A stretch of 64,000 bases of DNA, taken from contig NZ_FOKW01000003.1 of assembly GCF_900112205.1 (NCBI RefSeq), positions 434,001 to 498,000 of the forward strand. Reading direction: 5' to 3'. Below, one piece after another: positions 1-64,000 of the stretch. Under the pieces are notes generated by a model. It was not told the origin of the DNA, searched no databases, and was given only the letters and a program-made list of their open reading frames with translations. Both the position numbers and the translations under genes were made by a program. Every line of letters begins with the position of its first letter. The stretch's first letter is position 1. Origin of the DNA: Natronobacterium haloterrestre (GTDB lineage Archaea; Halobacteriota; Halobacteria; Halobacteriales; Natrialbaceae).

Positions 1-1
1 G

Positions 2-628
2 GACCTCCAGGACGACGGGGCCGACCTCGAGCCGGCCTTCGAGGACGCCCTCGAGCGGTCGATCGAGGCCGCCGACGCGGCCGATTTTCCCGAACAGGAC
101 GAGGAGTGGCTCGAGGGGGTCGGCCTCGGCGACCTCGACGACTCGTACCTCGAACTCACCGTCTGGCGTGCCGGTCAGCCGGTCGACAGCGCCCGCAAGC
201 GGCTGAAGACGGCCGCGGACGACGGCGAGTTGGGGACCGCGCTCTACCGCGGGCTCGAGTTCGAAGTCGCCCACCGGGCGTTCGAGTCGGTTCGCGACCG
301 GATCGCCGGCGGCGAGTTCGGCGATCCCTCCCTCGAGGACGTGCTGGCGGAGCGGACGGCGGCCCTGGCGGCGGCCGAGGAGATCCGCGACCTCGAGGTG
401 GCCGGCGAACCCGTCTCGCCGTCCTCGCCGTCTCTGGCGGCCTACGTCCTCGCGGAGACGCTGCGCGGGATCGAGTGGGCCGACGACGGCCTCCGCCGGG
501 CCGCCGAGCGGGACCCGGAAACGAACGTCTCGCTGGGCGACCAGTACCGCGACTACGCGATCGCTCGGGGGCGACTCGAGGGCTTCGGAGAAGCAGTCGA
601 GACCTTCCGCGGGCGAGTGCTCGAGTAA
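2..628 (+). CDS. Hypothetical acidic protein, 5' end outside window
   Basis: The reading frame is open from the left edge to a TAA stop, so the N-terminus is missing. The visible part (about 208 residues) is acidic, mostly helical by composition and rich in Ala, Glu, Asp and Arg, with no membrane segment and no cysteine motif. Codon use (third positions mostly G or C) is typical of the neighbours, so it is a real gene. It resembles the C-terminal part of haloarchaeal proteins that start with a TFIIB-like zinc ribbon (DUF7117 type), but the diagnostic N-terminus is not visible, so this is only a guess. It is followed 121 bases later by hisF on the same strand. Confidence 0.6.
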
Positions 629-749
629 CGGCACCCGCGGGTACCGACGGCCGAAACGGACGGCGAGCGAGCGCCACGCGACGGCGGCCGCAATCGCCCG
701 ATCCAGACCCCTTTACTACCCTCGGAACGAACCCTCGCGTAACAGCGAC

Positions 750-1565
750 ATGGCACTGACCAAACGAATCATCCCCTGTATCGACGTCGACCTGGACGAG
801 GACGGGAACCCGGCGGTCTACACGGGCGTTAACTTCGAGGACCTGAAGTACACCGGCGACCCCGTCGAGATGGCCAAGGCCTACAACGAGTCCGGGGCCG
901 ACGAGTTCGTCTTCCTCGACATCACCGCCTCCGCGGAGGGTCGCGAGACGATGCTCGACGTCGTCCGCGACGTCGCCGACGAAGTGTTCATTCCCCTTAC
1001 GGTCGGCGGCGGCATCCGCAGCACCGACGACATCAAAGAGACCCTCCGGGCCGGCGCGGACAAGGTGTCCATCACTACGGGGGCGCTCGAGCGACCCGAA
1101 CTGGTCAACGAGGGTGCCTCGGCCTTCGGCAGCCAGTGTATCGTCATCAGCGTCGACGCGCGCCGCCGGTTCGACGAGGAGGGCGAGCACTACGTCGAAA
1201 TCGACGGCGAATCCTGCTGGTTCGAGTGCACGAAGAAGGGCGGCCGCGAGGGAACCGGTATCGACGTCCTCGAGTGGGCCGCCGAGGCCGAGTCCCGCGG
1301 CGCGGGCGAACTGTTCGTCAACTCGATCGACAAGGACGGCACGAAGGATGGCTACGACCTGCCCCTGACGGAGGCGGTCTGTGACGTCGTCGACACGCCG
1401 GTCATCGCCTCTTCGGGCTGTGGCGGCCCCGAGGACATGTACGACGTGTTCACCGAGGCCGGCGCGGACGCGGGGCTGGCGGCCTCGATCTTCCACTTCG
1501 ACGAGTACTCGATCGCCGAGACGAAGGAGTACCTCGACGAGCGGGGCGTTCCGGTTCGGCTGTGA
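750..1565 (+). CDS. hisF: Imidazole glycerol phosphate synthase subunit HisF
   Basis: HisF is the cyclase subunit of the HisFH complex; it uses ammonia from HisH to turn PRFAR into IGP and AICAR, linking histidine and purine synthesis. The 271-residue protein has the full TIM-barrel pattern: the start [11 protein letters not shown] carries the first catalytic Asp (residue 12) and ISVDAR carries the second (residue 136). Phosphate-binding glycines follow in the segments TVGGGIR and [12 protein letters not shown]. The length is slightly above the usual 250-260 because of an acidic insertion, as in other haloarchaeal HisF proteins. The ATG at 750 fits the conserved N-terminus exactly. No other his gene is adjacent, so histidine genes are scattered here. 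Confidence 0.96.
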
Positions 1566-1643
1566 GCCGGTCTCCCGTCTCGTCTCCCCCGTAACGTTCG
1601 TCGTTCCAATACGCTTATCCCGACGGAGTCGACCGTTTTACTA

Positions 1644-2465
1644 GTGAAGTGGCGGTGCACGTGGTGTGGCAAACCACACGAGGAAAACGACCCGCCCTGT
1701 GACAACTGCGGGCACAACAAGTTCGAGAAGGCGATCGTCCGCGAGGACGACCCCGGCAACCGGCAGTCGACCGACACCGTCGACACCGGCACGACCTACG
1801 TCTGGAAGTGTCCCAACTGCGGGCGCGAACACGTCAGGAACAACCCGCCCTGCTCGCGGTGTGGCAACCCCGAACTCGAGAAGACCGAACAGACCTACGA
1901 CGACGTCGAACGGGAACTCGACACGCCGGGCTGGTTCGAGGTCGCCAGACCGTACCTCCCGGTGTTCGCCGTCGTCGGCGTCGTCGTCCTGCTGTTTGTG
2001 ACCGGAATCGTCCCGCCGGAGATACTGCCCGGCATCGGCCCGCCGGACCCGCCCGAGGCGTCCGGCAACGGGAACGTCGTGGGCGGTCTGGACCTCGAGG
2101 CCACGGAGGGAGCGATCCACGAGCGCCTCGAGGCCGACCGGCAGGGCTCGCGGAGCTACGACGACAGCCTCGCGGCGTTCGCGGAGTACCAGAACCGCGG
2201 GTTCGTGGCGCTGGAGTACGACGACGCCCAACCCGAGCCCGTTTCCCCGGACGAGTTCGGCGTCGAGTGCGCCGCCGATCTGAGCGGAGACCGGATCGCG
2301 CTTTCGGGTCCGGACGAGTACGAGAACGAGGACGAGTTGGCCGATACGGTCGCCGAGCAGTTGCTCGCCGCGAGCGACGTGAGCACGGCCGACGGCCCCG
2401 CCGCCGAGGGGGTCGACCTCCACGCCGTCGAGGGGACGATTTACGTCACCTACGTTGCCTGTTGA
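1644..2465 (+). CDS. Double zinc-ribbon membrane protein with divergent CAP-like C-terminal domain
   Basis: The 273-residue protein starts at a GTG. Two CxxC...CxxC zinc ribbons lie at about residues 4-26 and 55-75, each with a similar GKPHEENDPPC / GREHVRNNPPC core, so they look duplicated. A single hydrophobic helix (about residues 100-125) follows. The C-terminal part contains a segment of the form IHERLEADR...YDDSLAAFAEYQ, then a final TIYVTYVAC; this resembles the first helix and last strand of CAP/SCP (cysteine-rich secretory) domains, though the middle is reduced. I infer cytoplasmic zinc ribbons joined to an extracellular CAP-like domain. Function is unknown. It sits 78 bases after hisF and could share its transcript. 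Confidence 0.75.
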   Translation: MKWRCTWCGKPHEENDPPCDNCGHNKFEKAIVREDDPGNRQSTDTVDTGTTYVWKCPNCGREHVRNNPPCSRCGNPELEKTEQTYDDVERELDTPGWFEVARPYLPVFAVVGVVVLLFVTGIVPPEILPGIGPPDPPEASGNGNVVGGLDLEATEGAIHERLEADRQGSRSYDDSLAAFAEYQNRGFVALEYDDAQPEPVSPDEFGVECAADLSGDRIALSGPDEYENEDELADTVAEQLLAASDVSTADGPAAEGVDLHAVEGTIYVTYVAC

Positions 2466-2513
2466 GGGACGGGGTAACGCGTTTTCCCGCGGTCGACCAA
2501 CGTCGGGGACCCC

Positions 2514-2541
2514 GGGACCCCACCCCCCTCGCGTTCGTAAC
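2514..2541 (-). repeat. Solitary ORB-like replication initiator site
   Basis: Read on the minus strand, this site starts GTTACGAACGCGAGGGGGGT and matches the ORB repeat at 56796-56821 in 19 of its first 21 positions, including the whole ACGCGAGGGGGGTG core. It lies between the convergent ends of the CAP-like gene and rpoL, about 54 kb from the ORB cluster at the origin. It is the only copy I found outside the origin in this window. It may bind Orc1/Cdc6, but that is inference. Confidence 0.55.
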
Positions 2542-2673
2542 GGCGGACGGAACTGAGAGTGCAAGGGAACTCGAGCACTCCATCGAAGACTGTCGAAGCG
2601 TCGCTACGCGACGAGGAAAGCCACGGAAGACGACGTCCCGGTACCGACGTAGTCGCGGGGAGAAACGGGACCG

Positions 2674-2958
2674 TTACGCGGCGGCTTCGAACGCCTCGCG
2701 GAACGAGACGGCCTTGTCGCGAACGTCGCCGGCCGCTTCCTCGAGGGCGTCGATGGGGTCGACGTCGTCTTCGGTCTTGATCGTCAGGATCGGTTCCGTC
2801 TGGCCGCCGGACTGCTCGGGGTTGACGTCGTAGGTGGCCGCGCTCACGTCCTCGTGCTCGAGCAGCGTGCCTTTGAGGACGTTCATGAACGTGTGATCCT
2901 CGCCGGCGATTTCGATCGAGAGTTCGTCGTCGGTGCGCTCGGTGACCCGCAGTTCCAT
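2674..2958 (-). CDS. rpoL: DNA-directed RNA polymerase subunit L (Rpo11)
   Basis: Rpo11 is the small alpha-like subunit that pairs with Rpo3 to nucleate assembly of archaeal RNA polymerase. The 94-residue protein begins [20 protein letters not shown] and contains the conserved [24 protein letters not shown] segment of the Rpo11/Rpb11 dimerisation fold. A much longer open frame continues upstream through the antisense strand of the rhomboid gene, but homology begins only at the ATG at 2958, so that start is chosen. The gene is divergent from the rhomboid gene, with 153 bases between them that must hold both promoters. Confidence 0.93.
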
Positions 2959-3111
2959 GTCAACGAATCCGGCCGTCGGCCGCTTGTACCTTTCGAAGCC
3001 GGTTTCCGGCGGGGATCGATTCCGCGCCCTGAACGGATGTCGGGGATCGCGACCGAACCCGAGAGAGAGGGGAAGGTAATCACTATACGGCTCCGGTCGA
3101 ACCAGAGTGAC

Positions 3112-4926
3112 ATGCGCTTGCTCGGGACCGTGCTCGCGGCCGCGGTCGCGGTCACCTTCGCGGCGTCGATCGCCGCCGTTCGACGCCTCCAGAACCCCGA
3201 ACGCCCGTGGCGAGCGGTCGCCGGCGATCGGCTCGTCCTGGGCGTCCCCTGGGGTACTCTCGTCGTGGTCACGTTCGTCCTCGCGGTCTACCTGTTCGTC
3301 CAGGACGGGATCACGGACTTCTCCGATCCGGTCACGATCCCCTACCGCGCCTGGTCGTATTTCTACCCGCTGGGGATACTCACGGGGTCGTTCGCCCATG
3401 CCGGACCGGGCCACCTCGTCAGCAATCTGGCGGGGACGGTCGTCGTCGCCCCGCTGGCGGAGTACGCCTGGGGCCACTATCCGGACAGTGGCGACGACGA
3501 CCGACTCCGATCGAACCCCTGGGTCCGGGCGCTTTTCGTCTTCCCTGCCGTCGTCATCGGGATCGGCCTCCTCACGAGCCTGTTCTCGCTGGGCCCCGTA
3601 ATCGGGTTCTCGGGCATCGTCTTCGCGTTCGTTGCCGTCGCGCTCGTCCATTACCCCATCACGACGCTCGTCGCCGCGATCGGCGTCCAGAGCGTACTCA
3701 CGACGATCTACCGCGCGCTCCAGTCGCCGATCTACCGCTACGTCGCCGAGCCGAGTCCGCCGTCCGCGCCCTCGTGGGCCGCCGTCGCCATCCAGGGCCA
3801 CGCGCTGGGCTTCTTCGTCGGCCTCGTGATCGGGATCGCCCTCCTCGAGCGCCGCGACACCCGTCCCGACGCGCTCCGAATCTGGGCGGCCGTCCTGATC
3901 TACGCCGTCTCGCGTGGCCTGTACCAGATCTACTGGTTCGGCGAGGGCAACGTCTTCTACCTCTACCGGGGCCCCGGCATCGTCATCGTGGCCGTGCTCG
4001 CGCTCGTGATCACGGTCGCGCTTACCGCCTCGGAGCGACCGGCCGTGCCGAGAAAGATCGGCCGCCGACTCGCTCGCGCCCGGACCGAACTGTCGGTCGA
4101 TCGGCCACTCGAGATCGCGGCGCGGAGCGGTCCCGATCGAGGAGCCGAGGGCGGCAACCCCGACGCGGACGGCACGGACCGGTTCGACCGGGTCTACGAC
4201 ATCGCCGGCGGCTACCGCAGCAGTCGGGCAACCAGACTGTCGTCGCTGCACCGCCGCGGTGTCGCGTTCCTCTGTGTCCTGTTAGTCCTCGCGGCCCTCG
4301 CGGGCATGGCGATCCCCGTGAACGTGGTCGCAGTCGACGGCGCGGCCCACTCCCCCGAGTCGGCCATCGAAATCGAGGACTACACGATCGAGTACGCCGA
4401 AAACGTCGAGAACGAACTCGTTTCCGACTTCGGTATCGAATACCTAGACGAGAGCCTCGAGGCCAGTGGCGTCATCGTCGCGAGCGAGCGGCGCAACATC
4501 TGGATGGAAGCGGTCACCGCGGATCACCTCGCGTACACCGGCGAGGAGACGGTCACCGTCGGCGGCCCGGGCTGGCGTTCGACCGTCCACGTCGAGCGCG
4601 CGGGCTGGGAGCCGGTCGGGAACGACCCCGTCTACCAGGTCCGGATGGGTGAGTCGCCCGACCCCGAGACCGTCGTCTTCGAGTCCGACGACGCCCAGGC
4701 CGAGGTACGGATCGACGACAGGTTCGTCACCGTCGCCTCCGAGGACGGCGAGTTCGTCCTCGAGGTAACCGTCGACGGGACCGACGCCGTCGAGACCGCA
4801 CCGATCCCCGCGGCCGACGAGTCCACCGCGGCCGCCGGCCTCGAGTTCGAGCGGCAAGACGACACGGTCTACGCGATCAACGACGGGACCGTCGTCGCCG
4901 TCGCGACCGAGGAGAGCTACGACTGA
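3112..4926 (+). CDS. Rhomboid family intramembrane serine protease with C-terminal extension
   Basis: Rhomboids cut transmembrane substrates inside the bilayer using a Ser-His dyad. In this 604-residue protein the catalytic serine is in GFSG (Ser167) and the histidine in GHALGFF (His230); the oxyanion-side motif [10 protein letters not shown] lies upstream. The rhomboid core covers about residues 1-300 with at least six membrane helices. A further membrane helix (about residues 383-405) then anchors an acidic, apparently extracellular domain of about 200 residues that is not part of the usual rhomboid fold. The open frame extends upstream across rpoL, but the first ATG with a signal-like hydrophobic start is at 3112. 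The substrate is unknown. Confidence 0.88.
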
Positions 4927-5152
4927 GCCTCGAGTCAGTACGCCGAACGGTCGGCTGTACGTGGACGTTTCGTCGCCGTTCGTCGTCAACACCGGAGTTG
5001 TAGCCGCTACAAACGTTCCGCTCGAGTCGGAAGACCGCCGGCCGGGTTCGACCGCCCGCGTCCGGGATGTGGTTAACCGCAACGTGGCCGCAGGAAGCCG
5101 GCGGGAAACAATGGCCCGGTGGACCGTTCGCTCGAGCAACTGGACCGGACCA

Positions 5153-5947
5153 ATGATCGACCTACACCTCTCACTGCGGCGGACGGCCTCGACGTCGGGG
5201 GCGACTCGGGCTGACGATCGCGACGGTTCGAGCGAGGATTCGGCAGCGGCCGTTCGTCTCGAGGCCGTCGGTCACGAGTACGGGACGGACAGCGGCCGAC
5301 TCCGCTCGGGGCCGGATTCCTCGGTCACGGCTCTCGAGGACGTCTCCCTCGAGATCCGGCCGGGCGAAGTGGTCGGCCTGAAGGGCCCGAGCGGGAGCGG
5401 CAAATCGACGATCCTGCACTCCGTGGCGGGGCTACTGGTCCCGACCGAGGGACGGGTCGACGTCCTCGGGACCGACGTCACCGAACTCTCGGCCCGGGAG
5501 CGAACCCGCCTGCGACGCCAGCACGTCGGGATCGTCTTCCAGCGGTTCCACCTGCTCCCGTCGCTTTCTTCCCGCGCGAACGTCGCCCTGCCGCTCGTCC
5601 AGGCCGGCGTCCCGCGGTCGCGACGCCGCCGCCGGGCCGAGTCGCTGCTCGAGGAGGTCGGGCTGGGCGACAGGACGACCCACCTCCCCGGGGAGTTGAG
5701 CGGCGGCGAGTGCCAGCGGGTGGCGATCGCCCGGGCGCTCGCGACGGACCCCGACGTCATCGTCGCTGACGAGCCGACCGGCGAACTCGACACGACGACC
5801 GGCGCGGAGGTGCTCGACCTGCTGACCGACGCCGGCCGCGACGGCGATCGGGCGGTCCTGGTCGCCTCCCACGACGACGCCACGCTCGAGGTCGCCGACC
5901 GGGTGATCCCGCTCCGCGACGGACGGGTGGTGACGGATGAGCGATGA
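5153..5947 (+). CDS. ABC transporter ATP-binding protein, MacB/LolD type
   Basis: This is the ATPase of a three-gene ABC system with two FtsX-type permeases. Walker A is GPSGSGKST, the Q-loop is IVFQRFHLLPS, the signature is LSGGECQRVAIARAL, and Walker B is VIVADEPTGELD, followed by a switch His in VASHDD. The short insert SLSSRANVALPL is characteristic of the LolD/MacB/FtsE group, which power mechanical extraction or export rather than import. An in-frame ATG at 5111 is also possible: a GGTTAACC-like box near 5070 would place a short leader before it. The 3' end overlaps the next gene by 11 bases, implying translational coupling. Confidence 0.9.
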   Translation: MIDLHLSLRRTASTSGATRADDRDGSSEDSAAAVRLEAVGHEYGTDSGRLRSGPDSSVTALEDVSLEIRPGEVVGLKGPSGSGKSTILHSVAGLLVPTEGRVDVLGTDVTELSARERTRLRRQHVGIVFQRFHLLPSLSSRANVALPLVQAGVPRSRRRRRAESLLEEVGLGDRTTHLPGELSGGECQRVAIARALATDPDVIVADEPTGELDTTTGAEVLDLLTDAGRDGDRAVLVASHDDATLEVADRVIPLRDGRVVTDER

Positions 5948-7250
5948 GCGCGGCGGACGCGGGTCGCGGTGGCTCGGGGTCGTCGGGTTCTCGCTCGATC
6001 GCCTGTGGAAGCGAGCGACCCGCACCAGGTCGGGCCGGATCGCGGCGACGACCGCCGCCGTCGCGATGACGATTGCCCTGCTCGTGATCGTGACGGGGAT
6101 CGCGCTGGCACTGGCCGACGGCGGGGTGACGACCGAGACGGACGCCGACGTCCGGGTCGCGCCCGAAGATACGGGCTCGCTCACCGCCGTCGACGGCGTC
6201 GAGGGACCACGACTGGGCGAGACGAACCAGCGGGCGGAGACGATCGCCGCGGCCGACGGCGTCGACCACGCGACGCCGATGCTGGTCGAGAAGGTCCGCC
6301 TCGAGGCGGCGAACGGGAGCGACGCGAACGGCGCGGCGTCGGAACCGCGCACGATCCTCGTCATCGGCGTCGTTCCCGACGAGGAGCCACGGACCGTCGC
6401 CGGCCTCTCGACGGGTGCACTCGAGCCGGGTGACCCCCACTACGCCGGCGGCACCTACGCCGGGGCACAGCGCGGCGAGATCGTCCTCTCGGCGACCGCG
6501 GCCGACAGGCTGGGCGTGAGCGACGGCGATCGACTCGCACCGGCGGGCCTCGATCCGGCCGAGATAGCCGACGGAGACGCTGCCGACGCCGACTCGAGAC
6601 CGGCACCCACCGTCACCGTGACCGCCGTCGAGGACGCCGGCGGCGACGCCCCCGTCGCGCTCGCACCGCTCAGCGAGGTACAGACCGTCTCCGGGGCCTC
6701 GGACGGCGAACTCGCGGACAGCGTCCTCGTCTGGGGCGACGACGAAGACGCCGCCGCCGTCGCGGGCGAGGCCTACCCCGAGGCGGCGGTCGAGACCGAC
6801 GCCGGGACCGACCCCTCGAGCCTGTTCGACGACGGGCTCGCGTTCGCGACGAGCGCCCTCGCGCTCGTCGTCGGCGTGACGATCTGTGCCTCGTTCGTCG
6901 CGACGACGACGGGGATGACGGTCGACCAGGACCGGCGGACCCTCGCCGTCCTCGAGTCGGTCGGCTTCCCGACCGGCAGTCGGCTCGCGGTCGTCGCACT
7001 CTCGACGATCGTGACGACGCTGTTCGGAGCCCTGCTCGGTGCTGCGCTCGGATTCCTCGGGATCGAGGCGGTCAACGCCGTCGCGGCGTCGACGGTCGCG
7101 GGCGCTTCGGGTTCGGGGGCGGTCGCCCAGACACATCCGCTGTTGCTCCCGTACGCCGTCGTCGTCGGGCTGGCCTCCGGCCTGATCGCCGTCCCCTATC
7201 CGCTCGCGGTCGCCCACCGGACGACCGTCCTCGAGGAGGTGGGCCGATGA
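5937..7250 (+). CDS. ABC transporter permease, FtsX/MacB type (first)
   Basis: The 437-residue protein has one N-terminal membrane helix (about residues 40-62), a large acidic extracellular domain of about 230 residues, and three C-terminal helices, which is the FtsX-like (DUF214) permease layout. The C-terminal core contains DQDRRTLAVLESVGFPTGSRL, the coupling region that contacts the ATPase. It starts inside the preceding ATPase gene and its TGA overlaps the ATG of the second permease by four bases, so the three genes form one operon. The two permeases probably make a heterodimer. The exported substrate cannot be told from sequence; lipoprotein or lipid handling at the cell surface is plausible. 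Confidence 0.87.
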   Translation: MSDERGGRGSRWLGVVGFSLDRLWKRATRTRSGRIAATTAAVAMTIALLVIVTGIALALADGGVTTETDADVRVAPEDTGSLTAVDGVEGPRLGETNQRAETIAAADGVDHATPMLVEKVRLEAANGSDANGAASEPRTILVIGVVPDEEPRTVAGLSTGALEPGDPHYAGGTYAGAQRGEIVLSATAADRLGVSDGDRLAPAGLDPAEIADGDAADADSRPAPTVTVTAVEDAGGDAPVALAPLSEVQTVSGASDGELADSVLVWGDDEDAAAVAGEAYPEAAVETDAGTDPSSLFDDGLAFATSALALVVGVTICASFVATTTGMTVDQDRRTLAVLESVGFPTGSRLAVVALSTIVTTLFGALLGAALGFLGIEAVNAVAASTVAGASGSGAVAQTHPLLLPYAVVVGLASGLIAVPYPLAVAHRTTVLEEVGR

Positions 7251-8509
7251 CCCGGGCGCCGCTCGCGCTGGTGCTGTTGCCGCTCGTCCGGACCCGCGCG
7301 ATACTGGGGATCGCCGTCGCACAGCTCCGGCGCTCCCCCGGTCGGACCGTTCTCGCGGTCCTCTCGGTGGCTCTCGCGGTGCTCGCCGTTACCCTGCTTG
7401 CGAGCCTGGGGGCCGGCGTCGTCGCCACCGGTGAGGAGGGCCTTGACAACGCCAATCGGGACATCTGGATCTCGAGCGACCCCGTCGATCCGGACGCGAG
7501 CGGGACGGAGAACCCGATCGTCGGCGCTCACGGGACCGCGGCTGAACTCACCCAGCGCGACGACGTCACGTCCGCGTCACCGCTGGCGCTCCAGGACGTC
7601 TACGTCGGGACGGACCCCGATCCGGCGGAACTGCAACGCCACCCCGCGATCGGGGTTCAGGAAACCCACGACGGGTTCGACTTCCGGGCCGGCGGCGGCT
7701 TCGAGACGCCCGAGTCGGCCTACGAAACGGACCAGCCGCGGTCCGACGATCCAGTGACGAACGAGATCGTGCTCGATCCGCGGGTCGCGGACGAACTCGA
7801 CGCCGAGGTCGGCGACACCGTCTACGTCGGCACCAGCCGACAGACCGCGCCGGAGTACGAGTTCACCGTCGTCGGGGTTTCGGACTACTACTCCCAGTAC
7901 CTGGGGTCGGAGACGGTGACGATGCCGCTCGTCGACCTGCAGGCCGTCGCGGGAACGACGGGGACCGATCGCGCGACCTTCCTGACCGCCGACGTGGCCG
8001 ACGACGCCGACCGGGAGGCCGTCGCCGCGGACCTCGACGAGTCGTACCCCGAGTACGACGTCCGGACCAGCGACGAACAGGTCGAGGCGATGATCGGCGA
8101 GCGCCCGCTCGTGGTCGCCAGCGGGGCGACGCTCGTCGGCCTCGCGGTCGTCGGCGGCGTCGTCCTGACGGTCAACCTGTTCGCGCTCGTGGCTGCCCAG
8201 CAACGCGAGGAGTTGGCCGCGCTGCGGGCCGTCGGCCTCTCCCGGAGGCTCCTCGCGGGGACGGTCGCGGCCCAGGGACTGGTGATCGGGCTGCTCGGCG
8301 GGTTCGTCGGCATCGCCGCGACGCCGCTGCTCGCGTCCGGGCTGAACCGCTTTGCGGCCTCGATCGCGAGTTTCGACGGCCTCGTCCGGACCTCGACGGA
8401 CGTCTACGTCCTCGGGATCGCCATCGCACTCGTCGTCGGCACCGTCGTCGCGCTCGTCGCCGGGTGGCGGGCCGGCCGGTACGCGACGATCGATCACCTC
8501 GAGGGATAA
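7247..8509 (+). CDS. ABC transporter permease, FtsX/MacB type (second)
   Basis: The 420-residue partner of the upstream permease has the same layout: an N-terminal helix in the region VLAVLSVALAVLAVTLLA, an extracellular MacB-like periplasmic core domain of about 250 residues, and three C-terminal helices. The coupling motif QREELAALRAVGLSRR precedes the second helix. Start and stop overlap as ATGA with the upstream gene. The two permeases are only distantly alike outside the membrane core, suggesting an old duplication and an asymmetric transporter. It ends six bases before the convergent cbaC gene, so little room exists for separate terminators. Confidence 0.87.
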   Translation: MTRAPLALVLLPLVRTRAILGIAVAQLRRSPGRTVLAVLSVALAVLAVTLLASLGAGVVATGEEGLDNANRDIWISSDPVDPDASGTENPIVGAHGTAAELTQRDDVTSASPLALQDVYVGTDPDPAELQRHPAIGVQETHDGFDFRAGGGFETPESAYETDQPRSDDPVTNEIVLDPRVADELDAEVGDTVYVGTSRQTAPEYEFTVVGVSDYYSQYLGSETVTMPLVDLQAVAGTTGTDRATFLTADVADDADREAVAADLDESYPEYDVRTSDEQVEAMIGERPLVVASGATLVGLAVVGGVVLTVNLFALVAAQQREELAALRAVGLSRRLLAGTVAAQGLVIGLLGGFVGIAATPLLASGLNRFAASIASFDGLVRTSTDVYVLGIAIALVVGTVVALVAGWRAGRYATIDHLEG

Positions 8510-8514
8510 CGCGA

Positions 8515-8706
8515 TCACTCCCCGCTTCCTGCCGGCCGCACCGCCCAGAGCAACAGCGCCGCGATCGCGGCGACCCCGACCGCGACCGTCGCCCCGATCG
8601 ACAGGGAGACGCCGACGAACGCGAGCGCCGTCCGCAACTCGACGAGGACGACGAGACAGAGCGCGACCAGAACGAGCAACTTCGCCGGGGAGGTACGCAG
8701 CCGCAT
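8515..8706 (-). CDS. cbaC: Small membrane protein CbaC of the ba3 oxidase operon
   Basis: The product is about 63 residues with two hydrophobic helices and almost no other features. It is the last gene on the minus strand after cbaA. In Natronomonas pharaonis the ba3 oxidase operon has the order cbaD-cbaB-cbaA-cbaC, with a tiny membrane protein in this position, and the order here is the same. Its exact role in the oxidase is unknown. The start at 8706 (MRLRTS) is preferred over an ATG four codons upstream. Identification rests mainly on position and size, not on sequence motifs. Confidence 0.65.
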   Translation of the reverse strand: MRLRTSPAKLLVLVALCLVVLVELRTALAFVGVSLSIGATVAVGVAAIAALLLWAVRPAGSGE

Positions 8707-8742
8707 AGTAGATACCACACGGGGCGAGCCTTCAACCCGCCG

Positions 8743-10491
8743 TTAGCGAACGACGGCCGAGACGGCCTCGAGCGCCGTCCGCGCTACCGTCGACGCGGCG
8801 TCGATGGCAACCGGGATCGGACCGATATCGGGGCCGAACAGGCCACCCCTCGAGACGATACTCGCGAGCGGGAAGCTGTAGGCGATGACGACGAGGACGG
8901 CCGCGATGGCGACCCACAGTTTCAGGTTGTCGAGGACGGCAGGGGAGTCCTCCGGGCCCGAGAGCGCGGGCGGGATCGAGCCGTCGTCGATCGGTTCCGT
9001 CCCGCCGTTGAACGCGGTCAGGACCATGAGCGCGAGAAAGAGCATCGCGGAGACGAACAGGATCGTGCCGCCGATGGCGAGCTGGGCGTTGAGTTCGCCG
9101 ACCGAGCCGGCGGCCACCTCGTACTCGAAGCCCTCGTACTGCGGTTCGGCCGTCCGGCGGGGAATGCCGACCAGCCCGCCGCGGTACATCGAGTTGGTCA
9201 TGAAGACGATGCCGACGAACCAGAGTACGACCTGTACCAGCGCGAGACCCCGTCCGACGAGTCGGTTGCCGGTGAGCTGTGGAACCAGCCAGTAGGCCCC
9301 GGCCATGAACGTCAGCGCGGCCGCGGTGCCGACCTGCGTGTGGATGTGGCCGGGGACCCACAGCGTGTTGTGGACGAGGTAGTTGATGTTCATGCCGGCG
9401 TTGACGATGCCGGTGAACCCCCCGAAGGCGAAGACCATTCCGGCGAGCGCCATCCCGGTAAAGGCCGGGTCGCGCCAGGGGAGCGCGGTCAGCCAGTTGA
9501 AATAGCCCTCGCCGCCGCGCTGACGCGCGCCGTGTTCCATGCTCGCGATGATCGTGAACGCGGTCAACAGGCTCGGCAACAGGAGGAACATCGTGTTCGT
9601 CATCGCGATGAACTTGAACCCCTCCGAGATGCCGGGGTCGAGGTACTGGTGGTGGATCCCGACCGGCGTCGACAGCAGGACGAACAGGATGAACACGACG
9701 CGGGCGAGCGGGTCGCTGAACAGCCGTCCGCCGGCCAGTTTCGGCAGGAGGATGTACCACAGCAGGTACGCCGGCAGCAGCCAGAAGTAGACCACCGGAT
9801 GCCCGAAGTACCAGAACAGCGTCCGGGTCAACGTCGGGTTCAGCGACCCGGTGAGCTCGAGCGACCACGGCAGAATAAAGGCCAGGATCGCGACGGCGAC
9901 GCCGATCGAGGAGATGTACCACATAATCATCGTCGTCAACACCATGAACGTCGGCAGCGGGATCCGCTCGCCGGGGTTGTCGCCCTTCCAGGCCAGCCAG
10001 CTACGGAACCAGTCGGCTCCCGCGAGCCAGGTGCCGACGACGAACACGACCAGCCCGACGTAAAACAGCGGGTGTGCCTGCAGGGGTGCGTAGAACGTAA
10101 AGAGGACGTTAGCTCTCACGTCGATCGAGTCGGTGAAGCCGGCGAGGATTGCAAACGCCGTGAGCGACGCGCCGAGCGACATCAGGCCGTACCAGCCCCA
10201 CGTGAACCGCATGTCGACGGGCGGGCGCTCGAGGCTGTCGGTGACCGCCCACTGGAAGACCCCGACCAGAAAGAAGATGGTAAACGAAATCACGAGGAAG
10301 ACCCCGTGTGCGGTCAACACGGTGTAGTAGGTCTGTGATTCGATCACGCGAAGGATGTCGGTCCGGTGGAGCGCCTGGATCAGGCCGAAGAACGCGCCGA
10401 CGCCAAGCGAGAGGAACGACGCCCAGAACGCCGCCCTGATGTGGCGTGCCTGGGTGGGGTAGGCGTCGGCGAAGGTAGCGCCGTTAGGCAT
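8743..10491 (-). CDS. cbaA: ba3-type cytochrome c oxidase subunit I
   Basis: This is the haem-copper catalytic subunit of the terminal oxidase; it reduces O2 to water and pumps protons. The 582-residue protein has about 13 membrane helices. Visible ligands are the low-spin haem His in LTAHGVFLV, the CuB/cross-link motif GHPVVYFWLLPAY, the His pair in IHHQYLDPG, and VHNTLWVPGHIHTQVG in the last ligand helix. These match B-type (ba3) oxidases and not the longer aa3 type. The start overlaps the 3' end of cbaB by eight bases. A haem-copper partner, halocyanin, is not encoded in this window. Confidence 0.94.
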   Translation of the reverse strand: MPNGATFADAYPTQARHIRAAFWASFLSLGVGAFFGLIQALHRTDILRVIESQTYYTVLTAHGVFLVISFTIFFLVGVFQWAVTDSLERPPVDMRFTWGWYGLMSLGASLTAFAILAGFTDSIDVRANVLFTFYAPLQAHPLFYVGLVVFVVGTWLAGADWFRSWLAWKGDNPGERIPLPTFMVLTTMIMWYISSIGVAVAILAFILPWSLELTGSLNPTLTRTLFWYFGHPVVYFWLLPAYLLWYILLPKLAGGRLFSDPLARVVFILFVLLSTPVGIHHQYLDPGISEGFKFIAMTNTMFLLLPSLLTAFTIIASMEHGARQRGGEGYFNWLTALPWRDPAFTGMALAGMVFAFGGFTGIVNAGMNINYLVHNTLWVPGHIHTQVGTAAALTFMAGAYWLVPQLTGNRLVGRGLALVQVVLWFVGIVFMTNSMYRGGLVGIPRRTAEPQYEGFEYEVAAGSVGELNAQLAIGGTILFVSAMLFLALMVLTAFNGGTEPIDDGSIPPALSGPEDSPAVLDNLKLWVAIAAVLVVIAYSFPLASIVSRGGLFGPDIGPIPVAIDAASTVARTALEAVSAVVR

Positions 10492-11284
10492 CGTCGCCCC
10501 CCTCGGTGTCGTCCTCGCTCCCTTCGACGACCGACACCGTACCGCTCTCCGTCAGGTCACCCGCCGACGCCGTCCAGTCGTGATCGCCCTCGCCGAGGTC
10601 GGCCGCGTCGACGGTCAGCGTCACCGACTCGCTTTCGTCCCCCTCGACCGTGACCGACTCCTCGAGCGTCTCGTCGCCGAGTTCCACCGTAACGGTCTCC
10701 TCGATCGCCTCGAGTTGGCCGTTGGTCACCGTCGCGGTGATCTCGATCTCCCCGTCCGGTTCGACCTCGTCGGGAGCCTCGACCTCGAGTTCGGTCAGGT
10801 CGAACTCCTCGTCCTCGAGGACGGCCAGTTGCCCCTCCATCTCGTGGTGGGCGGCACCACAGTACTCGGTGCAAATGAGACCGTACTCGCCGGGTTCGTC
10901 GAACTCGACGGTCACGACCGAGATCTCCCCCGGGATGACCATCGTGTTCGTGTTGGTCCCGACGACGTAGAAACTGTGAATCACGTCCCGGCTCGTGACG
11001 TAGAACGTGACCTCGCTGTCGGCGGGGATCTCGATCGGATCCGGCTGGAAGGCGAAGGTCATCGCGACGGCGTAGACCTCGTACTCGTCGTCGCCGACCT
11101 GCTCGACTCGCGGGTCGCCGAATCGCTCGTCCTCGTTGATCTCGTCCGGCGCGATCGTCGCCCCGCGATCGTCGACCATCGTGATCCCAAGCCCCACCGC
11201 GCCGTACGTGATCGTCGCGATGAACCCGACGATCAACACCATCGACGCGAGCAACCACACCCGTTCGTACTGATGGATCCTCAT
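10484..11284 (-). CDS. cbaB: ba3-type cytochrome c oxidase subunit II (CuA) with extra C-terminal domain
   Basis: Subunit II accepts electrons at the CuA centre. The 266-residue protein has one N-terminal membrane helix and a cupredoxin domain with the CuA ligands HSFYV and CTEYCGAAHHEM. After the cupredoxin domain, which ends near residue 160, about 100 residues of acidic beta-rich sequence follow: PDEVEPDGEIEITATVTN and VTVEGDESESVTLTVDAADL resemble CARDB-like immunoglobulin folds. Minimal ba3 subunit II proteins end soon after the CuA site, so this is an addition, probably on the outer cell face. The ATG at 11284 overlaps the cbaD stop (ATGA). Confidence 0.92.
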   Translation of the reverse strand: MRIHQYERVWLLASMVLIVGFIATITYGAVGLGITMVDDRGATIAPDEINEDERFGDPRVEQVGDDEYEVYAVAMTFAFQPDPIEIPADSEVTFYVTSRDVIHSFYVVGTNTNTMVIPGEISVVTVEFDEPGEYGLICTEYCGAAHHEMEGQLAVLEDEEFDLTELEVEAPDEVEPDGEIEITATVTNGQLEAIEETVTVELGDETLEESVTVEGDESESVTLTVDAADLGEGDHDWTASAGDLTESGTVSVVEGSEDDTEGGDDA

Positions 11285-11463
11285 GCGACGACCACCGGCG
11301 TCGGGACGTTCCCCAGAAACTCCACGAAGTACGTGAACAGCCACAACAGAACCAGCACGGCGAAGTAGAACGCGATGAGCGCGAGCGTTCCGACTGGATC
11401 GAACTCGTCGTGTTCGATCCGCTCAACGGAGGCCGGATCTTCCTGTCTGGCAACGTTCGACAT
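11281..11463 (-). CDS. cbaD: Small membrane protein CbaD of the ba3 oxidase operon
   Basis: The 60-residue product has a short acidic N-terminus and one membrane helix (ALIAFYFAVLVLLWLFTYFV). It is the first gene of the oxidase operon, as in the cbaDBAC operon of Natronomonas pharaonis, and resembles the single-helix subunit IIa of Thermus ba3 oxidase. Its stop overlaps the cbaB start by four bases. An ATG five codons upstream is possible, but MSNVARQ at 11463 is a better fit. An AT-rich stretch just upstream (around 11485-11505) should contain the operon promoter. Confidence 0.75.
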   Translation of the reverse strand: MSNVARQEDPASVERIEHDEFDPVGTLALIAFYFAVLVLLWLFTYFVEFLGNVPTPVVVA

Positions 11464-11589
11464 GCTACGGATGCCCACTATGGCGGCAATTATAAAGCTC
11501 TCATTCGGTTTTCGACCCGTTCGTTCGGCTACTCGAGCCGTTAGCGGACCCCCGGGCGACCGAGCGTCGACGCCGTTGCGAAGCGCACC

Positions 11590-12222
11590 CTACCCCCACT
11601 CGATCCGGAAGACCTCCGCCTCGAGGGTCTCCGTCGCCGCGGTGTGGAACTCGAACCGCCGTTCGATCGGGAACGGCGCCCGAAAGGCGTGCGTGACCGT
11701 CCCCCCCTCGTCGTCCGCGTACGATTCGACGAACTCCTGGCTCCCCTCGTTGTGGATCGTGTAGGAGACGGCGGCGATCGAGCGGGCGGTCTCGAGGAAC
11801 TCGCGGTCGGCGTGGCGGTTCCCGTGCTGTGCGCCGAAAGGCGGGTTCGAGACGACGGTGAGTCCGTCGTCGGCGTCGGACTCGGGGGAGCAAAAGGGTG
11901 GCCGAGTGACGTCTCCGCGGACCCAGTCGACGTCCGCGCCGACACGGGCGGCGTTCTCCGCGGCGGTCGCGAGGGCGTCCGGGTCGACGTCGATCCCGGC
12001 GATCCGATCGGCGCCGGCCAGCGACGCCGCGACCGCCAGCATGCCGGTTCCGGTGCCGAGATCGATCACCGGCCGCTCGAGGTCGCTTTGCAGCCCGGCG
12101 AGATGACAGACGTGGGCGGCGACCTCCGGCGGCGTGAGGTACTGTTCGAGGTCGGGATCGGGATCGGAGAAGTCCGCGAGCGACTCGAGTTCGCGGGCGA
12201 GCGTGCGCCGGGAGGGTGCCAT
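11590..12222 (-). CDS. METTL5-like N6-adenine RNA methyltransferase
   Basis: The 210-residue protein is a class I SAM-dependent methyltransferase. It has the SAM-binding motif VIDLGTGTGMLAVAASLAGA and the catalytic NPPFGAQHGNRHADREFL, where NPPF is typical of enzymes that methylate adenine N6. Overall it matches the METTL5 group, which in eukaryotes modifies 18S rRNA. The archaeal target is probably rRNA, but this is inference from the family. The ATG at 12222 gives a protein starting just before the conserved LEQYLTPPEVAAHV segment; the open frame upstream lacks homology. It lies 10 bases after the gene at 12233-12634 and is probably co-transcribed with it. Confidence 0.85.
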   Translation of the reverse strand: MAPSRRTLARELESLADFSDPDPDLEQYLTPPEVAAHVCHLAGLQSDLERPVIDLGTGTGMLAVAASLAGADRIAGIDVDPDALATAAENAARVGADVDWVRGDVTRPPFCSPESDADDGLTVVSNPPFGAQHGNRHADREFLETARSIAAVSYTIHNEGSQEFVESYADDEGGTVTHAFRAPFPIERRFEFHTAATETLEAEVFRIEWG

Positions 12223-12232
12223 CGCGCCGACG

Positions 12233-12634
12233 TTAGGCGTCGAGCGTGATAGGCCCCTCGAGTTCGAGGACGATGCCCTCGCGGTCGGCCCGTTCGGCAC
12301 AGGCCGCGAGCGCGGGGCGTACCTTCTCGGGGTTCTCGACGTCGGAGACCGAGACCGTGATCGAGGCGACGCCCAGGAACGCGCCGGCGCGGACGTAGCC
12401 GCGGATGCGGTCGACCTCCTCCTGGGTCGCGAGCGAACAGTCCTCGTCGAAGCAGGCCTCGACGGAGAGGCCGGTCGGCGCGAGGTCGGATTCGGCCAGA
12501 TCGCGCTTGAGATCCCGGAGGTACTCCGGCGCGGTCGACTCGAGGTCGCTCGCCTCGATGGTGACGGGGGTGACGTCTGCCTGGTTACAACAGTCGATCG
12601 ACGACAACTGGTCGGGGGACGAGGTCGTGCTCAT
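12233..12634 (-). CDS. Conserved haloarchaeal hypothetical protein upstream of METTL5-like gene
   Basis: The 133-residue protein is soluble and acidic, with a Cys-Cys near the N-terminus (IDCCNQADV) and a CFDEDC motif in the middle; it has no known catalytic motif. The fold looks alpha/beta, with a final strand GIVLELEGPITLDA. It is the first gene of a two-gene unit with the METTL5-like methyltransferase and has its own promoter: the minus strand reads TTTTTGTATGAGG about 25 bases before the ATG. The tight pairing suggests a role in the same RNA modification, possibly as a partner protein, but it is not recognisably Trm112, which would carry a zinc ribbon. Confidence 0.7.
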   Translation of the reverse strand: MSTTSSPDQLSSIDCCNQADVTPVTIEASDLESTAPEYLRDLKRDLAESDLAPTGLSVEACFDEDCSLATQEEVDRIRGYVRAGAFLGVASITVSVSDVENPEKVRPALAACAERADREGIVLELEGPITLDA

Positions 12635-12800
12635 ACGAACTCATACATAGGCCTCATACAAAAACTTTGTTGCATGCATAGTAGTAATTCGACGGCGGAG
12701 ATTTCGGGGACGGCACGGCGATACAGGTCGGGCAGCCGACACCTCCCAGTTTCGGGACAACTACGCATAGAGTTAAGGACGCTCCGTCGGACGATCAACT

Positions 12801-12971
12801 ATGGACGAGTGCCCCAGATGTCAGCGCTCGCTCGAGGAACTCTCGCTGGGCGAGGTGTCGACCGTCACCTGTCCACACTGCGAGTACGCGGACATCCCCG
12901 TCGAGCACGAGTCCCGGCGGGAGGAACCCGAATCCTGGCGGGACGCGTTCAATCGCTTCTACGAGGAGTGA
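12801..12971 (+). CDS. Mini zinc-ribbon protein (56 residues)
   Basis: A short gene with strong coding character: it starts MDECPRCQRSLEELSLGEV, continues with CPHCEYADIPVEHESRREE and ends DAFNRFYEE. Two CPxC knuckles 19 residues apart form one zinc ribbon; the rest is an acidic tail. Such CxxC mini proteins are very common in haloarchaea and some affect biofilm or swarming, but no function can be given here. A TATA-like stretch is present around 12770 (AGAGTTAAGG). It runs convergently toward the actin-like gene, with 54 bases between the two stops. Confidence 0.75.
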   Translation: MDECPRCQRSLEELSLGEVSTVTCPHCEYADIPVEHESRREEPESWRDAFNRFYEE

Positions 12972-13025
12972 GTGTCACGGTCGGCACTATCCATCGAAAA
13001 CGGAACGAACGGGAACCGAACGCCG

Positions 13026-14051
13026 CTACTCGCTCGCGGTCGCCGCTTCCGCGTCTTCCTCTTCGCGATCGACGTCCTCGTCGGATCGTGCGGCAACGAG
13101 TCCGCCACGAGCCACGCTGTAGAGCGGTTCGTCGGCGTGGGTCACGTCGCTGATCGAGAACGGAATGTTCGCCTCGTCGAGGTGGTCGCGGAACAGTTCC
13201 TCGAAGCCGTCCGGACTCGAGGTGCCGCCGGTGACGACGACGGGGACGTCCAGGCCTTCCTCGACGTCCTCCTCGTCGACTTCCTCGACGATGTTGTCGA
13301 TGACGTAGTCGAGCAGGTTCTCGTAGTAGATCGATAGCGCACCCTCGACGCCGCCGACGTCGGTGGTGAAGTCCAGTTCGAAGTCGTCCTCCTTGATGGA
13401 GGTGACCTTGTCGACGGGCGTGCCGGTCGCGCGGGCGGCCTGTTCGTCGACCCAGTCGCCACCGCGGGCGACGGAGAACTTCATGACGGGGACCGCGTAG
13501 TAGGACAGGCAGACGTTTGTCATGCCGGCACCGAACGAGATCCCGAGGCCGGTGAAGTTGTTGTCCGCGAGTTCGGAGTAGATGACCGACATCCCCTCGT
13601 TGATGGGTTCGGCGTCGTACCCCATGTCGTCGAGGAAGGATTCGATCGTCTTCTGGTGGTACAGCGTCGAGAGGTCGGAGTCGATCGGATCGGCCGGCGT
13701 CGAGAAGTACAGTTTCTCGTCGGGATAGGCGGGTTCACCGACGACCTGCTCGATGATGAGTTTCATCATCGGGATCGCGCTCTGTTCGTCGTTCGAGAGG
13801 ATCCCGTGTTTCATCGGCCGGCGGGTCTCCTTGTTGAAGATGTTCGCGAAGTTCAGGGCGTCGTCCCCGACGACGTAGACCTTGTCGTCTTTCCGAATGT
13901 GGAGGACTTCGCTCCGCGAGAGCATCTGCTCGGCCATGTCCGAGTACTCGATCTCTACGAAAGAGTTGCGCTGTTGCACGAACACCGTGTCGTTCCCATC
14001 CTGCTGTGCCGACAGGATGTTCATCGTTCCGACGTCTAGGCCTTTGGCCAT
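13026..14051 (-). CDS. Actin-like cytoskeletal protein, salactin/volactin family
   Basis: The 341-residue protein has actin/Hsc70 superfamily features: an N-terminal phosphate-1 loop in [12 protein letters not shown], a second nucleotide loop [14 protein letters not shown], and the adenosine motif [13 protein letters not shown] near residue 270. The haloarchaeal family with this start is salactin, a dynamically unstable actin of Halobacterium, and volactin of Haloferax, which is linked to cell shape. The acidic tail after residue 315 is typical of halophilic versions. It is preceded by a strong TATA box (14074-14083), and the membrane protein at 14149-15054 lies just upstream on the same strand. 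The assignment to the family is by recognition, not search. Confidence 0.8.
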
Positions 14052-14073
14052 AGTTGAGCAAGGCGGTTGACGG

Positions 14074-14107
14074 ATTATAAATCTATGTGCTTTAATTTCA
14101 ATTAAGG
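14074..14107 (-). promoter_or_regulatory. TATA box and palindrome upstream of the actin-like gene
   Basis: On the minus strand a TATA box (GATTTATAATCC) lies about 25-33 bases before the actin-like start codon, giving a short leader. Immediately further upstream, 14090-14107 is a near-palindrome (CTTTAATTTCAATTAAGG) in the position where an activator or repressor would sit. The whole 97-base gap is AT-rich compared with its surroundings. Confidence 0.55.
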
Positions 14108-14148
14108 AAAACAGGTAAATATATAACGTTACTCGAGTTAATAGATTG

Positions 14149-15054
14149 TTATTTCCGGTCGAGGAGGGCGCGGAACCGATCCACCACGGCCTCGAGAACG
14201 CGTGCAGGCCCGCTCTCGTCTTTCGTCGCGAGTTCCTCGGCGCGTTGCTGCTCGCGGAGTTCCTTCAGCTTCTGGGTCTGGTCGTCGACGGTCGAACTCG
14301 AGGTGGTCGTCTCCGTCTCGCCACCTTTCAGGCCCTTAAGTCCGGCGACCTGGGCGTCGACGCCGGACGATCGTTTCGTCTTCGTGCCGGCGTCGGTGTT
14401 GACCTCGACGTCGTCGAACTCGTCGCTCGAGAAGCTCAGGCGCTTGTGTTCGGTTTTCTCGACGCCGCCCCAGGAGAGTTCGACGCCCTCCATCGCCTCG
14501 TCGATGTCCTCCTGAATCTCCTCGTCGGTGTAGGATTCGCCGTCCTCGTCGGCGTCGCCGGCCTCGAGGTGGTCGGCCGACTGTGCCATGTCGAGGTAGT
14601 GGGCAATCAACGCCGCGCCGGTCGAGGCCGCGACGCCGGCCAGCCCGACGGCGTAGGTCGCGACGACTTCGACGGAGTAGTCGGCCCCGTACAGCCAGTC
14701 GTCCGGATAGGCGAGCAGGAACCCGACGACCGCGGCGACCGTGATCGCCACGCCGGCGACCGAGGTGTAGAGGGTGCGCCGTTCCGAGGGCAACAGGACG
14801 ACGACGCCCAGCAGCGTCGCCGGCACCGACAACATCGCGATGGCGTAGGCCGGTTGGACCCACGCGAAGTACGTCGCCGTCCGGGCCTCGAGCGTGGTGC
14901 TCCACAGGAAGAGCAACAGGGCCACGACGGCAAGGCCGATTCCGCCGAGGAACAGTCCGAAGCCGACGTAGACGTCGGTCCGGCCCTCCGGTTCGCCGAT
15001 GTAGCGGCGATAGAGGTCGAAGAGATATCCATCCGCGGGCGCTTCCGCTGACAT
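14149..15054 (-). CDS. Multi-helix membrane protein with cytoplasmic coiled tail, neighbour of actin homologue
   Basis: The 301-residue protein has five membrane helices between residues 25 and 155, then a long acidic cytoplasmic tail with a heptad-like stretch ([20 protein letters not shown]) and a basic C-terminus [12 protein letters not shown]. It is usually labelled a permease or DUF7139 protein, but nothing in it identifies a transport substrate. It lies 97 bases upstream of the actin-like gene on the same strand. Membrane body plus coiled tail is the layout expected of an anchor for a filament, so a link to the actin homologue is an attractive inference, not shown. The ATG at 15054 directly precedes the conserved start. 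Confidence 0.75.
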
Positions 15055-15206
15055 TAACCCCTGGTTTAGACTCCAGTACTATGACTGTTGGGTCGACACC
15101 GCTCTCAGGTCACACCAGGAAGACCCCTCGCCGCCGGTCGAACCGCCTCTCACGATGAGAACCGAAAAGCGCGGCCGTTATACGTCCGTGGCCGTTAACG
15201 CGGCCA

Positions 15207-16268
15207 ATGAGTCAGGAGTCGGAGCCGGGATCGGAGTACACCGAAGGCGACCTTCGGAACACCGGAATGCGTCTCAAACACGATCGCGAATGGGACTACG
15301 AACTCGAGCGGATCATCGACGCGATCGAGGAACGGGACGCGGAAAAAGTCGGCCTGCAGTTCCCCGAGGGGCTCAAACGTCGCGGCCCGTCGGTCGCCGA
15401 CGACCTCCGGGAACTGGTCGACGACGACGTCACGTTCCTGCTGTCGGGCCAGCCCTGTTACGGGGCCTGTGACCTCGACACCTATCTGATGAAACGTACC
15501 GACGTGTTCGTCCACTTCGGCCACTCGCCGATGAAGAACACGGACAAGGTCATCTACGTCCCCCTGTTCTCGAACGTCGAGGTGACGCCGATCATGGAGG
15601 AGGCACTCGACACCCTCGAGGACCCCGAGGAGACCGAGGGCGTCGGCCTCGTCACCACGGCCCAGCACATGAACCGCTACGAGGAGATGTCCGAGTTCCT
15701 CGAGGAACGCGGCTACGAAGTTCACAGCCGCCGCGGCGACGAACGACTGACCCACGAGGGCCAGGTCCTGGGGTGCAATTACGCGAGCGCGGACGTGCCT
15801 GCGGACCAGGTTCTGTACGTCGGCGGCGGGAAGTTCCACCCGCTCGGGCTGGCGATGGAACATCCCGACAAACACGTCGTCATCGCCGACCCGGTCAACA
15901 ACGTCGTCACCGTCGCCGACACGGAGAAGTTCATGAAACAGCGCTACGCCTCGGTTCACAAGGCAATGGACGCCGAGAAGTGGGGCGTCATCTTCTGTAC
16001 CAAGATCGGCCAGGGCCGCTGGGACCAGGCCCAGGAGATCATCGAGGACAACGACGACGCCTACCTCATCACGATGGACGAGGTCACGCCCGACCGCCTC
16101 CGGAACTTCGACATGGACGCGTTCGTCAACACCGGCTGTCCGCGGATCACGACCGACGACGGCCCACAGTTCCACAAGCCGATGCTGACTCCGGGCGAGT
16201 ACGAGATCGCCGTCGGCAACAAGCCGCTCGAGGACCTGTCCTTCGATACGTTCCACGGAACCTGGTAG
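15207..16268 (+). CDS. dph2: Diphthamide biosynthesis enzyme Dph2
   Basis: Dph2 is a radical-SAM-like iron-sulfur enzyme that transfers the 3-amino-3-carboxypropyl group of SAM onto a histidine of elongation factor 2, the first step of diphthamide synthesis. The three conserved cluster cysteines are present: YGACDLD (Cys88), LGCNYAS (Cys190) and NTGCPRI (Cys311). At 353 residues it is full length. The start codon follows a CGAAAAG box and GTTATACG, a plausible BRE/TATA pair about 30 bases upstream. The gene stands alone between divergent neighbours. Confidence 0.95.
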   Translation: MSQESEPGSEYTEGDLRNTGMRLKHDREWDYELERIIDAIEERDAEKVGLQFPEGLKRRGPSVADDLRELVDDDVTFLLSGQPCYGACDLDTYLMKRTDVFVHFGHSPMKNTDKVIYVPLFSNVEVTPIMEEALDTLEDPEETEGVGLVTTAQHMNRYEEMSEFLEERGYEVHSRRGDERLTHEGQVLGCNYASADVPADQVLYVGGGKFHPLGLAMEHPDKHVVIADPVNNVVTVADTEKFMKQRYASVHKAMDAEKWGVIFCTKIGQGRWDQAQEIIEDNDDAYLITMDEVTPDRLRNFDMDAFVNTGCPRITTDDGPQFHKPMLTPGEYEIAVGNKPLEDLSFDTFHGTW

Positions 16269-16540
16269 GCGGATCGTCGAGGGCCCGGTTCGTCCGCAAC
16301 GGTCCGAGTTCTCGAGTTGCGTCGGCGGCCTCTCGATCGGGGCCGTCCAGCGAGGGTGGGACTGTCTCGTCGCCGCAACGTTCTCCCAAACGAACGTTTA
16401 CTACCGTTCAATCCGCCACGGTACATCAAGGATCTCTTCTATTAATCTTCGAGAAATTCGGCAGTACGGTGGTAATTCCCTGCTGATTCCAAATTGATTT
16501 GGAGCAGTTCTTATGCAGAAACGGCTCCGACGAGTAGTCG

Positions 16541-17332
16541 ATGAGTAACCCATCGTCCGACGACCGATCGACTCACGCCGGGGACGACCTCTTCGGAGCA
16601 CTCGCCGACGGGACGCGCCGCCGACTGCTCCGAATTATCTACGAACGATCGCCGGAAGGCATCGGGAAAGAGGAGCTTGCCACCGAACTCGCCGCGGTAA
16701 CGAACGACAAACCCGTCGCGGCAGTCGACGAAACCGAACGCCAACGCGCCCACATCGAGTGTCACCATCGCTCGCTCCCGGCACTGATCGACGTGGGCCT
16801 CGTCGAAGAAACCGACGCCGAGACGGTCGCCGCGACGGACCATCCCGTTTACGGCGACCCGAACCTCGAGCCCATCGTTGCGGGGCGGACCGACGCCTCG
16901 AGTGCCGAACTCGACGCGCTGTTCGCGGCGCTTTCCGACGACCGACGGCGATCGATCCTCTCCGCGCTGGGCGGTCGCCGTCGGCGGCTCTCGACGGCCG
17001 AACTCGCGCGGGCCGTCGCCGCCCTCGAGGGCGGAACGATCGAACGCGACGTCGACTGCGAACGCGTCGAGCAGGTCCGGACGTCGCTGGTTCACGTCCA
17101 CCTGCCGGCCCTGAGCGAGACTGGCCTCGTCGCGTACGACCCCGACGCCGACCGCGTGTTCGCAGAGAACGACCGGTTCGTCTCCGCGGCCTGGCTCGTC
17201 GACGAGTCGGGCAGTCGAACCCACGCCGGCTCGGAGACGGCCGGGAGATGCGCCGAAGTCGGTGCAGAGACCGGGGTCGAAGTTCGATCGCTCGAGGGCA
17301 GCGAAGCGCTCATCTCCCTTCGCCAATCGTGA
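16541..17332 (+). CDS. Tandem winged-helix protein (two DUF7344-type domains)
   Basis: The 263-residue protein consists of two repeats of a winged-helix unit. Repeat one (about residues 16-105) starts DDLFGALADGTRRRLLRIIYE and repeat two (about 122-215) starts LDALFAALSDDRRRSILSAL; both continue with a conserved HxxLPAL..GLV segment (HHRSLPALIDVGLVEE and HVHLPALSETGLVAYD). This is the haloarchaeal DUF7344 pattern, thought to bind DNA, usually as a single-domain regulator. The duplication may let one chain bind like a dimer. A TATA-like TTCTTATGC sits 30 bases upstream of the ATG. No target is known; no neighbouring gene is clearly in the same unit. Confidence 0.8.
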   Translation: MSNPSSDDRSTHAGDDLFGALADGTRRRLLRIIYERSPEGIGKEELATELAAVTNDKPVAAVDETERQRAHIECHHRSLPALIDVGLVEETDAETVAATDHPVYGDPNLEPIVAGRTDASSAELDALFAALSDDRRRSILSALGGRRRRLSTAELARAVAALEGGTIERDVDCERVEQVRTSLVHVHLPALSETGLVAYDPDADRVFAENDRFVSAAWLVDESGSRTHAGSETAGRCAEVGAETGVEVRSLEGSEALISLRQS

Positions 17333-17508
17333 ACGCGATCGATCCACTGTTCTCCCCGTTCGGCGGGCGAGGACTGCACGAGGACGAAACGGACGACATT
17401 TCGGACGACCGGCGGTCACGGATCCGCGATCGAGACTGCTGACGATCCGCTCTTTGGACGTGAACACAGACGGTAACACTTACCCGCACGGTAGTCACAC
17501 CCCCGAGT

Positions 17509-18348
17509 ATGGAAAGCGACTGGGACGATTGGCTCCTTCGTGACGTCGAAGCGGCGACGCCCGACGGCGTCGCAGTCTGGTATCTGGGCTGTAACGGGTT
17601 CGTTCTCAAGGGAACCGACGGGACGACGCTCTTTATCGATCCGTATCTCGGACTGGGCGATCCGCCGCGAACGGTCCGGATGATCCCGGTCCCGTTCGAT
17701 CCCGAGGACGTCGCCGAGGCCGACGCCGTTCTCGCGACCCACGAGCACACCGACCACGTCCACGGGCCGAGCCAGGCCCCGATCCTCGAGCGCACGGGCG
17801 CGACGTTCTACGCCCCCGACGACAGCCTGGCCGTCGCGCGCGAGGACGAGAACTGGACCGAGGAGTGGAACGTCACCGAGGACCAGCTCACCGAAGTGAA
17901 CGAGGGTGAAACCGTCGAGATCGGCGAGTTCACGGTCCACGTCGAGGAGGCCCACGACGCCGACGCGACCCACCCGGTGAGCTACGTGATCGAACACGAC
18001 GCCGGCACCTTCTTCCACGGCGGAGACACGAAACCCGGCGAGGCGTTCGACCGGATCGGACAGGAGTACGACATCGACCTCGGCGCGCTCGCGTTCGGTA
18101 CCGTCGGGCGGATTCCGGACAAGGAGACCCGCGAACCCAAGCGCACGCGCTGGTACAACGACGAGAACCAGATCGTCGAGACCGCGGCCGCGCTCGAACT
18201 CGAGCGGCTCCTGCCGACCCACTGGGACATGTGGAAGGGGCTGACGGCAGACCCGAAAGTCCTCCATCACCACGCGGCGAGTTTCGAGTTCCCGCGGCGA
18301 CTCGAGATCGTCGAGATCGGCGATCGGGTCGACCTCGGCGACGACTAG
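17509..18348 (+). CDS. MBL-fold metal-dependent hydrolase, UlaG-like
   Basis: The 279-residue protein has the metallo-beta-lactamase signature HEHTDHVHG (about residues 80-88), an Asp metal ligand in FHGGDTKPGE, and a late THWDMWKG histidine. The N-terminal WYLGCNGFVLKGTDGTTLFIDPYL is typical of the UlaG (L-ascorbate-6-phosphate lactonase) branch, which keeps a Cys-Asn in that position. In haloarchaea no ascorbate pathway is known, so the substrate is open; a phosphodiester or lactone is possible. The gene is monocistronic, with a possible promoter in the 176 bases before it. Confidence 0.85.
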   Translation: MESDWDDWLLRDVEAATPDGVAVWYLGCNGFVLKGTDGTTLFIDPYLGLGDPPRTVRMIPVPFDPEDVAEADAVLATHEHTDHVHGPSQAPILERTGATFYAPDDSLAVAREDENWTEEWNVTEDQLTEVNEGETVEIGEFTVHVEEAHDADATHPVSYVIEHDAGTFFHGGDTKPGEAFDRIGQEYDIDLGALAFGTVGRIPDKETREPKRTRWYNDENQIVETAAALELERLLPTHWDMWKGLTADPKVLHHHAASFEFPRRLEIVEIGDRVDLGDD

Positions 18349-18370
18349 CGCTCCCTGACTCCCCCCATCA

Positions 18371-18380
18371 TTTATATTAA
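18371..18380 (+). promoter_or_regulatory. TATA box for the acidic coiled-coil gene
   Basis: TTTATATTAA is an isolated AT-rich decamer centred 27 bases before the ATG at 18402, inside an otherwise GC-rich gap of 53 bases. The position fits a leaderless haloarchaeal transcript starting at or next to the start codon. It is one of the clearest TATA boxes in the window, so the gene is probably well expressed. Confidence 0.65.
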
Positions 18381-18401
18381 TGGTATGGTAACGTTGGCTC
18401 C

Positions 18402-20453
18402 ATGAGCAGCACCGCCGACGCGGACGACGTAATCGAAGTCAGCGCCGACGGGTTGACCGTCTCGAAGACGTTCGAGGCGGACGAGTTCCCCGTTCCGGCG
18501 ATTCGATTCGAGATCGAGTCCGAACGCGACGAACAGGTCGAGTTTCGGCTCTCCGAGGACATCCCGTCCTCGTTTCCGATGGACAAGATCGGGTTCCACC
18601 CCGACTATCACAGCGACGACTGGACGGCGTTTCAGGACAACCACGTCGAGTTCACCGGGACGCTCGAACCCGACGAGCGGATCGTCACGGTCTACGGGAT
18701 CCGGCTGGACGAGGACAGCGCCGTCGAAGAGTTCCTGACCGAGCCGACGATCGTCGAGGTCAGTGCCGACGAGGAACGATCGACCGGTAACGAAGTCGAC
18801 GACGCGGTGATCGACAGCATCGTCTCCGACGACAGCGACCGAGCGGTCAAAGAGATGATTTCCGGGGAGTCGTCTGCGGTCCCCGGACTCGAGAACGGTG
18901 CTGGGGGAGCCGAACCGACGACGAGCGAGGAGGACGCCGACGAGTCGGGGGCTGCCGACGAGGAGCCGGACGACCTCGAGGAACTCCCCGAAGACGGGGC
19001 CGAAACGACCGAGGACGGGGGAGTGAAAGCGGAATCCGAGGACGGACTCGAGACCGAGGGGACGGACGCGGCTTCGGCTGACGACGAAGTCGGGACGGAC
19101 GACGCTGGCGGTCTCGACCTGGATCTCGACGACGTGGACGCCGAGCCGGTCGACCCCGACCCGGCCCAGGAGACCGACGACGAGGATGCCCCGGACATCG
19201 ACCTCGGCTTCGAGGAAGAGGAGATTCCGGAACCGGAAGCACCCGTCTCCGAAGCGGACGACGAGATCGACATCGATCTCGAGAGCGGTGCCGCGGTGCT
19301 CGACGAGGACGGCGAGGAGGCCGTCGGTATCGACGCCGACGGCGACGCGGACACGGACTCGGACATCGACGCCGACCCGACCGAACCCGAGTCGGACGAA
19401 ACGACCGAGCCGGAACTCGAGAGCGACCTCGAGTCGGAACCGACGCCGGACGCGGCCGACGAACTCGAGGACGTAGAGAACCAGGCAGAGGCCGACGAGT
19501 CGGAGCCGTCCGTTGCCGAACCGGTCGACACCTCGGACGAGGACGAGGACGAGGACGAGACTGGGGACGAGCACGAGGACGAGACCGTTACGGAGGCCGG
19601 TACGGAGCCGACGTCCGAACCCGAATCGGAGCCAGAGCCGGAGCCGGAATCCGAGCCAGCGGCGGAATCGAACGAACCACTGGCCACCGAGACCGGAACC
19701 GAAACCGAGACCACGACCGAAACCGCGACCGAAACCGAAACCGAAACCGCGACCACACCCGTCAGCGGGAACAACACCACCCTCGCAGCCCGACTCGCCG
19801 ACGAAATCCGCAGCGGTGATGTCGCCGACGAAGATCTCGAGACGCTTCGCTCGGAACTCGACCTCGAGGACGACGGCGAGCCGACCACGGCGGCGCTCGC
19901 GAAGGTCGATCACCTCCAGTCCCGGGTCGAGGAGGTCGCCGCCTACACCGAGGCACTCGAGGAGTTCCTCGGCGAGCACGGTACCGGCGAACAGCTCATC
20001 GAGGAGTTCCGGGAAGAACTCGCCGATCTCAAAGACGACTTCGAGGCCGTCGACGACCGGCTCGACCGAACCGCGGGGCGTGTCGACGAGGCCGAAACCG
20101 AGATCGAAACCCTCACCGACTGGACGGCCGACATCGAGGACGACCTCTCCGCCACGACCTCCGACGTCGACGCGCTCGCTGACCGGACGGACACGGTCGA
20201 ATCCGATCTCGAGACGGTGACGACCGACGTCGACGAACTCACCGACAAGGCCGTATCGGTCGAGGACCACGTCGAGGAGGTCGACGACTCCGTCGGGCAC
20301 CTCGCCGACGACCTCGACGACCTCGAGGAGGAGGTCGAAGACGTCGAAGACGACGTCGAGGATCTCGAGGACGACCTCGAAGAGGTCCGCGAGGACGTGA
20401 CCGACCTCCACAAGTGGCGCGACCAGCTCGGCTCGATGTTCTCCGACGACTGA
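18402..20453 (+). CDS. Very acidic three-part protein: N-terminal beta domain, disordered linker, C-terminal coiled coil
   Basis: The 683-residue protein falls into three parts. Residues 1-120 form a compact domain with strands (VIEVSADGLTVSKTFEADEF and VTVYGIRLDEDSAVEEFL). Residues 125-450 are a low-complexity Asp/Glu/Ser/Thr/Pro tract with Glu-Thr dipeptide runs encoded by GAAACC repeats. Residues 465-683 are a long coiled coil with heptads such as LADDLDDLEEEVEDVEDDVEDL. There is no signal peptide or membrane helix, so it is cytoplasmic. It resembles haloarchaeal hypothetical proteins only. The architecture suggests a spacer that tethers the N-terminal domain to a self-assembling coil. It is followed 75 bases later by the HisG-like gene. 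Confidence 0.8.
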   Translation: MSSTADADDVIEVSADGLTVSKTFEADEFPVPAIRFEIESERDEQVEFRLSEDIPSSFPMDKIGFHPDYHSDDWTAFQDNHVEFTGTLEPDERIVTVYGIRLDEDSAVEEFLTEPTIVEVSADEERSTGNEVDDAVIDSIVSDDSDRAVKEMISGESSAVPGLENGAGGAEPTTSEEDADESGAADEEPDDLEELPEDGAETTEDGGVKAESEDGLETEGTDAASADDEVGTDDAGGLDLDLDDVDAEPVDPDPAQETDDEDAPDIDLGFEEEEIPEPEAPVSEADDEIDIDLESGAAVLDEDGEEAVGIDADGDADTDSDIDADPTEPESDETTEPELESDLESEPTPDAADELEDVENQAEADESEPSVAEPVDTSDEDEDEDETGDEHEDETVTEAGTEPTSEPESEPEPEPESEPAAESNEPLATETGTETETTTETATETETETATTPVSGNNTTLAARLADEIRSGDVADEDLETLRSELDLEDDGEPTTAALAKVDHLQSRVEEVAAYTEALEEFLGEHGTGEQLIEEFREELADLKDDFEAVDDRLDRTAGRVDEAETEIETLTDWTADIEDDLSATTSDVDALADRTDTVESDLETVTTDVDELTDKAVSVEDHVEEVDDSVGHLADDLDDLEEEVEDVEDDVEDLEDDLEEVREDVTDLHKWRDQLGSMFSDD

Positions 20454-20528
20454 TTCCTCGAGGGGACGCGAACGTCTCCGGAAACACAACCTGTTTATCC
20501 GTCGCCGGCTGAAACCCGCTCGATACTG

Positions 20529-21482
20529 ATGGGCGAGACGATTCCGATCGCTGTCCCCCGCAAGGGGCGACCCCTCGAGGCGGTGCTCGACCGCCTCGCA
20601 CGCCGGCTCGACGTCCCGGACCTCGCCGACGACGTGACGTCGACGCTGCGACACGAGAAGGCGCTCACGAAAGGGACGCTCGATCCCGACCATCCGGAGC
20701 GCAGCGTCTACCATCGTCTCGCCGACTACAGCGACGTCGACGATCCGACCGAACCCGAGTACACGCTTCTCCGGGACGATCGCGCGGGCAAACCCCGTCG
20801 GATCGTCTTCGACAGCGTCACCATCCCGCTCGCGGAGGCCGGTCCGGACGCCGAAATCGACGGCCGCGTTCCCGACGATACCGTGGTCCAGCTCGTGGGA
20901 CGCGAGGAACCGTTCCGCGCGCTTCGCACCCACGAGTTCGCGCTCGGGTTCGACAGCGCCGATCTCGTTCTCGAGGAAGTCGTCGAACTGCGTCCCGATC
21001 CAGTCGGCCGGATCGAGGACGTCAACGCCCGGATCGACCCCGCCGAAAGCGACGTCCGCGTCGTGACCGGACTCGGTGATACGGTCTACCACACCCTGAT
21101 GGCGACGCCCGACGTCGCCCCTTCGGCGGGCCACCTCGACCGCGAGTTCCTCGAGTCCTACGAAGGACCGCTGTGTATCGAACCCCGATACGAACGGCTG
21201 GTTCGCGCGGTGCTCGGAACGCGCGCGCTCGAGGGAATCGAGTTCCGTTACCCCGAGGAAGGCCAGGAAGAAGAGGCCGCCATCGCCGACACGGGCCTCG
21301 GTGTGTATCTCACCGTCACCGGATCGACGGCCCGCGAACACGGCCTGTTACTGGGCGAGCAACTGTTCCCCAGCGAGACGGTACTGCTCGAGAGTCCGCC
21401 CGAAGTTTCGAGGGCGACCGCCGCCGTCCGTTCGCTGTTGAACGGCCCGGACCTCGAGACGGAGCTGGCGGTTCAGGAGTGA
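20529..21482 (+). CDS. HisG-like (ATP phosphoribosyltransferase fold) protein of unknown function
   Basis: The 317-residue protein starts IPIAVPRKGRPLEAVLDRL, close to the HisG start (IALPxKGR), and ends with LTVTGSTAREHGL, matching the HisG phosphate-binding loop (GxTLRxNGL). The middle, however, carries a different insertion and lacks the other HisG active-site motifs, so it is probably not the histidine enzyme but a member of the same periplasmic-binding-protein-like fold. It follows the acidic coiled-coil gene on the same strand after 75 bases, with its own TATA-like TGTTTATCC. The pairing may mean a shared role; no function can be given. Confidence 0.65.
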   Translation: MGETIPIAVPRKGRPLEAVLDRLARRLDVPDLADDVTSTLRHEKALTKGTLDPDHPERSVYHRLADYSDVDDPTEPEYTLLRDDRAGKPRRIVFDSVTIPLAEAGPDAEIDGRVPDDTVVQLVGREEPFRALRTHEFALGFDSADLVLEEVVELRPDPVGRIEDVNARIDPAESDVRVVTGLGDTVYHTLMATPDVAPSAGHLDREFLESYEGPLCIEPRYERLVRAVLGTRALEGIEFRYPEEGQEEEAAIADTGLGVYLTVTGSTAREHGLLLGEQLFPSETVLLESPPEVSRATAAVRSLLNGPDLETELAVQE

Positions 21483-21599
21483 GTCCGAGGTCCCGAGAGT
21501 AGCCGATAGACGACCGCGATTACCTCTTCTCCCCTTCCCCGCTCGAGTAGTGTTACGACCTCGGAATTCGATTTCGATTCGATCGCCAGACTCGAGTCA

Positions 21600-21627
21600 T
21601 TCAATATAGCGATATAAGATTTATTGG
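21600..21627 (+). repeat. Left arm of an imperfect inverted repeat around the recombinase region
   Basis: TTCAATATAGCGATATAAGA and the following bases match the reverse complement of 24598-24630. Over the first 24 positions 19 are identical and all five differences are transitions; both arms also end in TTGG. The stretch is AT-rich, so part of the match could reflect promoter-like composition. Confidence 0.4.
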
Positions 21628-21723
21628 AGCCATTTGAGCCACCAGTAGTTAGTACAAACGTCGTGGCAATCCCCCGAACGTGTAGAAGAGCTACCGGAGC
21701 GAACCAAAACCGACGCTCGAGTC

Positions 21724-22782
21724 TCAGCTAGTCACGGCGTAGATATGCTCGAGGTACGTCTCCCTGACTCGATCGCCCCAGTTGTGGGTGTAGGTGTCGA
21801 TCACGTCGCTCGCGACGTCTCCTCGGAGGTACTGGACGATACCGCGATCTCCGGTCCGGTCCCGAAGATGGGTGGTGAAGAAGTGCCGGAAGTAATGGGG
21901 CGTGACGTTCTCGGTCGTCCCGCCCCCTTTCCGGTACCAGCCTCGGTCTTCGGCGTGTTTTTTGACGATATAGCGCACGTCGGACGGCTCGAGACGCTGT
22001 CCCCACGAGTCACCGGTATCGAGGAACAGCGGCCGGGCCTCCGAGATCGGATCCGGTCGAATCGCCAGCCACTCGAACAGTACGTGCCGGAGTTCGGCGT
22101 CGACCGGGACCACCGTATCGCGCTTTCGCTTGTTCGAGGCCGTCCGCTCCTCGCCGTTAACGGTCGTTCCCCGGGAAGGATCGGCCGAGACGAACAGCGA
22201 GTCGGGGCGCCGATCCAGTTGGACCCGCGGGGTCCACTCGAGATCCAGTTCCACAGTCCCGGTCTCGAGCCGTAGATCCCGTAGATCCAGGTTACAGAGT
22301 TCGCCGACGCGCATCCCCGTCTTCAGCAGGGTGACGACGACCGCTCGCTCGAGCGGGTGAGTGATCGAGCCGACGAACGACCGCATTTCCGGCACGGAGA
22401 CGTCGCGTCGCGTCGGATCCGTGTCGATCGACTCGGACATCTCCTCCATGACCAGCGCCATCGGGTTGTCGTCGAAGACGCCGACGCGGTTCATGTAGTC
22501 GTAGAACCGGTTGAGATAGGACGCGTAGGTCGCGATCGTACTGGGCTCGAACTCCCCGCGCAGCGAGTGGATCCAGGCCATACACTCCCGCCTCTCGGCA
22601 TCTCGTACCCCGTCGACGCCGTCGAACCGCTCCCGGAGGAACGCCTCGAACCGGTGGAGTACCCGGTCGTAGGCCTCGAGAGTGCGTTCGCTCTTGCCGT
22701 GGTACCGCTGGTCGTCGAGGAAGTACTCGATCGGCTCCGCCACGTCGGCCGCCGCCTCGACGTCACGAGGGTCAGTCGCCAT
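21724..22782 (-). CDS. Tyrosine recombinase/integrase (XerC/D-like)
   Basis: The 352-residue protein has an N-terminal SAM-like DNA-binding domain (to about residue 110, YHGKSERTLEAYDRVLHRFE) and a catalytic domain with the usual residues: Arg in LLKTGMRVGELCNLDL, the HxxRH box in TPHYFRHFFTTHL, and Tyr in the final IDTYTHNW...ETYLEH region. It cuts and rejoins DNA through a phosphotyrosine. The start at 22782 lies within the end of the DUF5805 gene (11-base overlap), so the two are coupled; the longer open frame is antisense coding of that gene. The pair is widespread in haloarchaeal chromosomes. Whether it serves an integrated element or the host is unclear. Confidence 0.88.
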   Translation of the reverse strand: MATDPRDVEAAADVAEPIEYFLDDQRYHGKSERTLEAYDRVLHRFEAFLRERFDGVDGVRDAERRECMAWIHSLRGEFEPSTIATYASYLNRFYDYMNRVGVFDDNPMALVMEEMSESIDTDPTRRDVSVPEMRSFVGSITHPLERAVVVTLLKTGMRVGELCNLDLRDLRLETGTVELDLEWTPRVQLDRRPDSLFVSADPSRGTTVNGEERTASNKRKRDTVVPVDAELRHVLFEWLAIRPDPISEARPLFLDTGDSWGQRLEPSDVRYIVKKHAEDRGWYRKGGGTTENVTPHYFRHFFTTHLRDRTGDRGIVQYLRGDVASDVIDTYTHNWGDRVRETYLEHIYAVTS

Positions 22783-23164
22783 CGCTATCACCGACGGTAG
22801 TGTACCCGCCGTGGCGACCGCTGTATCGAATCTCGTTTTTCGCCTGGAGCTCCTCGAGGGCGTCGTCGAGTCGCGACTCGATGTCGTCGCTGACCGCTTC
22901 CAACAACTCGTCCCAGGAGTACGTGTCAGCGGACAGCAATTCGAGAACCCGTGTTTCGAGGCCGTCACCCCCAGGGTTAGCGTCGGGAGAACCGGGTTCC
23001 TCGTCACCGGGTTCGAACCCTCGTCGACCGGCCTGAACCATCGTCCGGACGAACTCGCTTTGGCTCATGTCGAGTTCGTCTGCGTGGGACTGCCACTCCT
23101 CTTTCTGGTAGGCCGGGACGTAGGTTTTGACGGTTTTTCTAGATGTGTCCGCCGAATCGCTCAT
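22772..23164 (-). CDS. DUF5805 protein coupled to the recombinase
   Basis: The 130-residue protein begins with a ribbon-helix-helix-like region (KTVKTYVPAYQKEEWQSHADELDMSQSEFVRTMVQAGRR, quoted here as its key parts: VKTYVPAYQKEEW and MSQSEFVRTMVQAG), then an acidic linker and a winged-helix-like C-terminal half (ELLSADTYSWDELLEAVSDD and EIRYSGRHGGY). This is the DUF5805 family. Both halves look DNA-binding, so it probably acts as a regulator or accessory factor for the recombinase with which it overlaps by 11 bases. The gene is transcribed first. An AT-rich region of about 120 bases precedes it and should contain the promoter. Confidence 0.82.
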   Translation of the reverse strand: MSDSADTSRKTVKTYVPAYQKEEWQSHADELDMSQSEFVRTMVQAGRRGFEPGDEEPGSPDANPGGDGLETRVLELLSADTYSWDELLEAVSDDIESRLDDALEELQAKNEIRYSGRHGGYTTVGDSDGD

Positions 23165-24752
23165 GTGCTACCGGTCAAACGCCGTGACCTTCAACCTTCC
23201 CGTTATTCGGGCTAAGTGAGTTTATCTCTACTAAGGGGACAAACTAGACGCCAATTATAGCCCCATGATTATAGATTAGTGGTTTGGGCGTCCCACCAAT
23301 TGGTATCTAAATGCTGGGCGGGGAGTACTATCGTTCGAGATTTAATATATGGCCGGAACGGGGCGACGACAGTCTACCTCGAGTCACCGCGCTACATATC
23401 GATCACCCGAGTGAGAAATAGCGGCGACCACGACGGGGTCGGATCGCGATTCCGTGGGTCGGAGGCGGATATCTCACCCACCGGCGAAGAGAGGGCGTCG
23501 GATCCGGGAAAGGGGCCGGACGTCTTCGCCGCGGGAGTCCATCACGAGTCTGCGCGAACGCGGCCGCCGAACGTCGGAACGACTTTCGCCTCCGTTCCGG
23601 AACCGGTTCGATGGCCCCGTTGACGATCCGTCTTCGCTTCCCTCCGCAACCGTCTCGTTCGGGTTCCGCGATTCGATCCACCCGGTCGGCGAAGAGACGT
23701 TCGCACCCGCACCCAGCAACTCACCTCGAGTTCGAGTGGACTCCCTTCGGCCCTGGTTCGACGGGGAGAACCGGCAAGACGGGTCGTAGCCCTCGGCGTC
23801 GGGCCGTTCCCCTGAGCTGGTGACGGCACCGTACGTTCTATCAGAGAGAACGCCCCGTCCCTCTCGTGGAGGGTGAGATCACGCTACGGGTACGAACTCC
23901 GCCGGATCGAGTAAACGAAACCGATCGGCGAGATGGGCCTGAGTACCATAGAAGCGTTATACGAGAGTGTCATCTCCCGAGCCTAGAAGGACCACACTCG
24001 GACGTAACCTGCCTAACAGCCGCAGTACGGAGCTTTCGTACTCAACATACGTCGGGCCGAAGTCGAACAGCAACCGTGCTCGAGACGGAGCTCTCGCCCG
24101 GTTGGCCGCCTTTGACTGGGGGTGGCGACGGAGCGTAATGACGGATCCGGAGAGGGTGTGAGCCGACGTCGACCCGGCCGAAACCTCGCGGAAGCCGAGG
24201 TCCGCGGACAGGAAGCTTTCGTCGTGTACGGATCGGAGACTCGACGAAGAGTGGATCGAAGCGGCGGGGGTCTCGAGTAAGCCGACGGTAGCCAAGTCGC
24301 GGCGTGATTGTAGCCCGACTACGAATCCTGCGGGATATTCGGTCGCAGTTCCTGGTCCCCGGTGAGTCCGTTTCCCTTCGTGATCCTCCAGGCCGTCTCC
24401 GGGAGCGCTGAACGGTATTCCGGTGTATCACCGGTATCGGGCCCGTTGCTGTGAGATTAGGCTTCGACTCCATTTCAGTAGTCTCGACGACACTGACACG
24501 ATGTGAGGAAAGTTAGAGCGATATTCCTGTTTTTGGACTCCTCGGGGCCTGATCTGACGTTTCTCGTTTCAGAAATGACGTGGAATCCCGCCGCAGACCA
24601 ATCTATTAAACCCCATGTCGCTATATCGAACTTCGGACTTCTCATCGACTGGGGCTGAAACGGAAACGGAAATCGGGGACCCGAAAATAGCACTCGAGTC
24701 GACCTGCTGCGGGAATCGAGGCGATCCGCAACGGGAGAGTCGAGAACCGAAG
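23165..24752 (+). other. 1.6 kb stretch without a credible gene
   Basis: No frame here has the third-position G/C bias, acidic composition or motifs of the surrounding genes. Open frames up to about 140 codons exist on both strands, but they are basic, Arg/Ser-rich and overlap each other. The first 180 bases are AT-rich and serve as the DUF5805 promoter. Small perfect hairpins occur, for example CCGGTGTATCACCGG at 24420 and AGTACGGAGCTTTCGTACT near 24024. A fragment ending LAEAEVRGQEAFVVYG near 24215 could be the tail of a decayed gene. The stretch may be a degraded integrated element or hold an unannotated RNA. Confidence 0.5.
24598..24630 (-). repeat. Right arm of the inverted repeat around the recombinase region
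   Basis: The reverse complement begins TTCGATATAGCGACATGGGG and continues TTTA, then five extra bases, then TTGG. It mirrors 21600-21627 and lies about 120 bases before the 3' end of the aldehyde oxidoreductase gene. No gene starts downstream of it on the minus strand nearby, so it is not an obvious promoter. Confidence 0.4.
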
Positions 24753-26678
24753 TTACCCCGAGACGGCTAGCTCGTTCGCAACGCCGACGTCGTCGGCCAC
24801 GTCGTGGAGGTCGAGTTCGCCGAGCGTTTCGGTCAGCGGCACGCCGTCGGCGTTCCAGCCGCGGGCCGTGTAGTACCGGTCGAGTTCACGTTCGTACAGT
24901 TCCTCGTCGATCGATTCGCCCTCGTTCGGGCCGTTGGGTACCTCCTCCGTGAAGCGCGGCGGGATCCGGTCGTCGTCCCGGTCGAAGCCTTCGCGGACGT
25001 TGAACGCCTTCGAGAGGTTGTACATCCGCTCGCCGACCGTCAGCAGTTCGGACCGCGAGAGGTCGAAGCCGGTCGCGGCGTTGAGCAGTTCCCGGACCCC
25101 CTCCTCGAGCGTGAGCCCGCGGGTGAACTTGCAGACCCCGGTGATGTCGTAGACCGCCATCAGGTCCTCCATGGACTTGAGCGCGAGGGCCTTCCCGTCC
25201 ATCCGCGTCCGGTCGTAGCCCTCGAACTCCCAGAAGTCGCCGTTCATCTCGAGGGCGTACAGACAGGAGGTGAGGTGGTCGGCCCCGCGCGGCGAGACGC
25301 CGAAGGCAAGCGCCATCCCCTTGATCCCGCGGGGTTCGAACCCGGCCGGGGCCTGGTTTTTGACGTGGACGGCGAACTCCTCGCCGCCGCCGGCCCGTCG
25401 GGCCGCACGGACGTGGCCGTCCTTCAGGAGTCGGCCGAGGTCACCCTCCGCACGGGCCATCCGGCGCAGCGTCTCGAGGACGGCCTCGGCGTCGCCGAAC
25501 TCGAGGTCGACGTCGGTATCCAGATCGTCCAACAGCCCGCGTTCGTCGGCCTCCATCGCCCAGGCGATCGCGTTCCCGGCGTCGATGGTGTCGAGACCCA
25601 GGCGATCGCAGATCTCGTTTGCCTTCGAGACGGCCTCGATGTCGTCGACCTCGACGTTGCCCCCGAGCGCGTACTGGGTCTCGTACTCCGGCCCGTCGAC
25701 CGCGATGTCGCCGTAGTCGGTGTCCTCGGCCTCGAAGAACTGGCTACAGGGTTTGGTACAGTACGGACAGGGCCGCTTGGTGTCGACGTACTCCTCGGTC
25801 CACGCGCGCGGATCGATCGAGATGCGCTCCTCCGAGGGGCTCTCGAGCCGTTCGTAGGCGCGTTCGAAGTAGCCCGACTGCCAGTTCCGCGTCGGGAAGA
25901 TCCCCATCGCCGTGTTCTTCGCGTCCAGGGCCTCGCCGGTCCCGTACTGGACGTCGACCGAGGCGTCGCCGGTCCCCGAGATCTCGATCTCGCCGCGGCC
26001 GGTCGTCTCGAGCCGCCACTTGTGGTTGTACTCCTCGAGTTCCTCCGGCCGCGCGACGGGGAGGTCCTTCGACCCGCTGACGGCGATCGCCTTGAGGTTC
26101 TTCGAGCCCATGACCGCGCCGGGTCCGCCGCGGCCCGCCTGGCGGTCCTCGCACTCGATCATCGAGATTCGCGACTCGTGTTCCCCCGCCGGCCCGATGA
26201 TGGCCGTCCGGAACTCGGAGCCGTAGCGTTCCTCGATCCGGGCTTTGGCCGCTCGGGTGTCGAGTCCCCAGAGATCCGCTGCGGACTCGAGTCGGACGTC
26301 TTCGTCCTCGACGACGAGGATCGACGGCTCCTCGCACGCGCCCGTGATCGTCAGGACGTCGTAGCCGGCGCGTTTGAGCTGATCGCCGAGTTTCGCGCCG
26401 ACCAGCGACTTGCCGTAGCCGCCGGTCAGCGGCGACTTGAACCCGAACGTCGTCTTCGAGCCGGTCGGAACCGACGGGCCGACGAGGACGCCGGGCGCGA
26501 CCGCGAGGACGTTCGCCGGATCGAGCGGATCGACGTCCGGCCCGACCTCGTCGTAGAGGATCCGCGTCGTAAAGCCCGCACCGCCCAGATATTTCCGGAC
26601 GAACTCCTCGGACAGTTCCGTCGCGTCGCCATCGCCGTCGGTCAGATCGACCTCGAGACGTCGGTACCAGTGGGTCAT
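24753..26678 (-). CDS. aor: Tungsten-type aldehyde ferredoxin oxidoreductase
   Basis: AOR-family enzymes oxidise aldehydes to acids with a tungstopterin cofactor and pass electrons to ferredoxin through a 4Fe-4S cluster. The 641-residue protein shows the cluster ligands CPYCTKPC (Cys304, 307, 311) and the distal Cys516 in GVCKF. The N-terminal domain has FLGG-like KYLGGAGFTTRILYDE and the pterin-binding GRGGPGAVMGSKNLKA; the second pterin loop lies in FEPRGIKGMALAFGVSPRGADHL. Length and spacing match archaeal AORs. The ATG at 26678 starts right at the conserved domain. The substrate is not predictable; a role in amino-acid or sugar degradation is usual in haloarchaea. Confidence 0.93.
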   Translation of the reverse strand: MTHWYRRLEVDLTDGDGDATELSEEFVRKYLGGAGFTTRILYDEVGPDVDPLDPANVLAVAPGVLVGPSVPTGSKTTFGFKSPLTGGYGKSLVGAKLGDQLKRAGYDVLTITGACEEPSILVVEDEDVRLESAADLWGLDTRAAKARIEERYGSEFRTAIIGPAGEHESRISMIECEDRQAGRGGPGAVMGSKNLKAIAVSGSKDLPVARPEELEEYNHKWRLETTGRGEIEISGTGDASVDVQYGTGEALDAKNTAMGIFPTRNWQSGYFERAYERLESPSEERISIDPRAWTEEYVDTKRPCPYCTKPCSQFFEAEDTDYGDIAVDGPEYETQYALGGNVEVDDIEAVSKANEICDRLGLDTIDAGNAIAWAMEADERGLLDDLDTDVDLEFGDAEAVLETLRRMARAEGDLGRLLKDGHVRAARRAGGGEEFAVHVKNQAPAGFEPRGIKGMALAFGVSPRGADHLTSCLYALEMNGDFWEFEGYDRTRMDGKALALKSMEDLMAVYDITGVCKFTRGLTLEEGVRELLNAATGFDLSRSELLTVGERMYNLSKAFNVREGFDRDDDRIPPRFTEEVPNGPNEGESIDEELYERELDRYYTARGWNADGVPLTETLGELDLHDVADDVGVANELAVSG

Positions 26679-26825
26679 ACTCGAGCGGCCGACTCCTGGA
26701 CGAATAACGATGTGCCGTATTTCCCAGTGCCAGGGGTTTGACACGGACGTTTATTTGATACGAGAGGAGACGGAGGAGGCGTAGAGACGACGGAAAGATG
26801 CGAAAAGGAACGGATCCGGACCGAG

Positions 26826-27059
26826 TCAGTGCGTTGCGGTACGGACGTCGTCTACGTGGTACAGATCGTCCTCTAGACCCTCACCGTCACAGTCCTCGTT
26901 CGGACATTCGTAGTGCCATCCGTCCTGTGTAGCGTCGCCTTCCCGGAACCGGTCACCACATTCCTGACAGAAGAGTTGTCCCTTCTTACAGGTGTCTCGG
27001 TGGAGTTCGAGGGCGAGTTCGGTCCGGAAGGACTGGTTGCAGTTGCGACAAGTGTGCAT
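26826..27059 (-). CDS. Small C2H2 plus zinc-ribbon protein
   Basis: The 77-residue protein starts MHTCRNCNQSFRTELALELH, a C2H2 zinc finger (Cys-x2-Cys, His-x4-Cys end), and continues with a second metal site LFCQECGDRF and HYECPNEDCDG. The two sites together cover most of the chain. Such proteins are conserved in haloarchaea; function unknown, with nucleic-acid or protein binding likely. The ATG at 27059 is chosen because the finger begins immediately; an upstream in-frame ATG adds nine unrelated residues. A TATA-like AATAAAAG lies about 40 bases upstream. Confidence 0.8.
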   Translation of the reverse strand: MHTCRNCNQSFRTELALELHRDTCKKGQLFCQECGDRFREGDATQDGWHYECPNEDCDGEGLEDDLYHVDDVRTATH

Positions 27060-27326
27060 ATTTCGTCTGACGCGAGCCTCCACCAAAACTGCTTGGGTTC
27101 TTTTATTACGCCGAATTCGCGCGTGATTAGGGCCCTATACCCCGATTTTCCCGTTTCATGATCGGAAGAAAGAACTCCAGGCGAGCGAGAGTACCGGAAC
27201 GCGAGTACGACGAGAACTGTCACGTGAGGCGTTCACACGCTCCATCGCCGTCGACCTGGAACGGAGTCGGGACGCCCCAACCGAACGGTTAGAAATCGGA
27301 ACGGATCGGCGAGGTGCGGCGACGGC

Positions 27327-28742
27327 TCAGTCGTCCTGGCCCAGAATACCGCGTTCGGTCATTTTCTCGGGGTCGAGTACCTCGTCGGCCTCCTCCTCGG
27401 TGAGATAGCCCTTCTCGAGGACGACCTCGCGGACGGTCTTGTCCTCCTTGAGGGCGGTCTTTGCGACCTCGCTTGCCTTGTCGTAGCCGATGTGGACGTT
27501 GAGCGACGTGGCGAGCGCCATCGACTGTTCGACCTGCTCCTCGCAGTGGTCGCGGTTCGCCTCGAGCGGGTCGACGAACCGCTCGGCGAAGACCTGACTC
27601 GCGTTCGAGATGAGTTCGGCGGACTCGAGGAAGTTGTGTGCGAGGACGGGTTTGTAGAGGTTCAGATCGATCTGCCCCTCGGCGGCGCCGGCGGAGACGG
27701 CCGCGTCGTTGCCGACGACCTGCTTGTGGACCTGGTTGACGGCCTCGGCGACGACGGGGTTGATCTTGCCGGGCATGATCGAGGAGCCGGGCTGGTTCTC
27801 GGGCTGTTCGATCTCGCCGAGTCCGTTCCGGGGACCGGAGGCGAGCAGCCGCAGGTCGTTGGCGATCTTGTTGAGCGAGCCGGCGATCACGCGGAGCGCG
27901 CCGTGGGCCTCGCTCATCGCGTCGTGGGCGGCCTGGGCCTCGAAGTGGTTGTCCGCTTCGCGGAACTGGACGCCGGTCTCTTTGGTGATGTACTCGGCGG
28001 CACGGCCGGGGAACTCGGGGTGGGTGTTCAGGCCCGTTCCCGTCGCGGTCCCGCCGAGGGCGAGTTCGGCGAGGTGGTCGCGGATCTTGTCGACCCGATC
28101 GAGGCCCTTCTCGACCTGCGTGCGGTAGCCGGAGAACTCCTGACCGAGCGTGACAGGCGTCGCGTCCTGGAGGTGGGTGCGGCCCGTCTTGACGACGTCG
28201 TCGAACTCCTCTTCTTTCTCCTCTAGGGCCTCACGGAGCGTGTCGAGCGCGGGGAGGACGTCCTTCTCGACGGCCTCGAGCGAGGCGACGTGCATCGCGG
28301 TCGGGATGACGTCGTTGCTGGACTGGCCGTAGTTGACGTGGTCGTTGGGGTGGACGACGCGGTCGCCGATCTCCGCGCCCATGAGCTCGGCGGCGCGGTT
28401 GGCGATGACCTCGTTGGCGTTCATGTTCGACGAGGTGCCCGAGCCGGTCTGGAAGATGTCGACGGGGAACTGGTCGTCGTGTTCGCCCTCGATGACCTCG
28501 TCGGCGGCGTCGACGATGGCCTCCGCGACGTCGTCCTCGATCAGGCCCAGATCGCGGTTGGCCTGTGCGGCGGCCTTCTTGACGACGCCGAGTGCGCGGA
28601 CGAATCGCCGGCTGAACGTGATCCCCGAGATGGGGAAGTTCTGGATCGCGCGCTGGGTCTGGGCGCCCCAGTAGGCGTCTTCGGGAACCTGCATTTCGCC
28701 GAGGCTGTCCTCCTCGATTCGGTAGTCGTCTTCGCCTCCCAT
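27327..28742 (-). CDS. fumC: Class II fumarate hydratase
   Basis: FumC interconverts fumarate and malate in the citric acid cycle. The 471-residue protein carries the superfamily signature GSSIMPGKINPV with the catalytic loop serine, the substrate-site motifs TGSGTSSNMNANEV and GRTHLQDATPVTLGQEFSGY, and the His-Asn pair VHPNDHVNYGQSSND. The C-terminal small domain LTEEEADEVLDPEKMTERG is present. The start MGGEDDYRIEEDSLGEMQVP agrees with other haloarchaeal FumC proteins. It stands alone between the zinc-finger gene and the PH-domain operon. Confidence 0.96.
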   Translation of the reverse strand: MGGEDDYRIEEDSLGEMQVPEDAYWGAQTQRAIQNFPISGITFSRRFVRALGVVKKAAAQANRDLGLIEDDVAEAIVDAADEVIEGEHDDQFPVDIFQTGSGTSSNMNANEVIANRAAELMGAEIGDRVVHPNDHVNYGQSSNDVIPTAMHVASLEAVEKDVLPALDTLREALEEKEEEFDDVVKTGRTHLQDATPVTLGQEFSGYRTQVEKGLDRVDKIRDHLAELALGGTATGTGLNTHPEFPGRAAEYITKETGVQFREADNHFEAQAAHDAMSEAHGALRVIAGSLNKIANDLRLLASGPRNGLGEIEQPENQPGSSIMPGKINPVVAEAVNQVHKQVVGNDAAVSAGAAEGQIDLNLYKPVLAHNFLESAELISNASQVFAERFVDPLEANRDHCEEQVEQSMALATSLNVHIGYDKASEVAKTALKEDKTVREVVLEKGYLTEEEADEVLDPEKMTERGILGQDD

Positions 28743-28827
28743 ACGCGGAGCCTCTCGGCCGGCGGGGTAAAATCCACCGAAACCGGCGGCGTCGCGTGGC
28801 TGTACGCGTACAGTCCACCGGCCGGCG

Positions 28828-30603
28828 TCAGGTGAAGTCGACCGAGAGACCGACGTCGTCAGCCTCGGCTCGCTCGCGCAGCGCAGTCTGGAGTCGTTCC
28901 CGGCTGGCCTCGCGAACCGCCCGGGCGTCCTCGAGGTCGACGTCGTAAATCGTCGTCGACGACCAGAAGAACGACCGCGAACTCGCGGTGTCGACGACCA
29001 GCGAGGCGAGGCCGAGACGCCGCTGGAAGATCGAACGGCGGGCCGAGACCGTCTGGATGCGGTAGTAGGGGATCACGGTCGTCCGCCGGCGCCAGAACCC
29101 GCTTCGGATCACGAGGTGGTCGTCGCCGACGTAGTAACCGATGTGGACGTACCGGAGGTGCGCCGCGGGCGGCACCGCCAGGAACGCGGCCGCTGCGACG
29201 TACCAGCTTTCGAATGGAGTCAGGGTAGAAACGCCGAATGCGATCGCGACGAACGCAGCGGCGACGAGCGAATACCGTACCGCGTACCGGCGGCGGGCGA
29301 TCGGCGACGGGCTCTCGAACGACGGCGTCTCGACGCCGGTGAGGTTCTCGGCGAATCGGTAGACGCGGCCGTGTTTCGCCAGCGGGACGGCCGACTGGCT
29401 CCCGCCGTTGCTCTCGGGGCCGTAGCCGGCAGTCTCGACCCACAGCCCGCCGTACTCGATCAGCCGCTGGAGGGGATTGTCGGTCACGGTGACTGACTGT
29501 ACTTTCTCGGCCGGAATCGAGCCGCTGTAGCGCTGGAGGAGCCCCCGCTCGTAGACGAAGTCGTCCCCGACTCGGCCGAGCTGGAAGTCGTAGTACGTCG
29601 CGAACGTGTACGCGACGCTGATCGCGTAGGTAACCAGGATACTAATGACCCCCGAGACGATCGTCAGGATCCCGTAACTCGCCGGGTCACCGGTTCCGAG
29701 GTCCGCCGGACCGCCGAACGGCTGGGCGGCGGTGATAAACGCCTCGAGGATCGTCTCCGTCGCGAAGAAGAACACGAAGAGGGCGGCGGCGACCGCCGCG
29801 GGGCGGAACGACGTGAACGAGTACAGGAGCAGTTCCCGCGGCTCGAGGTCGAACAGCGGCTGTTGCTGGGGGTGTCTGGTCGGGTCCTCCCGCCGGTCGC
29901 GGTCGGCGACCGGGCCGAGAGTGGTGCCCTCTTGTGCGGGTTCCTCCGCCGGACGTCGTGAGCGAACTCGAGTCCCGTCCTCGGCCGCTCGCGGTTCTTC
30001 GCCGGCCTCGGGCGGGCGTTCGGCGTCGGAGCCGCTCGAGACGTCCTCTGACGGGACGGACGCGTCCCCTTCCTCGACGTCCGGTGGCTCCGGGCCGACG
30101 ACGGTCGAGTCCGTCCCGGCGACGGATCGGTCCCGTTTTCGCTCCCGGCGGCGGTCCTTCGCTTCGGCCGTTCGGCGGCGGATCTCGGCCTGGAGCCGGT
30201 TGGCCTCCGTCTCGCTGACGAAGTTCAGCGCCGCCTCGGTGTCGCCGCCGCCGGCCGTTTCGATCGAGACCGTCGCGAGGCCGAACAGACGCTGGAACAC
30301 GCTCTGTCTGATGTCGACGTTCTGGATTCGGCCGTAGGGGATCTCCCGATCCCGTCGGGCGACGACGCCGGAAGCGACGTCGACGGTGTCCGAGGTGATC
30401 TCGTAGCCGAACCGGTAGTAGTAGACGACCCCGTAGGCGGTCCCGAAGAGGAACCCGAGCGGCGCGGCGATGGGGACCCACGCGGCGCGTATCGGATCGA
30501 AGATGCCGGAGAGTACGACGACGAAGACGACGGGGATCCAGAGCCAGAAGAACCCGTACTGGAGGGCGTACGCCGCGGCGCTGAGTGGGTGGAGCCGGTT
30601 CAT
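28828..30603 (-). CDS. Membrane protein with three bacterial-type PH domains (YdbT-like)
   Basis: The 591-residue protein has paired membrane helices before each of three bPH2 (DUF304) domains. The domains are recognisable by the repeated core IPYGRIQNVDIRQSVFQRLFG (about residues 97-117), IPAEKVQSVTVTDNPLQRL, and IPYYRIQTVSARRSIFQRRLG. A variable acidic cytoplasmic linker of about 110 residues (residues 160-270) separates the first and second. This is the YdbT layout. The upstream gene encodes the single-domain YdbS-like partner, with only one base between the two. Such pairs are found next to each other in many bacteria and archaea; their function is unsettled, possibly membrane-lipid related. 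Confidence 0.85.
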   Translation of the reverse strand: MNRLHPLSAAAYALQYGFFWLWIPVVFVVVLSGIFDPIRAAWVPIAAPLGFLFGTAYGVVYYYRFGYEITSDTVDVASGVVARRDREIPYGRIQNVDIRQSVFQRLFGLATVSIETAGGGDTEAALNFVSETEANRLQAEIRRRTAEAKDRRRERKRDRSVAGTDSTVVGPEPPDVEEGDASVPSEDVSSGSDAERPPEAGEEPRAAEDGTRVRSRRPAEEPAQEGTTLGPVADRDRREDPTRHPQQQPLFDLEPRELLLYSFTSFRPAAVAAALFVFFFATETILEAFITAAQPFGGPADLGTGDPASYGILTIVSGVISILVTYAISVAYTFATYYDFQLGRVGDDFVYERGLLQRYSGSIPAEKVQSVTVTDNPLQRLIEYGGLWVETAGYGPESNGGSQSAVPLAKHGRVYRFAENLTGVETPSFESPSPIARRRYAVRYSLVAAAFVAIAFGVSTLTPFESWYVAAAAFLAVPPAAHLRYVHIGYYVGDDHLVIRSGFWRRRTTVIPYYRIQTVSARRSIFQRRLGLASLVVDTASSRSFFWSSTTIYDVDLEDARAVREASRERLQTALRERAEADDVGLSVDFT

Positions 30604-30604
30604 A

Positions 30605-31066
30605 TTAGACCGCGTCGTCGGCTTCGCTCTCGATCGCGAGGTCACGCAGCGCGTCCTGAAGTTCGCGGGCGCGGTCCGGCGTCAGCCCGGGAATCCGGAC
30701 GTCAGCGTTCCGCGAGCCCGCGGTGTAGACGACGACGCTCGAGAGCCCGAGCGCCCGTTCGATCGGCCCGAACTGCGTGTCGACGTGCTGGACGCGGACG
30801 AACGGCACCGCGGTCTCGACGAGCGTGACGACGCCGCGCTCGAGGTAGAGCGCGTCGTCCTGGAGTTCGAACTGCCAGATCTGGTAGAGGCGGATCGCAT
30901 AGAGGGTGCCAGCGGCGAGAACGAGCGCGACGACGGCCCCCAGTGCGGCCGTCGGGACCGGACGGACCCACTGGTCGACGGCGGCGAGGACGACGCCGAG
31001 GACCGCCGCCACGAGCACCCCCTGGGCGATCCAGAGGAGTCGAATGCGCGGATTGAGCGATTCCAT
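30605..31066 (-). CDS. Single PH-domain membrane protein (YdbS-like)
   Basis: The 153-residue protein has two N-terminal membrane helices and one bPH2 domain with the core VPFVRVQHVDTQFGPIERALGLSSVVVYTAG. It is the first gene of a two-gene operon with the three-domain protein, separated from it by a single base. By analogy with YdbS-YdbT pairs the two products probably act as one complex. The minus-strand sequence ATCCTGATAGGATA just before the ATG is an imperfect palindrome that may be an operator. Confidence 0.85.
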   Translation of the reverse strand: MESLNPRIRLLWIAQGVLVAAVLGVVLAAVDQWVRPVPTAALGAVVALVLAAGTLYAIRLYQIWQFELQDDALYLERGVVTLVETAVPFVRVQHVDTQFGPIERALGLSSVVVYTAGSRNADVRIPGLTPDRARELQDALRDLAIESEADDAV

Positions 31067-31160
31067 ACGGGTATCCTATCAGGATAGCAGGATAAAGCTG
31101 CGGGTCTCTCGGACGCGCTCGGCGGACGCGACGGTACCGTCGCGGGCCACCGTGGGGCGA

Positions 31161-31415
31161 TCAGGCGTCGACCTCGTCGTACTCCTCTGGCGTGTACGTC
31201 GACAGTTCCAATGCATGGATGTCCGTCGTCATGTGGTCGTCGAGTGCGTCGTACACTAGCTGGTGTTGCTGGACCAGCGGCAGGCCGTCGAACGCCGGGG
31301 AGACGACCGTCGCTGCGAGGTGGTCGTCGTCGTGTTCGTCCCGGGCGTAGGTGACGGTCGCGTCGGCGTCCTCGAGTTCCGATTCGATGAGTTCCTCGAC
31401 GGCAGGTGGTTTCAT
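31161..31415 (-). CDS. BolA family protein
   Basis: The 84-residue protein has the BolA fold pattern: an N-terminal helix VEELIESELEDADATVTYA, an acidic insertion DEHDDDHLAATVVSPAFDGL, and the conserved LVQQHQLVYDALDDHM helix with its invariant His near the end of the helix (DDHMTTDIHALEL). BolA proteins commonly work with monothiol glutaredoxins in iron-sulfur handling; no glutaredoxin is adjacent here. The ATG at 31415 is preferred to one nine codons earlier because homology starts there. Confidence 0.88.
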   Translation of the reverse strand: MKPPAVEELIESELEDADATVTYARDEHDDDHLAATVVSPAFDGLPLVQQHQLVYDALDDHMTTDIHALELSTYTPEEYDEVDA

Positions 31416-31528
31416 ACTCGACCCGTCGGGCGCTCGGGGCAAAAGCGCCGCGGTCCCGGAACCCGGAACCCGGAACCCCTGCGGTCGTCGCGTTTATGCG
31501 CCCCGCGCTCGCTCTCGAGCACATACGC

Positions 31529-32059
31529 ATGTCACTGGCAGCCGAGACCCGGGCTGAACTCGAGCGGCATCCGTTCCTCGTGGCGGCGCTGCGGGCCGGC
31601 GTGGTCAACTACACCGCCGCCGCACGTTTCCTCGAGGTCGACGGCGAGACGGACGCGATCGCGACCGCGCTGCGCCGGTACGCAGACGAGTTGCCGGCCC
31701 ACGAAACCGACTCGCGGGACGTGCGGGTCAGAATGGAAAGCGGCATCGGCCCGGTCGACAGCGGCGTAGATCGAGATTCGGGCGACCCCGAGCCTGTCGT
31801 CACCGTCGGCGGGACGGGCTTCGGACCGAGCGACGGCGATCGGACCGCGATCGTCGCGACCGGAGCCGTCGATTCGGCCGCGCTCGCGGACGCACTCGAG
31901 CGGCTCGCCGTCGAGGGAATCGCGCCGGAGGCGGCTGGGGTCGCCGAGGGAACGATGACCCTCGTGGTCGACCGGCTCGAGGGGGCAAACGCGGTCCGGG
32001 CGGTGGAAGACGCGCTCGATCGGAGTCGGGTTCGACCGAAGGAAGACGAGAGCGGGTGA
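31529..32059 (+). CDS. Conserved haloarchaeal protein with HTH-like N-terminus and ACT-like C-terminus
   Basis: The 176-residue protein starts with ETRAELERHPFLVAALRAGVVNYTAAARFLEVDGETDAIATALRRY (key parts: HPFLVAALRAGVVNYTAAA and ATALRRY), a helical region that looks like a degenerate winged helix and is typical of a family restricted to haloarchaea. The C-terminal half alternates strands and helices (TAIVATGAVDSAALADALERLAVEG and GTMTLVVDRLEGANAVRAVEDAL), suggesting an ACT-type ligand-binding domain. A role as a small-molecule sensing regulator is possible but unproven. The ATG at 31529 has a suitable spacing to upstream AT bases; a start at 31496 is an alternative. Confidence 0.75.
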   Translation: MSLAAETRAELERHPFLVAALRAGVVNYTAAARFLEVDGETDAIATALRRYADELPAHETDSRDVRVRMESGIGPVDSGVDRDSGDPEPVVTVGGTGFGPSDGDRTAIVATGAVDSAALADALERLAVEGIAPEAAGVAEGTMTLVVDRLEGANAVRAVEDALDRSRVRPKEDESG

Positions 32060-32086
32060 TCGATCGCGGGACGGCAGGGGAGTTCG

Positions 32087-34048
32087 TTACGGGTCAGTCC
32101 CGCCGGTGGTCGCGGCCGGCAACGTCACCGAGAACGTCGACCCCTCGCCCGGCTCGGAGTCGACCCGGATCTCCCCGCCGTGGCGCTCGACGATCCGCTC
32201 GCACAGCGCCAGCCCGATGCCGGTTCCGTCGTATGCCTCGCGGCTGTGGAGCCGATCGAAGAGATCGAAGATCCGATCCTGCTCCGCGGGGTCGATTCCG
32301 ATCCCCTCGTCGTGGACCGATATCGTCCACTCGTCGCCGTCCCGTTCGGCCGTGACGTCGACCTGCGGCGGTTCGTCGCCGGAGTAGGTAATCGCGTTCT
32401 CGATCAGGTTCCGGAACAGTTGCTGGAGCTGTTCACCGTCGCCGTTCACGCGTGGCAGCGGCTCCGCGTCGAGGTCGGCGTCGGTTTCCTCGAGCCGGAG
32501 CTGCAAGTCGCTACGGACGTCCGCGAGGACGTCCTCGAGGTCGACCGGCTCGAGCGGGTCGCCGTCGGACTGGACCCGGGAGTAGGCGAGCAGTCCGTCG
32601 ACCATCGCACGCATCCGGTCGGCGCCGTCGATGGCGAACGAGAGGAACTCGCGGGTCTCGCCGGAAAGGTCGTCCGCCCGGCGCTCGATCAACTGGAGGT
32701 AACTCGAGACCATCCGCAGCGGTTCCTGCATGTCGTGGGAGGCGGCGTAGGCGAACTGCTCGAGGCGTTCGTTCGACGTCTCGAGGCGGTCGACCGTCCG
32801 CTCGAGTTCGCGTTCGCGCTCGTGTTGCTCGAGTTCGTACTTCGCCCACTGGCCCATCGAGCGGAGGAACTCCCGTTCGTCCGCGGAGAACGGTTCGTCC
32901 CGCGTCTCGGACCCGATGAAGGCGAAGGTACGGTCGGACCCGCCCTCGATCTCGATGTACGTGCCGAGGTACGCCCGGACGTCGAACTCCCGATACGAGG
33001 CGATGTCGTCGTGCCCCTCGAGTTCGGGGTCGGTAACGCCCGTGACGCTCTCCGTTCGGACCGGCAGCGCACAGAAGGTCTCCGACAGCGGCAGTTCGAC
33101 GCCGGGTTCGAAGCGGTCGTGGTCGCCGCTCAGGCGTTCGACCACGAACCTGTCCTCGTCGGGGTCGACGCGGGATATCCCGCCGAGTTCGAGGTCGAAC
33201 CGTTCACAGCCCAGGTCGAACAGCGCGTCGAGTTTCTCCTCGAACGAGCGGTCGGGGTCGGAGATGATCTCGTTTTGCCGCTGCTGGTAGCGCTTTCGGT
33301 CCCGCAACTCGGTTTTCGCCTCGGTGCGGTCGAGGAGGGTCCCGAGCATCCGATCGAGTTCGTGTGCCGGACGGTTCGGCCCACAGAACTCCTCGGGCGG
33401 CGTATAATAGAAGTTGTGACAGACGGTGTTGTCGTAGATCAGGTGGGGATGAACGCGGACGACGTCGCGGATCACCTCGGCCGGGAACTCGGTGCGGTCG
33501 TACTGGCAGACTGCGATGGCGTCCTCGTCGTCGAACAGTTCGTTCACCTTGCTCTCGTAGGCCATCGAGTCCTCGATCGAGACGTCGTCCTCGAGGATCC
33601 ACGACATCTCGGCGGCCAGCCGAAACGCCTCGTACTCCTCGGTGGTCTCCTGGATGACGTCCTCGTAGAACGACATCATTCCGTCGACGTCGAAGGCCCC
33701 GTCCCTGAGGTAGGTGTCCTGGAACGTCTCGACGACGAGCGAGCCGGACTCGGTCGCGGACTCGACGTCGATCCCACCGTCCCGGAGCGCGGCCCGAACC
33801 TCCGCTTCGGACGCCTCGTCGGTGACGTAGACGCACCGCTCGCCCCGCTCGAGTCCCTGTCTGAGAAACGGGACGACGGCGGCGAACTGGTCGGCCGGGG
33901 ACTCGTAGATCAGGGCGAGATGATCGTTACAGAACTCGCCGTCCATCGGCTCGACGGGGCCTCGGAAATCCGAGCTCGTTTCCAGTGCTTCGAGCGGACT
34001 TTCGAGACCGAGAACGTCGTCAGTGGCGGGGGAAGGACTCTTGCTCAT
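32087..34048 (-). CDS. Soluble sensor histidine kinase with MEDS and GAF domains
   Basis: The 653-residue protein has an N-terminal MEDS domain (about residues 35-200), marked by CNDHLALIYESPADQFAAVVPFL and RCVYVTDEA; this domain in DcmR-like proteins may bind small hydrocarbon derivatives. A GAF-like domain follows (about 275-420), then a coiled linker, a HisKA domain with the phosphoacceptor His in YAASHDMQEPLR, and an HATPase domain with NLIENAITYSGD and HDEGIGIDPAEQ. There are no membrane helices, so sensing is intracellular. Its kinase core is very similar to that of the kinase encoded next to it at 34178-37219. No response regulator gene is nearby. Confidence 0.9.
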   Translation of the reverse strand: MSKSPSPATDDVLGLESPLEALETSSDFRGPVEPMDGEFCNDHLALIYESPADQFAAVVPFLRQGLERGERCVYVTDEASEAEVRAALRDGGIDVESATESGSLVVETFQDTYLRDGAFDVDGMMSFYEDVIQETTEEYEAFRLAAEMSWILEDDVSIEDSMAYESKVNELFDDEDAIAVCQYDRTEFPAEVIRDVVRVHPHLIYDNTVCHNFYYTPPEEFCGPNRPAHELDRMLGTLLDRTEAKTELRDRKRYQQRQNEIISDPDRSFEEKLDALFDLGCERFDLELGGISRVDPDEDRFVVERLSGDHDRFEPGVELPLSETFCALPVRTESVTGVTDPELEGHDDIASYREFDVRAYLGTYIEIEGGSDRTFAFIGSETRDEPFSADEREFLRSMGQWAKYELEQHERERELERTVDRLETSNERLEQFAYAASHDMQEPLRMVSSYLQLIERRADDLSGETREFLSFAIDGADRMRAMVDGLLAYSRVQSDGDPLEPVDLEDVLADVRSDLQLRLEETDADLDAEPLPRVNGDGEQLQQLFRNLIENAITYSGDEPPQVDVTAERDGDEWTISVHDEGIGIDPAEQDRIFDLFDRLHSREAYDGTGIGLALCERIVERHGGEIRVDSEPGEGSTFSVTLPAATTGGTDP

Positions 34049-34177
34049 GGTTGGGAGACCGGTATTCGTGGAAGCGGATGACGCGGGATAAAAGCGCCGG
34101 TCAAACACGTATAAGCGGTCGTGAGTGTCCGTCATCGTCCGTCGTCGTCGAATTCTGTTCCGGCCTCTCGACCGGGA

Positions 34178-37100
34178 CTATCGGTCCCCGTCGTCGGCCG
34201 CCGGCAGGGTAAACGAGAACGTCGACCCCTCGCCCGGCTCGGAGTCGACCCAGATCTCGCCGTCGTGGCGCTCGACGATCCGCTGACACAGCGCCAGCCC
34301 GATCCCGGTTCCGGGGTGGTCGTCACGGCTGTGCAGCCGGTTGAACACCTCGAAGACCGACTCCTGATCGTCGGGGTCGATCCCGATGCCCTCGTCGTGG
34401 ACCGAAATCCGCCACTCGTCGCCCCGGCGCTCGGCGTCGACGTGGACCCGCGGGGACTCGTCTCCGCTGTACTCGAGTGCGTTACCCAGCAGGTTCTGGA
34501 ACACCTGTCGAAGCTGGCTGGCGTCGCCCTCGACCCGCGGGAGCGGGTCGGTCGTGATCTCGGCGTCCGTCTCCTCGATCCGGAGCTGCAGGTCCGCGAG
34601 AACGTCCTCGAGGATCGGATCGAGTTCGACGGGCTCGATCGGCTCGCCCTGTGTCTCGACCCGTGAGTAGGCGAGCAGCCCGTCGATCATGTCGCGCATT
34701 CGGTCCGCGCCGTCGATGGCGAATTCGAGGAACTCCGTCCCGTCCTCGTCGAGGGCATCGGCGTAACGGTTCTCGATGAGTTGGAGGTAGCTCGAGACCA
34801 TCCGCAGGGGCTCCTGCAGGTCGTGGGAAGCGGCGTAGGCGAACTGCTCGAGTCGCTTGTTCGACTCCTCGAGTTGCGCGATCGTTTTCTCGAGTTTCCG
34901 CTGGTACTCCTTGCGCTCGGTGATGTCGTGGGCCATCGTCACGCCGGCGAAGACGTCGCCCCGGTTGTCGGTGATCGGAACCGCGTACAGCACCCACTCC
35001 CGGCCGGCGTACTCGAGTTCGACCGAGCGCTGCTCGCCGTTTAACGCCGCCCGGAATGCGGGCTCGAGCGTCTCGGTCGTTTCGGCGGGCCAGACCTCGT
35101 CGAAGCTCCGTCCCTCGAGGTCGTCGGGGTCGACCGGGAGTTTGTCGAACCCCTGGCCGGCGGCGAGCGTGTACTCGAGGTCGTGATCGAACAGCGTGAC
35201 GAGGCCGTTCGGGAAGTACTCCGCGAGGGTCCGGTAGCGCTGTTCGGACTCCTCGAGTTCCCGTTCGCGTCGCCTGCGTTCGGTGATGTCCCGATCCGAG
35301 ACGATGATCGAGACGACCTCGCCGTCGTCGTTCGTCACCGGCCGAAACACGCCGTTGAGCGTGTACCAGTCGCCGTTCGGCCTAGTGAGGTCGGTCTCGA
35401 ACTCGACGTACTCGCCGGCCGCCGCGCGCTCGGTCCACTCCCGGACCTGGTCCTGGACGCCGTCGCCCTCTCCCCACCAGGGTGTCTCCCAGAAGGGTTC
35501 GTCCGTCACGTCCTCGAGGTCCGCGTCGACGTAGTCCATCGCGGTTCCGTTGATGTCAAGCACCGTCCCGTCCGGTTCGAGCAGTCCGACGAGGATGTTG
35601 GGGTCCTCGAAGATCGCCTCGAAGCGCCGTTCGGTCCGCTCGAGGTCCCGTTCGCGTTCGACTCGCTCGGTGACGTCCCGGAAGTACACCGAGATCCCGG
35701 TCTCGGAAGGATAGAGGTTCGCCTCCACCCAGAAATCCAGCGTGTCGTAGTAGAGTTCGTAGCTGGTCGGCTCCTGGCTCTCCATGGCCGTATGGAAGGC
35801 GTTCCAGACCTCGTCGAGATCGACGAGGTCCGGAAACACGTCCCAGAGACGCTCGCCGAGGAGTTCCTCCTCGGAGTGGTCGAGCAGTTCCGCGGCGCGG
35901 TCGTTGACGTGGGTAAACCGGAACTCGTCGTCGACCGCGTAGAACGCGTCGGAAACACGGCCGAGCACCCGCTGGAGTTCGCTCTCGAGTTCCTGTTCGC
36001 GCTCCCAGCGGTCGGTCATGTCCCGGGTCACTTTCAGGTACCCCCGGTGAGTGCCGTCGGCGTCCAGAACGGGCGTGATCGTCACGTTCGCCCAGAACCG
36101 CGAGCCGTCCCTGCGGACGCGCCACCCCTCGTCCTCGACGGAGCCGTTCTCGGTCGCTCGCTCGAGGTTCCGCTCGGGGATCCCCTCCGCGCGGTCCTCC
36201 TGCGTGTAAAACGTCGAGAAGTGCTCGCCGACGATCTCCTCGCGGTCGTACCCCTTGATCCGTTTCGCCCCCTCGTTCCAGCTGATGACGGTCCCCTCGG
36301 GATCGAGCCGGAAGATCGCGTACTCCTCGACGGCGTCGACGAGCGACTGGAACGCTTCCCGGCTCTCGCGCAGTTCGCTTTCGGACCGTTTCTGGTCGCT
36401 GATGTCGTAGTAGAGTTCGATCCGGCCGCCGGCGTACTCGCCGGACTCGATCGGCTTGCTCCGGTACTCGAGCCAGCGGGGATCGTCGCTTGCGTCGGTC
36501 ACGCGAAACTCGAAGCGATCGAGGTAGCTGTCGTTCTCGTAGGTCGCCAGCACGCGCTGGACGAACGTCTCCGGATCCGCGAGTCGGTCGGCGACGGTCC
36601 CCTCGATCACCGATCGGTGGTCCCGACCGAGGACCCGGTCGCGCTCGAGGCCGAGGTACTCCTCGGCCGTCTCGTCGATCCACTTGACCTCACAGGCGTC
36701 GTCGAGGACGACGACCCCGACGTTGGTCTCCTCCAGGACGGTCCCGACCGATCCGTAGGATCGCTCCAGTTTCGCCGCCTCGAACGACTCGAGGCGCCGG
36801 ATCGGTTCCGAGCGGCCGCGAACACGGACGACGCCGATCGAGCCGCACAGTTCGTCGTCGTCCGTCAGGGGAGAGATCCGGACTTCGCAGGGAAGGGGGT
36901 CGCCGTCCGCCGTCCGGACGGCGAGTTCGAAGGTGGAGACGTCACAGCCGGTCGCGACGGCCTCGGCCAGTTCGCGTTCGATGGCGTCGACGTCGTCCTC
37001 GTCGAGAAGCAGGGAGACGTGTTCCCCGAGGAGGTCCTCACGATCGTAACCGGCCGTCTCGACGATGACGTCGTTGACCGCGACGAACCGCCCGTCGGCG

Positions 37101-37219
37101 TCGAGTTGATAGATCCCGTCGTCGATCGTCTCGACGAGCGTCCGGTACCGCTCGAGCGCCACGTCGTCGTCGGCATCCCCCCAGAAGGCGCTCGCTGCGG
37201 GATCCGATCGAGTACTCAT
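34178..37219 (-). CDS. Soluble histidine kinase with six PAS domains
   Basis: The 1013-residue protein contains six consecutive PAS modules, starting at YRTLVETIDDGIYQLDADGRF, ETNVGVVVLDDACEVKWID, VDAVEEYAIFRLDPEGTV, VSDAFYAVDDEFRFTHVN, FEDPNILVGLLEPDGTV and LAEYFPNGLVTLFDHDLEY. They are followed by HisKA with His in YAASHDLQEPLR and an HATPase domain (NLLGNALEYSGD, HDEGIGIDPDDQ). There is no membrane segment. PAS arrays of this sort usually sense light, redox or small ligands via bound cofactors; the ligands here are unknown. It lies 129 bases upstream of the MEDS kinase on the same strand, and the two may be co-transcribed or have arisen by duplication. Confidence 0.9.
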   Translation of the reverse strand: MSTRSDPAASAFWGDADDDVALERYRTLVETIDDGIYQLDADGRFVAVNDVIVETAGYDREDLLGEHVSLLLDEDDVDAIERELAEAVATGCDVSTFELAVRTADGDPLPCEVRISPLTDDDELCGSIGVVRVRGRSEPIRRLESFEAAKLERSYGSVGTVLEETNVGVVVLDDACEVKWIDETAEEYLGLERDRVLGRDHRSVIEGTVADRLADPETFVQRVLATYENDSYLDRFEFRVTDASDDPRWLEYRSKPIESGEYAGGRIELYYDISDQKRSESELRESREAFQSLVDAVEEYAIFRLDPEGTVISWNEGAKRIKGYDREEIVGEHFSTFYTQEDRAEGIPERNLERATENGSVEDEGWRVRRDGSRFWANVTITPVLDADGTHRGYLKVTRDMTDRWEREQELESELQRVLGRVSDAFYAVDDEFRFTHVNDRAAELLDHSEEELLGERLWDVFPDLVDLDEVWNAFHTAMESQEPTSYELYYDTLDFWVEANLYPSETGISVYFRDVTERVERERDLERTERRFEAIFEDPNILVGLLEPDGTVLDINGTAMDYVDADLEDVTDEPFWETPWWGEGDGVQDQVREWTERAAAGEYVEFETDLTRPNGDWYTLNGVFRPVTNDDGEVVSIIVSDRDITERRRRERELEESEQRYRTLAEYFPNGLVTLFDHDLEYTLAAGQGFDKLPVDPDDLEGRSFDEVWPAETTETLEPAFRAALNGEQRSVELEYAGREWVLYAVPITDNRGDVFAGVTMAHDITERKEYQRKLEKTIAQLEESNKRLEQFAYAASHDLQEPLRMVSSYLQLIENRYADALDEDGTEFLEFAIDGADRMRDMIDGLLAYSRVETQGEPIEPVELDPILEDVLADLQLRIEETDAEITTDPLPRVEGDASQLRQVFQNLLGNALEYSGDESPRVHVDAERRGDEWRISVHDEGIGIDPDDQESVFEVFNRLHSRDDHPGTGIGLALCQRIVERHDGEIWVDSEPGEGSTFSFTLPAADDGDR

Positions 37220-37363
37220 GGCTTATCCGCTAGCTAGTCCGACGGATAAATCTCCCGTCGATCACCAGGCGGCCCCGGTCGTCGGGCGACCGTCGAACTC
37301 CCGGGAGCGGCCGATTTGAGTTGCATCACACCGTTTAACTATCGTCCGGGGCAAATACGGGTA

Positions 37364-38857
37364 ATGACCCTACACGTGACGAACACGTTGACGGGCGAAA
37401 CGGAGCCGTTCGAGCCACAGGACCCCGATAACGTCTTACTCTACTACTGTGGCCTGACGGTCTCCGACCCGCCCCACCTGGGCCACGCGCGGTCGTGGGT
37501 CCACGTCGACGTCATGCACCGCTGGCTCGAGTTCCTCGGGTACGACGTACGTCACGTCGAGAACTTCACCGACGTCAACGAGAAGATCGTCGCCCGCGTC
37601 GGCGAGGACGACCTGGGCGAAGACGAGAGCGAGGTCGCCGAAAGCTACGTCGAGCGCACCCTCTCGGATATGCGCTCGCTGAACCTCCTGCGGGCGGAAG
37701 TCTATCCCCGCGTATCGGAACACGTCCCGGAGATCATCGACCTGGTCGAAACCCTGGTCGAGAAGGGCTACGCCTACGAGTCGAACGGGTCGGTCTACTT
37801 CGACGTGACGCAGTTCGACGACTACGGCAAGCTCTCGAACCAGGAACTCGAGGAGATCGAGTCCCAGGGCGATCCCGACGAGCGCTCGGAGAAGCGCCAT
37901 CCCGCGGACTTCGCGCTCTGGAAGGCCGGCGGCGTCGACGCGGACGCGATCGAGGAACACCGCCACGAGGGCGCGGCCGAGCCCGAAAAGGCCTGCGAGA
38001 CCGCCCAGACCTGGGACTCGCCGTGGGGCGAGGGACGGCCAGGCTGGCACATCGAGTGCTCCGCGATGAGCATGACCCACCTCGACGAGACGCTCGACCT
38101 CCACGTCGGCGGCCGCGACCTCGTCTTCCCCCACCACGAAAACGAGATCGCCCAGTCCGAGGCGGCGACCGACGCCACGTTCGCGAACTACTGGCTCCAC
38201 TGCGAACTGTTCGAGATGGACGACGAGAAGATGTCCTCGAGCCTGGGCAACTTCGTCACCGTCGAGGACGCGGTCGAACGCTGGGGTACGAACGTCCTGC
38301 GGACGTTCCTGACCGCGGGGTCGTACAACAGCACCCAGCTGTATTCCGACGAGACGATCGCCGAGGCCGAGGAACGCTGGGAGCGACTCGAGCGCGCCTA
38401 CGAGGCGGCCGCCGACGCCGTCGACTCGCCGGACGCCCGGACGAAGGTCGAAGACGCGGAGTTCCGCGCCACGGTCGAGAAGGCCCGCGAGGCGTTCGGC
38501 GAGGCCATGAACGACGACTTCAACACCCGGGAGGCCCAGTCGGCGCTGCTCGAGGTCGCGACGGCGATCAACAGCCACCTCGAGGGCCGCGAGGAGTACG
38601 ATTACCGCGGACTTCGCGAAGCCGTCGAGGCCCTGGAGGAACTGGGCAGCGTGCTCGGACTCTCTTTCACCGGCGAGACGACGGGCGAGGCCAACCTCGC
38701 CGGCGACGTGGTCGACCTCGTGCTCGACGTCCGCGAGCAGGAACGCGAGGACGGCAACTACGAGCGGGCCGACGAGTTGCGCGACGAACTCGAGGCCCTG
38801 GGGATCGAGGTCCAGGACACCGACGACGGGCCGACCTACCGGCTGCCGTCTGAGTAA
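37364..38857 (+). CDS. cysS: Cysteinyl-tRNA synthetase
   Basis: CysS charges tRNA-Cys. The 497-residue class I enzyme has the HIGH motif as HLGH in [10 protein letters not shown], the KMSKS motif as [10 protein letters not shown], the zinc-site Cys residues in YYCGLTVSD and HIECSAMS, and the [10 protein letters not shown] segment of the zinc site. The anticodon-binding C-terminal domain ends with [25 protein letters not shown], as usual. The start ATG at 37364 is 16 codons into the open frame and is followed by the conserved [11 protein letters not shown] poly-T run at 38869-38873 just after the stop probably terminates transcription. Confidence 0.96.
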
Positions 38858-38881
38858 CGGAACCCTATTTTTCGCCGGCGC

Positions 38882-39070
38882 TTAGGTGTCGTCCTCGAGG
38901 TCGTCGACCTCCTCCCCCTCGAGGATCCGGAGCGCCGGATCGCCACAGTCACAGATACCGCGGCCGCTGACCGGTTCGATCCGGCCGTTCTCCCAGATCC
39001 TGACGAGCCCGATCGTTCCGCACCGATCACACCGGGCGGCCGCCCGGCGTTTCTCGCTACCGTCGGTCAT
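38882..39070 (-). CDS. Small zinc-binding protein (62 residues)
   Basis: The protein has a CxxC knuckle in ARCDRCGTIGLVRIW and a second Cys pair in ICDCGDPALRIL, making one zinc ribbon in a 62-residue chain that ends in an acidic tail (EGEEVDDLEDDT). Coding bias is good. It belongs to the large set of haloarchaeal CPxCG-like mini proteins; no function can be given. The gene runs convergently to cysS, with 24 bases between the stops containing a T-run that could serve both genes. Confidence 0.72.
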   Translation of the reverse strand: MTDGSEKRRAAARCDRCGTIGLVRIWENGRIEPVSGRGICDCGDPALRILEGEEVDDLEDDT

Positions 39071-39275
39071 TCGTGGTCGATCGCCCCGGCTGTCGTCGGA
39101 CGGTTCGCGACGGTCGACGCCTCCGGCCGGTCGGTGTCGACCGGGAGTCGCCTCGAGCGACGGTGACGGCGGCGACAGCAGTGACTACTGGGTCGGTAGC
39201 GGGACCGGAACACTGCGACGAACGTGATGGCGATACCGGAGACATGAGTGCGAACGCGGGCGACCACCGGTCCCG

Positions 39276-39764
39276 TCACTCGTGCTCGAGTTCGAGTTCG
39301 AATTCGAGTTCGACGCCGGTCAGGGGGACGGATCCGGATCCCGCGGGGCAACCGGATACGTCCCGGAGGGCGAACGTGTCGAATCCGTTCCCGTCGGTTT
39401 CCGCCGACAGCCCCCCGTCCGTGAACAGGAACGCTCGAAGCGATGGCGACCGTTCGTAACTGACGACGTGGGTCCGGTACGACGGGGCGAGCGCCGACGG
39501 CCGCCACTCGAGGTCCCGTTCGGCGACACTGACTCGTCCGGGGGCGTACTGGTAAGCGAACATCGCGCCGTCGACGGTACTGTGAGGGGACGGGGATGAG
39601 GACGATTCGCCCTCGGTCGGAGCCTCGTTCGCGTCGTCGCCGGTCGCCCCAGTGGCCCCCGTCGTGCCGACGATACCACCCGTTACCGCGACGCCGCCGT
39701 ACTCGAGGACGCGACGCCGGGAGGGTCCGGTTCGGGTCGTTTCGGTGTCGTGGTTCTTTGGCAT
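39276..39764 (-). CDS. Tat-exported hypothetical protein
   Basis: The 162-residue protein opens with a twin-arginine signal (GPSRRRVLEYGGVAVTGG), followed by a Gly/Thr/Ala-rich segment and a Ser/Pro linker; there is no lipobox cysteine, so it is either secreted or weakly anchored. The mature part (about residues 65-162) has a beta-rich pattern (DGAMFAYQYAPGRVSVAERDLEW and a C-terminal GVELEFELELE) and a single Cys. It resembles nothing I can name. A rival frame on the opposite strand lacks any signal or bias. It is divergent from the manganese catalase gene. Confidence 0.65.
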   Translation of the reverse strand: MPKNHDTETTRTGPSRRRVLEYGGVAVTGGIVGTTGATGATGDDANEAPTEGESSSSPSPHSTVDGAMFAYQYAPGRVSVAERDLEWRPSALAPSYRTHVVSYERSPSLRAFLFTDGGLSAETDGNGFDTFALRDVSGCPAGSGSVPLTGVELEFELELEHE

Positions 39765-39935
39765 CGAGATCGGCCTACGACACCGTCACCGAGGGTCGAA
39801 AAAAGGTTTGTTCCGGGTCGGGTTGACCTTCGCTGAACCGACCTTTTCACGCCCGGAAGGTAGTTCACCGATCGTAATTATCCGTCGGTTCGCAAGTGAA
39901 ATCTTCATGGACGGACTCGATGTCCGTTCGTCCGA

Positions 39936-40769
39936 ATGTTCTTCCACGAACCGGAGTTACAGTACGAGGTCACCGTCGAAGAACCGGACCCACACTTCGC
40001 GAAACTCCTCCAGCAGGCGATCGGCGGCCAGGAGGGCGAGATGCGCGTCGCCCTGCAGTACATGTTCCAGGCGTGGGCGCTGCCCGAGGAGTACGAGGCC
40101 TACCGGAAGCTGCTCATGGAGACCGCCACCGAGGAGCTGGGCCACATCGAGATGCTCGCGACGGCGGTCACGAAGAACCTCCGGGGTTCGCCGAGGCAGA
40201 TGCGCGAGGAAACGGAGCAGACGGCGGCCGCCGCCGCGGCGATGACCGGACAGAACCCCCGGCAGTTCCTTTCGTCCGGACTCTCCGCGATGCCGGTCGA
40301 CAGCAACGGCGTCCCGTTCGACGGAGCCTACGTCGCCGCCTCGGGGAACCTCGCGGGCGACCTCTACGCGAACGTGATGGCCGAGGCGACCGGCCGCACC
40401 CTCGCGACCCGCCTCTGGGAGTACACCGACGATCCCGGGATGAAGGACATGCTCTCCTATCTCATCGCCCGGGACACGATGCACCAGAACCAGTGGCTCG
40501 AGGCCCTCGAGAGCCTCGACGACCCGATCCCGGTGCCGGCGAGTTTCCCACAGGAGGAGGAGAATCAGGACGTCAACTACGCGTTCATCTCGACGCGCCG
40601 GGATCCCCAGGAGGATCCGGGCTTCCCGTGGACCCAGGGACCCGCGCCCGACGGGAAAGGCGAGTTCTCCTACCTCGCCGAACAGCCGGGTGACGGCGAC
40701 GGGGTGCCGCCGGCACCGGATCCGAGGACGTACAGCGAGCCGGAACCGGACGGGTCCGACGGCGACTGA
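39936..40769 (+). CDS. Manganese catalase
   Basis: Non-haem catalases use a di-manganese site in a ferritin-like four-helix bundle to disproportionate hydrogen peroxide. The 277-residue protein shows the metal ligands in order: Glu in EGEMRVALQYMFQAW, Glu-x-x-His in EELGHIEMLATAV, Glu in NVMAEATGR, and His in ARDTMHQNQW. The start MFFHEPELQYEV is standard for the family. The C-terminal tail is long and acidic (DPRTYSEPEPDGSDGD), a halophilic trait. The gene is alone; a divergent Tat protein gene lies upstream. It probably supports oxidative stress defence of this aerobic cell. Confidence 0.93.
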   Translation: MFFHEPELQYEVTVEEPDPHFAKLLQQAIGGQEGEMRVALQYMFQAWALPEEYEAYRKLLMETATEELGHIEMLATAVTKNLRGSPRQMREETEQTAAAAAAMTGQNPRQFLSSGLSAMPVDSNGVPFDGAYVAASGNLAGDLYANVMAEATGRTLATRLWEYTDDPGMKDMLSYLIARDTMHQNQWLEALESLDDPIPVPASFPQEEENQDVNYAFISTRRDPQEDPGFPWTQGPAPDGKGEFSYLAEQPGDGDGVPPAPDPRTYSEPEPDGSDGD

Positions 40770-40909
40770 CTGGGTATCAGCACCAGACCTCGGCCCTCCC
40801 CGCCCCGCTCCGCCCCGCTCGAGTCCCCTTCTCCAACCTCCGCTACGAGTCCATCTACGGGCGTGATAGCCTGCCCGAGACTTATCCCGCCGAACGTCGA
40901 GGTGGCGAT

Positions 40910-41629
40910 ATGCACCGACGGCAGTTCGTCGCCGCGCTTGCGTCCGGCGGCGTCGTCGCCTCGGCCGGCTGTCTCGGCGACCTGCTCGAGGAGGTAACGA
41001 CGGTATCGGCGTCGCCGGCGATCGTTCCCGAGTCGGTCGCGACGGAGGTCGGGTACGACTACCGCGGGACCGAAGAGTCCGTCAGGACGGAATCCGTGGC
41101 GGGCGAGACGGTCGAGGTGACGAACTACGCCAGCGAGTACGTCCGGACGATCGACCTCCCGCTGGACCCGTTCGGCGGCGGCGAAGACGACGGCGAGGAC
41201 GACGGGAACACGGACGGCGTCGAGGCCGGCGTCTTCGGTCTCCTGACGACCCCCGAGGTCAGCGTCGCCGGCGAGAACTTCAATCCCGTCGGCGACATGA
41301 ACCGCGCAGAGATCGCCGAACGCGTCCAGGACCGGTACGGCGAACTCGAGGTCGGCGACGATCCCGTCGGTCGCCGCTCGGTCCCGGTGCTGGGCGACAC
41401 GACGACGGTCGAGACTTTCGAGGGGGAAGCGACCATCCAGGAGGTCACGATCGACGTCGTCGTCGACGTCGCGCGCCCGGATCGGGGCGGTGATCACCTC
41501 GTCGTCGTCGGCGTCTACCCCGACGAGACGGGATTCGATCGGGAGGCCGAGGCCGAACGGATCGACACGCTGATCGAGGCGATCGAACACGGGGACGGCG
41601 TCGAGGTAAATCTCGAGGAGAGCGACTAG
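40910..41629 (+). CDS. Tat lipoprotein, DUF6517 family
   Basis: The 239-residue protein has an N-terminal Tat-type lipoprotein signal: MHRRQFVAALASGG followed by SAGC with the lipid-modified Cys21. The body matches the haloarchaeal DUF6517 pattern: ASPAIVPESVATEVGYDYRG, then VTNYASEYVR, and GVFGLLTTPEVSVAGENFNPVGDM. An acidic loop (GGGEDDGEDDGNTDG) is inserted in the middle. It should be anchored on the outside of the membrane. Function unknown. The stop overlaps by four bases with the stop of the convergent presenilin-like gene (CTAG shared). Confidence 0.8.
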   Translation: MHRRQFVAALASGGVVASAGCLGDLLEEVTTVSASPAIVPESVATEVGYDYRGTEESVRTESVAGETVEVTNYASEYVRTIDLPLDPFGGGEDDGEDDGNTDGVEAGVFGLLTTPEVSVAGENFNPVGDMNRAEIAERVQDRYGELEVGDDPVGRRSVPVLGDTTTVETFEGEATIQEVTIDVVVDVARPDRGGDHLVVVGVYPDETGFDREAEAERIDTLIEAIEHGDGVEVNLEESD

Positions 41630-42702
41630 AAACCGAGCGCGGTCGCGATCGACAGCCCGCTCGCGAGCGCGCCGAGCAAGTATCCCCCGATGGCGCCACC
41701 GTTGAGCAGCGGCAGGCCCGCGTGGGCGCGCCCCTTCAGGACCATGTACATGAGTACCAGCAGCCCCACGATCGTGCCGAGCAACGCCCCCAGTGCGGGG
41801 AGGTTCAGCGCGATCCAGGGGAGGCCGAGCGTACCGACCTCGAGGAAGAAGGCCGCGCTGACGACCAGAATGGTGGGGATGACCGCGTCGCCGAGCCCGA
41901 TGAACAGGGCGTCGCGCTCGAGTTCCTCTCCGTCGTCCTCGTCCGCGTCCGCATCCTCGGTCCCGTCGCCCGACACCGAGGGATCCGGCTTGAGTTCGGG
42001 ATCCATCTCCCCGTCGGCCTCGAGACTCCGGTCGGCACCGCCGTCGGAGGCGGCCCCGTCCCCGTCGGACTCGAGGGTCTCGGGTTCGCCCGCGCCCGAC
42101 TCGAGGTAGGAGTAGGACAGCGTCGTCGGGATGACGAGCACGACCGGGATCTTCAGGTCCATTACGCCCTCCGCGAGGTCGAGCATGTGTTCGGTGCCGT
42201 AGACGCTGATCGCGTCGTAGACCGCGAGGACGGTCAGCAACAGCAGCGCCGGGAGGAGGCCGAAGCTGATGCCGAACAGCGCGGCCGCACCGGCACCCAT
42301 CAACATCCCGGTGAGGTCGATGACGTACCACTCGGGATAGAGGAGGAGCGCGGCTCCGACGCCGGCCGCCGCGAGGGCGGCGAGGGCGTTGACCGAGCCG
42401 ACGGTCACCGTCGGCGGGACGAACTCGCTGAAGACGAACCAGGAGAGCATCACGCTCACGCCGACGATCAGCGCGCGGATCAGCCACTGCTGGTCGAACT
42501 TGAACGCCGCGAGCATGAGCGCGGTCGCGGCGAGGATGATGCCGAAGTAGACGACGCTGTTGGTCGGGTCCTCGGGGTTCTCGACGGCCTGGCGCTCGGA
42601 CTCGTAGAAGGGTTCGATCAACGCCAGCGCGCCGAGTTGCACGCCGAGGAAGAGGAGGACCGTCACGCCGACGGCCCCGAGAATGCGCGTCCGATCGTTC
42701 AT
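41626..42702 (-). CDS. Presenilin-like A22 family intramembrane aspartyl protease
   Basis: The 358-residue protein has about nine membrane helices. The two catalytic aspartates are visible in AVYDAISVYGTEHM (YD motif) and LFIGLGDAVIP (GxGD motif), and the PAL-type motif appears as AGLPLLNGGAIGGY. A large acidic cytoplasmic loop of about 75 residues between the two active-site helices is a halophilic variant of the presenilin loop. Presenilin homologues cleave membrane proteins and remnant signal peptides. The ATG at 42702 precedes the first helix. Together with the rhomboid gene at 3112 this gives the window two intramembrane proteases. Confidence 0.92.
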   Translation of the reverse strand: MNDRTRILGAVGVTVLLFLGVQLGALALIEPFYESERQAVENPEDPTNSVVYFGIILAATALMLAAFKFDQQWLIRALIVGVSVMLSWFVFSEFVPPTVTVGSVNALAALAAAGVGAALLLYPEWYVIDLTGMLMGAGAAALFGISFGLLPALLLLTVLAVYDAISVYGTEHMLDLAEGVMDLKIPVVLVIPTTLSYSYLESGAGEPETLESDGDGAASDGGADRSLEADGEMDPELKPDPSVSGDGTEDADADEDDGEELERDALFIGLGDAVIPTILVVSAAFFLEVGTLGLPWIALNLPALGALLGTIVGLLVLMYMVLKGRAHAGLPLLNGGAIGGYLLGALASGLSIATALGF

Positions 42703-42880
42703 AGCGCGCCGTTTGCACCCCGGTCGTATGGGTGTTTTCGTTGGCGGGCGGACGCCGAGCGGATCGCCGAGTAGATCGCCGGCCGGTTCGAACGCAGTCC
42801 CCGTTATCACTAGCGTCGAGTTACCGAATACAAGGGACAGGATCGAAGAAATGTTGAAACTCTAGCACGTACAGCGGGGT

Positions 42881-43360
42881 GTGCCCTCCAGCATATCGCG
42901 ACGCGATTTCGTCACCGCACTCGCTGCCGGCGTACCGATCGCGGCCGCCGGTTGCCTCGGAAGCGACGAAGCGATCGCCCGGTGTTCCAGTCAGGGTGCA
43001 AACCTCGAGGACGGTCCCCTCGAACGCGCGAAAGTGATTCGCGGTGACGAGGAACTCGCACTCGGGATCCTCGTCGACGCCGACGCACCAACCGACGAGT
43101 CGGCCGACGCGGTCGTCGTGCGCAACCGCGACGGCGACCTCGTCGCCGACGTGCCGATCAGGGACAACCGAGAGATGAGCGCCCTCGAGCCGGATATCGA
43201 TCCCGCCTTCGACGAGGATGGCGAGCTGTACGCCGTCCGGCTCGGCGCGCCGCCACAGCACGGGGACTTCGACCTCGAGGTGGTCGATCCGGAAGGTGAG
43301 ATCGTCCAGTCGGTACACACTCGGTTCAACTGCTACGATCCGGATGGCGAACTTCCCTGA
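42881..43360 (+). CDS. Tat lipoprotein of unknown function
   Basis: The 159-residue protein starts at a GTG and has a Tat lipoprotein signal (ISRRDFVTALAAGVPIAAAGC, written here as SRRDFVTALAAG ... AAAGC), with lipid attachment at Cys25. The mature domain contains two further cysteines (ARCSSQG and FNCYDP) that could form a disulfide and an Ig-like strand pattern (HGDFDLEVVDPEGEIVQSVH). No family was recognised. The GTG start is supported by the immediate signal peptide. It precedes, on the opposite strand, the gar1-srp19 pair. Confidence 0.75.
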   Translation: MPSSISRRDFVTALAAGVPIAAAGCLGSDEAIARCSSQGANLEDGPLERAKVIRGDEELALGILVDADAPTDESADAVVVRNRDGDLVADVPIRDNREMSALEPDIDPAFDEDGELYAVRLGAPPQHGDFDLEVVDPEGEIVQSVHTRFNCYDPDGELP

Positions 43361-43381
43361 CCGGACTCGAGAAGCGAGGAA

Positions 43382-43633
43382 TTATCGGGCGTACAGCGTC
43401 CCACCGACCAGCGACGGGAGATGAACGTCGTCGTCGGGTGAGACGGCCAGGTAGGGTCGGTCGACGGGACCGAAGACGTCGACGACGCGGCCGACCTCCT
43501 CGAGCGAGTCGTCGAGGACGGGGGTGCCGACTTCGTTCCGGAAGCGGTCGTCGTCCCCGTCGCTCTCGTCGGCCCGCAACACCGCGAGCCCCTGTGCCGT
43601 TCGAACGACGGTGCCGACGCGACGCATGCTCAT
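43382..43633 (-). CDS. gar1: H/ACA ribonucleoprotein subunit Gar1
   Basis: Gar1 helps H/ACA guide RNPs release and position rRNA during pseudouridylation by Cbf5. The 83-residue protein has the Gar1 beta-barrel pattern: [18 protein letters not shown], then [31 protein letters not shown], whose core [14 protein letters not shown] is diagnostic. It ends with [10 protein letters not shown]. The ATG at 43633 overlaps the srp19 stop (ATGA); an internal ATG at 43627 (MRRVGT) would give the usual Gar1 start. Co-translation with srp19 is conserved in haloarchaea. Confidence 0.92.
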
Positions 43634-43911
43634 TCGCGCATCGCGGCGACGTACGCTGCCACGGCCTGGACGAGGTCGTTTTTCGTCGAGTCGTCGGCTC
43701 CGCGGACGACGACCCGGCCCCGCTGGGCCCAGTGCTCGCGGGAGTAGGACTTGTCCCGCTCTATCGTGGCGTCGTATCCGATCTGCTGGACGGCTTTCGC
43801 GATCTCGTCGACCGTCGGCTCCTCGACGGCCAGGTCCTCGGAGACGCGACGGCCCTCCGAGCGGGAGAGCGACGCGTCGAGGTAAGCGGGCCAGATAACG
43901 TTCTCGACCAT
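43630..43911 (-). CDS. srp19: Signal recognition particle 19 kDa subunit
   Basis: SRP19 binds 7S RNA and helps Srp54 join the particle. The 93-residue protein has the family's N-terminal core [21 protein letters not shown], followed by [28 protein letters not shown] (key parts: [17 protein letters not shown]), and RGRVVV. The length is typical of archaeal SRP19. Its stop overlaps the gar1 start by four bases, so the two RNA-binding proteins are made from one message. The promoter lies in the 99 bases shared with the downstream end of btuF. Confidence 0.94.
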
Positions 43912-44010
43912 GCGTTGGTGTGTGCAGGCCGACGAGTAAACGCTTGTGAACTCCGCGTCCCCCGATCGGCCGTGGCTCGCGACGGAACTGGGTAAGAAAG
44001 CGAAAGCGGG

Positions 44011-45252
44011 TTACGTTCCTCGAGCGGAGCGAGCGGCTCCGACGACCGCGAGCATCGCGAGGACGGCGACGGCGACCGGGACGCCGAAGCCGGGGATGGA
44101 GTCGCCCGATTCCGCGGTGTCGTCGGCCTCGGTGTCGCCGGTATCCTCCTCGTCCTCGTCCGACGTTTCGGAGCCCGACTCGTCGGCATAGGCGTTATCA
44201 CTGCCGTCGGCCTCGTCACCATCGCCCTCGCCCTCACCCTCGTCGTCGCTCGAGAAGTCGCCGTATTCCGCGATCCGATCGTCGTCGGCGAGGCCGGCCT
44301 CCTCGTAGGCGTCGGGGTGGACCTCGTGGACCATCTCGGCGATCGCCACCACGACGAGCGGGCCGGGCTGGTTCATGTACTGATCGTTCACCGCGACGAA
44401 CCGCTCGTTCTGGTAGGCCGAGGTCTCCATCACGCCCTCGCTGACCGGCGGTTCGCCCCAGGATTCGCCGTAGACGATCCAGTCGGGATCCTCCTCGATG
44501 ACCTGCTCGTCGTCGACCATCTGCCAGCCCTCGATACCGATCTCCGCGCCGAGGTTCTCGAGGCCGGCCGTCGTCAGGAGTTCGTGGGAGAAGGTCCCTT
44601 CGCCGGCGGTGAAGCCATCGCCCATCTCGTAGTAAGCCAGCGGGCGGTCCTCCGACGGGACGGCGTCGTCGATGTCGGCCAGCGTCTCGTCCATCCAGTC
44701 GAGGGTCTCCTCGGCTCCCTCGCACTCGCCGGTGATCTCGCCGGTCCAGCGGATGTTCTCGGCGACGCCGTCGAGAGACTCGCCGGTCGGGAAGACGAAG
44801 ACGGTCAGCCCGGCGTCACGTAGCTGGTCGACTACGGCGTCGTCCTCGAGGGTGTTGGCCGCCAGGACGACGTCGGGTTCCTCGGCGATCACTTCCTCGG
44901 CGATCGGCGTGAGGCCGTCGTCCTCGGTGATGTCGAGGTCCTCGTCGGCCTCGAGGTAGGCGGTGTACTGCCCGACGGGCATGCCGACGACCTTGTCCGC
45001 TGCGCCAATCTCGAACATCGTCTGTGCGTCGCTTGGTTGCAAGGCGACGACTGCGTCGGGTTCTTCCTCGACGGTGACGGTTTCGCCCGTCGCGTCGGTC
45101 GCCTCGAACGGGAACTCGCAGGTCGGCGACTCCTGTGCACTCAACGCCGCGTTCGATCCGCTCCCGGCCGCCAGACCGGCTCCGGCGGCTGGAGCGGCCG
45201 TGAACGCGAGGGCCATCGATACCGCAACGATAACGACCAGTGACTTTCGCAT
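44011..45252 (-). CDS. btuF: PGF-CTERM-anchored corrinoid ABC transporter substrate-binding protein
   Basis: BtuF-like proteins deliver cobalamin to BtuCD. The 413-residue protein has a signal peptide, a TroA/BtuF-type two-lobe domain ([67 protein letters not shown]), then an acidic Glu/Asp/Gly stalk (about residues 325-385) and a C-terminal PGF-CTERM signal ([16 protein letters not shown]) followed by arginine. Archaeosortase processes such tails and attaches a lipid, so it is held at the outer membrane face. It is divergent from btuC and shares its promoter region. The ligand could also be another corrinoid or metal chelate. Confidence 0.9.
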
Positions 45253-45277
45253 CGACGGAGTACAGACGGCACTCCAA

Positions 45278-45287
45278 CAAATATTTG
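45278..45287. promoter_or_regulatory. Palindromic bidirectional TATA element of btuF and btuCD
   Basis: CAAATATTTG is a perfect 10-base palindrome at the middle of the 59-base gap between the divergent btuF and btuC genes. Its centre is 30 bases from the btuC start codon and 30 bases from the btuF start codon. No other AT-rich box exists in the gap. One TBP-binding site could therefore serve both directions, giving leaderless mRNAs for both. Confidence 0.6.
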
Positions 45288-45311
45288 ACTAATGCAATCG
45301 GGGTTTCAGAC

Positions 45312-46367
45312 ATGCGAATCCCCCGGGTCTCCGGACGGATCCTCACCTGGTCGCTGGCGCTTGTGGTCCTCCTCGCCGGAACCGTGATCGGCAGCGCGAT
45401 GCTCGGACCCGTCCGGATCGACCCGATCACCGTCTCGAAAGCCGTACTCAACCTCACGGGGATCGTGGCCTACGAGGTTCCCTCCGCCCACCAGACAATC
45501 GTCGCGGACGTGCGACTGCCACGGATCGCCCTCGGCGCGGTCGTCGGTTTCTCGCTCGCGGCCGCGGGGACGGTCATGCAGGGGTTTTTCAGGAACCCGC
45601 TCGCCGATCCGTCGATCATCGGCGTCTCGACCGGCGCGGCGGCGGGTGCGGTCGCCGCCATCGCGTTCCCCGCCCTGTTGCCGTTCTCGAGCGTCCACGT
45701 CCCCGCCTTCGTCGGAGCGATCGGAACGGCGCTGTTCGTCTACGCGGTCGCGACCGAGGGCGGGCGGACGCCGGTCGCCACCCTGTTGCTTGCCGGCGTC
45801 GCGGTCCAGGCGTTTCTCGGCGCGGTGATCTCGTACATGCTGGTTCTCAGCGGCGAGAACCTGCGGGAGGCGGTCGTCTGGATGATGGGCCACCTCCACC
45901 GGAGTAGCTGGGACGACGTCACGTTCGCGTTGCCGGTCGCCGTCGTCGGGACGGTCGTCCTCGGCGCGTACGCACGCGAGATGAACGTTCTCCTGCTGGG
46001 CGAGGAGGACGCCCACCACCTCGGCGTCGACGTCGAGCGGACCAAACTCCTCTTGCTCGCGCTGGCCAGCATCGTCACCGCCGCAGGGGTGGCCGTCGCC
46101 GGCGTCATCGGCTTCGTCGGCCTGATCGTCCCCCACATCATGCGCCTGATCGTCGGGCCGGACCACCGGATCCTGCTGCCGACCAGCGCGCTCGCGGGGG
46201 CCTCGTTTCTCGTCGCGACCGACACGATCGCACGACTCGATACCCTGCCGCTTCCGCTGGGTCTCGAGGTCGGGACGCCGATCGTCCCCGTCGGGATCGT
46301 GACGGCCGCGCTCGGCGCGCCGTTTTTCCTCTATCTGCTCACCAAACGGGAGGTGCACGCGCTGTGA
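45312..46367 (+). CDS. btuC: Corrinoid ABC transporter permease (FecCD/BtuC family)
   Basis: The 351-residue permease has the ten-helix FecCD layout. Family motifs visible are [43 protein letters not shown] (key: RLPRIA and [11 protein letters not shown]), the cytoplasmic coupling region [13 protein letters not shown], and [20 protein letters not shown] near the end. The ATG at 45312 follows the palindromic TATA element by 25 bases. Its 3' end overlaps the btuD start by four bases (GTGA), so the permease and ATPase are translated together. Confidence 0.92.
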
Positions 46368-47911
46368 TCGATCCGTTCGGCGTTCGGAGCGACGGAGACG
46401 GGGGAGGTGGGAGAGGCGACCGCGAGAACGAGAGCCACGGCGACGCATCGCCGTTCGACGTCGGCCCCGCGACGATCGCCATCGACGACGTTTCCGTCTC
46501 GTTCGGCGACCTCTCGGTCCTCGAGGACGTCTCCGCGACGGTTCGACCGGGCGAGTTCGTCGGACTCGTCGGCCCGAACGGGGCGGGGAAGACCACCCTG
46601 CTGCGTACGATTAGCGGGGCGCTCGAGCCCGATGCCGGACGGGTGACGGTCGACGGCGTCGACGTCCACGACGTCCCCTCGCGAGAGTCGAGCCGGCTCG
46701 TCGCGGTCGTCCCGCAGGACACAACGCTCTCGTTTTCGTTCCCCGTCCGGGACGTCGTCGAGATGGGGCGACATCCCCATCGCTCGCGGTTCTCGCCGCC
46801 GACCAACCGGGATCGCGAAGCGGTCGCCCGGGCCCTCGAGCACACTCGTACGGCCGAACTCGCCGACCGCCCGATCGACGAGATCAGCGGCGGCCAGCGC
46901 CAGCGGGTCGTCCTCGCGCGGGCGATCGCCCAGGGGACGCCCGCACTTCTGCTGGACGAGCCGACCGCGAGCCTCGACGTCAACCACGCGATCGAGACGC
47001 TCGAGCTGGTCCGCGAGCTGGTCGCGGACGGCCGGACCGCGGTGGCGGCGATCCACGATCTCGATCTCGCTGCGCGGTACTGCGATCGACTGGTGATGGT
47101 CGCCGACGGCGGCGTGAGAAGCGTTGGCTCGCCCGCGGAGGTACTCACGAGCGAGGCGCTCGCGGACGCGTTCGACGCGACGGCGACGGTGACCCCGAAC
47201 CCGGTGACGGGGACGGAAACGGTGACGGCGCTGCCCGACGCCGACGATGCGCTGGCGGCCGTCGAATCGGCGACGGTCGACACCGATGCCCCCGGCGAAC
47301 GGGAGCCAAGCACCGAACGGTCGGCCGACGCAGCCAGACTCGAGGGCGACGGCGGACGGATCGTCGACGTCGACCGGGATGACCTCGCGGTTCACGTTCT
47401 CGGAACGGGAACGACCGCCGCGGGCGTGCTCGCGCGCCTCGAGACCGCCTTCGATGGGGCCGATCGCCGGATCACCCTTACTACGTCCGTCGGCCCCGTA
47501 ACACCGGGCGTCGTCACCGAAACCGCCGACCGCCTCGGGGTCGAGGTCGAGGTCATCGAGGCTGAACCGCACGCCGCGCTGTCCGAGGCTCGCCGGGAAA
47601 CGCTCGTCGAACGGATCCGGACCGCCGACGCAACGGTGCTGGCCGATCCCGTGCTGGGCTCGGCGGGCGTCGTGCTCGAGACCCTCGAGGCGGCCGAACC
47701 GGCGGCGCTGGTCGTCACGGATCGGCGACCGCTCGAGGAGCGCAATTTCGCGGGCGAGACGGCCCGCCGACGGTACGAGCGGCTTCGCGATCCCGACCGG
47801 GACGGAGTCGTGGAAGCGACCCCGGAAACGGTGCTCGAGGGGCTCTCGAAGGTACTCGGGCGGGGCGGCTCCGACCGCGTCGACCTGGCCGCCGAGTCAG
47901 CGACCGACTGA
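46364..47911 (+). CDS. btuD: Corrinoid ABC transporter ATP-binding protein with extra C-terminal domain
   Basis: Starting at a GTG within the btuC stop, the 515-residue protein has a complete ATPase domain: Walker [11 protein letters not shown]-loop VPQDTTLSF, signature [14 protein letters not shown], Walker [13 protein letters not shown] and switch His in AAIHDLDL. The Pfam-type ATPase ends near residue 290. A linker and a C-terminal domain of about 170 residues follow ([55 protein letters not shown]), an alpha/beta unit with a GTGTT loop that resembles cobalamin-related or nucleotide-binding folds. This addition is shared by haloarchaeal BtuD proteins and may regulate uptake. Confidence 0.9.
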
Positions 47912-47943
47912 CCGTTCCACGGCCGGAACCGCGAACTGGACGG

Positions 47944-47949
47944 TTTTTT
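47944..47949 (+). terminator. T-run between btuD and gatE
   Basis: A TTTTTT run follows the btuD stop by 32 bases and has the form of an archaeal U-rich terminator. The same stretch (TTTTTTACCC) lies about 30 bases before the gatE start codon, so it may equally be the gatE TATA box. Both roles are possible. Confidence 0.4.
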
Positions 47950-47975
47950 ACCCCTCCGTCACCGAGTCACCGGCA

Positions 47976-49850
47976 ATGAGCGAGACCGAGTACGACTACG
48001 ACGAGCTCGGACTCGTCGCCGGGCTGGAGATCCACCAGCAACTCGATACGGCGACGAAGCTGTTCTGTCAGTGTCCGACCGCCCTCCGCGAGCCAGAGGA
48101 GGCCGAGCGTACCTTCACCCGCTATCTCCACCCCACACGGAGCGAACTGGGCGAGATCGACGAGGCCGCCTTAGAGGAGAGCAAGGTCGACCGCGAGTTC
48201 GAGTACCTCGCGTACGACACCACCTGTCTCGTCGAGGAGGACGACGAGCCGCCCCACGAACTCGACGACGAGGCCCTCGAGACGGTCCTCGAGATCGCCC
48301 AGCTACTGGACATGGAGCCGGTCGACCAGGCCCACGTCATGCGCAAGATCGTCGTCGACGGCTCGAACACGTCGGGCTTCCAGCGGTCGACGCTGATGGC
48401 GACCGACGGCGAGATCGAGACGAGCGAGGGGACCGTCGGCGTCGAGGACCTCATGCTCGAGGAGGAAAGCGCCCAGCGCGTCGAAGAGACCGACGACGGG
48501 GTTCGCTACAGCCTCGATCGGCTCGGCATCCCGCTGGTCGAGATCGGCACCGAGCCGGACATCTCGACGCCGGAACAGGCGCTCGAGGCCGCCGAGCGGA
48601 TCGGGATGTTGCTCCGCTCGACGGGCAAGGTCAAGCGTGGGCTCGGGACGATCCGCCAGGACGTCAACGTCTCGATCGCGGAGGGCGCTCGCGTCGAGAT
48701 CAAGGGCGTCCAGAGCCTGGACGACATCGACGATATCGTCCGCAACGAGGTCGCCCGGCAGGTCGAACTCGTCGAGATCGCCGACGAGCTAACGGGGCGC
48801 GAGGCGGAAGTCGGCGAGCCCGAAGACGTCACCGCGGTCTTCGAGGACACGGACAGCGGCGTCATCAAGGGCGCGCTCGGCTCCGGCGGGAGCGTGATGG
48901 CCGTCCCGCTGTACGGGTTCGACGGCCTCGTCGGCCGCGAGATCGCCCCGGACCGCCGTCTCGGCACGGAGTTCTCCGACCACGCGAAGCGCCACGGCGC
49001 GGGCGGCATCTTCCACACCGACGAACTGCCGGCCTACGGCGTCACCGAGGAGGAGGTCGAGGTACTCCGGGACGCGGTCGACGCGGGGCCGGAGGACGCC
49101 GTCGCCATCGTCGCCGACGACACCGACACGGCCGAGGCGGCGATCGAGGCCGTCGCCGAACGCGCCGCAACCGCCCTCGAGGGCGTTCCCGAGGAGACTC
49201 GGGGCGCGAACGACGACGGGACGACCCGCTATCTGCGACCGCTCCCGGGCGCGGCGCGGATGTACCCCGAGACGGACGTACCGCCCGTCGAGCCCGACCC
49301 GAGTGACGTTCCCGAACCCGAACTGCTAACCGAGAAGGTCGAGCGCTACCAGGCGGAGTACGACCTCGGCGAAGGACTGGCCGAACAGGTCGCCTACGGG
49401 AAGCACATGCCGCTGTTCGAGGACGTCGTCTCCGACGGGATCGACCCCACACTGGCCGCGTCGACGCTCGAGTCGACCCTGACCGAACTCCGTCGTGACG
49501 ACGTCCCCGTAGAGAACCTCGAGGATGGGCACCTGCGCGGCGTGCTCGAACTGGTCGAGGACGGCGAGCTTCCCAACGAGGGCGTGCCGGACCTGCTGAC
49601 CGCGCTGGCCGAGGACCCCGATCGGACCGCCGCGGAGGCGGCCGAGGAAGAAGGGCTCGGCGGTGCGGACGAGCAAGAGGTTCGGGAAGCTGTCGTCGAG
49701 GTCGTCGAGCGAAACGAGGCCCAGGTCGAGCAAGAGGGGATGCAGGCCTTCTCGGGCCTGATGGGCGAGTGCATGGGCGCACTCCGCGGGAAGGCCGACG
49801 GCGACCTCGTGAGTCAGTTGCTGCGCGAGGAGATCCAGAAGCGCGCCTGA
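47976..49850 (+). CDS. gatE: Glu-tRNA(Gln) amidotransferase subunit E
   Basis: GatE, with GatD, converts Glu-tRNA-Gln to Gln-tRNA-Gln in archaea that lack glutaminyl-tRNA synthetase. The 624-residue protein has the GatB/E catalytic core: GLVAGLEIHQQLDTATKLFCQCP, VMRKIVVDGSNTSGFQRS, IPLVEIGTEPDI and GLGTIRQDVNVSIAEGARVEIKGVQ, an inserted AspRS-like domain typical of GatE (about residues 290-420, GVIKGALGSGG), and the C-terminal helical YqeY-like tail. GatD is not in this window. The conserved start follows the ATG directly. Confidence 0.96.
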   Translation: MSETEYDYDELGLVAGLEIHQQLDTATKLFCQCPTALREPEEAERTFTRYLHPTRSELGEIDEAALEESKVDREFEYLAYDTTCLVEEDDEPPHELDDEALETVLEIAQLLDMEPVDQAHVMRKIVVDGSNTSGFQRSTLMATDGEIETSEGTVGVEDLMLEEESAQRVEETDDGVRYSLDRLGIPLVEIGTEPDISTPEQALEAAERIGMLLRSTGKVKRGLGTIRQDVNVSIAEGARVEIKGVQSLDDIDDIVRNEVARQVELVEIADELTGREAEVGEPEDVTAVFEDTDSGVIKGALGSGGSVMAVPLYGFDGLVGREIAPDRRLGTEFSDHAKRHGAGGIFHTDELPAYGVTEEEVEVLRDAVDAGPEDAVAIVADDTDTAEAAIEAVAERAATALEGVPEETRGANDDGTTRYLRPLPGAARMYPETDVPPVEPDPSDVPEPELLTEKVERYQAEYDLGEGLAEQVAYGKHMPLFEDVVSDGIDPTLAASTLESTLTELRRDDVPVENLEDGHLRGVLELVEDGELPNEGVPDLLTALAEDPDRTAAEAAEEEGLGGADEQEVREAVVEVVERNEAQVEQEGMQAFSGLMGECMGALRGKADGDLVSQLLREEIQKRA

Positions 49851-49884
49851 GCTGCCCACCTTCCGTTCGACGCCGGTCGGCGTC

Positions 49885-50367
49885 TCAGTCGTCGACGAGT
49901 TCCTCGAGCAACGTCTCCAGTTCGTAGCTCTGTAACGCGTCCCGTTCCTCGATCGCCGAGATGACGAACGTCGAGTCGGTACGCTCGACGCCCTCGAGTT
50001 GCTCGAACTCGGCGATCAGCCGCTCGACGGTCTCGCTGCTGCTCAGACGGGCGACGACGATGAAATCCGTCTCGCCCATCGTGAAGTAGACGTTCGTGAC
50101 GCCCTCGACCGTCAGGAGCCGATCCGCGAACGACTCGTACGAGCCCTGGTAGTCGGCGTGGACCTCGACGATGACGGTCACGCCCAGTCCGAGTTTCTCG
50201 AGGTCGAGGTCGTACCGGTCGTTCGTGATGATGCCCTCCTCACGGAGGTTGGAGAGCCGGTAATGGATCGTCGAGACCGGGATGTCCGTTTCCTCGTGGA
50301 GCTGTTCGGGGCTTCCGGTTCCGAGTTCGGAGATGGCCTTCAACAGTCGCACGTCGCGCTCGTCCAT
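49885..50367 (-). CDS. Lrp/AsnC family transcriptional regulator
   Basis: The 160-residue protein starts MDERDVRLLKAISELGTGSP and has an N-terminal winged helix (VSTIHYRLSNLREEGIITNDRYDL) and a C-terminal RAM ligand-binding domain (VTVIVEVHADYQGSYESFADRL; VYFTMGETDFIVVARLSS). Such regulators form dimers or octamers and respond to amino acids. It is divergent from the EamA transporter gene, with a gap of 179 bases that holds an inverted repeat overlapping the transporter promoter, so it probably controls that gene. The ATG at 50367 fits the conserved start; an earlier ATG gives an unrelated nine-residue extension. Confidence 0.9.
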   Translation of the reverse strand: MDERDVRLLKAISELGTGSPEQLHEETDIPVSTIHYRLSNLREEGIITNDRYDLDLEKLGLGVTVIVEVHADYQGSYESFADRLLTVEGVTNVYFTMGETDFIVVARLSSSETVERLIAEFEQLEGVERTDSTFVISAIEERDALQSYELETLLEELVDD

Positions 50368-50499
50368 ACGCGCACACTGGAGACTGGGGAACAAGTGTCC
50401 TTCGGCTGATGATATTGGAGAAATCTACAACGTACCACCGCGATATGGAGGGTGTTTGAATGCCATCCATATGTATGATTGTCAATCCGAGATTTGCAG

Positions 50500-50528
50500 G
50501 GTTGTTGTAGAAGGACCTAAGTACAACC
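50500..50528 (+). promoter_or_regulatory. Inverted repeat overlapping the EamA promoter
   Basis: GGTTGT at 50500 and ACAACC at 50523 form a perfect 6-base inverted repeat with a 17-base spacer. The second half lies within the TATA region (CTAAGTAC) about 25-30 bases before the EamA start codon. Its position between a divergent Lrp-type regulator and a transporter suggests an operator. Confidence 0.35.
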
Positions 50529-50546
50529 ACCTATTCTGAATTCCGT

Positions 50547-51581
50547 ATGAAGATATCCGGATTAGTTCCAGAGAAATACCTCGAATTGGTGTTGTTTTCG
50601 ATACTCGCGATCTGCTGGGGAGGGTCGTTCGTCGCGATCGAGATCGGGCTCGAATACGTCCCGCCGCTGCTGTTCGCCGGGCTGCGGTACGCCCTGGCTG
50701 GCGTGATCGTCCTGGGATACGCCGTCCTTACCACGAACCACGTCTGGCCCGCCGATCGTGGGGAGTGGCTCGCCGTCGGCGTCGCCGGGACGCTCGTCAT
50801 CGCGCTCTATCACGGACTGCTGTACGTCGGCGAACTGTACGTTTCGGGCGCCGTCGCCGCGACGCTCGTCAGTACGGCCCCGATCCTCACGGTCGCGTTC
50901 GCCGGTGTCGTACTGCCGAGCGAACGGCTTGGGCCCGTCGGTCTGGTCGGGTTCGCCCTCGGACTGCTGGGCGTGATCATGGTCGTGCAGCCGACGCCCT
51001 CGATGCTCGGCGCGGACGCGACGGTCGGGGCTGCCCTCGTCTTCGCCTCGGCGATCGCGTTCGCGCTGGGCGGCGTCCTCGTACGGCCGATCGAATCGGA
51101 TCTCCCGATCGAGTCCCTCGAGGGCTGGGCGATGATCCTCGGCTCCGCCGTGTTGCTCGGCTGGGGGTTCCTGCGGGGCGAGTCGGTCGCCGCGATCGAA
51201 CTGACGGCGACCGCGATCGTCTCCTACGTCTATCTCACCTTCGTCTCCGGCGTGTTCGCGTTCCTGCTTTACTTCGAGTTGCTCGACCGGAGCGGCCCCA
51301 CGCAGGTCAACCTGGTCGGGTACGCCGAGCCGGCGGTCGCGATCGTCATCAGCTGGCTCGTCCTCGGGTCGGTCGTCGACTCGTTGACTATCGTCGGCTT
51401 GCTGACGATTCTCGTCGGGTTCGTGCTGATCAAGCGGCGGGCGATCCGACGTCTCCTGCGATCCCACTGGAAGCCGACCGCGGCGCGTCACGGCGGCCGA
51501 ACGCCGTCCGTCTCGAGCGAGCGAGCGCAGCCGCGAACCGACGGCGGAACGCCCGAGTCGGAACCCGAATCCGCCGACTAG
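50547..51581 (+). CDS. EamA/DMT-superfamily transporter
   Basis: The 344-residue protein has ten membrane helices arranged as two EamA repeats. The first starts LELVLFSILAICWGGSFVAIEIGLEYVPPLLFAGLRY (key: WGGSFVAIEIGL) and the second starts GAALVFASAIAFALGGVLVR. The helix YAEPAVAIVISWLVLG is the usual last-but-one motif. EamA proteins move amino acids, metabolites or drugs across the membrane, mostly outward; the substrate is unknown here. The basic cytoplasmic tail ends in an acidic, disordered segment. The divergent Lrp-type gene suggests an amino acid or related compound. Confidence 0.9.
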   Translation: MKISGLVPEKYLELVLFSILAICWGGSFVAIEIGLEYVPPLLFAGLRYALAGVIVLGYAVLTTNHVWPADRGEWLAVGVAGTLVIALYHGLLYVGELYVSGAVAATLVSTAPILTVAFAGVVLPSERLGPVGLVGFALGLLGVIMVVQPTPSMLGADATVGAALVFASAIAFALGGVLVRPIESDLPIESLEGWAMILGSAVLLGWGFLRGESVAAIELTATAIVSYVYLTFVSGVFAFLLYFELLDRSGPTQVNLVGYAEPAVAIVISWLVLGSVVDSLTIVGLLTILVGFVLIKRRAIRRLLRSHWKPTAARHGGRTPSVSSERAQPRTDGGTPESEPESAD

Positions 51582-51660
51582 ACGCTCTCTCGACGGCATA
51601 GTTGTTTGTTATCATTTAACATCCTAGAAAGATTTATCAGCGGGAACGTGGGCCGTACGA

Positions 51661-52305
51661 ATGATGACTGCACCGACACGTACGATCGTGGCCCACGTCC
51701 GCGCACCCCTGCTACTCGAGCCCGTCGACAGCCAGATCGAAACGCTGCGGGCCTGCGAGTCCGAGGGAGCGATCGACGACCTGCTGTTGCGCAGCTGGCC
51801 CAAGGAGGTCACGCGCTCGGAGGCGAGCCCGCACCAGGAGGTCCTCGAGGCATACGAGCGATTCGAGTCGTGGGCTGATCGCCGCGGGGTGAGCATCCGC
51901 CCGCCGTTCAGGGAACGGACCAGCACCTCGCAGGTGACCGGCGAGACGCGGGAGTTGCTGGTCACGCCACTGCTCTGTCTTGAGGTCTACGCTGACGACG
52001 AGTTCGTCGGCGTCTTCCCGCACTCGGAGGCCGACGGGGAGGAGACGTACACGACCGACGAGGCCATCGCGACGCTCCGGACCGGCGAGCTTCCGACGCC
52101 GCTGGGCGAGGAGCCAACCGTGGAAACCGCAGCGAACGACGGGGCCTGCCCCGAATGTGGTGGCTCCCTGGTCGATGGCCAGGGGCTGTACGCCTGTGCC
52201 GAGTGCGAGTGGGTCGGCACCGCGACGGCAACCGGCGAGTTCGCCGCATACGAGACACCAGCGGTCGAATCGGAGCGCCGCGGTCGAGTGCTCGAGAGCC
52301 GGTAG
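51661..52305 (+). CDS. Haloarchaeal HTH-related protein with C-terminal zinc ribbon
   Basis: The 214-residue protein has an N-terminal domain of a family common in haloarchaea: HVRAPLLLEPVDSQIETLRACE, then IDDLLLRSWPKEVTRSE, then YERFESWADRRGVSIRPPF and LLVTPLLCLEVYADDEFVGVFPHS. A C-terminal zinc ribbon follows, CPECGGSLVDGQGLYACAECEWVG. Proteins of this kind are listed as HTH-domain proteins, but DNA binding has not been shown. The promoter carries a TTTATCAGC-like TATA about 25 bases upstream. It has no operon partner. Function is unknown. Confidence 0.75.
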   Translation: MMTAPTRTIVAHVRAPLLLEPVDSQIETLRACESEGAIDDLLLRSWPKEVTRSEASPHQEVLEAYERFESWADRRGVSIRPPFRERTSTSQVTGETRELLVTPLLCLEVYADDEFVGVFPHSEADGEETYTTDEAIATLRTGELPTPLGEEPTVETAANDGACPECGGSLVDGQGLYACAECEWVGTATATGEFAAYETPAVESERRGRVLESR

Positions 52306-52400
52306 CTTCCTCGCCCCCGTTCTCCACGTTCGTCTCGAGCGTCCCCGCGAAGTGGGGCATGGCGTCCGTAGGGGCGAATACGTGTTACACGATACGCGTT

Positions 52401-52477
52401 ACACGTCCCGATCCCAACCGACTATCACACGTCCCGACCCAACCAACTGTCATACGTACCGATCCCAAACAACTATG
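52401..52477 (+). repeat. Three tandem imperfect 26-base repeats
   Basis: The copies are 52401-52426 (starts ACACGTCCCGATCCCAACCG), 52427-52451 (ACACGTCCCGACCCAACCAA) and 52452-52477 (ATACGTACCGATCCCAAACA). The period is 26, 25 and 26 bases, close to two and a half helical turns. They lie 113-189 bases before the HEAT-repeat gene, in a non-coding gap of 284 bases, and could be a regulator-binding array or a leftover of slippage. Confidence 0.6.
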
Positions 52478-52589
52478 TAATCGAGTGATAATTTCTCGAA
52501 CAGCAATCGGTTCGGGTTGCGGTCGATTGCCGTCGGCGATTCGGCCGACAATCCGGAGCGTAGCCGGGACTTCAGGGGAAATTCAGATC

Positions 52590-53888
52590 ATGCGCGAGGG
52601 AGATACGGCGTTCCTGTACGAGTTGGCACGCGATTCGGAAGAACTGAAGCTTCTCGAGTACCTGACGGACGCGGAGAAGCCGATCATCCGGTACCGAGCG
52701 GCGGAACTACTCGGCGGCCTTCGGACGGGAACGAATTCACAGAGCGAGGAACGGATCGGGACGGCGTTGCTCCGGACGGCCAAGACCGACGAGAGCGACG
52801 ACGTACGTGCGGCCGCGATCGACGCGATGTACCTCCGCGACGAGGGCTACCTGGAGCGGCTGATCGAGGAGGTCGCCGCGGGCGAGGTCGACGATCCGCC
52901 GGAGTGGATGGACGTCGACCGGGTCACCGACTGGCTCGCGGCCGATCAGCCCGAGTTCCGGATGGTGGCGGCTGCCGCCGTCGGTCGCATCGGCGACGAC
53001 ACCGGCGTACCGGCTCTCGTCGACGCCGTCGCCGACGCCGACGTTCGCGTTCGAACGAAAGCGGCCGAAGCCTGTGGAAAGATCGGGGACCCGCGTGCTA
53101 TCGACGCGCTCGCGTCGCGGCTGGACGACCCACAGAATCAGGTGCGTCGCGCTGCGGCAGCGGCGCTTGCCTCGATCGGGACGCGACGGGCCGTCGAAGC
53201 CCTCGCGCCCGCCGCGCGCTCGGATACGGAGTCCGTTCGCGTCATCGCCGTCGGCGAACTCGATCGATTCGGCTCGCTGGAGCCGCTGCCGCTACTGATC
53301 GAGGCCCTCGAGGACGGGTCCGAACTCGTCCGCCGGACGGCGACGCGGACGATACTCGAGTTGCTCGCGAACGCTCCTGCGGAACGGAGCCACGACGTTC
53401 GACACGAGGTGGCCGAAGCGATCTTCGACGCCTCGCCGCCGGATCTCGCGGCGCAACTCCTGACGATACTGCGGGGGAACCAGCCGGCCTACATCCGGCG
53501 GAACGCGACCTGGCTGCTCGGTCGCGTCGCCGAGAACGAACGGGAGTATCCCGACGCGGTCGTCGACTACCTGATCCGCGCGCTCGACGACGAGGACGAA
53601 CTCACCGCGAAGTTCGCGCTCTCGACGCTGGTCGAACTCGAGGACCCGAGCCTGCTCGAGCGACTCCGGGAGTTCCTCGACCGCGACGACGTCTCCGAAG
53701 CCGCGACGTCCCGGGCCGAGTTCGTCCGGAAAAAGCGGGCCGAAGCGAATCGCCCCTCCCGGGAAGCCGTCACGAATTCGGTGGAGTACACGTACGTCTC
53801 GGATCCGTCGGACTACACGGCGAAAAAGCGCGAGCGGGGAAGCGACTCGTCGACCGACGCAGGGGACGACTCGGATTCGAACGAATGA
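52590..53888 (+). CDS. HEAT-repeat protein
   Basis: The 432-residue protein is an alpha solenoid made of about eight to ten HEAT (PBS lyase-like) repeats, with units such as FRMVAAAAVGRIGDDTGVPALVDAVAD, VRTKAAEACGKIGDPRAIDALAS and VRRAAAAALASIGTRRAVEALAP (each 27-32 residues). The C-terminal 60 residues are polar and probably disordered (ending GDDSDSNE). It is a soluble scaffold; binding partner unknown. The ATG at 52590 is chosen because the repeat fold starts there; a longer open frame upstream is not halophilic in composition. It is followed by the zinc-finger/RecA-like gene after 149 bases. Confidence 0.85.
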   Translation: MREGDTAFLYELARDSEELKLLEYLTDAEKPIIRYRAAELLGGLRTGTNSQSEERIGTALLRTAKTDESDDVRAAAIDAMYLRDEGYLERLIEEVAAGEVDDPPEWMDVDRVTDWLAADQPEFRMVAAAAVGRIGDDTGVPALVDAVADADVRVRTKAAEACGKIGDPRAIDALASRLDDPQNQVRRAAAAALASIGTRRAVEALAPAARSDTESVRVIAVGELDRFGSLEPLPLLIEALEDGSELVRRTATRTILELLANAPAERSHDVRHEVAEAIFDASPPDLAAQLLTILRGNQPAYIRRNATWLLGRVAENEREYPDAVVDYLIRALDDEDELTAKFALSTLVELEDPSLLERLREFLDRDDVSEAATSRAEFVRKKRAEANRPSREAVTNSVEYTYVSDPSDYTAKKRERGSDSSTDAGDDSDSNE

Positions 53889-54037
53889 TCTCCCCGATGG
53901 CATTCCGCCCTGCCGTTCGTCTCCCCGCCTTCGCGGTCTCCGAATCGAACCCCTCCATCACGTTCGCCGAAACATGATACGTACTGTCCAACGGTATACC
54001 GGCCCAATCACGGCCGACACGGAGCGGGGGAGGATGT

Positions 54038-54862
54038 ATGGTCTATAGGTGGGACTGTCGGCAGTGCGAGTTTACGGTCTGGTCGCCGTCGGAGGGGACG
54101 ACCCGCGACGCGGTGAGTTCGCACCTGCTCGAGCACAACCGTCGGTCGCTCTACAGGGAGGGGTACCAGATCGGCTGGAACTGTCCGCGGTGCGGGGCGG
54201 CCACCCTGAAACACGACAAGGACGAGGCCGTCGGGGCGTTCAAGCGCCATCTCTACGAGCACGTCGAGGGACGCGTACAGTCGGGAACACACGTCGCCAG
54301 CGAGGTCGATGGCACCGGGAACGCCCTGGTCCTCGCATCGCCGGACAGCACGGGTGCCAACAACGCCAGGGTCCACTTCTTCGCCCCCTACGACGTCGCG
54401 ATCCTCGTGACGACGGCCGTCGCGGATCGCCTTCGCCTGCTCGAGGCCCACCAGTCGTCGTGGCCCGACCGAACGATCGTGCTGACGACGAAACGGCAAC
54501 CGCTGTCCTCGGCCGACGACCTCGACCTTCGCGACGTGCCCCTCGAGATCGTTCAACTGGATCCGGGGATCGGACTGGACGGGATCGGGGAGACTATTTC
54601 GCGGGTCATCGCCGAGCACAACTCGCCGGAAACGACCATCTCGCTGTCGTTCGAGATCCTTTCCGAACTGCTCGTCAAGAGCAAACTGGAGACGCTGTTC
54701 AAGTTCCTCCACCTGCTTACCTCGCGAGTCGACAGCGCCGACGCGTTCTCACATTTCTACTGCGATCCGGAGACCAAGTCCGGACCGACGATCAACCTGC
54801 TCTCGGAGGTGTTCGACCTCCGAATTTCGGCGACCGACGATCGCCTCGTTCTCGAGTCCTGA
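54038..54862 (+). CDS. Two-zinc-finger protein with degenerate RecA-like domain (DUF7504-type)
   Basis: The 274-residue protein opens with two C2H2-like fingers: YRWDCRQCEFTVWSPSEG...SSHLLEH and WNCPRCGAATLKHDKDEA...KRHLYEHVEG, both with CxxC and H-x4-H. The remaining 190 residues resemble the DUF7504 group of RecA/KaiC-like proteins, with NALVLASPDSTGANN at the P-loop position but no GxxxxGK(S/T), and strands ISLSFEILSELLVKSKLETLFKFLHLLTSRVD near the end (key: FKFLHLLTSRVD). ATP binding is therefore doubtful. The combination suggests a regulatory or scaffold protein. It runs convergently toward the TrmJ-like gene with seven bases between stops. Confidence 0.72.
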   Translation: MVYRWDCRQCEFTVWSPSEGTTRDAVSSHLLEHNRRSLYREGYQIGWNCPRCGAATLKHDKDEAVGAFKRHLYEHVEGRVQSGTHVASEVDGTGNALVLASPDSTGANNARVHFFAPYDVAILVTTAVADRLRLLEAHQSSWPDRTIVLTTKRQPLSSADDLDLRDVPLEIVQLDPGIGLDGIGETISRVIAEHNSPETTISLSFEILSELLVKSKLETLFKFLHLLTSRVDSADAFSHFYCDPETKSGPTINLLSEVFDLRISATDDRLVLES

Positions 54863-54869
54863 GTCGACG

Positions 54870-55652
54870 CTACCGTTCGGGACGTTCCGTCGCGCGGCGC
54901 AACAGCCCGAGGAGGGTGTTCGCCTCGCGCGCGGTGAGATCCGCCCGGCCGTGGATTCTGCGGAGCATCCGCATCGTCTTCTCGCGTTTCTCCTCCGGAT
55001 GGTTGATCTCCTCGAGGAGATCGCCCCACTGGTCGTACAGGCGTTCGACCGTCTCCTCGGGCGCGCGAACGCGCTCGAGGTCCGGCAGTTGCGTCTCGTC
55101 CTCCGTGAGGGTCAGCGTCCGCAGTTCGTAGAGAGTCACCGTCGCCGCCTGGCCGAGGTTGAGCACGGGATACTCCTCGCTGGCCGGGATCGAACAGATC
55201 TCGTCGATTTCGGCCAGTTCCTCGTTCGTGAGTCCGACGCGTTCGCGCCCGAAGACGAGGGCGGTGGGTGCCTCCACGGTCGGCAGTCGGCCGGCGAGGT
55301 CGGCGGGGGTCGAGAACGGGAACCGGACGTGGCTCCGGTCGTCCTCGTTGGTGACGGCCGTACAGCCGATCGTGTGGTAGTTCGAGACCAGTTCGTCGAA
55401 GGTGATCTCCGTCGCGTTCGGGAGAACGTCTTCTCGAGCGTGACCGGCGAACCCGTACGCCTCGCCGTCGGGGTCCAGTTCCGGCGGATCGATCAGCAGG
55501 AGATCCTCGAAGCCGAAGTTCTTCATTGCCCGGGCGATGGTTCCGACGTTGCCGGGTGACTGTGCGTCGACGACGGCGACGGACGGCGGCGTTCGACGGG
55601 TCGGATCGGACGGCGCGCTCGAGTCGTCCGTCGGTGACGACGGGTCGGTCAT
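54870..55652 (-). CDS. trmJ: TrmJ-family SPOUT RNA methyltransferase
   Basis: The 260-residue protein is a SPOUT enzyme that makes 2'-O-methyl groups, most likely at position 32 of tRNA. It has the TrmJ start VAVVDAQSPGNVGTIARAMKNFGFEDLLLIDPP, the knot motif ALVFGRERVGLTNEELAEIDEICSIPAS and NLGQAATVTLYELR. A helical C-terminal tail (EKREKTMRMLRRIHGRADL) is also characteristic. The acidic N-terminal extension of about 20 residues is halophilic. The ATG at 55652 is used; the open frame continues further but without homology. The gene lies next to the structured region before the origin. Confidence 0.88.
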   Translation of the reverse strand: MTDPSSPTDDSSAPSDPTRRTPPSVAVVDAQSPGNVGTIARAMKNFGFEDLLLIDPPELDPDGEAYGFAGHAREDVLPNATEITFDELVSNYHTIGCTAVTNEDDRSHVRFPFSTPADLAGRLPTVEAPTALVFGRERVGLTNEELAEIDEICSIPASEEYPVLNLGQAATVTLYELRTLTLTEDETQLPDLERVRAPEETVERLYDQWGDLLEEINHPEEKREKTMRMLRRIHGRADLTAREANTLLGLLRRATERPER

Positions 55653-55798
55653 TGCTAGAGTCAGGCGGGAGCGCGAGGTTACGGGTTTCGGTTTCGAGGA
55701 CGGCTCGAGACGGACTCGAAGCGACCGGATTCGAGGCGTTGGAGACCGAAGAAGGTCAAGACGTTCGTGGTGGAGGGACGACGTGACCGTTGTCGGTC

Positions 55799-55918
55799 GT
55801 CCCTGTCCTCTCTTCTTTCTCTTCATCTCATCATCTAGTTTCTAGCTTCTAGATACTCTCTAGAGAGACTAGTTAAGCGAGAAGAGTAGCAGAAGTGTGG
55901 AGAGTGGGGAGAAGTGTG
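55799..55918. other. Asymmetric tract with five CTAG sites
   Basis: The plus strand is almost all pyrimidine from 55799 to about 55850, then passes through the palindrome CTCTCTAGAGAG (55856-55867) and becomes almost all purine up to 55918. Five CTAG tetramers lie at 55835, 55842, 55849, 55860 and 55869; CTAG is strongly avoided in haloarchaeal genomes. No gene overlaps it. It could be a remnant of mobile DNA or a strand-asymmetric structural element beside the origin. Confidence 0.6.
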
Positions 55919-55923
55919 AAGTA

Positions 55924-56320
55924 CCTCGGGGACAAGCCCCGAGGCTTCACCGTTTTGCCCATGTCGTCCAGAAACGGACGGATAGGCGCAGGCGAATTTA
56001 ATTCCCCTCGACCTTCTTCTCTCGAAGTCGGCTGGAATTAACACCCGAACACTCGCTGTGTCCGTGAGGGTCGGTCGCTCCACCACGACCCGACAACACC
56101 CGTCGCACCACGTCAAGGACGCGGGTTTTGAGAGGTGTCGCATTCCTCGCAACTGCGCGCAGTTGCTTCGGATTACGGTCTTTAATCCACGTCGCAACTG
56201 TACTCGTTAATACGGTGGAATGCGTCATATAGCTTACGCGATTCACCCTCGGGGTCAAGTGGTTCGAGACGCTTCGCGTCTCGTCATCACGGAAGACAAG
56301 TCTTCCGTACGACCCCGAGG
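55924..56320 (-). mobile_element. Palindrome-rich element, probably a PATE (IS200/IS605-derived MITE)
   Basis: One end is a perfect hairpin at 55924-55944 (8-base arms CCTCGGGG/CCCCGAGG, 5-base loop). The other end is a three-way junction: outer 10-base arms at 56247-56256 and 56311-56320 enclose two perfect hairpins at 56265-56283 (8 base pairs) and 56289-56308 (9 base pairs). An 18-base perfect palindrome lies inside at 56149-56166. The outer arms of both end structures share CCTCGGGG. Short frames on the minus strand resemble decayed coding sequence but no transposase is recognisable. PATEs, described from haloarchaea, have palindromic ends related to IS605 elements; assignment is by this likeness. 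Confidence 0.5.
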
Positions 56321-56468
56321 CACTCTCGCTGTATCTCTGTAGAGATCGGTGTTACCGATAGTGGAAATCGTGAAAGAAGGAAGAAGGGTGAAAAAGGGAG
56401 GACTCGGGAGGAAGAGACGAACTATGGCCTCTCGAGACCGTGGGTTCGCTGTCCTGGGTCCCGTGGAT

Positions 56469-56497
56469 GGGGCACACACCTCCCTCGCGTTTGTAAC
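56469..56497 (-). repeat. ORB repeat 1 (outer left)
   Basis: On the minus strand it reads GTTACAAACGCGAGGGAGGT followed by GTGTGCCCC. It has the same core and orientation as ORB 2 and is separated from it by 28 bases, so the two form the left half-array of the origin. Confidence 0.8.
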
Positions 56498-56522
56498 CGC
56501 TATTGGGTGTGGGGGAGTTCCG

Positions 56523-56650
56523 TTCGGGAACACACCACCGTCGCGGATGTAAAATATCGGGTGTGATCGAGCGAAAATAGAAATATCGCCAGTTTTCTTC
56601 GACCCACCCCCACCTAGTCAACGTTACATCCGCGACGGTGGTGTGTGTGC
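56523..56650. other. Core of replication origin: inverted ORBs flanking an AT-rich unwinding element
   Basis: ORB 2 (56526-56553, minus) and ORB 3 (56624-56650, plus) share 23 identical bases in inverted order, beginning TTACATCCGCGACGGTGGTG. Between them, 56551-56600 is AT-rich (AAAATATCGG, GCGAAAATAGAAATATCGCC, AGTTTTCTTC), the likely DNA-unwinding element. Inverted ORBs around an AT-rich stretch, with a flanking cdc6 gene, is the standard haloarchaeal origin plan. Confidence 0.85.
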
Positions 56651-56795
56651 CAAACGGCCGGTTCGAGACCCCTCGTTCGATCGAGGGACCTAGTTTTGTG
56701 GTCGAACGAGCCTGGATTCTATTCCGAGACGCGATTTCGGTCAGTTCTTCGAACCGGATCTCGTTTCCCCGGCCCCGTCGATCCCGATTTCGTCC

Positions 56796-56821
56796 GTTAC
56801 ATACGCGAGGGGGGTGTCGGC
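56796..56821 (+). repeat. ORB repeat 4 (right)
   Basis: Plus-strand copy reading GTTACATACGCGAGGGGGGT then GTCGGC. It continues the right half-array, 146 bases beyond ORB 3, and has the same orientation as ORB 3, pointing away from the unwinding element. It is the closest match to the solitary site at 2514-2541. Confidence 0.8.
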
Positions 56822-56958
56822 CCCCGTCGCCGATTATCGATCGCGCCGACGAATCGAACCGACGGTACCCCTCGATCGATTAGAAGCGCGAGGAAGGCAG
56901 TCGGATGAAATTCAACCGCTCGGGACGAATAGACCCTCGACAGGTTCTCAGGCTTCGC

Positions 56959-56977
56959 TTTTACATCCGCGATCGAT
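56959..56977 (+). repeat. Partial ORB next to the orc1/cdc6 start
   Basis: TTTTACATCCGCGATCGAT keeps the first 12 bases of ORB 3 but lacks the G-rich half. It sits 47-65 bases before the orc1/cdc6 start codon, just before the TATA-like CTTTATTT at 56986, and could allow the initiator to control its own gene. Confidence 0.55.
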
Positions 56978-57023
56978 CTCCATAGCTTTATTTCAGTCCA
57001 GTTGGTAGGCACCCGGTACTGCA

Positions 57024-58253
57024 ATGTCCGCGAACGACGATCGTGATCCACTCTTTCGGTACGACGATCCGGTCTTCGCCGACGAGCGGCTGCTCGAGAT
57101 CACGCACCTGCCCGGTCCGGACCGGATCGTCGGGCGTGACGAGCAGATGCAACGGGTCGCGGACGCCCTGAATCCGGCTATTTTCGGGAGCGAGCCGAAC
57201 CACCTGTTCATCTTCGGTAAGACCGGTACCGGCAAGTCGCTCATCTCGCGGTCGGTCACCCAGCGGGTGATCTCGGAGGCCCAGCACGACGGTGTCACGG
57301 TGAAGTACGCCTTCATCGACTGCGGGGAGCAAAACACCGAGGCGTCGATCATCAAGACGATCGCCCAGATCGTCAACGAACCGGACGACAGCGGCGTCAC
57401 GATTCCCGACCGGGGGCTCGGGACGGGCGACTATTACAAACGGCTCTGGCAGGCCGTCGACCGCTGTACGGACGTGACTATCGTCATCTTGGACGAGATC
57501 GACATGCTCGAGGACGACGAGGTTCTTCGGAAGCTCTCCCGGGCGGGCGAGAACCGGCGGATCTCGGACTCGAGCATCGGGATCATCGGCATCTCGAACA
57601 AGATCGACTTCCCGGATCACCTCTCGGAACGGGTCAAGTCCAGCCTCTCCCGGGACGAACTCGTCTTCCCGCCGTACGACGCGAACCAGCTCGTCGAGAT
57701 CCTCGAGAAGCGACGCGACGCGTTCCACGACGGCGTCCTCTCGGACGACGTGATCCCGCTGACGGCCGCGCTCGCGGCCCAGGAACACGGGGACGCCCGC
57801 AAGGCGATCGATATCCTCCGGAACGCCGGCCGGATCGCGAAGAAGCAAAACGACAGCCGCGTCACTGCCGATCACGTCCGGGACGCCAAGGAGAAGACCG
57901 AAGCCGACCGGTTCAACGAGTTGATCGAGGGCTCGCCACAGCAGGCGAAGGCGATCCTCTACGCCCTGACGATCCTCACCGAGAACAGTTCGGAGAAGGA
58001 GTTCCCCACGAAGATCATCTACAACCAGTACAAGGAGATCGCTCGCCAGCTCGACTTCGACGTGCTCTCGGAGCGACGGGTCCAGGAGATCCTCCAGGAA
58101 CAGAACTTCCTCAACGTGATCCAGTCCGAACGCGAGGGCCGGGGACGCGGACGCGGTGCTCACGCGAAACACCGCCTGCTCGAGAACCCGTCGATCGTCA
58201 AGAAGGTCCTCCTGCGGGACGCACGACTGGCGGTCCTCGAAGACGACGAGTAG
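57024..58253 (+). CDS. orc1: Orc1/Cdc6 replication initiator
   Basis: The 409-residue protein is a complete archaeal initiator: AAA+ Walker A GKTGTGKS (residues 65-72), Walker B IVILDEID (about 153-160), sensor 1 IGIISNKIDF-like segment GIIGISNKIDF, sensor 2 AQEHGDARKAIDILRNAGR, and a C-terminal winged helix (KIIYNQYKEIARQLDFDVLSERRVQEIL) that contacts ORB DNA. It lies directly beside an ORB-type origin, so it is probably the cognate initiator. The ATG at 57024 follows a TATA box by about 30 bases. The short Gly-Arg segment EGRGRGRGAHAKHRLLEN close to the end is the usual wing region. Confidence 0.95.
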   Translation: MSANDDRDPLFRYDDPVFADERLLEITHLPGPDRIVGRDEQMQRVADALNPAIFGSEPNHLFIFGKTGTGKSLISRSVTQRVISEAQHDGVTVKYAFIDCGEQNTEASIIKTIAQIVNEPDDSGVTIPDRGLGTGDYYKRLWQAVDRCTDVTIVILDEIDMLEDDEVLRKLSRAGENRRISDSSIGIIGISNKIDFPDHLSERVKSSLSRDELVFPPYDANQLVEILEKRRDAFHDGVLSDDVIPLTAALAAQEHGDARKAIDILRNAGRIAKKQNDSRVTADHVRDAKEKTEADRFNELIEGSPQQAKAILYALTILTENSSEKEFPTKIIYNQYKEIARQLDFDVLSERRVQEILQEQNFLNVIQSEREGRGRGRGAHAKHRLLENPSIVKKVLLRDARLAVLEDDE

Positions 58254-58741
58254 CTCCACCCGAACGACGGACCGGGCTCGCGCCGACACCAATTCTTTTC
58301 GTTCTCCTCACACGACTCGTGTGCTCGAGTCGAGGCCCATCCCCGTCCGACCGAACACGATCGGACACTGACCCGTCCGGCTGCAGGGGGGGCTCCAAGT
58401 TACGTCGTAATACGATATTACCGAGCGGGGAACCGCGGGAACCTCGTTCCCAGTTCGGTCGTTTCAACGGGTCGAACAGGGGAATGTGATCGTTGTCGGT
58501 AGAAATAGAGAATATACTACAGTAAGAGAAAGCTTATGCCGGATGCTTCGAAATGAGGGAGTGGACGCCGGGCGGCCTCCCGGGTAGGGGTACTTCGGAG
58601 GCGACCCCCGGCCCACAACACGGAATTATTGTGGCATTACGCCGACCAGTAGCGACGCAGAGGGGATGGCATCGCGGACTATGCAGGTCACGACCGGTAG
58701 AGCCGAGTGTCTCGAGCGCGCAGCGCCGACCGAGAACGAGT
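58254..58741 (+). other. 488-base gap with a structured segment before mptE
   Basis: No gene was found in the gap. It contains the perfect hairpin GGGAACCTCGTTCCC at 58437-58451, an AT-rich promoter-like stretch (AATAGAGAATATACTACAG) around 58505-58521, and a strongly structured segment at 58567-58634 listed separately. There is no TATA box directly before the mptE start codon, so the mptE transcript probably begins near 58540 and has a leader of about 200 bases, or the segment is a separate small RNA. Confidence 0.5.
58567..58634 (+). ncRNA. Candidate structured RNA or 5' leader of mptE
   Basis: Two abutting hairpins can form. The first pairs 58567-58572 (GCCGGG) with 58607-58612 (CCCGGC) and, after a small internal loop, 58575-58580 (GCCTCC) with 58597-58602 (GGAGGC); the loop can add GTA/TAC. 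The second pairs CCACAA (58613-58618) with TTGTGG (58629-58634). All stems are perfect. The internal loop is too small for an H/ACA guide pocket, and no known riboswitch was recognised. Confidence 0.4.
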
Positions 58742-59443
58742 ATGGAGTTCGACGACTGGGACCCCGTTTACGAGGCGATACTGCAGGATTTCGGCTTCGA
58801 CCGCGCCGAGGATGAGCGGGCGCGTGACCTCCTCGCGTCGCTCACCGACCCCTTCGACGTCGATCGATTGTCGGCGGTCGACGGCGCGAGGGTCGCCGTC
58901 GCCGGGGCCGGCCCCTCACTGACGGGTGACGCCGAACTCGAGCGCGCGGAAAACGCAGACGTCGTGTTCGCGGCGTCGACGGCCGCGGACGTGCTTCGGG
59001 ACCGGGGGCTCGAGGTCGACTGTCTGATCACGGACCTCGACAAGAACCCGGAGACCGTCCGTCGGCTGACTCGGGAGGGAGTACCGGTCGCGGTCCACGC
59101 CCACGGGGATAACGTCCCCGCGCTCCGGTCGGTGGTCCCCGACTGCGTGGACGCGTTCGTCCTCCCGACCACGCAGGCGGCTCCGGCCGATCACGTCGTA
59201 AACCCAGGCGGGTTTACCGACGGCGATCGCGCGGCGTTTCTGGCCGACTGGCTCGGGGCGGCCGACCTCGTCTTCGTCGGCTGGGACTTCGACGACCCCG
59301 ACGTGAGCCCGATCAAGGCCCGCAAACTCGAGTGGGCCGAGCGGCTCCTCTACTGGCTCGAGTCGCGGCGGGAGGAGCGGTTCGGCGTACTCGACGGACG
59401 ACGTGACGGGATCGAGACGGGTCCGCTTCCCGTCGGGGAGTAA
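58742..59443 (+). CDS. mptE: 6-hydroxymethylpterin diphosphokinase MptE-like (DUF115)
   Basis: MptE activates 6-hydroxymethyl-7,8-dihydropterin with ATP in archaeal pterin (folate or methanopterin) synthesis. The 233-residue protein has the family motifs RVAVAGAGPSL, a TAADVLRDRGLEVDCLITDLDKNPETV segment (key: CLITDLDKNPE), and AHGDNVPALR. It ends with a helix LEWAERLLYWLESRREERFG. The start at 58742 is chosen because MEFDDWDPVYEAI is the conserved N-terminus; the frame stays open 63 codons further upstream, but that part is the structured leader and not halophilic coding sequence. Confidence 0.9.
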   Translation: MEFDDWDPVYEAILQDFGFDRAEDERARDLLASLTDPFDVDRLSAVDGARVAVAGAGPSLTGDAELERAENADVVFAASTAADVLRDRGLEVDCLITDLDKNPETVRRLTREGVPVAVHAHGDNVPALRSVVPDCVDAFVLPTTQAAPADHVVNPGGFTDGDRAAFLADWLGAADLVFVGWDFDDPDVSPIKARKLEWAERLLYWLESRREERFGVLDGRRDGIETGPLPVGE

Positions 59444-59488
59444 CGGCTGGCCGCGAGTGAGATCCCGGACGGAAAAGCCGGATCGACG

Positions 59489-59680
59489 CTACTGAATTCG
59501 ATACTCGACGAAATCGGCACAGCCGCAAGCCGGACAGTCCCCCTCTGCCCCGTCGATCGTCTTTCCACAGCGCCGGCACTCTTCGATCGTCGTCGCCTCA
59601 TCGCCGCGGAAGAGAACCGATTTGACTGCCTCTCGCATCGTCGACCCCGTGGTACGCCCCGAACGGTTCTGGCTGGCCAT
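59489..59680 (-). CDS. Small zinc-ribbon protein (63 residues)
   Basis: The protein has a basic N-terminus (MASQNRSGRTTGSTMREAVK) and a compact zinc ribbon: IEECRRCGKTIDGAEGDCPACGCADF, with CxxC and CPxC pairs. The final residues are VEYRIQ. This type is common in haloarchaea beside unrelated genes. The ATG at 59680 is supported by a TATA-like region in the AT-rich stretch up to about 59720. A second Met at residue 15 could also start the protein. Function is unknown. Confidence 0.75.
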   Translation of the reverse strand: MASQNRSGRTTGSTMREAVKSVLFRGDEATTIEECRRCGKTIDGAEGDCPACGCADFVEYRIQ

Positions 59681-59864
59681 GGAGTACTCGAAGCCGATAT
59701 CATAGTTCGTTATTCTCTCGCTAACGAAACTTTCAGGAATTCGTTTAGTTCGCGAGGGCTCATTCCGACGGTCGATGTCCGAAGAAATCGGCTCGCGAGG
59801 CTCTGCTGTGTCACAGACCGGAGTCGTTGCCGGTCGAACGAGCGAGTACCGGTGACGGCGCAGG

Positions 59865-60881
59865 TCAGTGCTCCGCCGCGGGCGCGAGGGCGTCGATCGT
59901 GTCCTCGATCTCTTCGGGGGTCGCTCCGCGGGGGAAGCCGATCGCGATATCGTCGAGGCCGTCGATCTCCTCGAACTTCCGGAGTTCCTCCCGGGCTCGT
60001 TCGGGGGTTCCGGCGGCCCCGATCGCGTCGAGCAACGCCTCCGGGATCGCCTCGAGGGCACCCTCTTTGTCGCCGCTCGCCCAGGCAGCAGCGATCTCGT
60101 TGGCCTCGTCCTCGTACCCCTGTCGGGAGAGCGATTCCCGGTAGTACGTGCCCATCGCACCGACGTAGAACGCCAGGTGCTCGCGCGCCAGTTCGCGGGC
60201 GCGCTCGCCGTCCTCGAGCGCGCAGGCCGTCAGCGAGAGCGTGACGCGGACGTCGTCGGGATCGCGGTCGCCCAGGTCGGCGCCGCGGCGGAGGTCCTCG
60301 AGTCGATCCTCGAGGCCGTCGGACGTGAAAACGGTCGCGTGCCAGCCGTCGGCGAACCGGCCGGCGAGTTCGACCGACTTGGGGCCCATGCCGGCGGCGT
60401 CGATCGGCACGGGGTCTTCGGGCGGATCACAGCGCAGTCGGAAGCCCGACAGCGAGAAGATCTGGCCGTCGTAGTTGACAGTCTCCCCGGACATGACCGC
60501 GCGCATGATCTCGAGGTACTCGCGGGTGCGTCGCAGCGGGCGGTCGAAGTCGACGCCGTGCCAGCCCTCGATGACGGCGGGGCCGCTGGGGGCGATCCCC
60601 ATCCGGAGGCGGCCGTCGGCGACCTCCTGGAGGGTCGTCGCGGTCTGGCCGAGCAGGGTCGGCGACCGGGAGTAGACGTTGACGATGCTCGGCCCGAGGC
60701 CGATCGTCTCGGTCTCGCGCGCGATGTTCGTGAGCACTGTCGGGGCGTCCCGGCCCCACGTTTCGGGGAGCCAGGCGTACTCGTAGCCGCGTTCTTCTCC
60801 GCGTCGGGCGTAGTCGACGATGGTATCGACGCTCGGCTGTGCAGCGACCGGGAGGTGAAGGCTTCTGTCTGTGTCTGTCAT
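59865..60881 (-). CDS. LLM class F420-dependent oxidoreductase
   Basis: The 338-residue protein has the luciferase-like monooxygenase TIM barrel as found in F420-dependent enzymes of the TIGR04024 haloarchaeal group. Visible motifs include RRGEERGYEYAWLPETWGRDAPTVL, GLGPSIVNVYSRSPTLLGQTATTL (key: SIVNVYSRSP), LRMGIAPSGPAVIEGWHGVDF and IDAAGMGPKSVELAGRFADGW. Such enzymes transfer hydride between coenzyme F420 and an organic substrate; the substrate is not known. It is transcribed alone; the small zinc-ribbon gene follows on the same strand after 184 bases. Confidence 0.9.
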   Translation of the reverse strand: MTDTDRSLHLPVAAQPSVDTIVDYARRGEERGYEYAWLPETWGRDAPTVLTNIARETETIGLGPSIVNVYSRSPTLLGQTATTLQEVADGRLRMGIAPSGPAVIEGWHGVDFDRPLRRTREYLEIMRAVMSGETVNYDGQIFSLSGFRLRCDPPEDPVPIDAAGMGPKSVELAGRFADGWHATVFTSDGLEDRLEDLRRGADLGDRDPDDVRVTLSLTACALEDGERARELAREHLAFYVGAMGTYYRESLSRQGYEDEANEIAAAWASGDKEGALEAIPEALLDAIGAAGTPERAREELRKFEEIDGLDDIAIGFPRGATPEEIEDTIDALAPAAEH

Positions 60882-61019
60882 GGTGGTGTCCGCCGTCCTG
60901 CTCGTACGGACACAGTCAACTCTCTTAAAGTTCCCTCCGTTCGTGACCCTCGAGGACGGGAGACCAGGAGAACGGACCGATCGAAACGACGGGTCGAAAC
61001 CGTCCGTCGAACGCGGCGA

Positions 61020-62177
61020 TCAGAACAGCGCGTCGAGTTCCCCGCCGGTGTCCATCAGCGAGGCGAACTCGTCCTGGGCGTTCGCGCGCACCGATTCGGT
61101 CGTCTCCTGGGCCTCGATGGCGACCTCCTGGAGCTGGTCGACCCGCGGCACGTCGGTCACGCCAGACAGGAGCACGATGGCGCCGACCTCGTCGCGGTCC
61201 GACAGCGGGTAATCGCCGCCGCGGATCTCCATGCTCCCGGTCTCGTCCTCGAGCCACTGGCGGCCGCGTTCGACGCCCTTGCGGTTCAAATGCTCCGCGG
61301 GGCCGGTCGCGACGACCAGCCCGCGGTCGGCACTCGAGACGTCGCAGGGGAGCGTGAGCCGGCCGAGCGTCGCCTTGCGGACGAGACTCGTCATCCGGTT
61401 CGTCGCCTGCCCCTCGTCGAACTCTTCCTCACCGCGGAACGACGAGAGCAGTCCGCCCGACGTATCGACCTCCTCGCGGGCGTAGCCGATCGTCGAGACG
61501 CCCTCCTCGAGGGTGTTGATGATCTCCGAGGAGTCGACGACGCTCTCGGCGACGTCGTCGTCGTCGTCGACTTCGCCGGCCGCGAACAGCAGTCCGAACC
61601 GTTCGACGATCTCGCGGTTGATCCGATCGTAGCCGTCCTGGACGGACTCGCCGGCGCTGCGCCAGACGTCGTTGTCGAAGACCAGGAGGTTGTCGACCTC
61701 GCGGACGAACGTCTGGAACGAACGCGCGGCGTTGAGCGTGTAGATCCCCCCCTCGTCCGTGGCGGGGAGGATACCCAGCCCGTAGACCGGTTCGTTGTAG
61801 ATCCGCTTGAGGTGTTTCGCGAGGACGGGTGCGCCGCCCGATCCCGTCCCGCCGCCCATTCCGGCGACGATCAGGAACGCGTCGATCTCGTGGACCGGGA
61901 TCCGGTCGATCGCTCCCTGGATCTCGTCGATGTCCTCCTCGGTGACGGTCGCGCCGAGTTCGTTGTCGGCGCCGACGCCGTGGCCCTTGACACGGGCCTG
62001 TCCGATGAGGACGCGGTTCTCTTTCGGCACGTTCTCGAGTCCCTTGAGGTCCGTCGTCGCGGAGTTGACGGCGATCGCGGAGTTGATGAATCCGCCGCCG
62101 ATCGCCTCGTCGTACGCCAGGAACTCGTCGACGACCTTCCCGCCTGCCTGTCCGAAGCCGATGAGTGCGAGTTTCAT
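61020..62177 (-). CDS. cetZ: CetZ tubulin-superfamily cytoskeletal protein
   Basis: CetZ proteins are archaeal tubulin/FtsZ relatives that control cell shape and motility. The 385-residue protein begins MKLALIGFGQAGGKVVDEFL, the CetZ start, and has the GTP-binding T-loop AGMGGGTGSGGAP (about residues 105-117), followed by DNLLVFDNDVWRSAGESVQDGYDRIN with the catalytic-loop region. The acidic loop EVDDDDDVAE and the C-terminal tail DTGGELDALF are also typical. FtsZ has a different N-terminus and GGGTGTG loop, so CetZ is preferred. With the actin homologue at 13 kb it gives this window two cytoskeletal systems. Confidence 0.93.
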   Translation of the reverse strand: MKLALIGFGQAGGKVVDEFLAYDEAIGGGFINSAIAVNSATTDLKGLENVPKENRVLIGQARVKGHGVGADNELGATVTEEDIDEIQGAIDRIPVHEIDAFLIVAGMGGGTGSGGAPVLAKHLKRIYNEPVYGLGILPATDEGGIYTLNAARSFQTFVREVDNLLVFDNDVWRSAGESVQDGYDRINREIVERFGLLFAAGEVDDDDDVAESVVDSSEIINTLEEGVSTIGYAREEVDTSGGLLSSFRGEEEFDEGQATNRMTSLVRKATLGRLTLPCDVSSADRGLVVATGPAEHLNRKGVERGRQWLEDETGSMEIRGGDYPLSDRDEVGAIVLLSGVTDVPRVDQLQEVAIEAQETTESVRANAQDEFASLMDTGGELDALF

Positions 62178-62443
62178 GGTTGTCTCTCGTGGTCGTTCCC
62201 GAACCCGACGCGACAGATCGGCGAGTCCCTCGTCGGCTGCAGTCGGCGTCGCGTACGCGCTCGAATCCCGTCGGCGAGCGATCGGCCGCGTCTCGAGGTG
62301 GGAACGGATGCCACGCTCCGATGGTATCCGAATACGGCTATTGTTATGCTGCTCGTATAACTGAAGGAAAGACGTTCGTCGCGAGAGTATCGTCGTGAAA
62401 TCAGTATAGTCATCGATTACTGATACTCAGAAATTCAAAACAG

Positions 62444-62671
62444 TCACTCGTTCGTACCTGTCTGCACAGTCGGTCGATCGTCCTCTCGTGGGCGATGCGG
62501 CGATCCGACACTTCCGGGTTCCCGACCGTTCTCGCGGTCCCGCCGCTCGCCATCCGTCTGCGATGGGAAATGCTCGCACTCCCGCCGCTCACCGTCCGTC
62601 TGCGATGGGAAATGCTCGTCCCGCTCGGCCTCGAGCCTCGAGGTGTCGTTCAGAGAGTAAGTCCTATACAT
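62444..62671 (-). CDS. Doubtful small protein containing a 14-residue tandem repeat
   Basis: This 75-residue frame starts MYRTYSLNDTSRLEAERDEH and contains two in-frame copies of HFPSQTDGERR. Composition is polar and charged with fair third-position bias, so it might be translated, but the start overlaps the likely TATA box of the divergent SBP5 gene and no promoter of its own is evident. The DNA repeat could equally be a non-coding element. Low confidence. Confidence 0.25.
   Translation of the reverse strand: MYRTYSLNDTSRLEAERDEHFPSQTDGERRECEHFPSQTDGERRDRENGREPGSVGSPHRPREDDRPTVQTGTNE
62538..62621 (+). repeat. Tandem 42-base repeat
   Basis: Copies at 62538-62579 and 62580-62621 differ at about four positions; each contains CCGTCTGCGATGGGAAATGC. 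A shortened third start (CCGCTCGG) follows. The period of 42 bases keeps the minus-strand frame open. It lies in the gap between cetZ and the SBP5 gene, about 75 bases before the latter. Confidence 0.75.
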
Positions 62672-62694
62672 CGTGGAGATGTACCTGCTATGAT

Positions 62695-64000
62695 ATGGAC
62701 GAAGGCGCGCCGTCGGCGACGCGACGAGGGGCACTCGCAGGGGCGGGGAGTGCAATCGCCACGGCACTCGCGGGCTGTTCGGAACGGCTCTGGTCACGGG
62801 CGGGCACCGCCGGTTCCGAGCAGATCGAACTGACGATCAAGACGGTGCCCGCGGACGACGACCTCGCGGCGGCCAAGATCGTAAGCCAGTTCCGCGAGAA
62901 CCTTCGCGACGCCGGGATCGGCGTCACCCACGAACCGGTTCCGGAGGCCGACCTCTACCGGGACGTCCTCCTCGACGAGGAGTACGATGTTTTCGTCGCC
63001 CGGCATCCGGGGATCGAGGAGTACGACGCGCTGCGGGGACTGTTACACTCCGAGTTCGTCAACGAACAGGGGTGGCAAAACCCCTTTCACTTCTCGGACG
63101 TGCTCGCGGACGACTACCTCGACCGACAGCGCCGCGAGACTGGAGAGCAACGCCGGGAGACGATCGCCGAGTTGCTCGAGTACCTCGGCGACACCGTGCC
63201 GTACACGACCATCGGTTTCCCGATCGAGATCGCCGGGCACCGCGCGGGGATCGACGCCAGGCGGACGCTCTCCTGTCCGGGGGATTACTTCGATCTCCTC
63301 TGTCGCGAACCGGCCGACGGGCCCCGGGACGGGCCGCTCGAGGTCGGGGTCTACGGCGATCGGCTCGGTCAGCGCCTGAATCCGCTCGTCGTCGACCGGA
63401 ACCGAATCGATGGCCTGCTGGGACTGCTGTACGAACCGCTGGTTCGCCGAGTCGAGACGGGCCCGTCGCGCGAGGAAACTCGAGTAGACGACGAGAACGG
63501 CGACGATACGGGAGCCGGGTCACAGCCGAACTGGTCCGACTCCGGGACGGAAACGGAAACGGAAACGGAAACGGAACGGGTCCCGTGGCTCGCGGAGGAG
63601 GTTTCCTGGGACGAGCGTGGCACCGGATCGGAGCCGCGACTTCGGGCCGACGTTACGCTCCGCGAGGGCCTGGAGTGGCACGACGGGGAGCCCCTCGAGG
63701 CCGACGACGTCGTCTTCACCTACCGGTTCCTGGCGGACACCTCCATGGGCGCGGTCGACGGCGGGGTGCCGGCACCGCGATACCGGAGCCAGGGGACGGT
63801 CGTCGAGACGGTCGACAGGCTCGACGATCGCACCGTCCGGTTTTCCTTCGGTGAGACGTCGCGACCCGTTGCGACCACCGCGTTTTCGATCCCGATACTG
63901 CCCGCACACGTCTGGCGCGACCGGACGGAACTCGTCGCCGATCAACGCACCGAGGCACTGACGACGGACAACGAGGAGCCGGTCGGCTCCGGCCCCTTCG
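62695..64000 (+). CDS. ABC transporter substrate-binding lipoprotein, family 5 (3' end outside window)
   Basis: The frame is open from ATG 62695 to the window end (435 residues visible). It starts with a Tat-type lipoprotein signal: SATRRGALAGAG and the lipobox LAGC with Cys28. The mature part has SBP family 5 features: ADVTLREGLEWHDGEPLEADDVVFTYRF is the family signature (key: WHDGEPLEADDVVFTYRF), and EPVGSGPF at the edge is the next conserved motif. Such proteins bind peptides or nickel for Opp/Dpp-type importers. A Glu-Thr run encoded by GGAAAC hexamer repeats (63545-63577) interrupts the domain as a disordered loop. The matching permease genes should lie just beyond the window. Confidence 0.85.
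   Translation, partial: MDEGAPSATRRGALAGAGSAIATALAGCSERLWSRAGTAGSEQIELTIKTVPADDDLAAAKIVSQFRENLRDAGIGVTHEPVPEADLYRDVLLDEEYDVFVARHPGIEEYDALRGLLHSEFVNEQGWQNPFHFSDVLADDYLDRQRRETGEQRRETIAELLEYLGDTVPYTTIGFPIEIAGHRAGIDARRTLSCPGDYFDLLCREPADGPRDGPLEVGVYGDRLGQRLNPLVVDRNRIDGLLGLLYEPLVRRVETGPSREETRVDDENGDDTGAGSQPNWSDSGTETETETETERVPWLAEEVSWDERGTGSEPRLRADVTLREGLEWHDGEPLEADDVVFTYRFLADTSMGAVDGGVPAPRYRSQGTVVETVDRLDDRTVRFSFGETSRPVATTAFSIPILPAHVWRDRTELVADQRTEALTTDNEEPVGSGPF

Follow-up and report, generated by a model that had tools for sequence, protein, structure and literature searches.

The PATEs of Haloquadratum walsbyi have palindromes near their ends, as IS605 elements do, and lack terminal inverted repeats; they contain no transposase gene, make no target duplication and use a fixed terminal oligonucleotide as target (Dyall-Smith et al. 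2011, PMC3119063). SMR-A, a repeat of about 110 bp in Haloquadratum, is inserted in the palindromes of PATEs and IS605 elements and has been proposed to inactivate them (PMC3119063). The sotRNA families have been described as omega-RNAs (PMC12558985), and a PATE different from the one treated here has been reported to be transcribed (PMC10544981).

The element studied here lies in a stretch of 64,000 nucleotides from Natronobacterium haloterrestre, called the window below. It shares with the H. walsbyi PATEs the palindromes, the lack of terminal inverted repeats, target duplication and transposase gene, and the fixed target (PMC3119063), but differs from them in being linked to the defined ends of TnpA- and TnpB-bearing elements and to an omega-RNA-like structure. 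Bacterial REP/BIME repeats with RAYT transposases are similar in that hairpin repeats are linked to Y1 transposases, whereas the present element is larger and has a separate left end, RNA and right end. The most probable explanation of the locus as a whole, and one that we hold to be likely, is a PATE that carries an omega-RNA-like guide RNA and has an inserted 53-nt double-hairpin unit.

Extent, ends and mobility of the element

The element is 423 bp long (55916-56338) and is read on the minus strand, with the left end at 56338, the right end at 55916 and the insertion 3' of the pentanucleotide TCTAC (GTAGA on the plus strand; 56339-56343), which is its predicted TAM. The bounds come from comparison with a congener, G081, where the orthologous origin region is without the element and represents the empty site. 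There ...GAGAGGT is joined directly to GTGGAGATCGGTGTTACC, and in the window ...GAGAAGT is followed by the 423 bp and then by GTAGAGATCGGTGTTACC; there is no target duplication, and the TCCAC of the empty site is one base apart from TCTAC. A second full-length copy in the same genome is 98% identical and has other flanks on both sides; we infer from matching pieces that it is interrupted by another IS and joined over the ends of contigs C11 and C9.

Some match was found in 113 of 125 genomes of the family, and copies are numerous in other haloarchaea. Plasmids with a match come from Natronorubrum (N. bangense), Natrarchaeobaculum (N. sulfurireducens), Natrinema and other genera; at one of them an annotated Natrialbaceae tnpB turned out to be a neighbouring gene. 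The phage collection that was searched gave no match, and the PATE of virus HRTV-DL1 was not tied to this PATE family. The 26 full copies that were extracted have constant inner ends and differing outer flanks, save possibly at two related loci. TCTAC is exact in 24 of them. As the extraction pattern demanded a GTAGA-like end, it contributes by itself to the constancy seen there, but neither to the sudden change of flank nor to the empty site. The 423 bp contain no transposase gene, and no tnpA or tnpB match was found between the ends in the loci inspected.

The first-pass annotation had suggested a PATE related to IS200/IS605, and this is borne out by the empty site, the scattered copies with different flanks, the fixed 5-nt target that the insertion adjoins without duplicating it, and near-terminal palindromes that recur at tnpA/tnpB elements of the IS605 kind (L167-L169). 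The element is thus a PATE, that is, a non-autonomous IS200/IS605 element. Target sites like TTAC or TCAA had been expected, and TCTAC was found instead. The same annotation had held that strict conservation at this locus and a lack of further copies would point to a host element; its proposed search of haloarchaeal genomes gave the second copy and the many others, and the congener has an empty site.

Its four stems, 18-base palindrome and shared arm could all be located. They are an 8-bp stem (55924-55931/55937-55944), a 10-bp closing stem (56247-56256/56311-56320), a 9-bp stem (56289-56297/56300-56308), a second 8-bp stem read from sequence and fold (56265-56272/56276-56283), and an internal perfect palindrome of 18 bases (56149-56166, without strand) that is present in many copies, not in all. 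The arm common to the end structures is CCTCGGGG/CCCCGAGG. The interval 55924-56320, marked as the element, was correct for the stems and too short for the mobile unit, and the target lies outside it. The palindromes are real and far above chance: the RNA fold of 55900-56345 (446 nt) has a z of -6.3 and that of the three-way junction (56220-56325) a z of -6.0, with no shuffle as good in either case. At the left end the near-terminal palindrome (56247-56320, minus strand) has its outer stem of 10 bp opened by the 53-nt unit; it has the plain form in L049, L051 and L057. The right end is a hairpin with a terminal TACTTCAC (55916-55950, minus strand) and resembles the tnpB right ends in L147-L149 and L167. 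A plus-strand reading, in which the three-way junction would be a tnpB right end, was dropped because the tnpB elements place the right end at 55916 and orient the element on the minus strand.

Shorter forms also occur. Five or six copies of a mini-element with the 53-nt unit are spread over six contigs of G082, which suggests that terminal-only forms are mobile. Another terminal-only mini-element with the unit, of 102 bp (L005, G000:C12:232229-232327), stands directly after a gene and provides its stop codon, TGA, with the element end; by our reading the end of the protein looks like that of topoisomerase VI subunit A.

Cognate elements and the RNA of the interior

L167, from genome G118, is a complete IS605 element whose left end is that of the PATE, including the three-way junction, and directly adjoins a divergent Y1 tnpA at its 3' end; after this gene come tnpB and a right-end hairpin of the same kind. 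The Pfam matches of its proteins are PF01797 (E 3.9e-38) and PF07282 (E 4.7e-17). Both ends are the same in L167-L169, and TnpA with these ends is present in G118 and G095. An active TnpA had been named as something to look for, and in the own genome none with these ends was seen; its three TnpA genes are different ones, the nearest 44% identical. The cognate TnpB subfamily is represented there by truncated fragments only. The present activity of this copy is therefore doubtful.

By the right end lies a structured RNA region of 228 nt (55916-56143, minus strand), which covariation, RF02657 and our model R3 relate to the omega-RNA of TnpB. When the right-end 228 nt of 24 copies were aligned, 16 of 61 pairs had compensatory double changes and 97.5% of the cells were paired. 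None of 500 shuffles was as good, although relatedness may inflate this test, and pairing drops to 38-48% with slid partners. A number of the pairs that never vary are G-U when read on the minus strand, so that the structure is strand-specific; counts over 27 elements from the whole class were 30 double-change pairs with 315 G-U cells for the minus strand and 21 with 143 for the plus strand.

Rfam found nothing at the gathering threshold over the whole window. With an E-value threshold, RF02657 (sot2652) matches 56046-56143 on the minus strand (E 8.7e-5) with 29.8 bits, under the gathering cut-off of 61, and even the right end of the tnpB-linked L167 stays below it (43.1 bits, E 2.3e-8). The 5' motif, the fold and the right-end hairpin align with this family, and the strand is the same relative to the right end, but the present RNA has no tnpB reading frame and its middle part is unalignable to the model. 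In the reciprocal test, R3 was built from the 5' motif of the PATE alone and searched against both strands of 35 loci, 110 kb in total. The top five rows (E 1.9e-5 to 4.4e-4) fall at four separate places, as L027 and L032 overlap, and each of these coincides, on the sense strand, with the 3' end of a tnpB from a single subfamily, the cognate one, which is where a motif homologous to omega-RNA belongs. Model R2, made from the PATE RNA core and leaving out the 5' motif, missed the tnpB 3' ends; among 292 haloarchaeal genomes it placed the PATE RNA in 63, and among 77 genera in 37. No tnpB stands between the ends in the 30 RNA loci inspected, and none was seen beside partial right-end copies. Judged from these alignments and models, the PATE appears to carry a relative of omega-RNA without tnpB. 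A functional RNA had been considered earlier for the three-way junction; the kind was right, since the RNA covaries, and the place was wrong, for it is on the minus strand at the opposite end. A divergent match to the PATE RNA (L176, G000:C20:268775-268996) adjoins a nearly symmetric copy of the 53-nt unit.

The double-hairpin unit in the left end

The unit (56260-56312, minus strand) reads TCGT-hpA-TGATGA-hpB-AACCA over 53 nt and scores 75.2 bits with model R1. Hairpin A has 9 bp and a 2-nt loop (56289-56308, minus strand), hairpin B 8 bp and a 3-nt loop (56265-56283, minus strand). In alike elements the left-end palindrome either is plain (CCTCGGGG-TCAAG-CCCCGAGG) and lacks the unit, or contains 53 nt that open it and form two hairpins. 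By this comparison, what makes the three-way junction is a unit in its own right that was inserted into the palindrome loop of the left end. Double changes are seen in 11 of its 22 pairs, closing stem included, and in none of 500 shuffles to the same extent, in sequences that had been chosen for having stems and are thus biased towards pairing.

The unit was found in 257 of 292 haloarchaeal genomes. About half of 103 unit sites, taken as the best-scoring matches and not as a random sample, have flanks that form a palindrome of 7 bp or more; with the flanks shuffled the figure is 0.8%. Other sites are inside tnpA, tnpB or larger multi-hairpin arrays. Wherever an empty form was available for comparison, a G precedes and a C follows the point of insertion. 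The two element copies of the own genome, at different sites, have identical units. Since the element with the unit is found at two sites, and tnpA-bearing elements have it as well, transposition is seemingly not blocked by it, and the unit apparently leaves both outer stem and mobility intact.

By description the unit is like SMR-A (HqIRS42, 43, 55), being a small palindromic repeat that is inserted, with no target duplication, in palindromes near the ends of PATEs and IS605 elements. Its length of 53-55 nt does not agree with the about 110 bp of SMR-A; larger multi-hairpin forms exist. It differs further in being a defined double hairpin found throughout the class, and in that the element apparently still moved after gaining it. 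The analysis defines a double-hairpin repeat whose invasion of IS605 end palindromes extends over the whole class, and the data on it speak against such insertions inactivating the element.

Some sites of the unit deserve mention by themselves. In L168 (G095:C2), L254 (G085:C6), L272 and L273 it is at the same site inside tnpA, and two of the four have GGATCA for the central TGATCA, which avoids an in-frame stop. In seven genomes (L174, L212, L213, L215, L234, L235, L249) it stands between a conserved GGCTGTG and CACACAGCC, near a different tnpB. Larger arrays that contain the unit among at least four hairpins, and look as though one hairpin had been nested in another, are found in L178, L180 and L183 (G000:C20:328222, C11:84044 and C10:164893).

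Proposed mechanism and alternatives

The protein-less element would be moved as single-stranded DNA by a Y1 TnpA acting in trans. Its minus-strand RNA by the right end is related to the omega-RNA that overlaps the tnpB 3' end in full elements, and transcription through the right end would add a guide derived from the flank, predicted from TnpB systems to be ACTTCTCCCCACTCTCCACA (55896-55915, minus strand). By analogy with those systems, a TnpB in trans may use the PATE RNA and cut TCTAC followed by the guide (TCTAC-ACTTCTCCCCACTCTC), which is the empty site, and such cutting could favour retention of the element. The three-way junction arose when a small palindromic repeat like SMR-A entered the loop of the left-end palindrome.

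It could also be that the interior descends from omega-RNA and no longer works with TnpB, having another role or having lost its function recently, and that TnpA alone moves the element. The truncation of all cognate TnpBs in the own genome would fit this, as would the difference that R2 brings out between the PATE core and the tnpB-linked omega-RNAs and the 30 loci without tnpB between the ends, but compensatory changes over many genera, together with a right end that does not vary, point to a lasting RNA function, and we regard this course as unlikely. For the unit, the opposite history would be that it is the ancestral form of the left-end palindrome and has been deleted repeatedly. On the tree of the remaining element its state changes about eight times, at least three of them forced by strong branches and most forks being weak, and the tree does not tell gains from losses, so that the changes can be read either way. 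The unit is however also found within tnpA, within tnpB and in further palindromes that have no relation to these ends, as well as in a right end whose close relative has the plain form, which makes repeated deletion quite improbable.

A host element that serves the neighbouring origin, for instance by forming a cruciform by the ORB repeats, might be suspected from the position alone. The first ORB-like repeat starts at 56469, about 130 bp to the right of the element and its target, and an orc1/cdc6-like ORF has the element 685 bp upstream of it. The first-pass annotation had given 150 bases and called the place notable; the nearness stands and the significance probably does not, because G081 keeps the ORB-like repeats of its orthologous origin without the element. 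With unrelated flanks around the copies elsewhere, such a host function is already contradicted and hardly credible, and the element is probably next to the origin by chance.

If the PATE with its guide RNA and inserted unit is taken further, a family of haloarchaeal PATEs found throughout the class might be stand-alone guide-RNA transposons that exploit both TnpA and TnpB from other elements. Each insertion would then create a new guide directed at its own empty site, and the 53-nt repeat would colonise the end hairpins without stopping the transposons. We put this forward tentatively, as somewhat less than an even chance. Haloarchaeal PATEs would gain a likely content, an omega-RNA without tnpB and with a guide of its own, and this content may explain reports of strongly transcribed PATEs. 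Non-autonomous IS605 elements that bear guide RNAs may, reportedly, already have been noted in bacteria in work on Geobacillus TnpB from 2023. Whether TnpB acts in trans for non-autonomous elements is made a directly testable question in tractable archaea.

The origin region has two further features. G081 (L081), compared with the window at 56790-56797, has a further insertion of its own, located between its origin repeats and orc1, where an overlap of 8 bp resembles a target duplication, and a perfect 23-bp inverted repeat at 56530-56552/56624-56646, ORB-like in sequence, is kept in the congeners.
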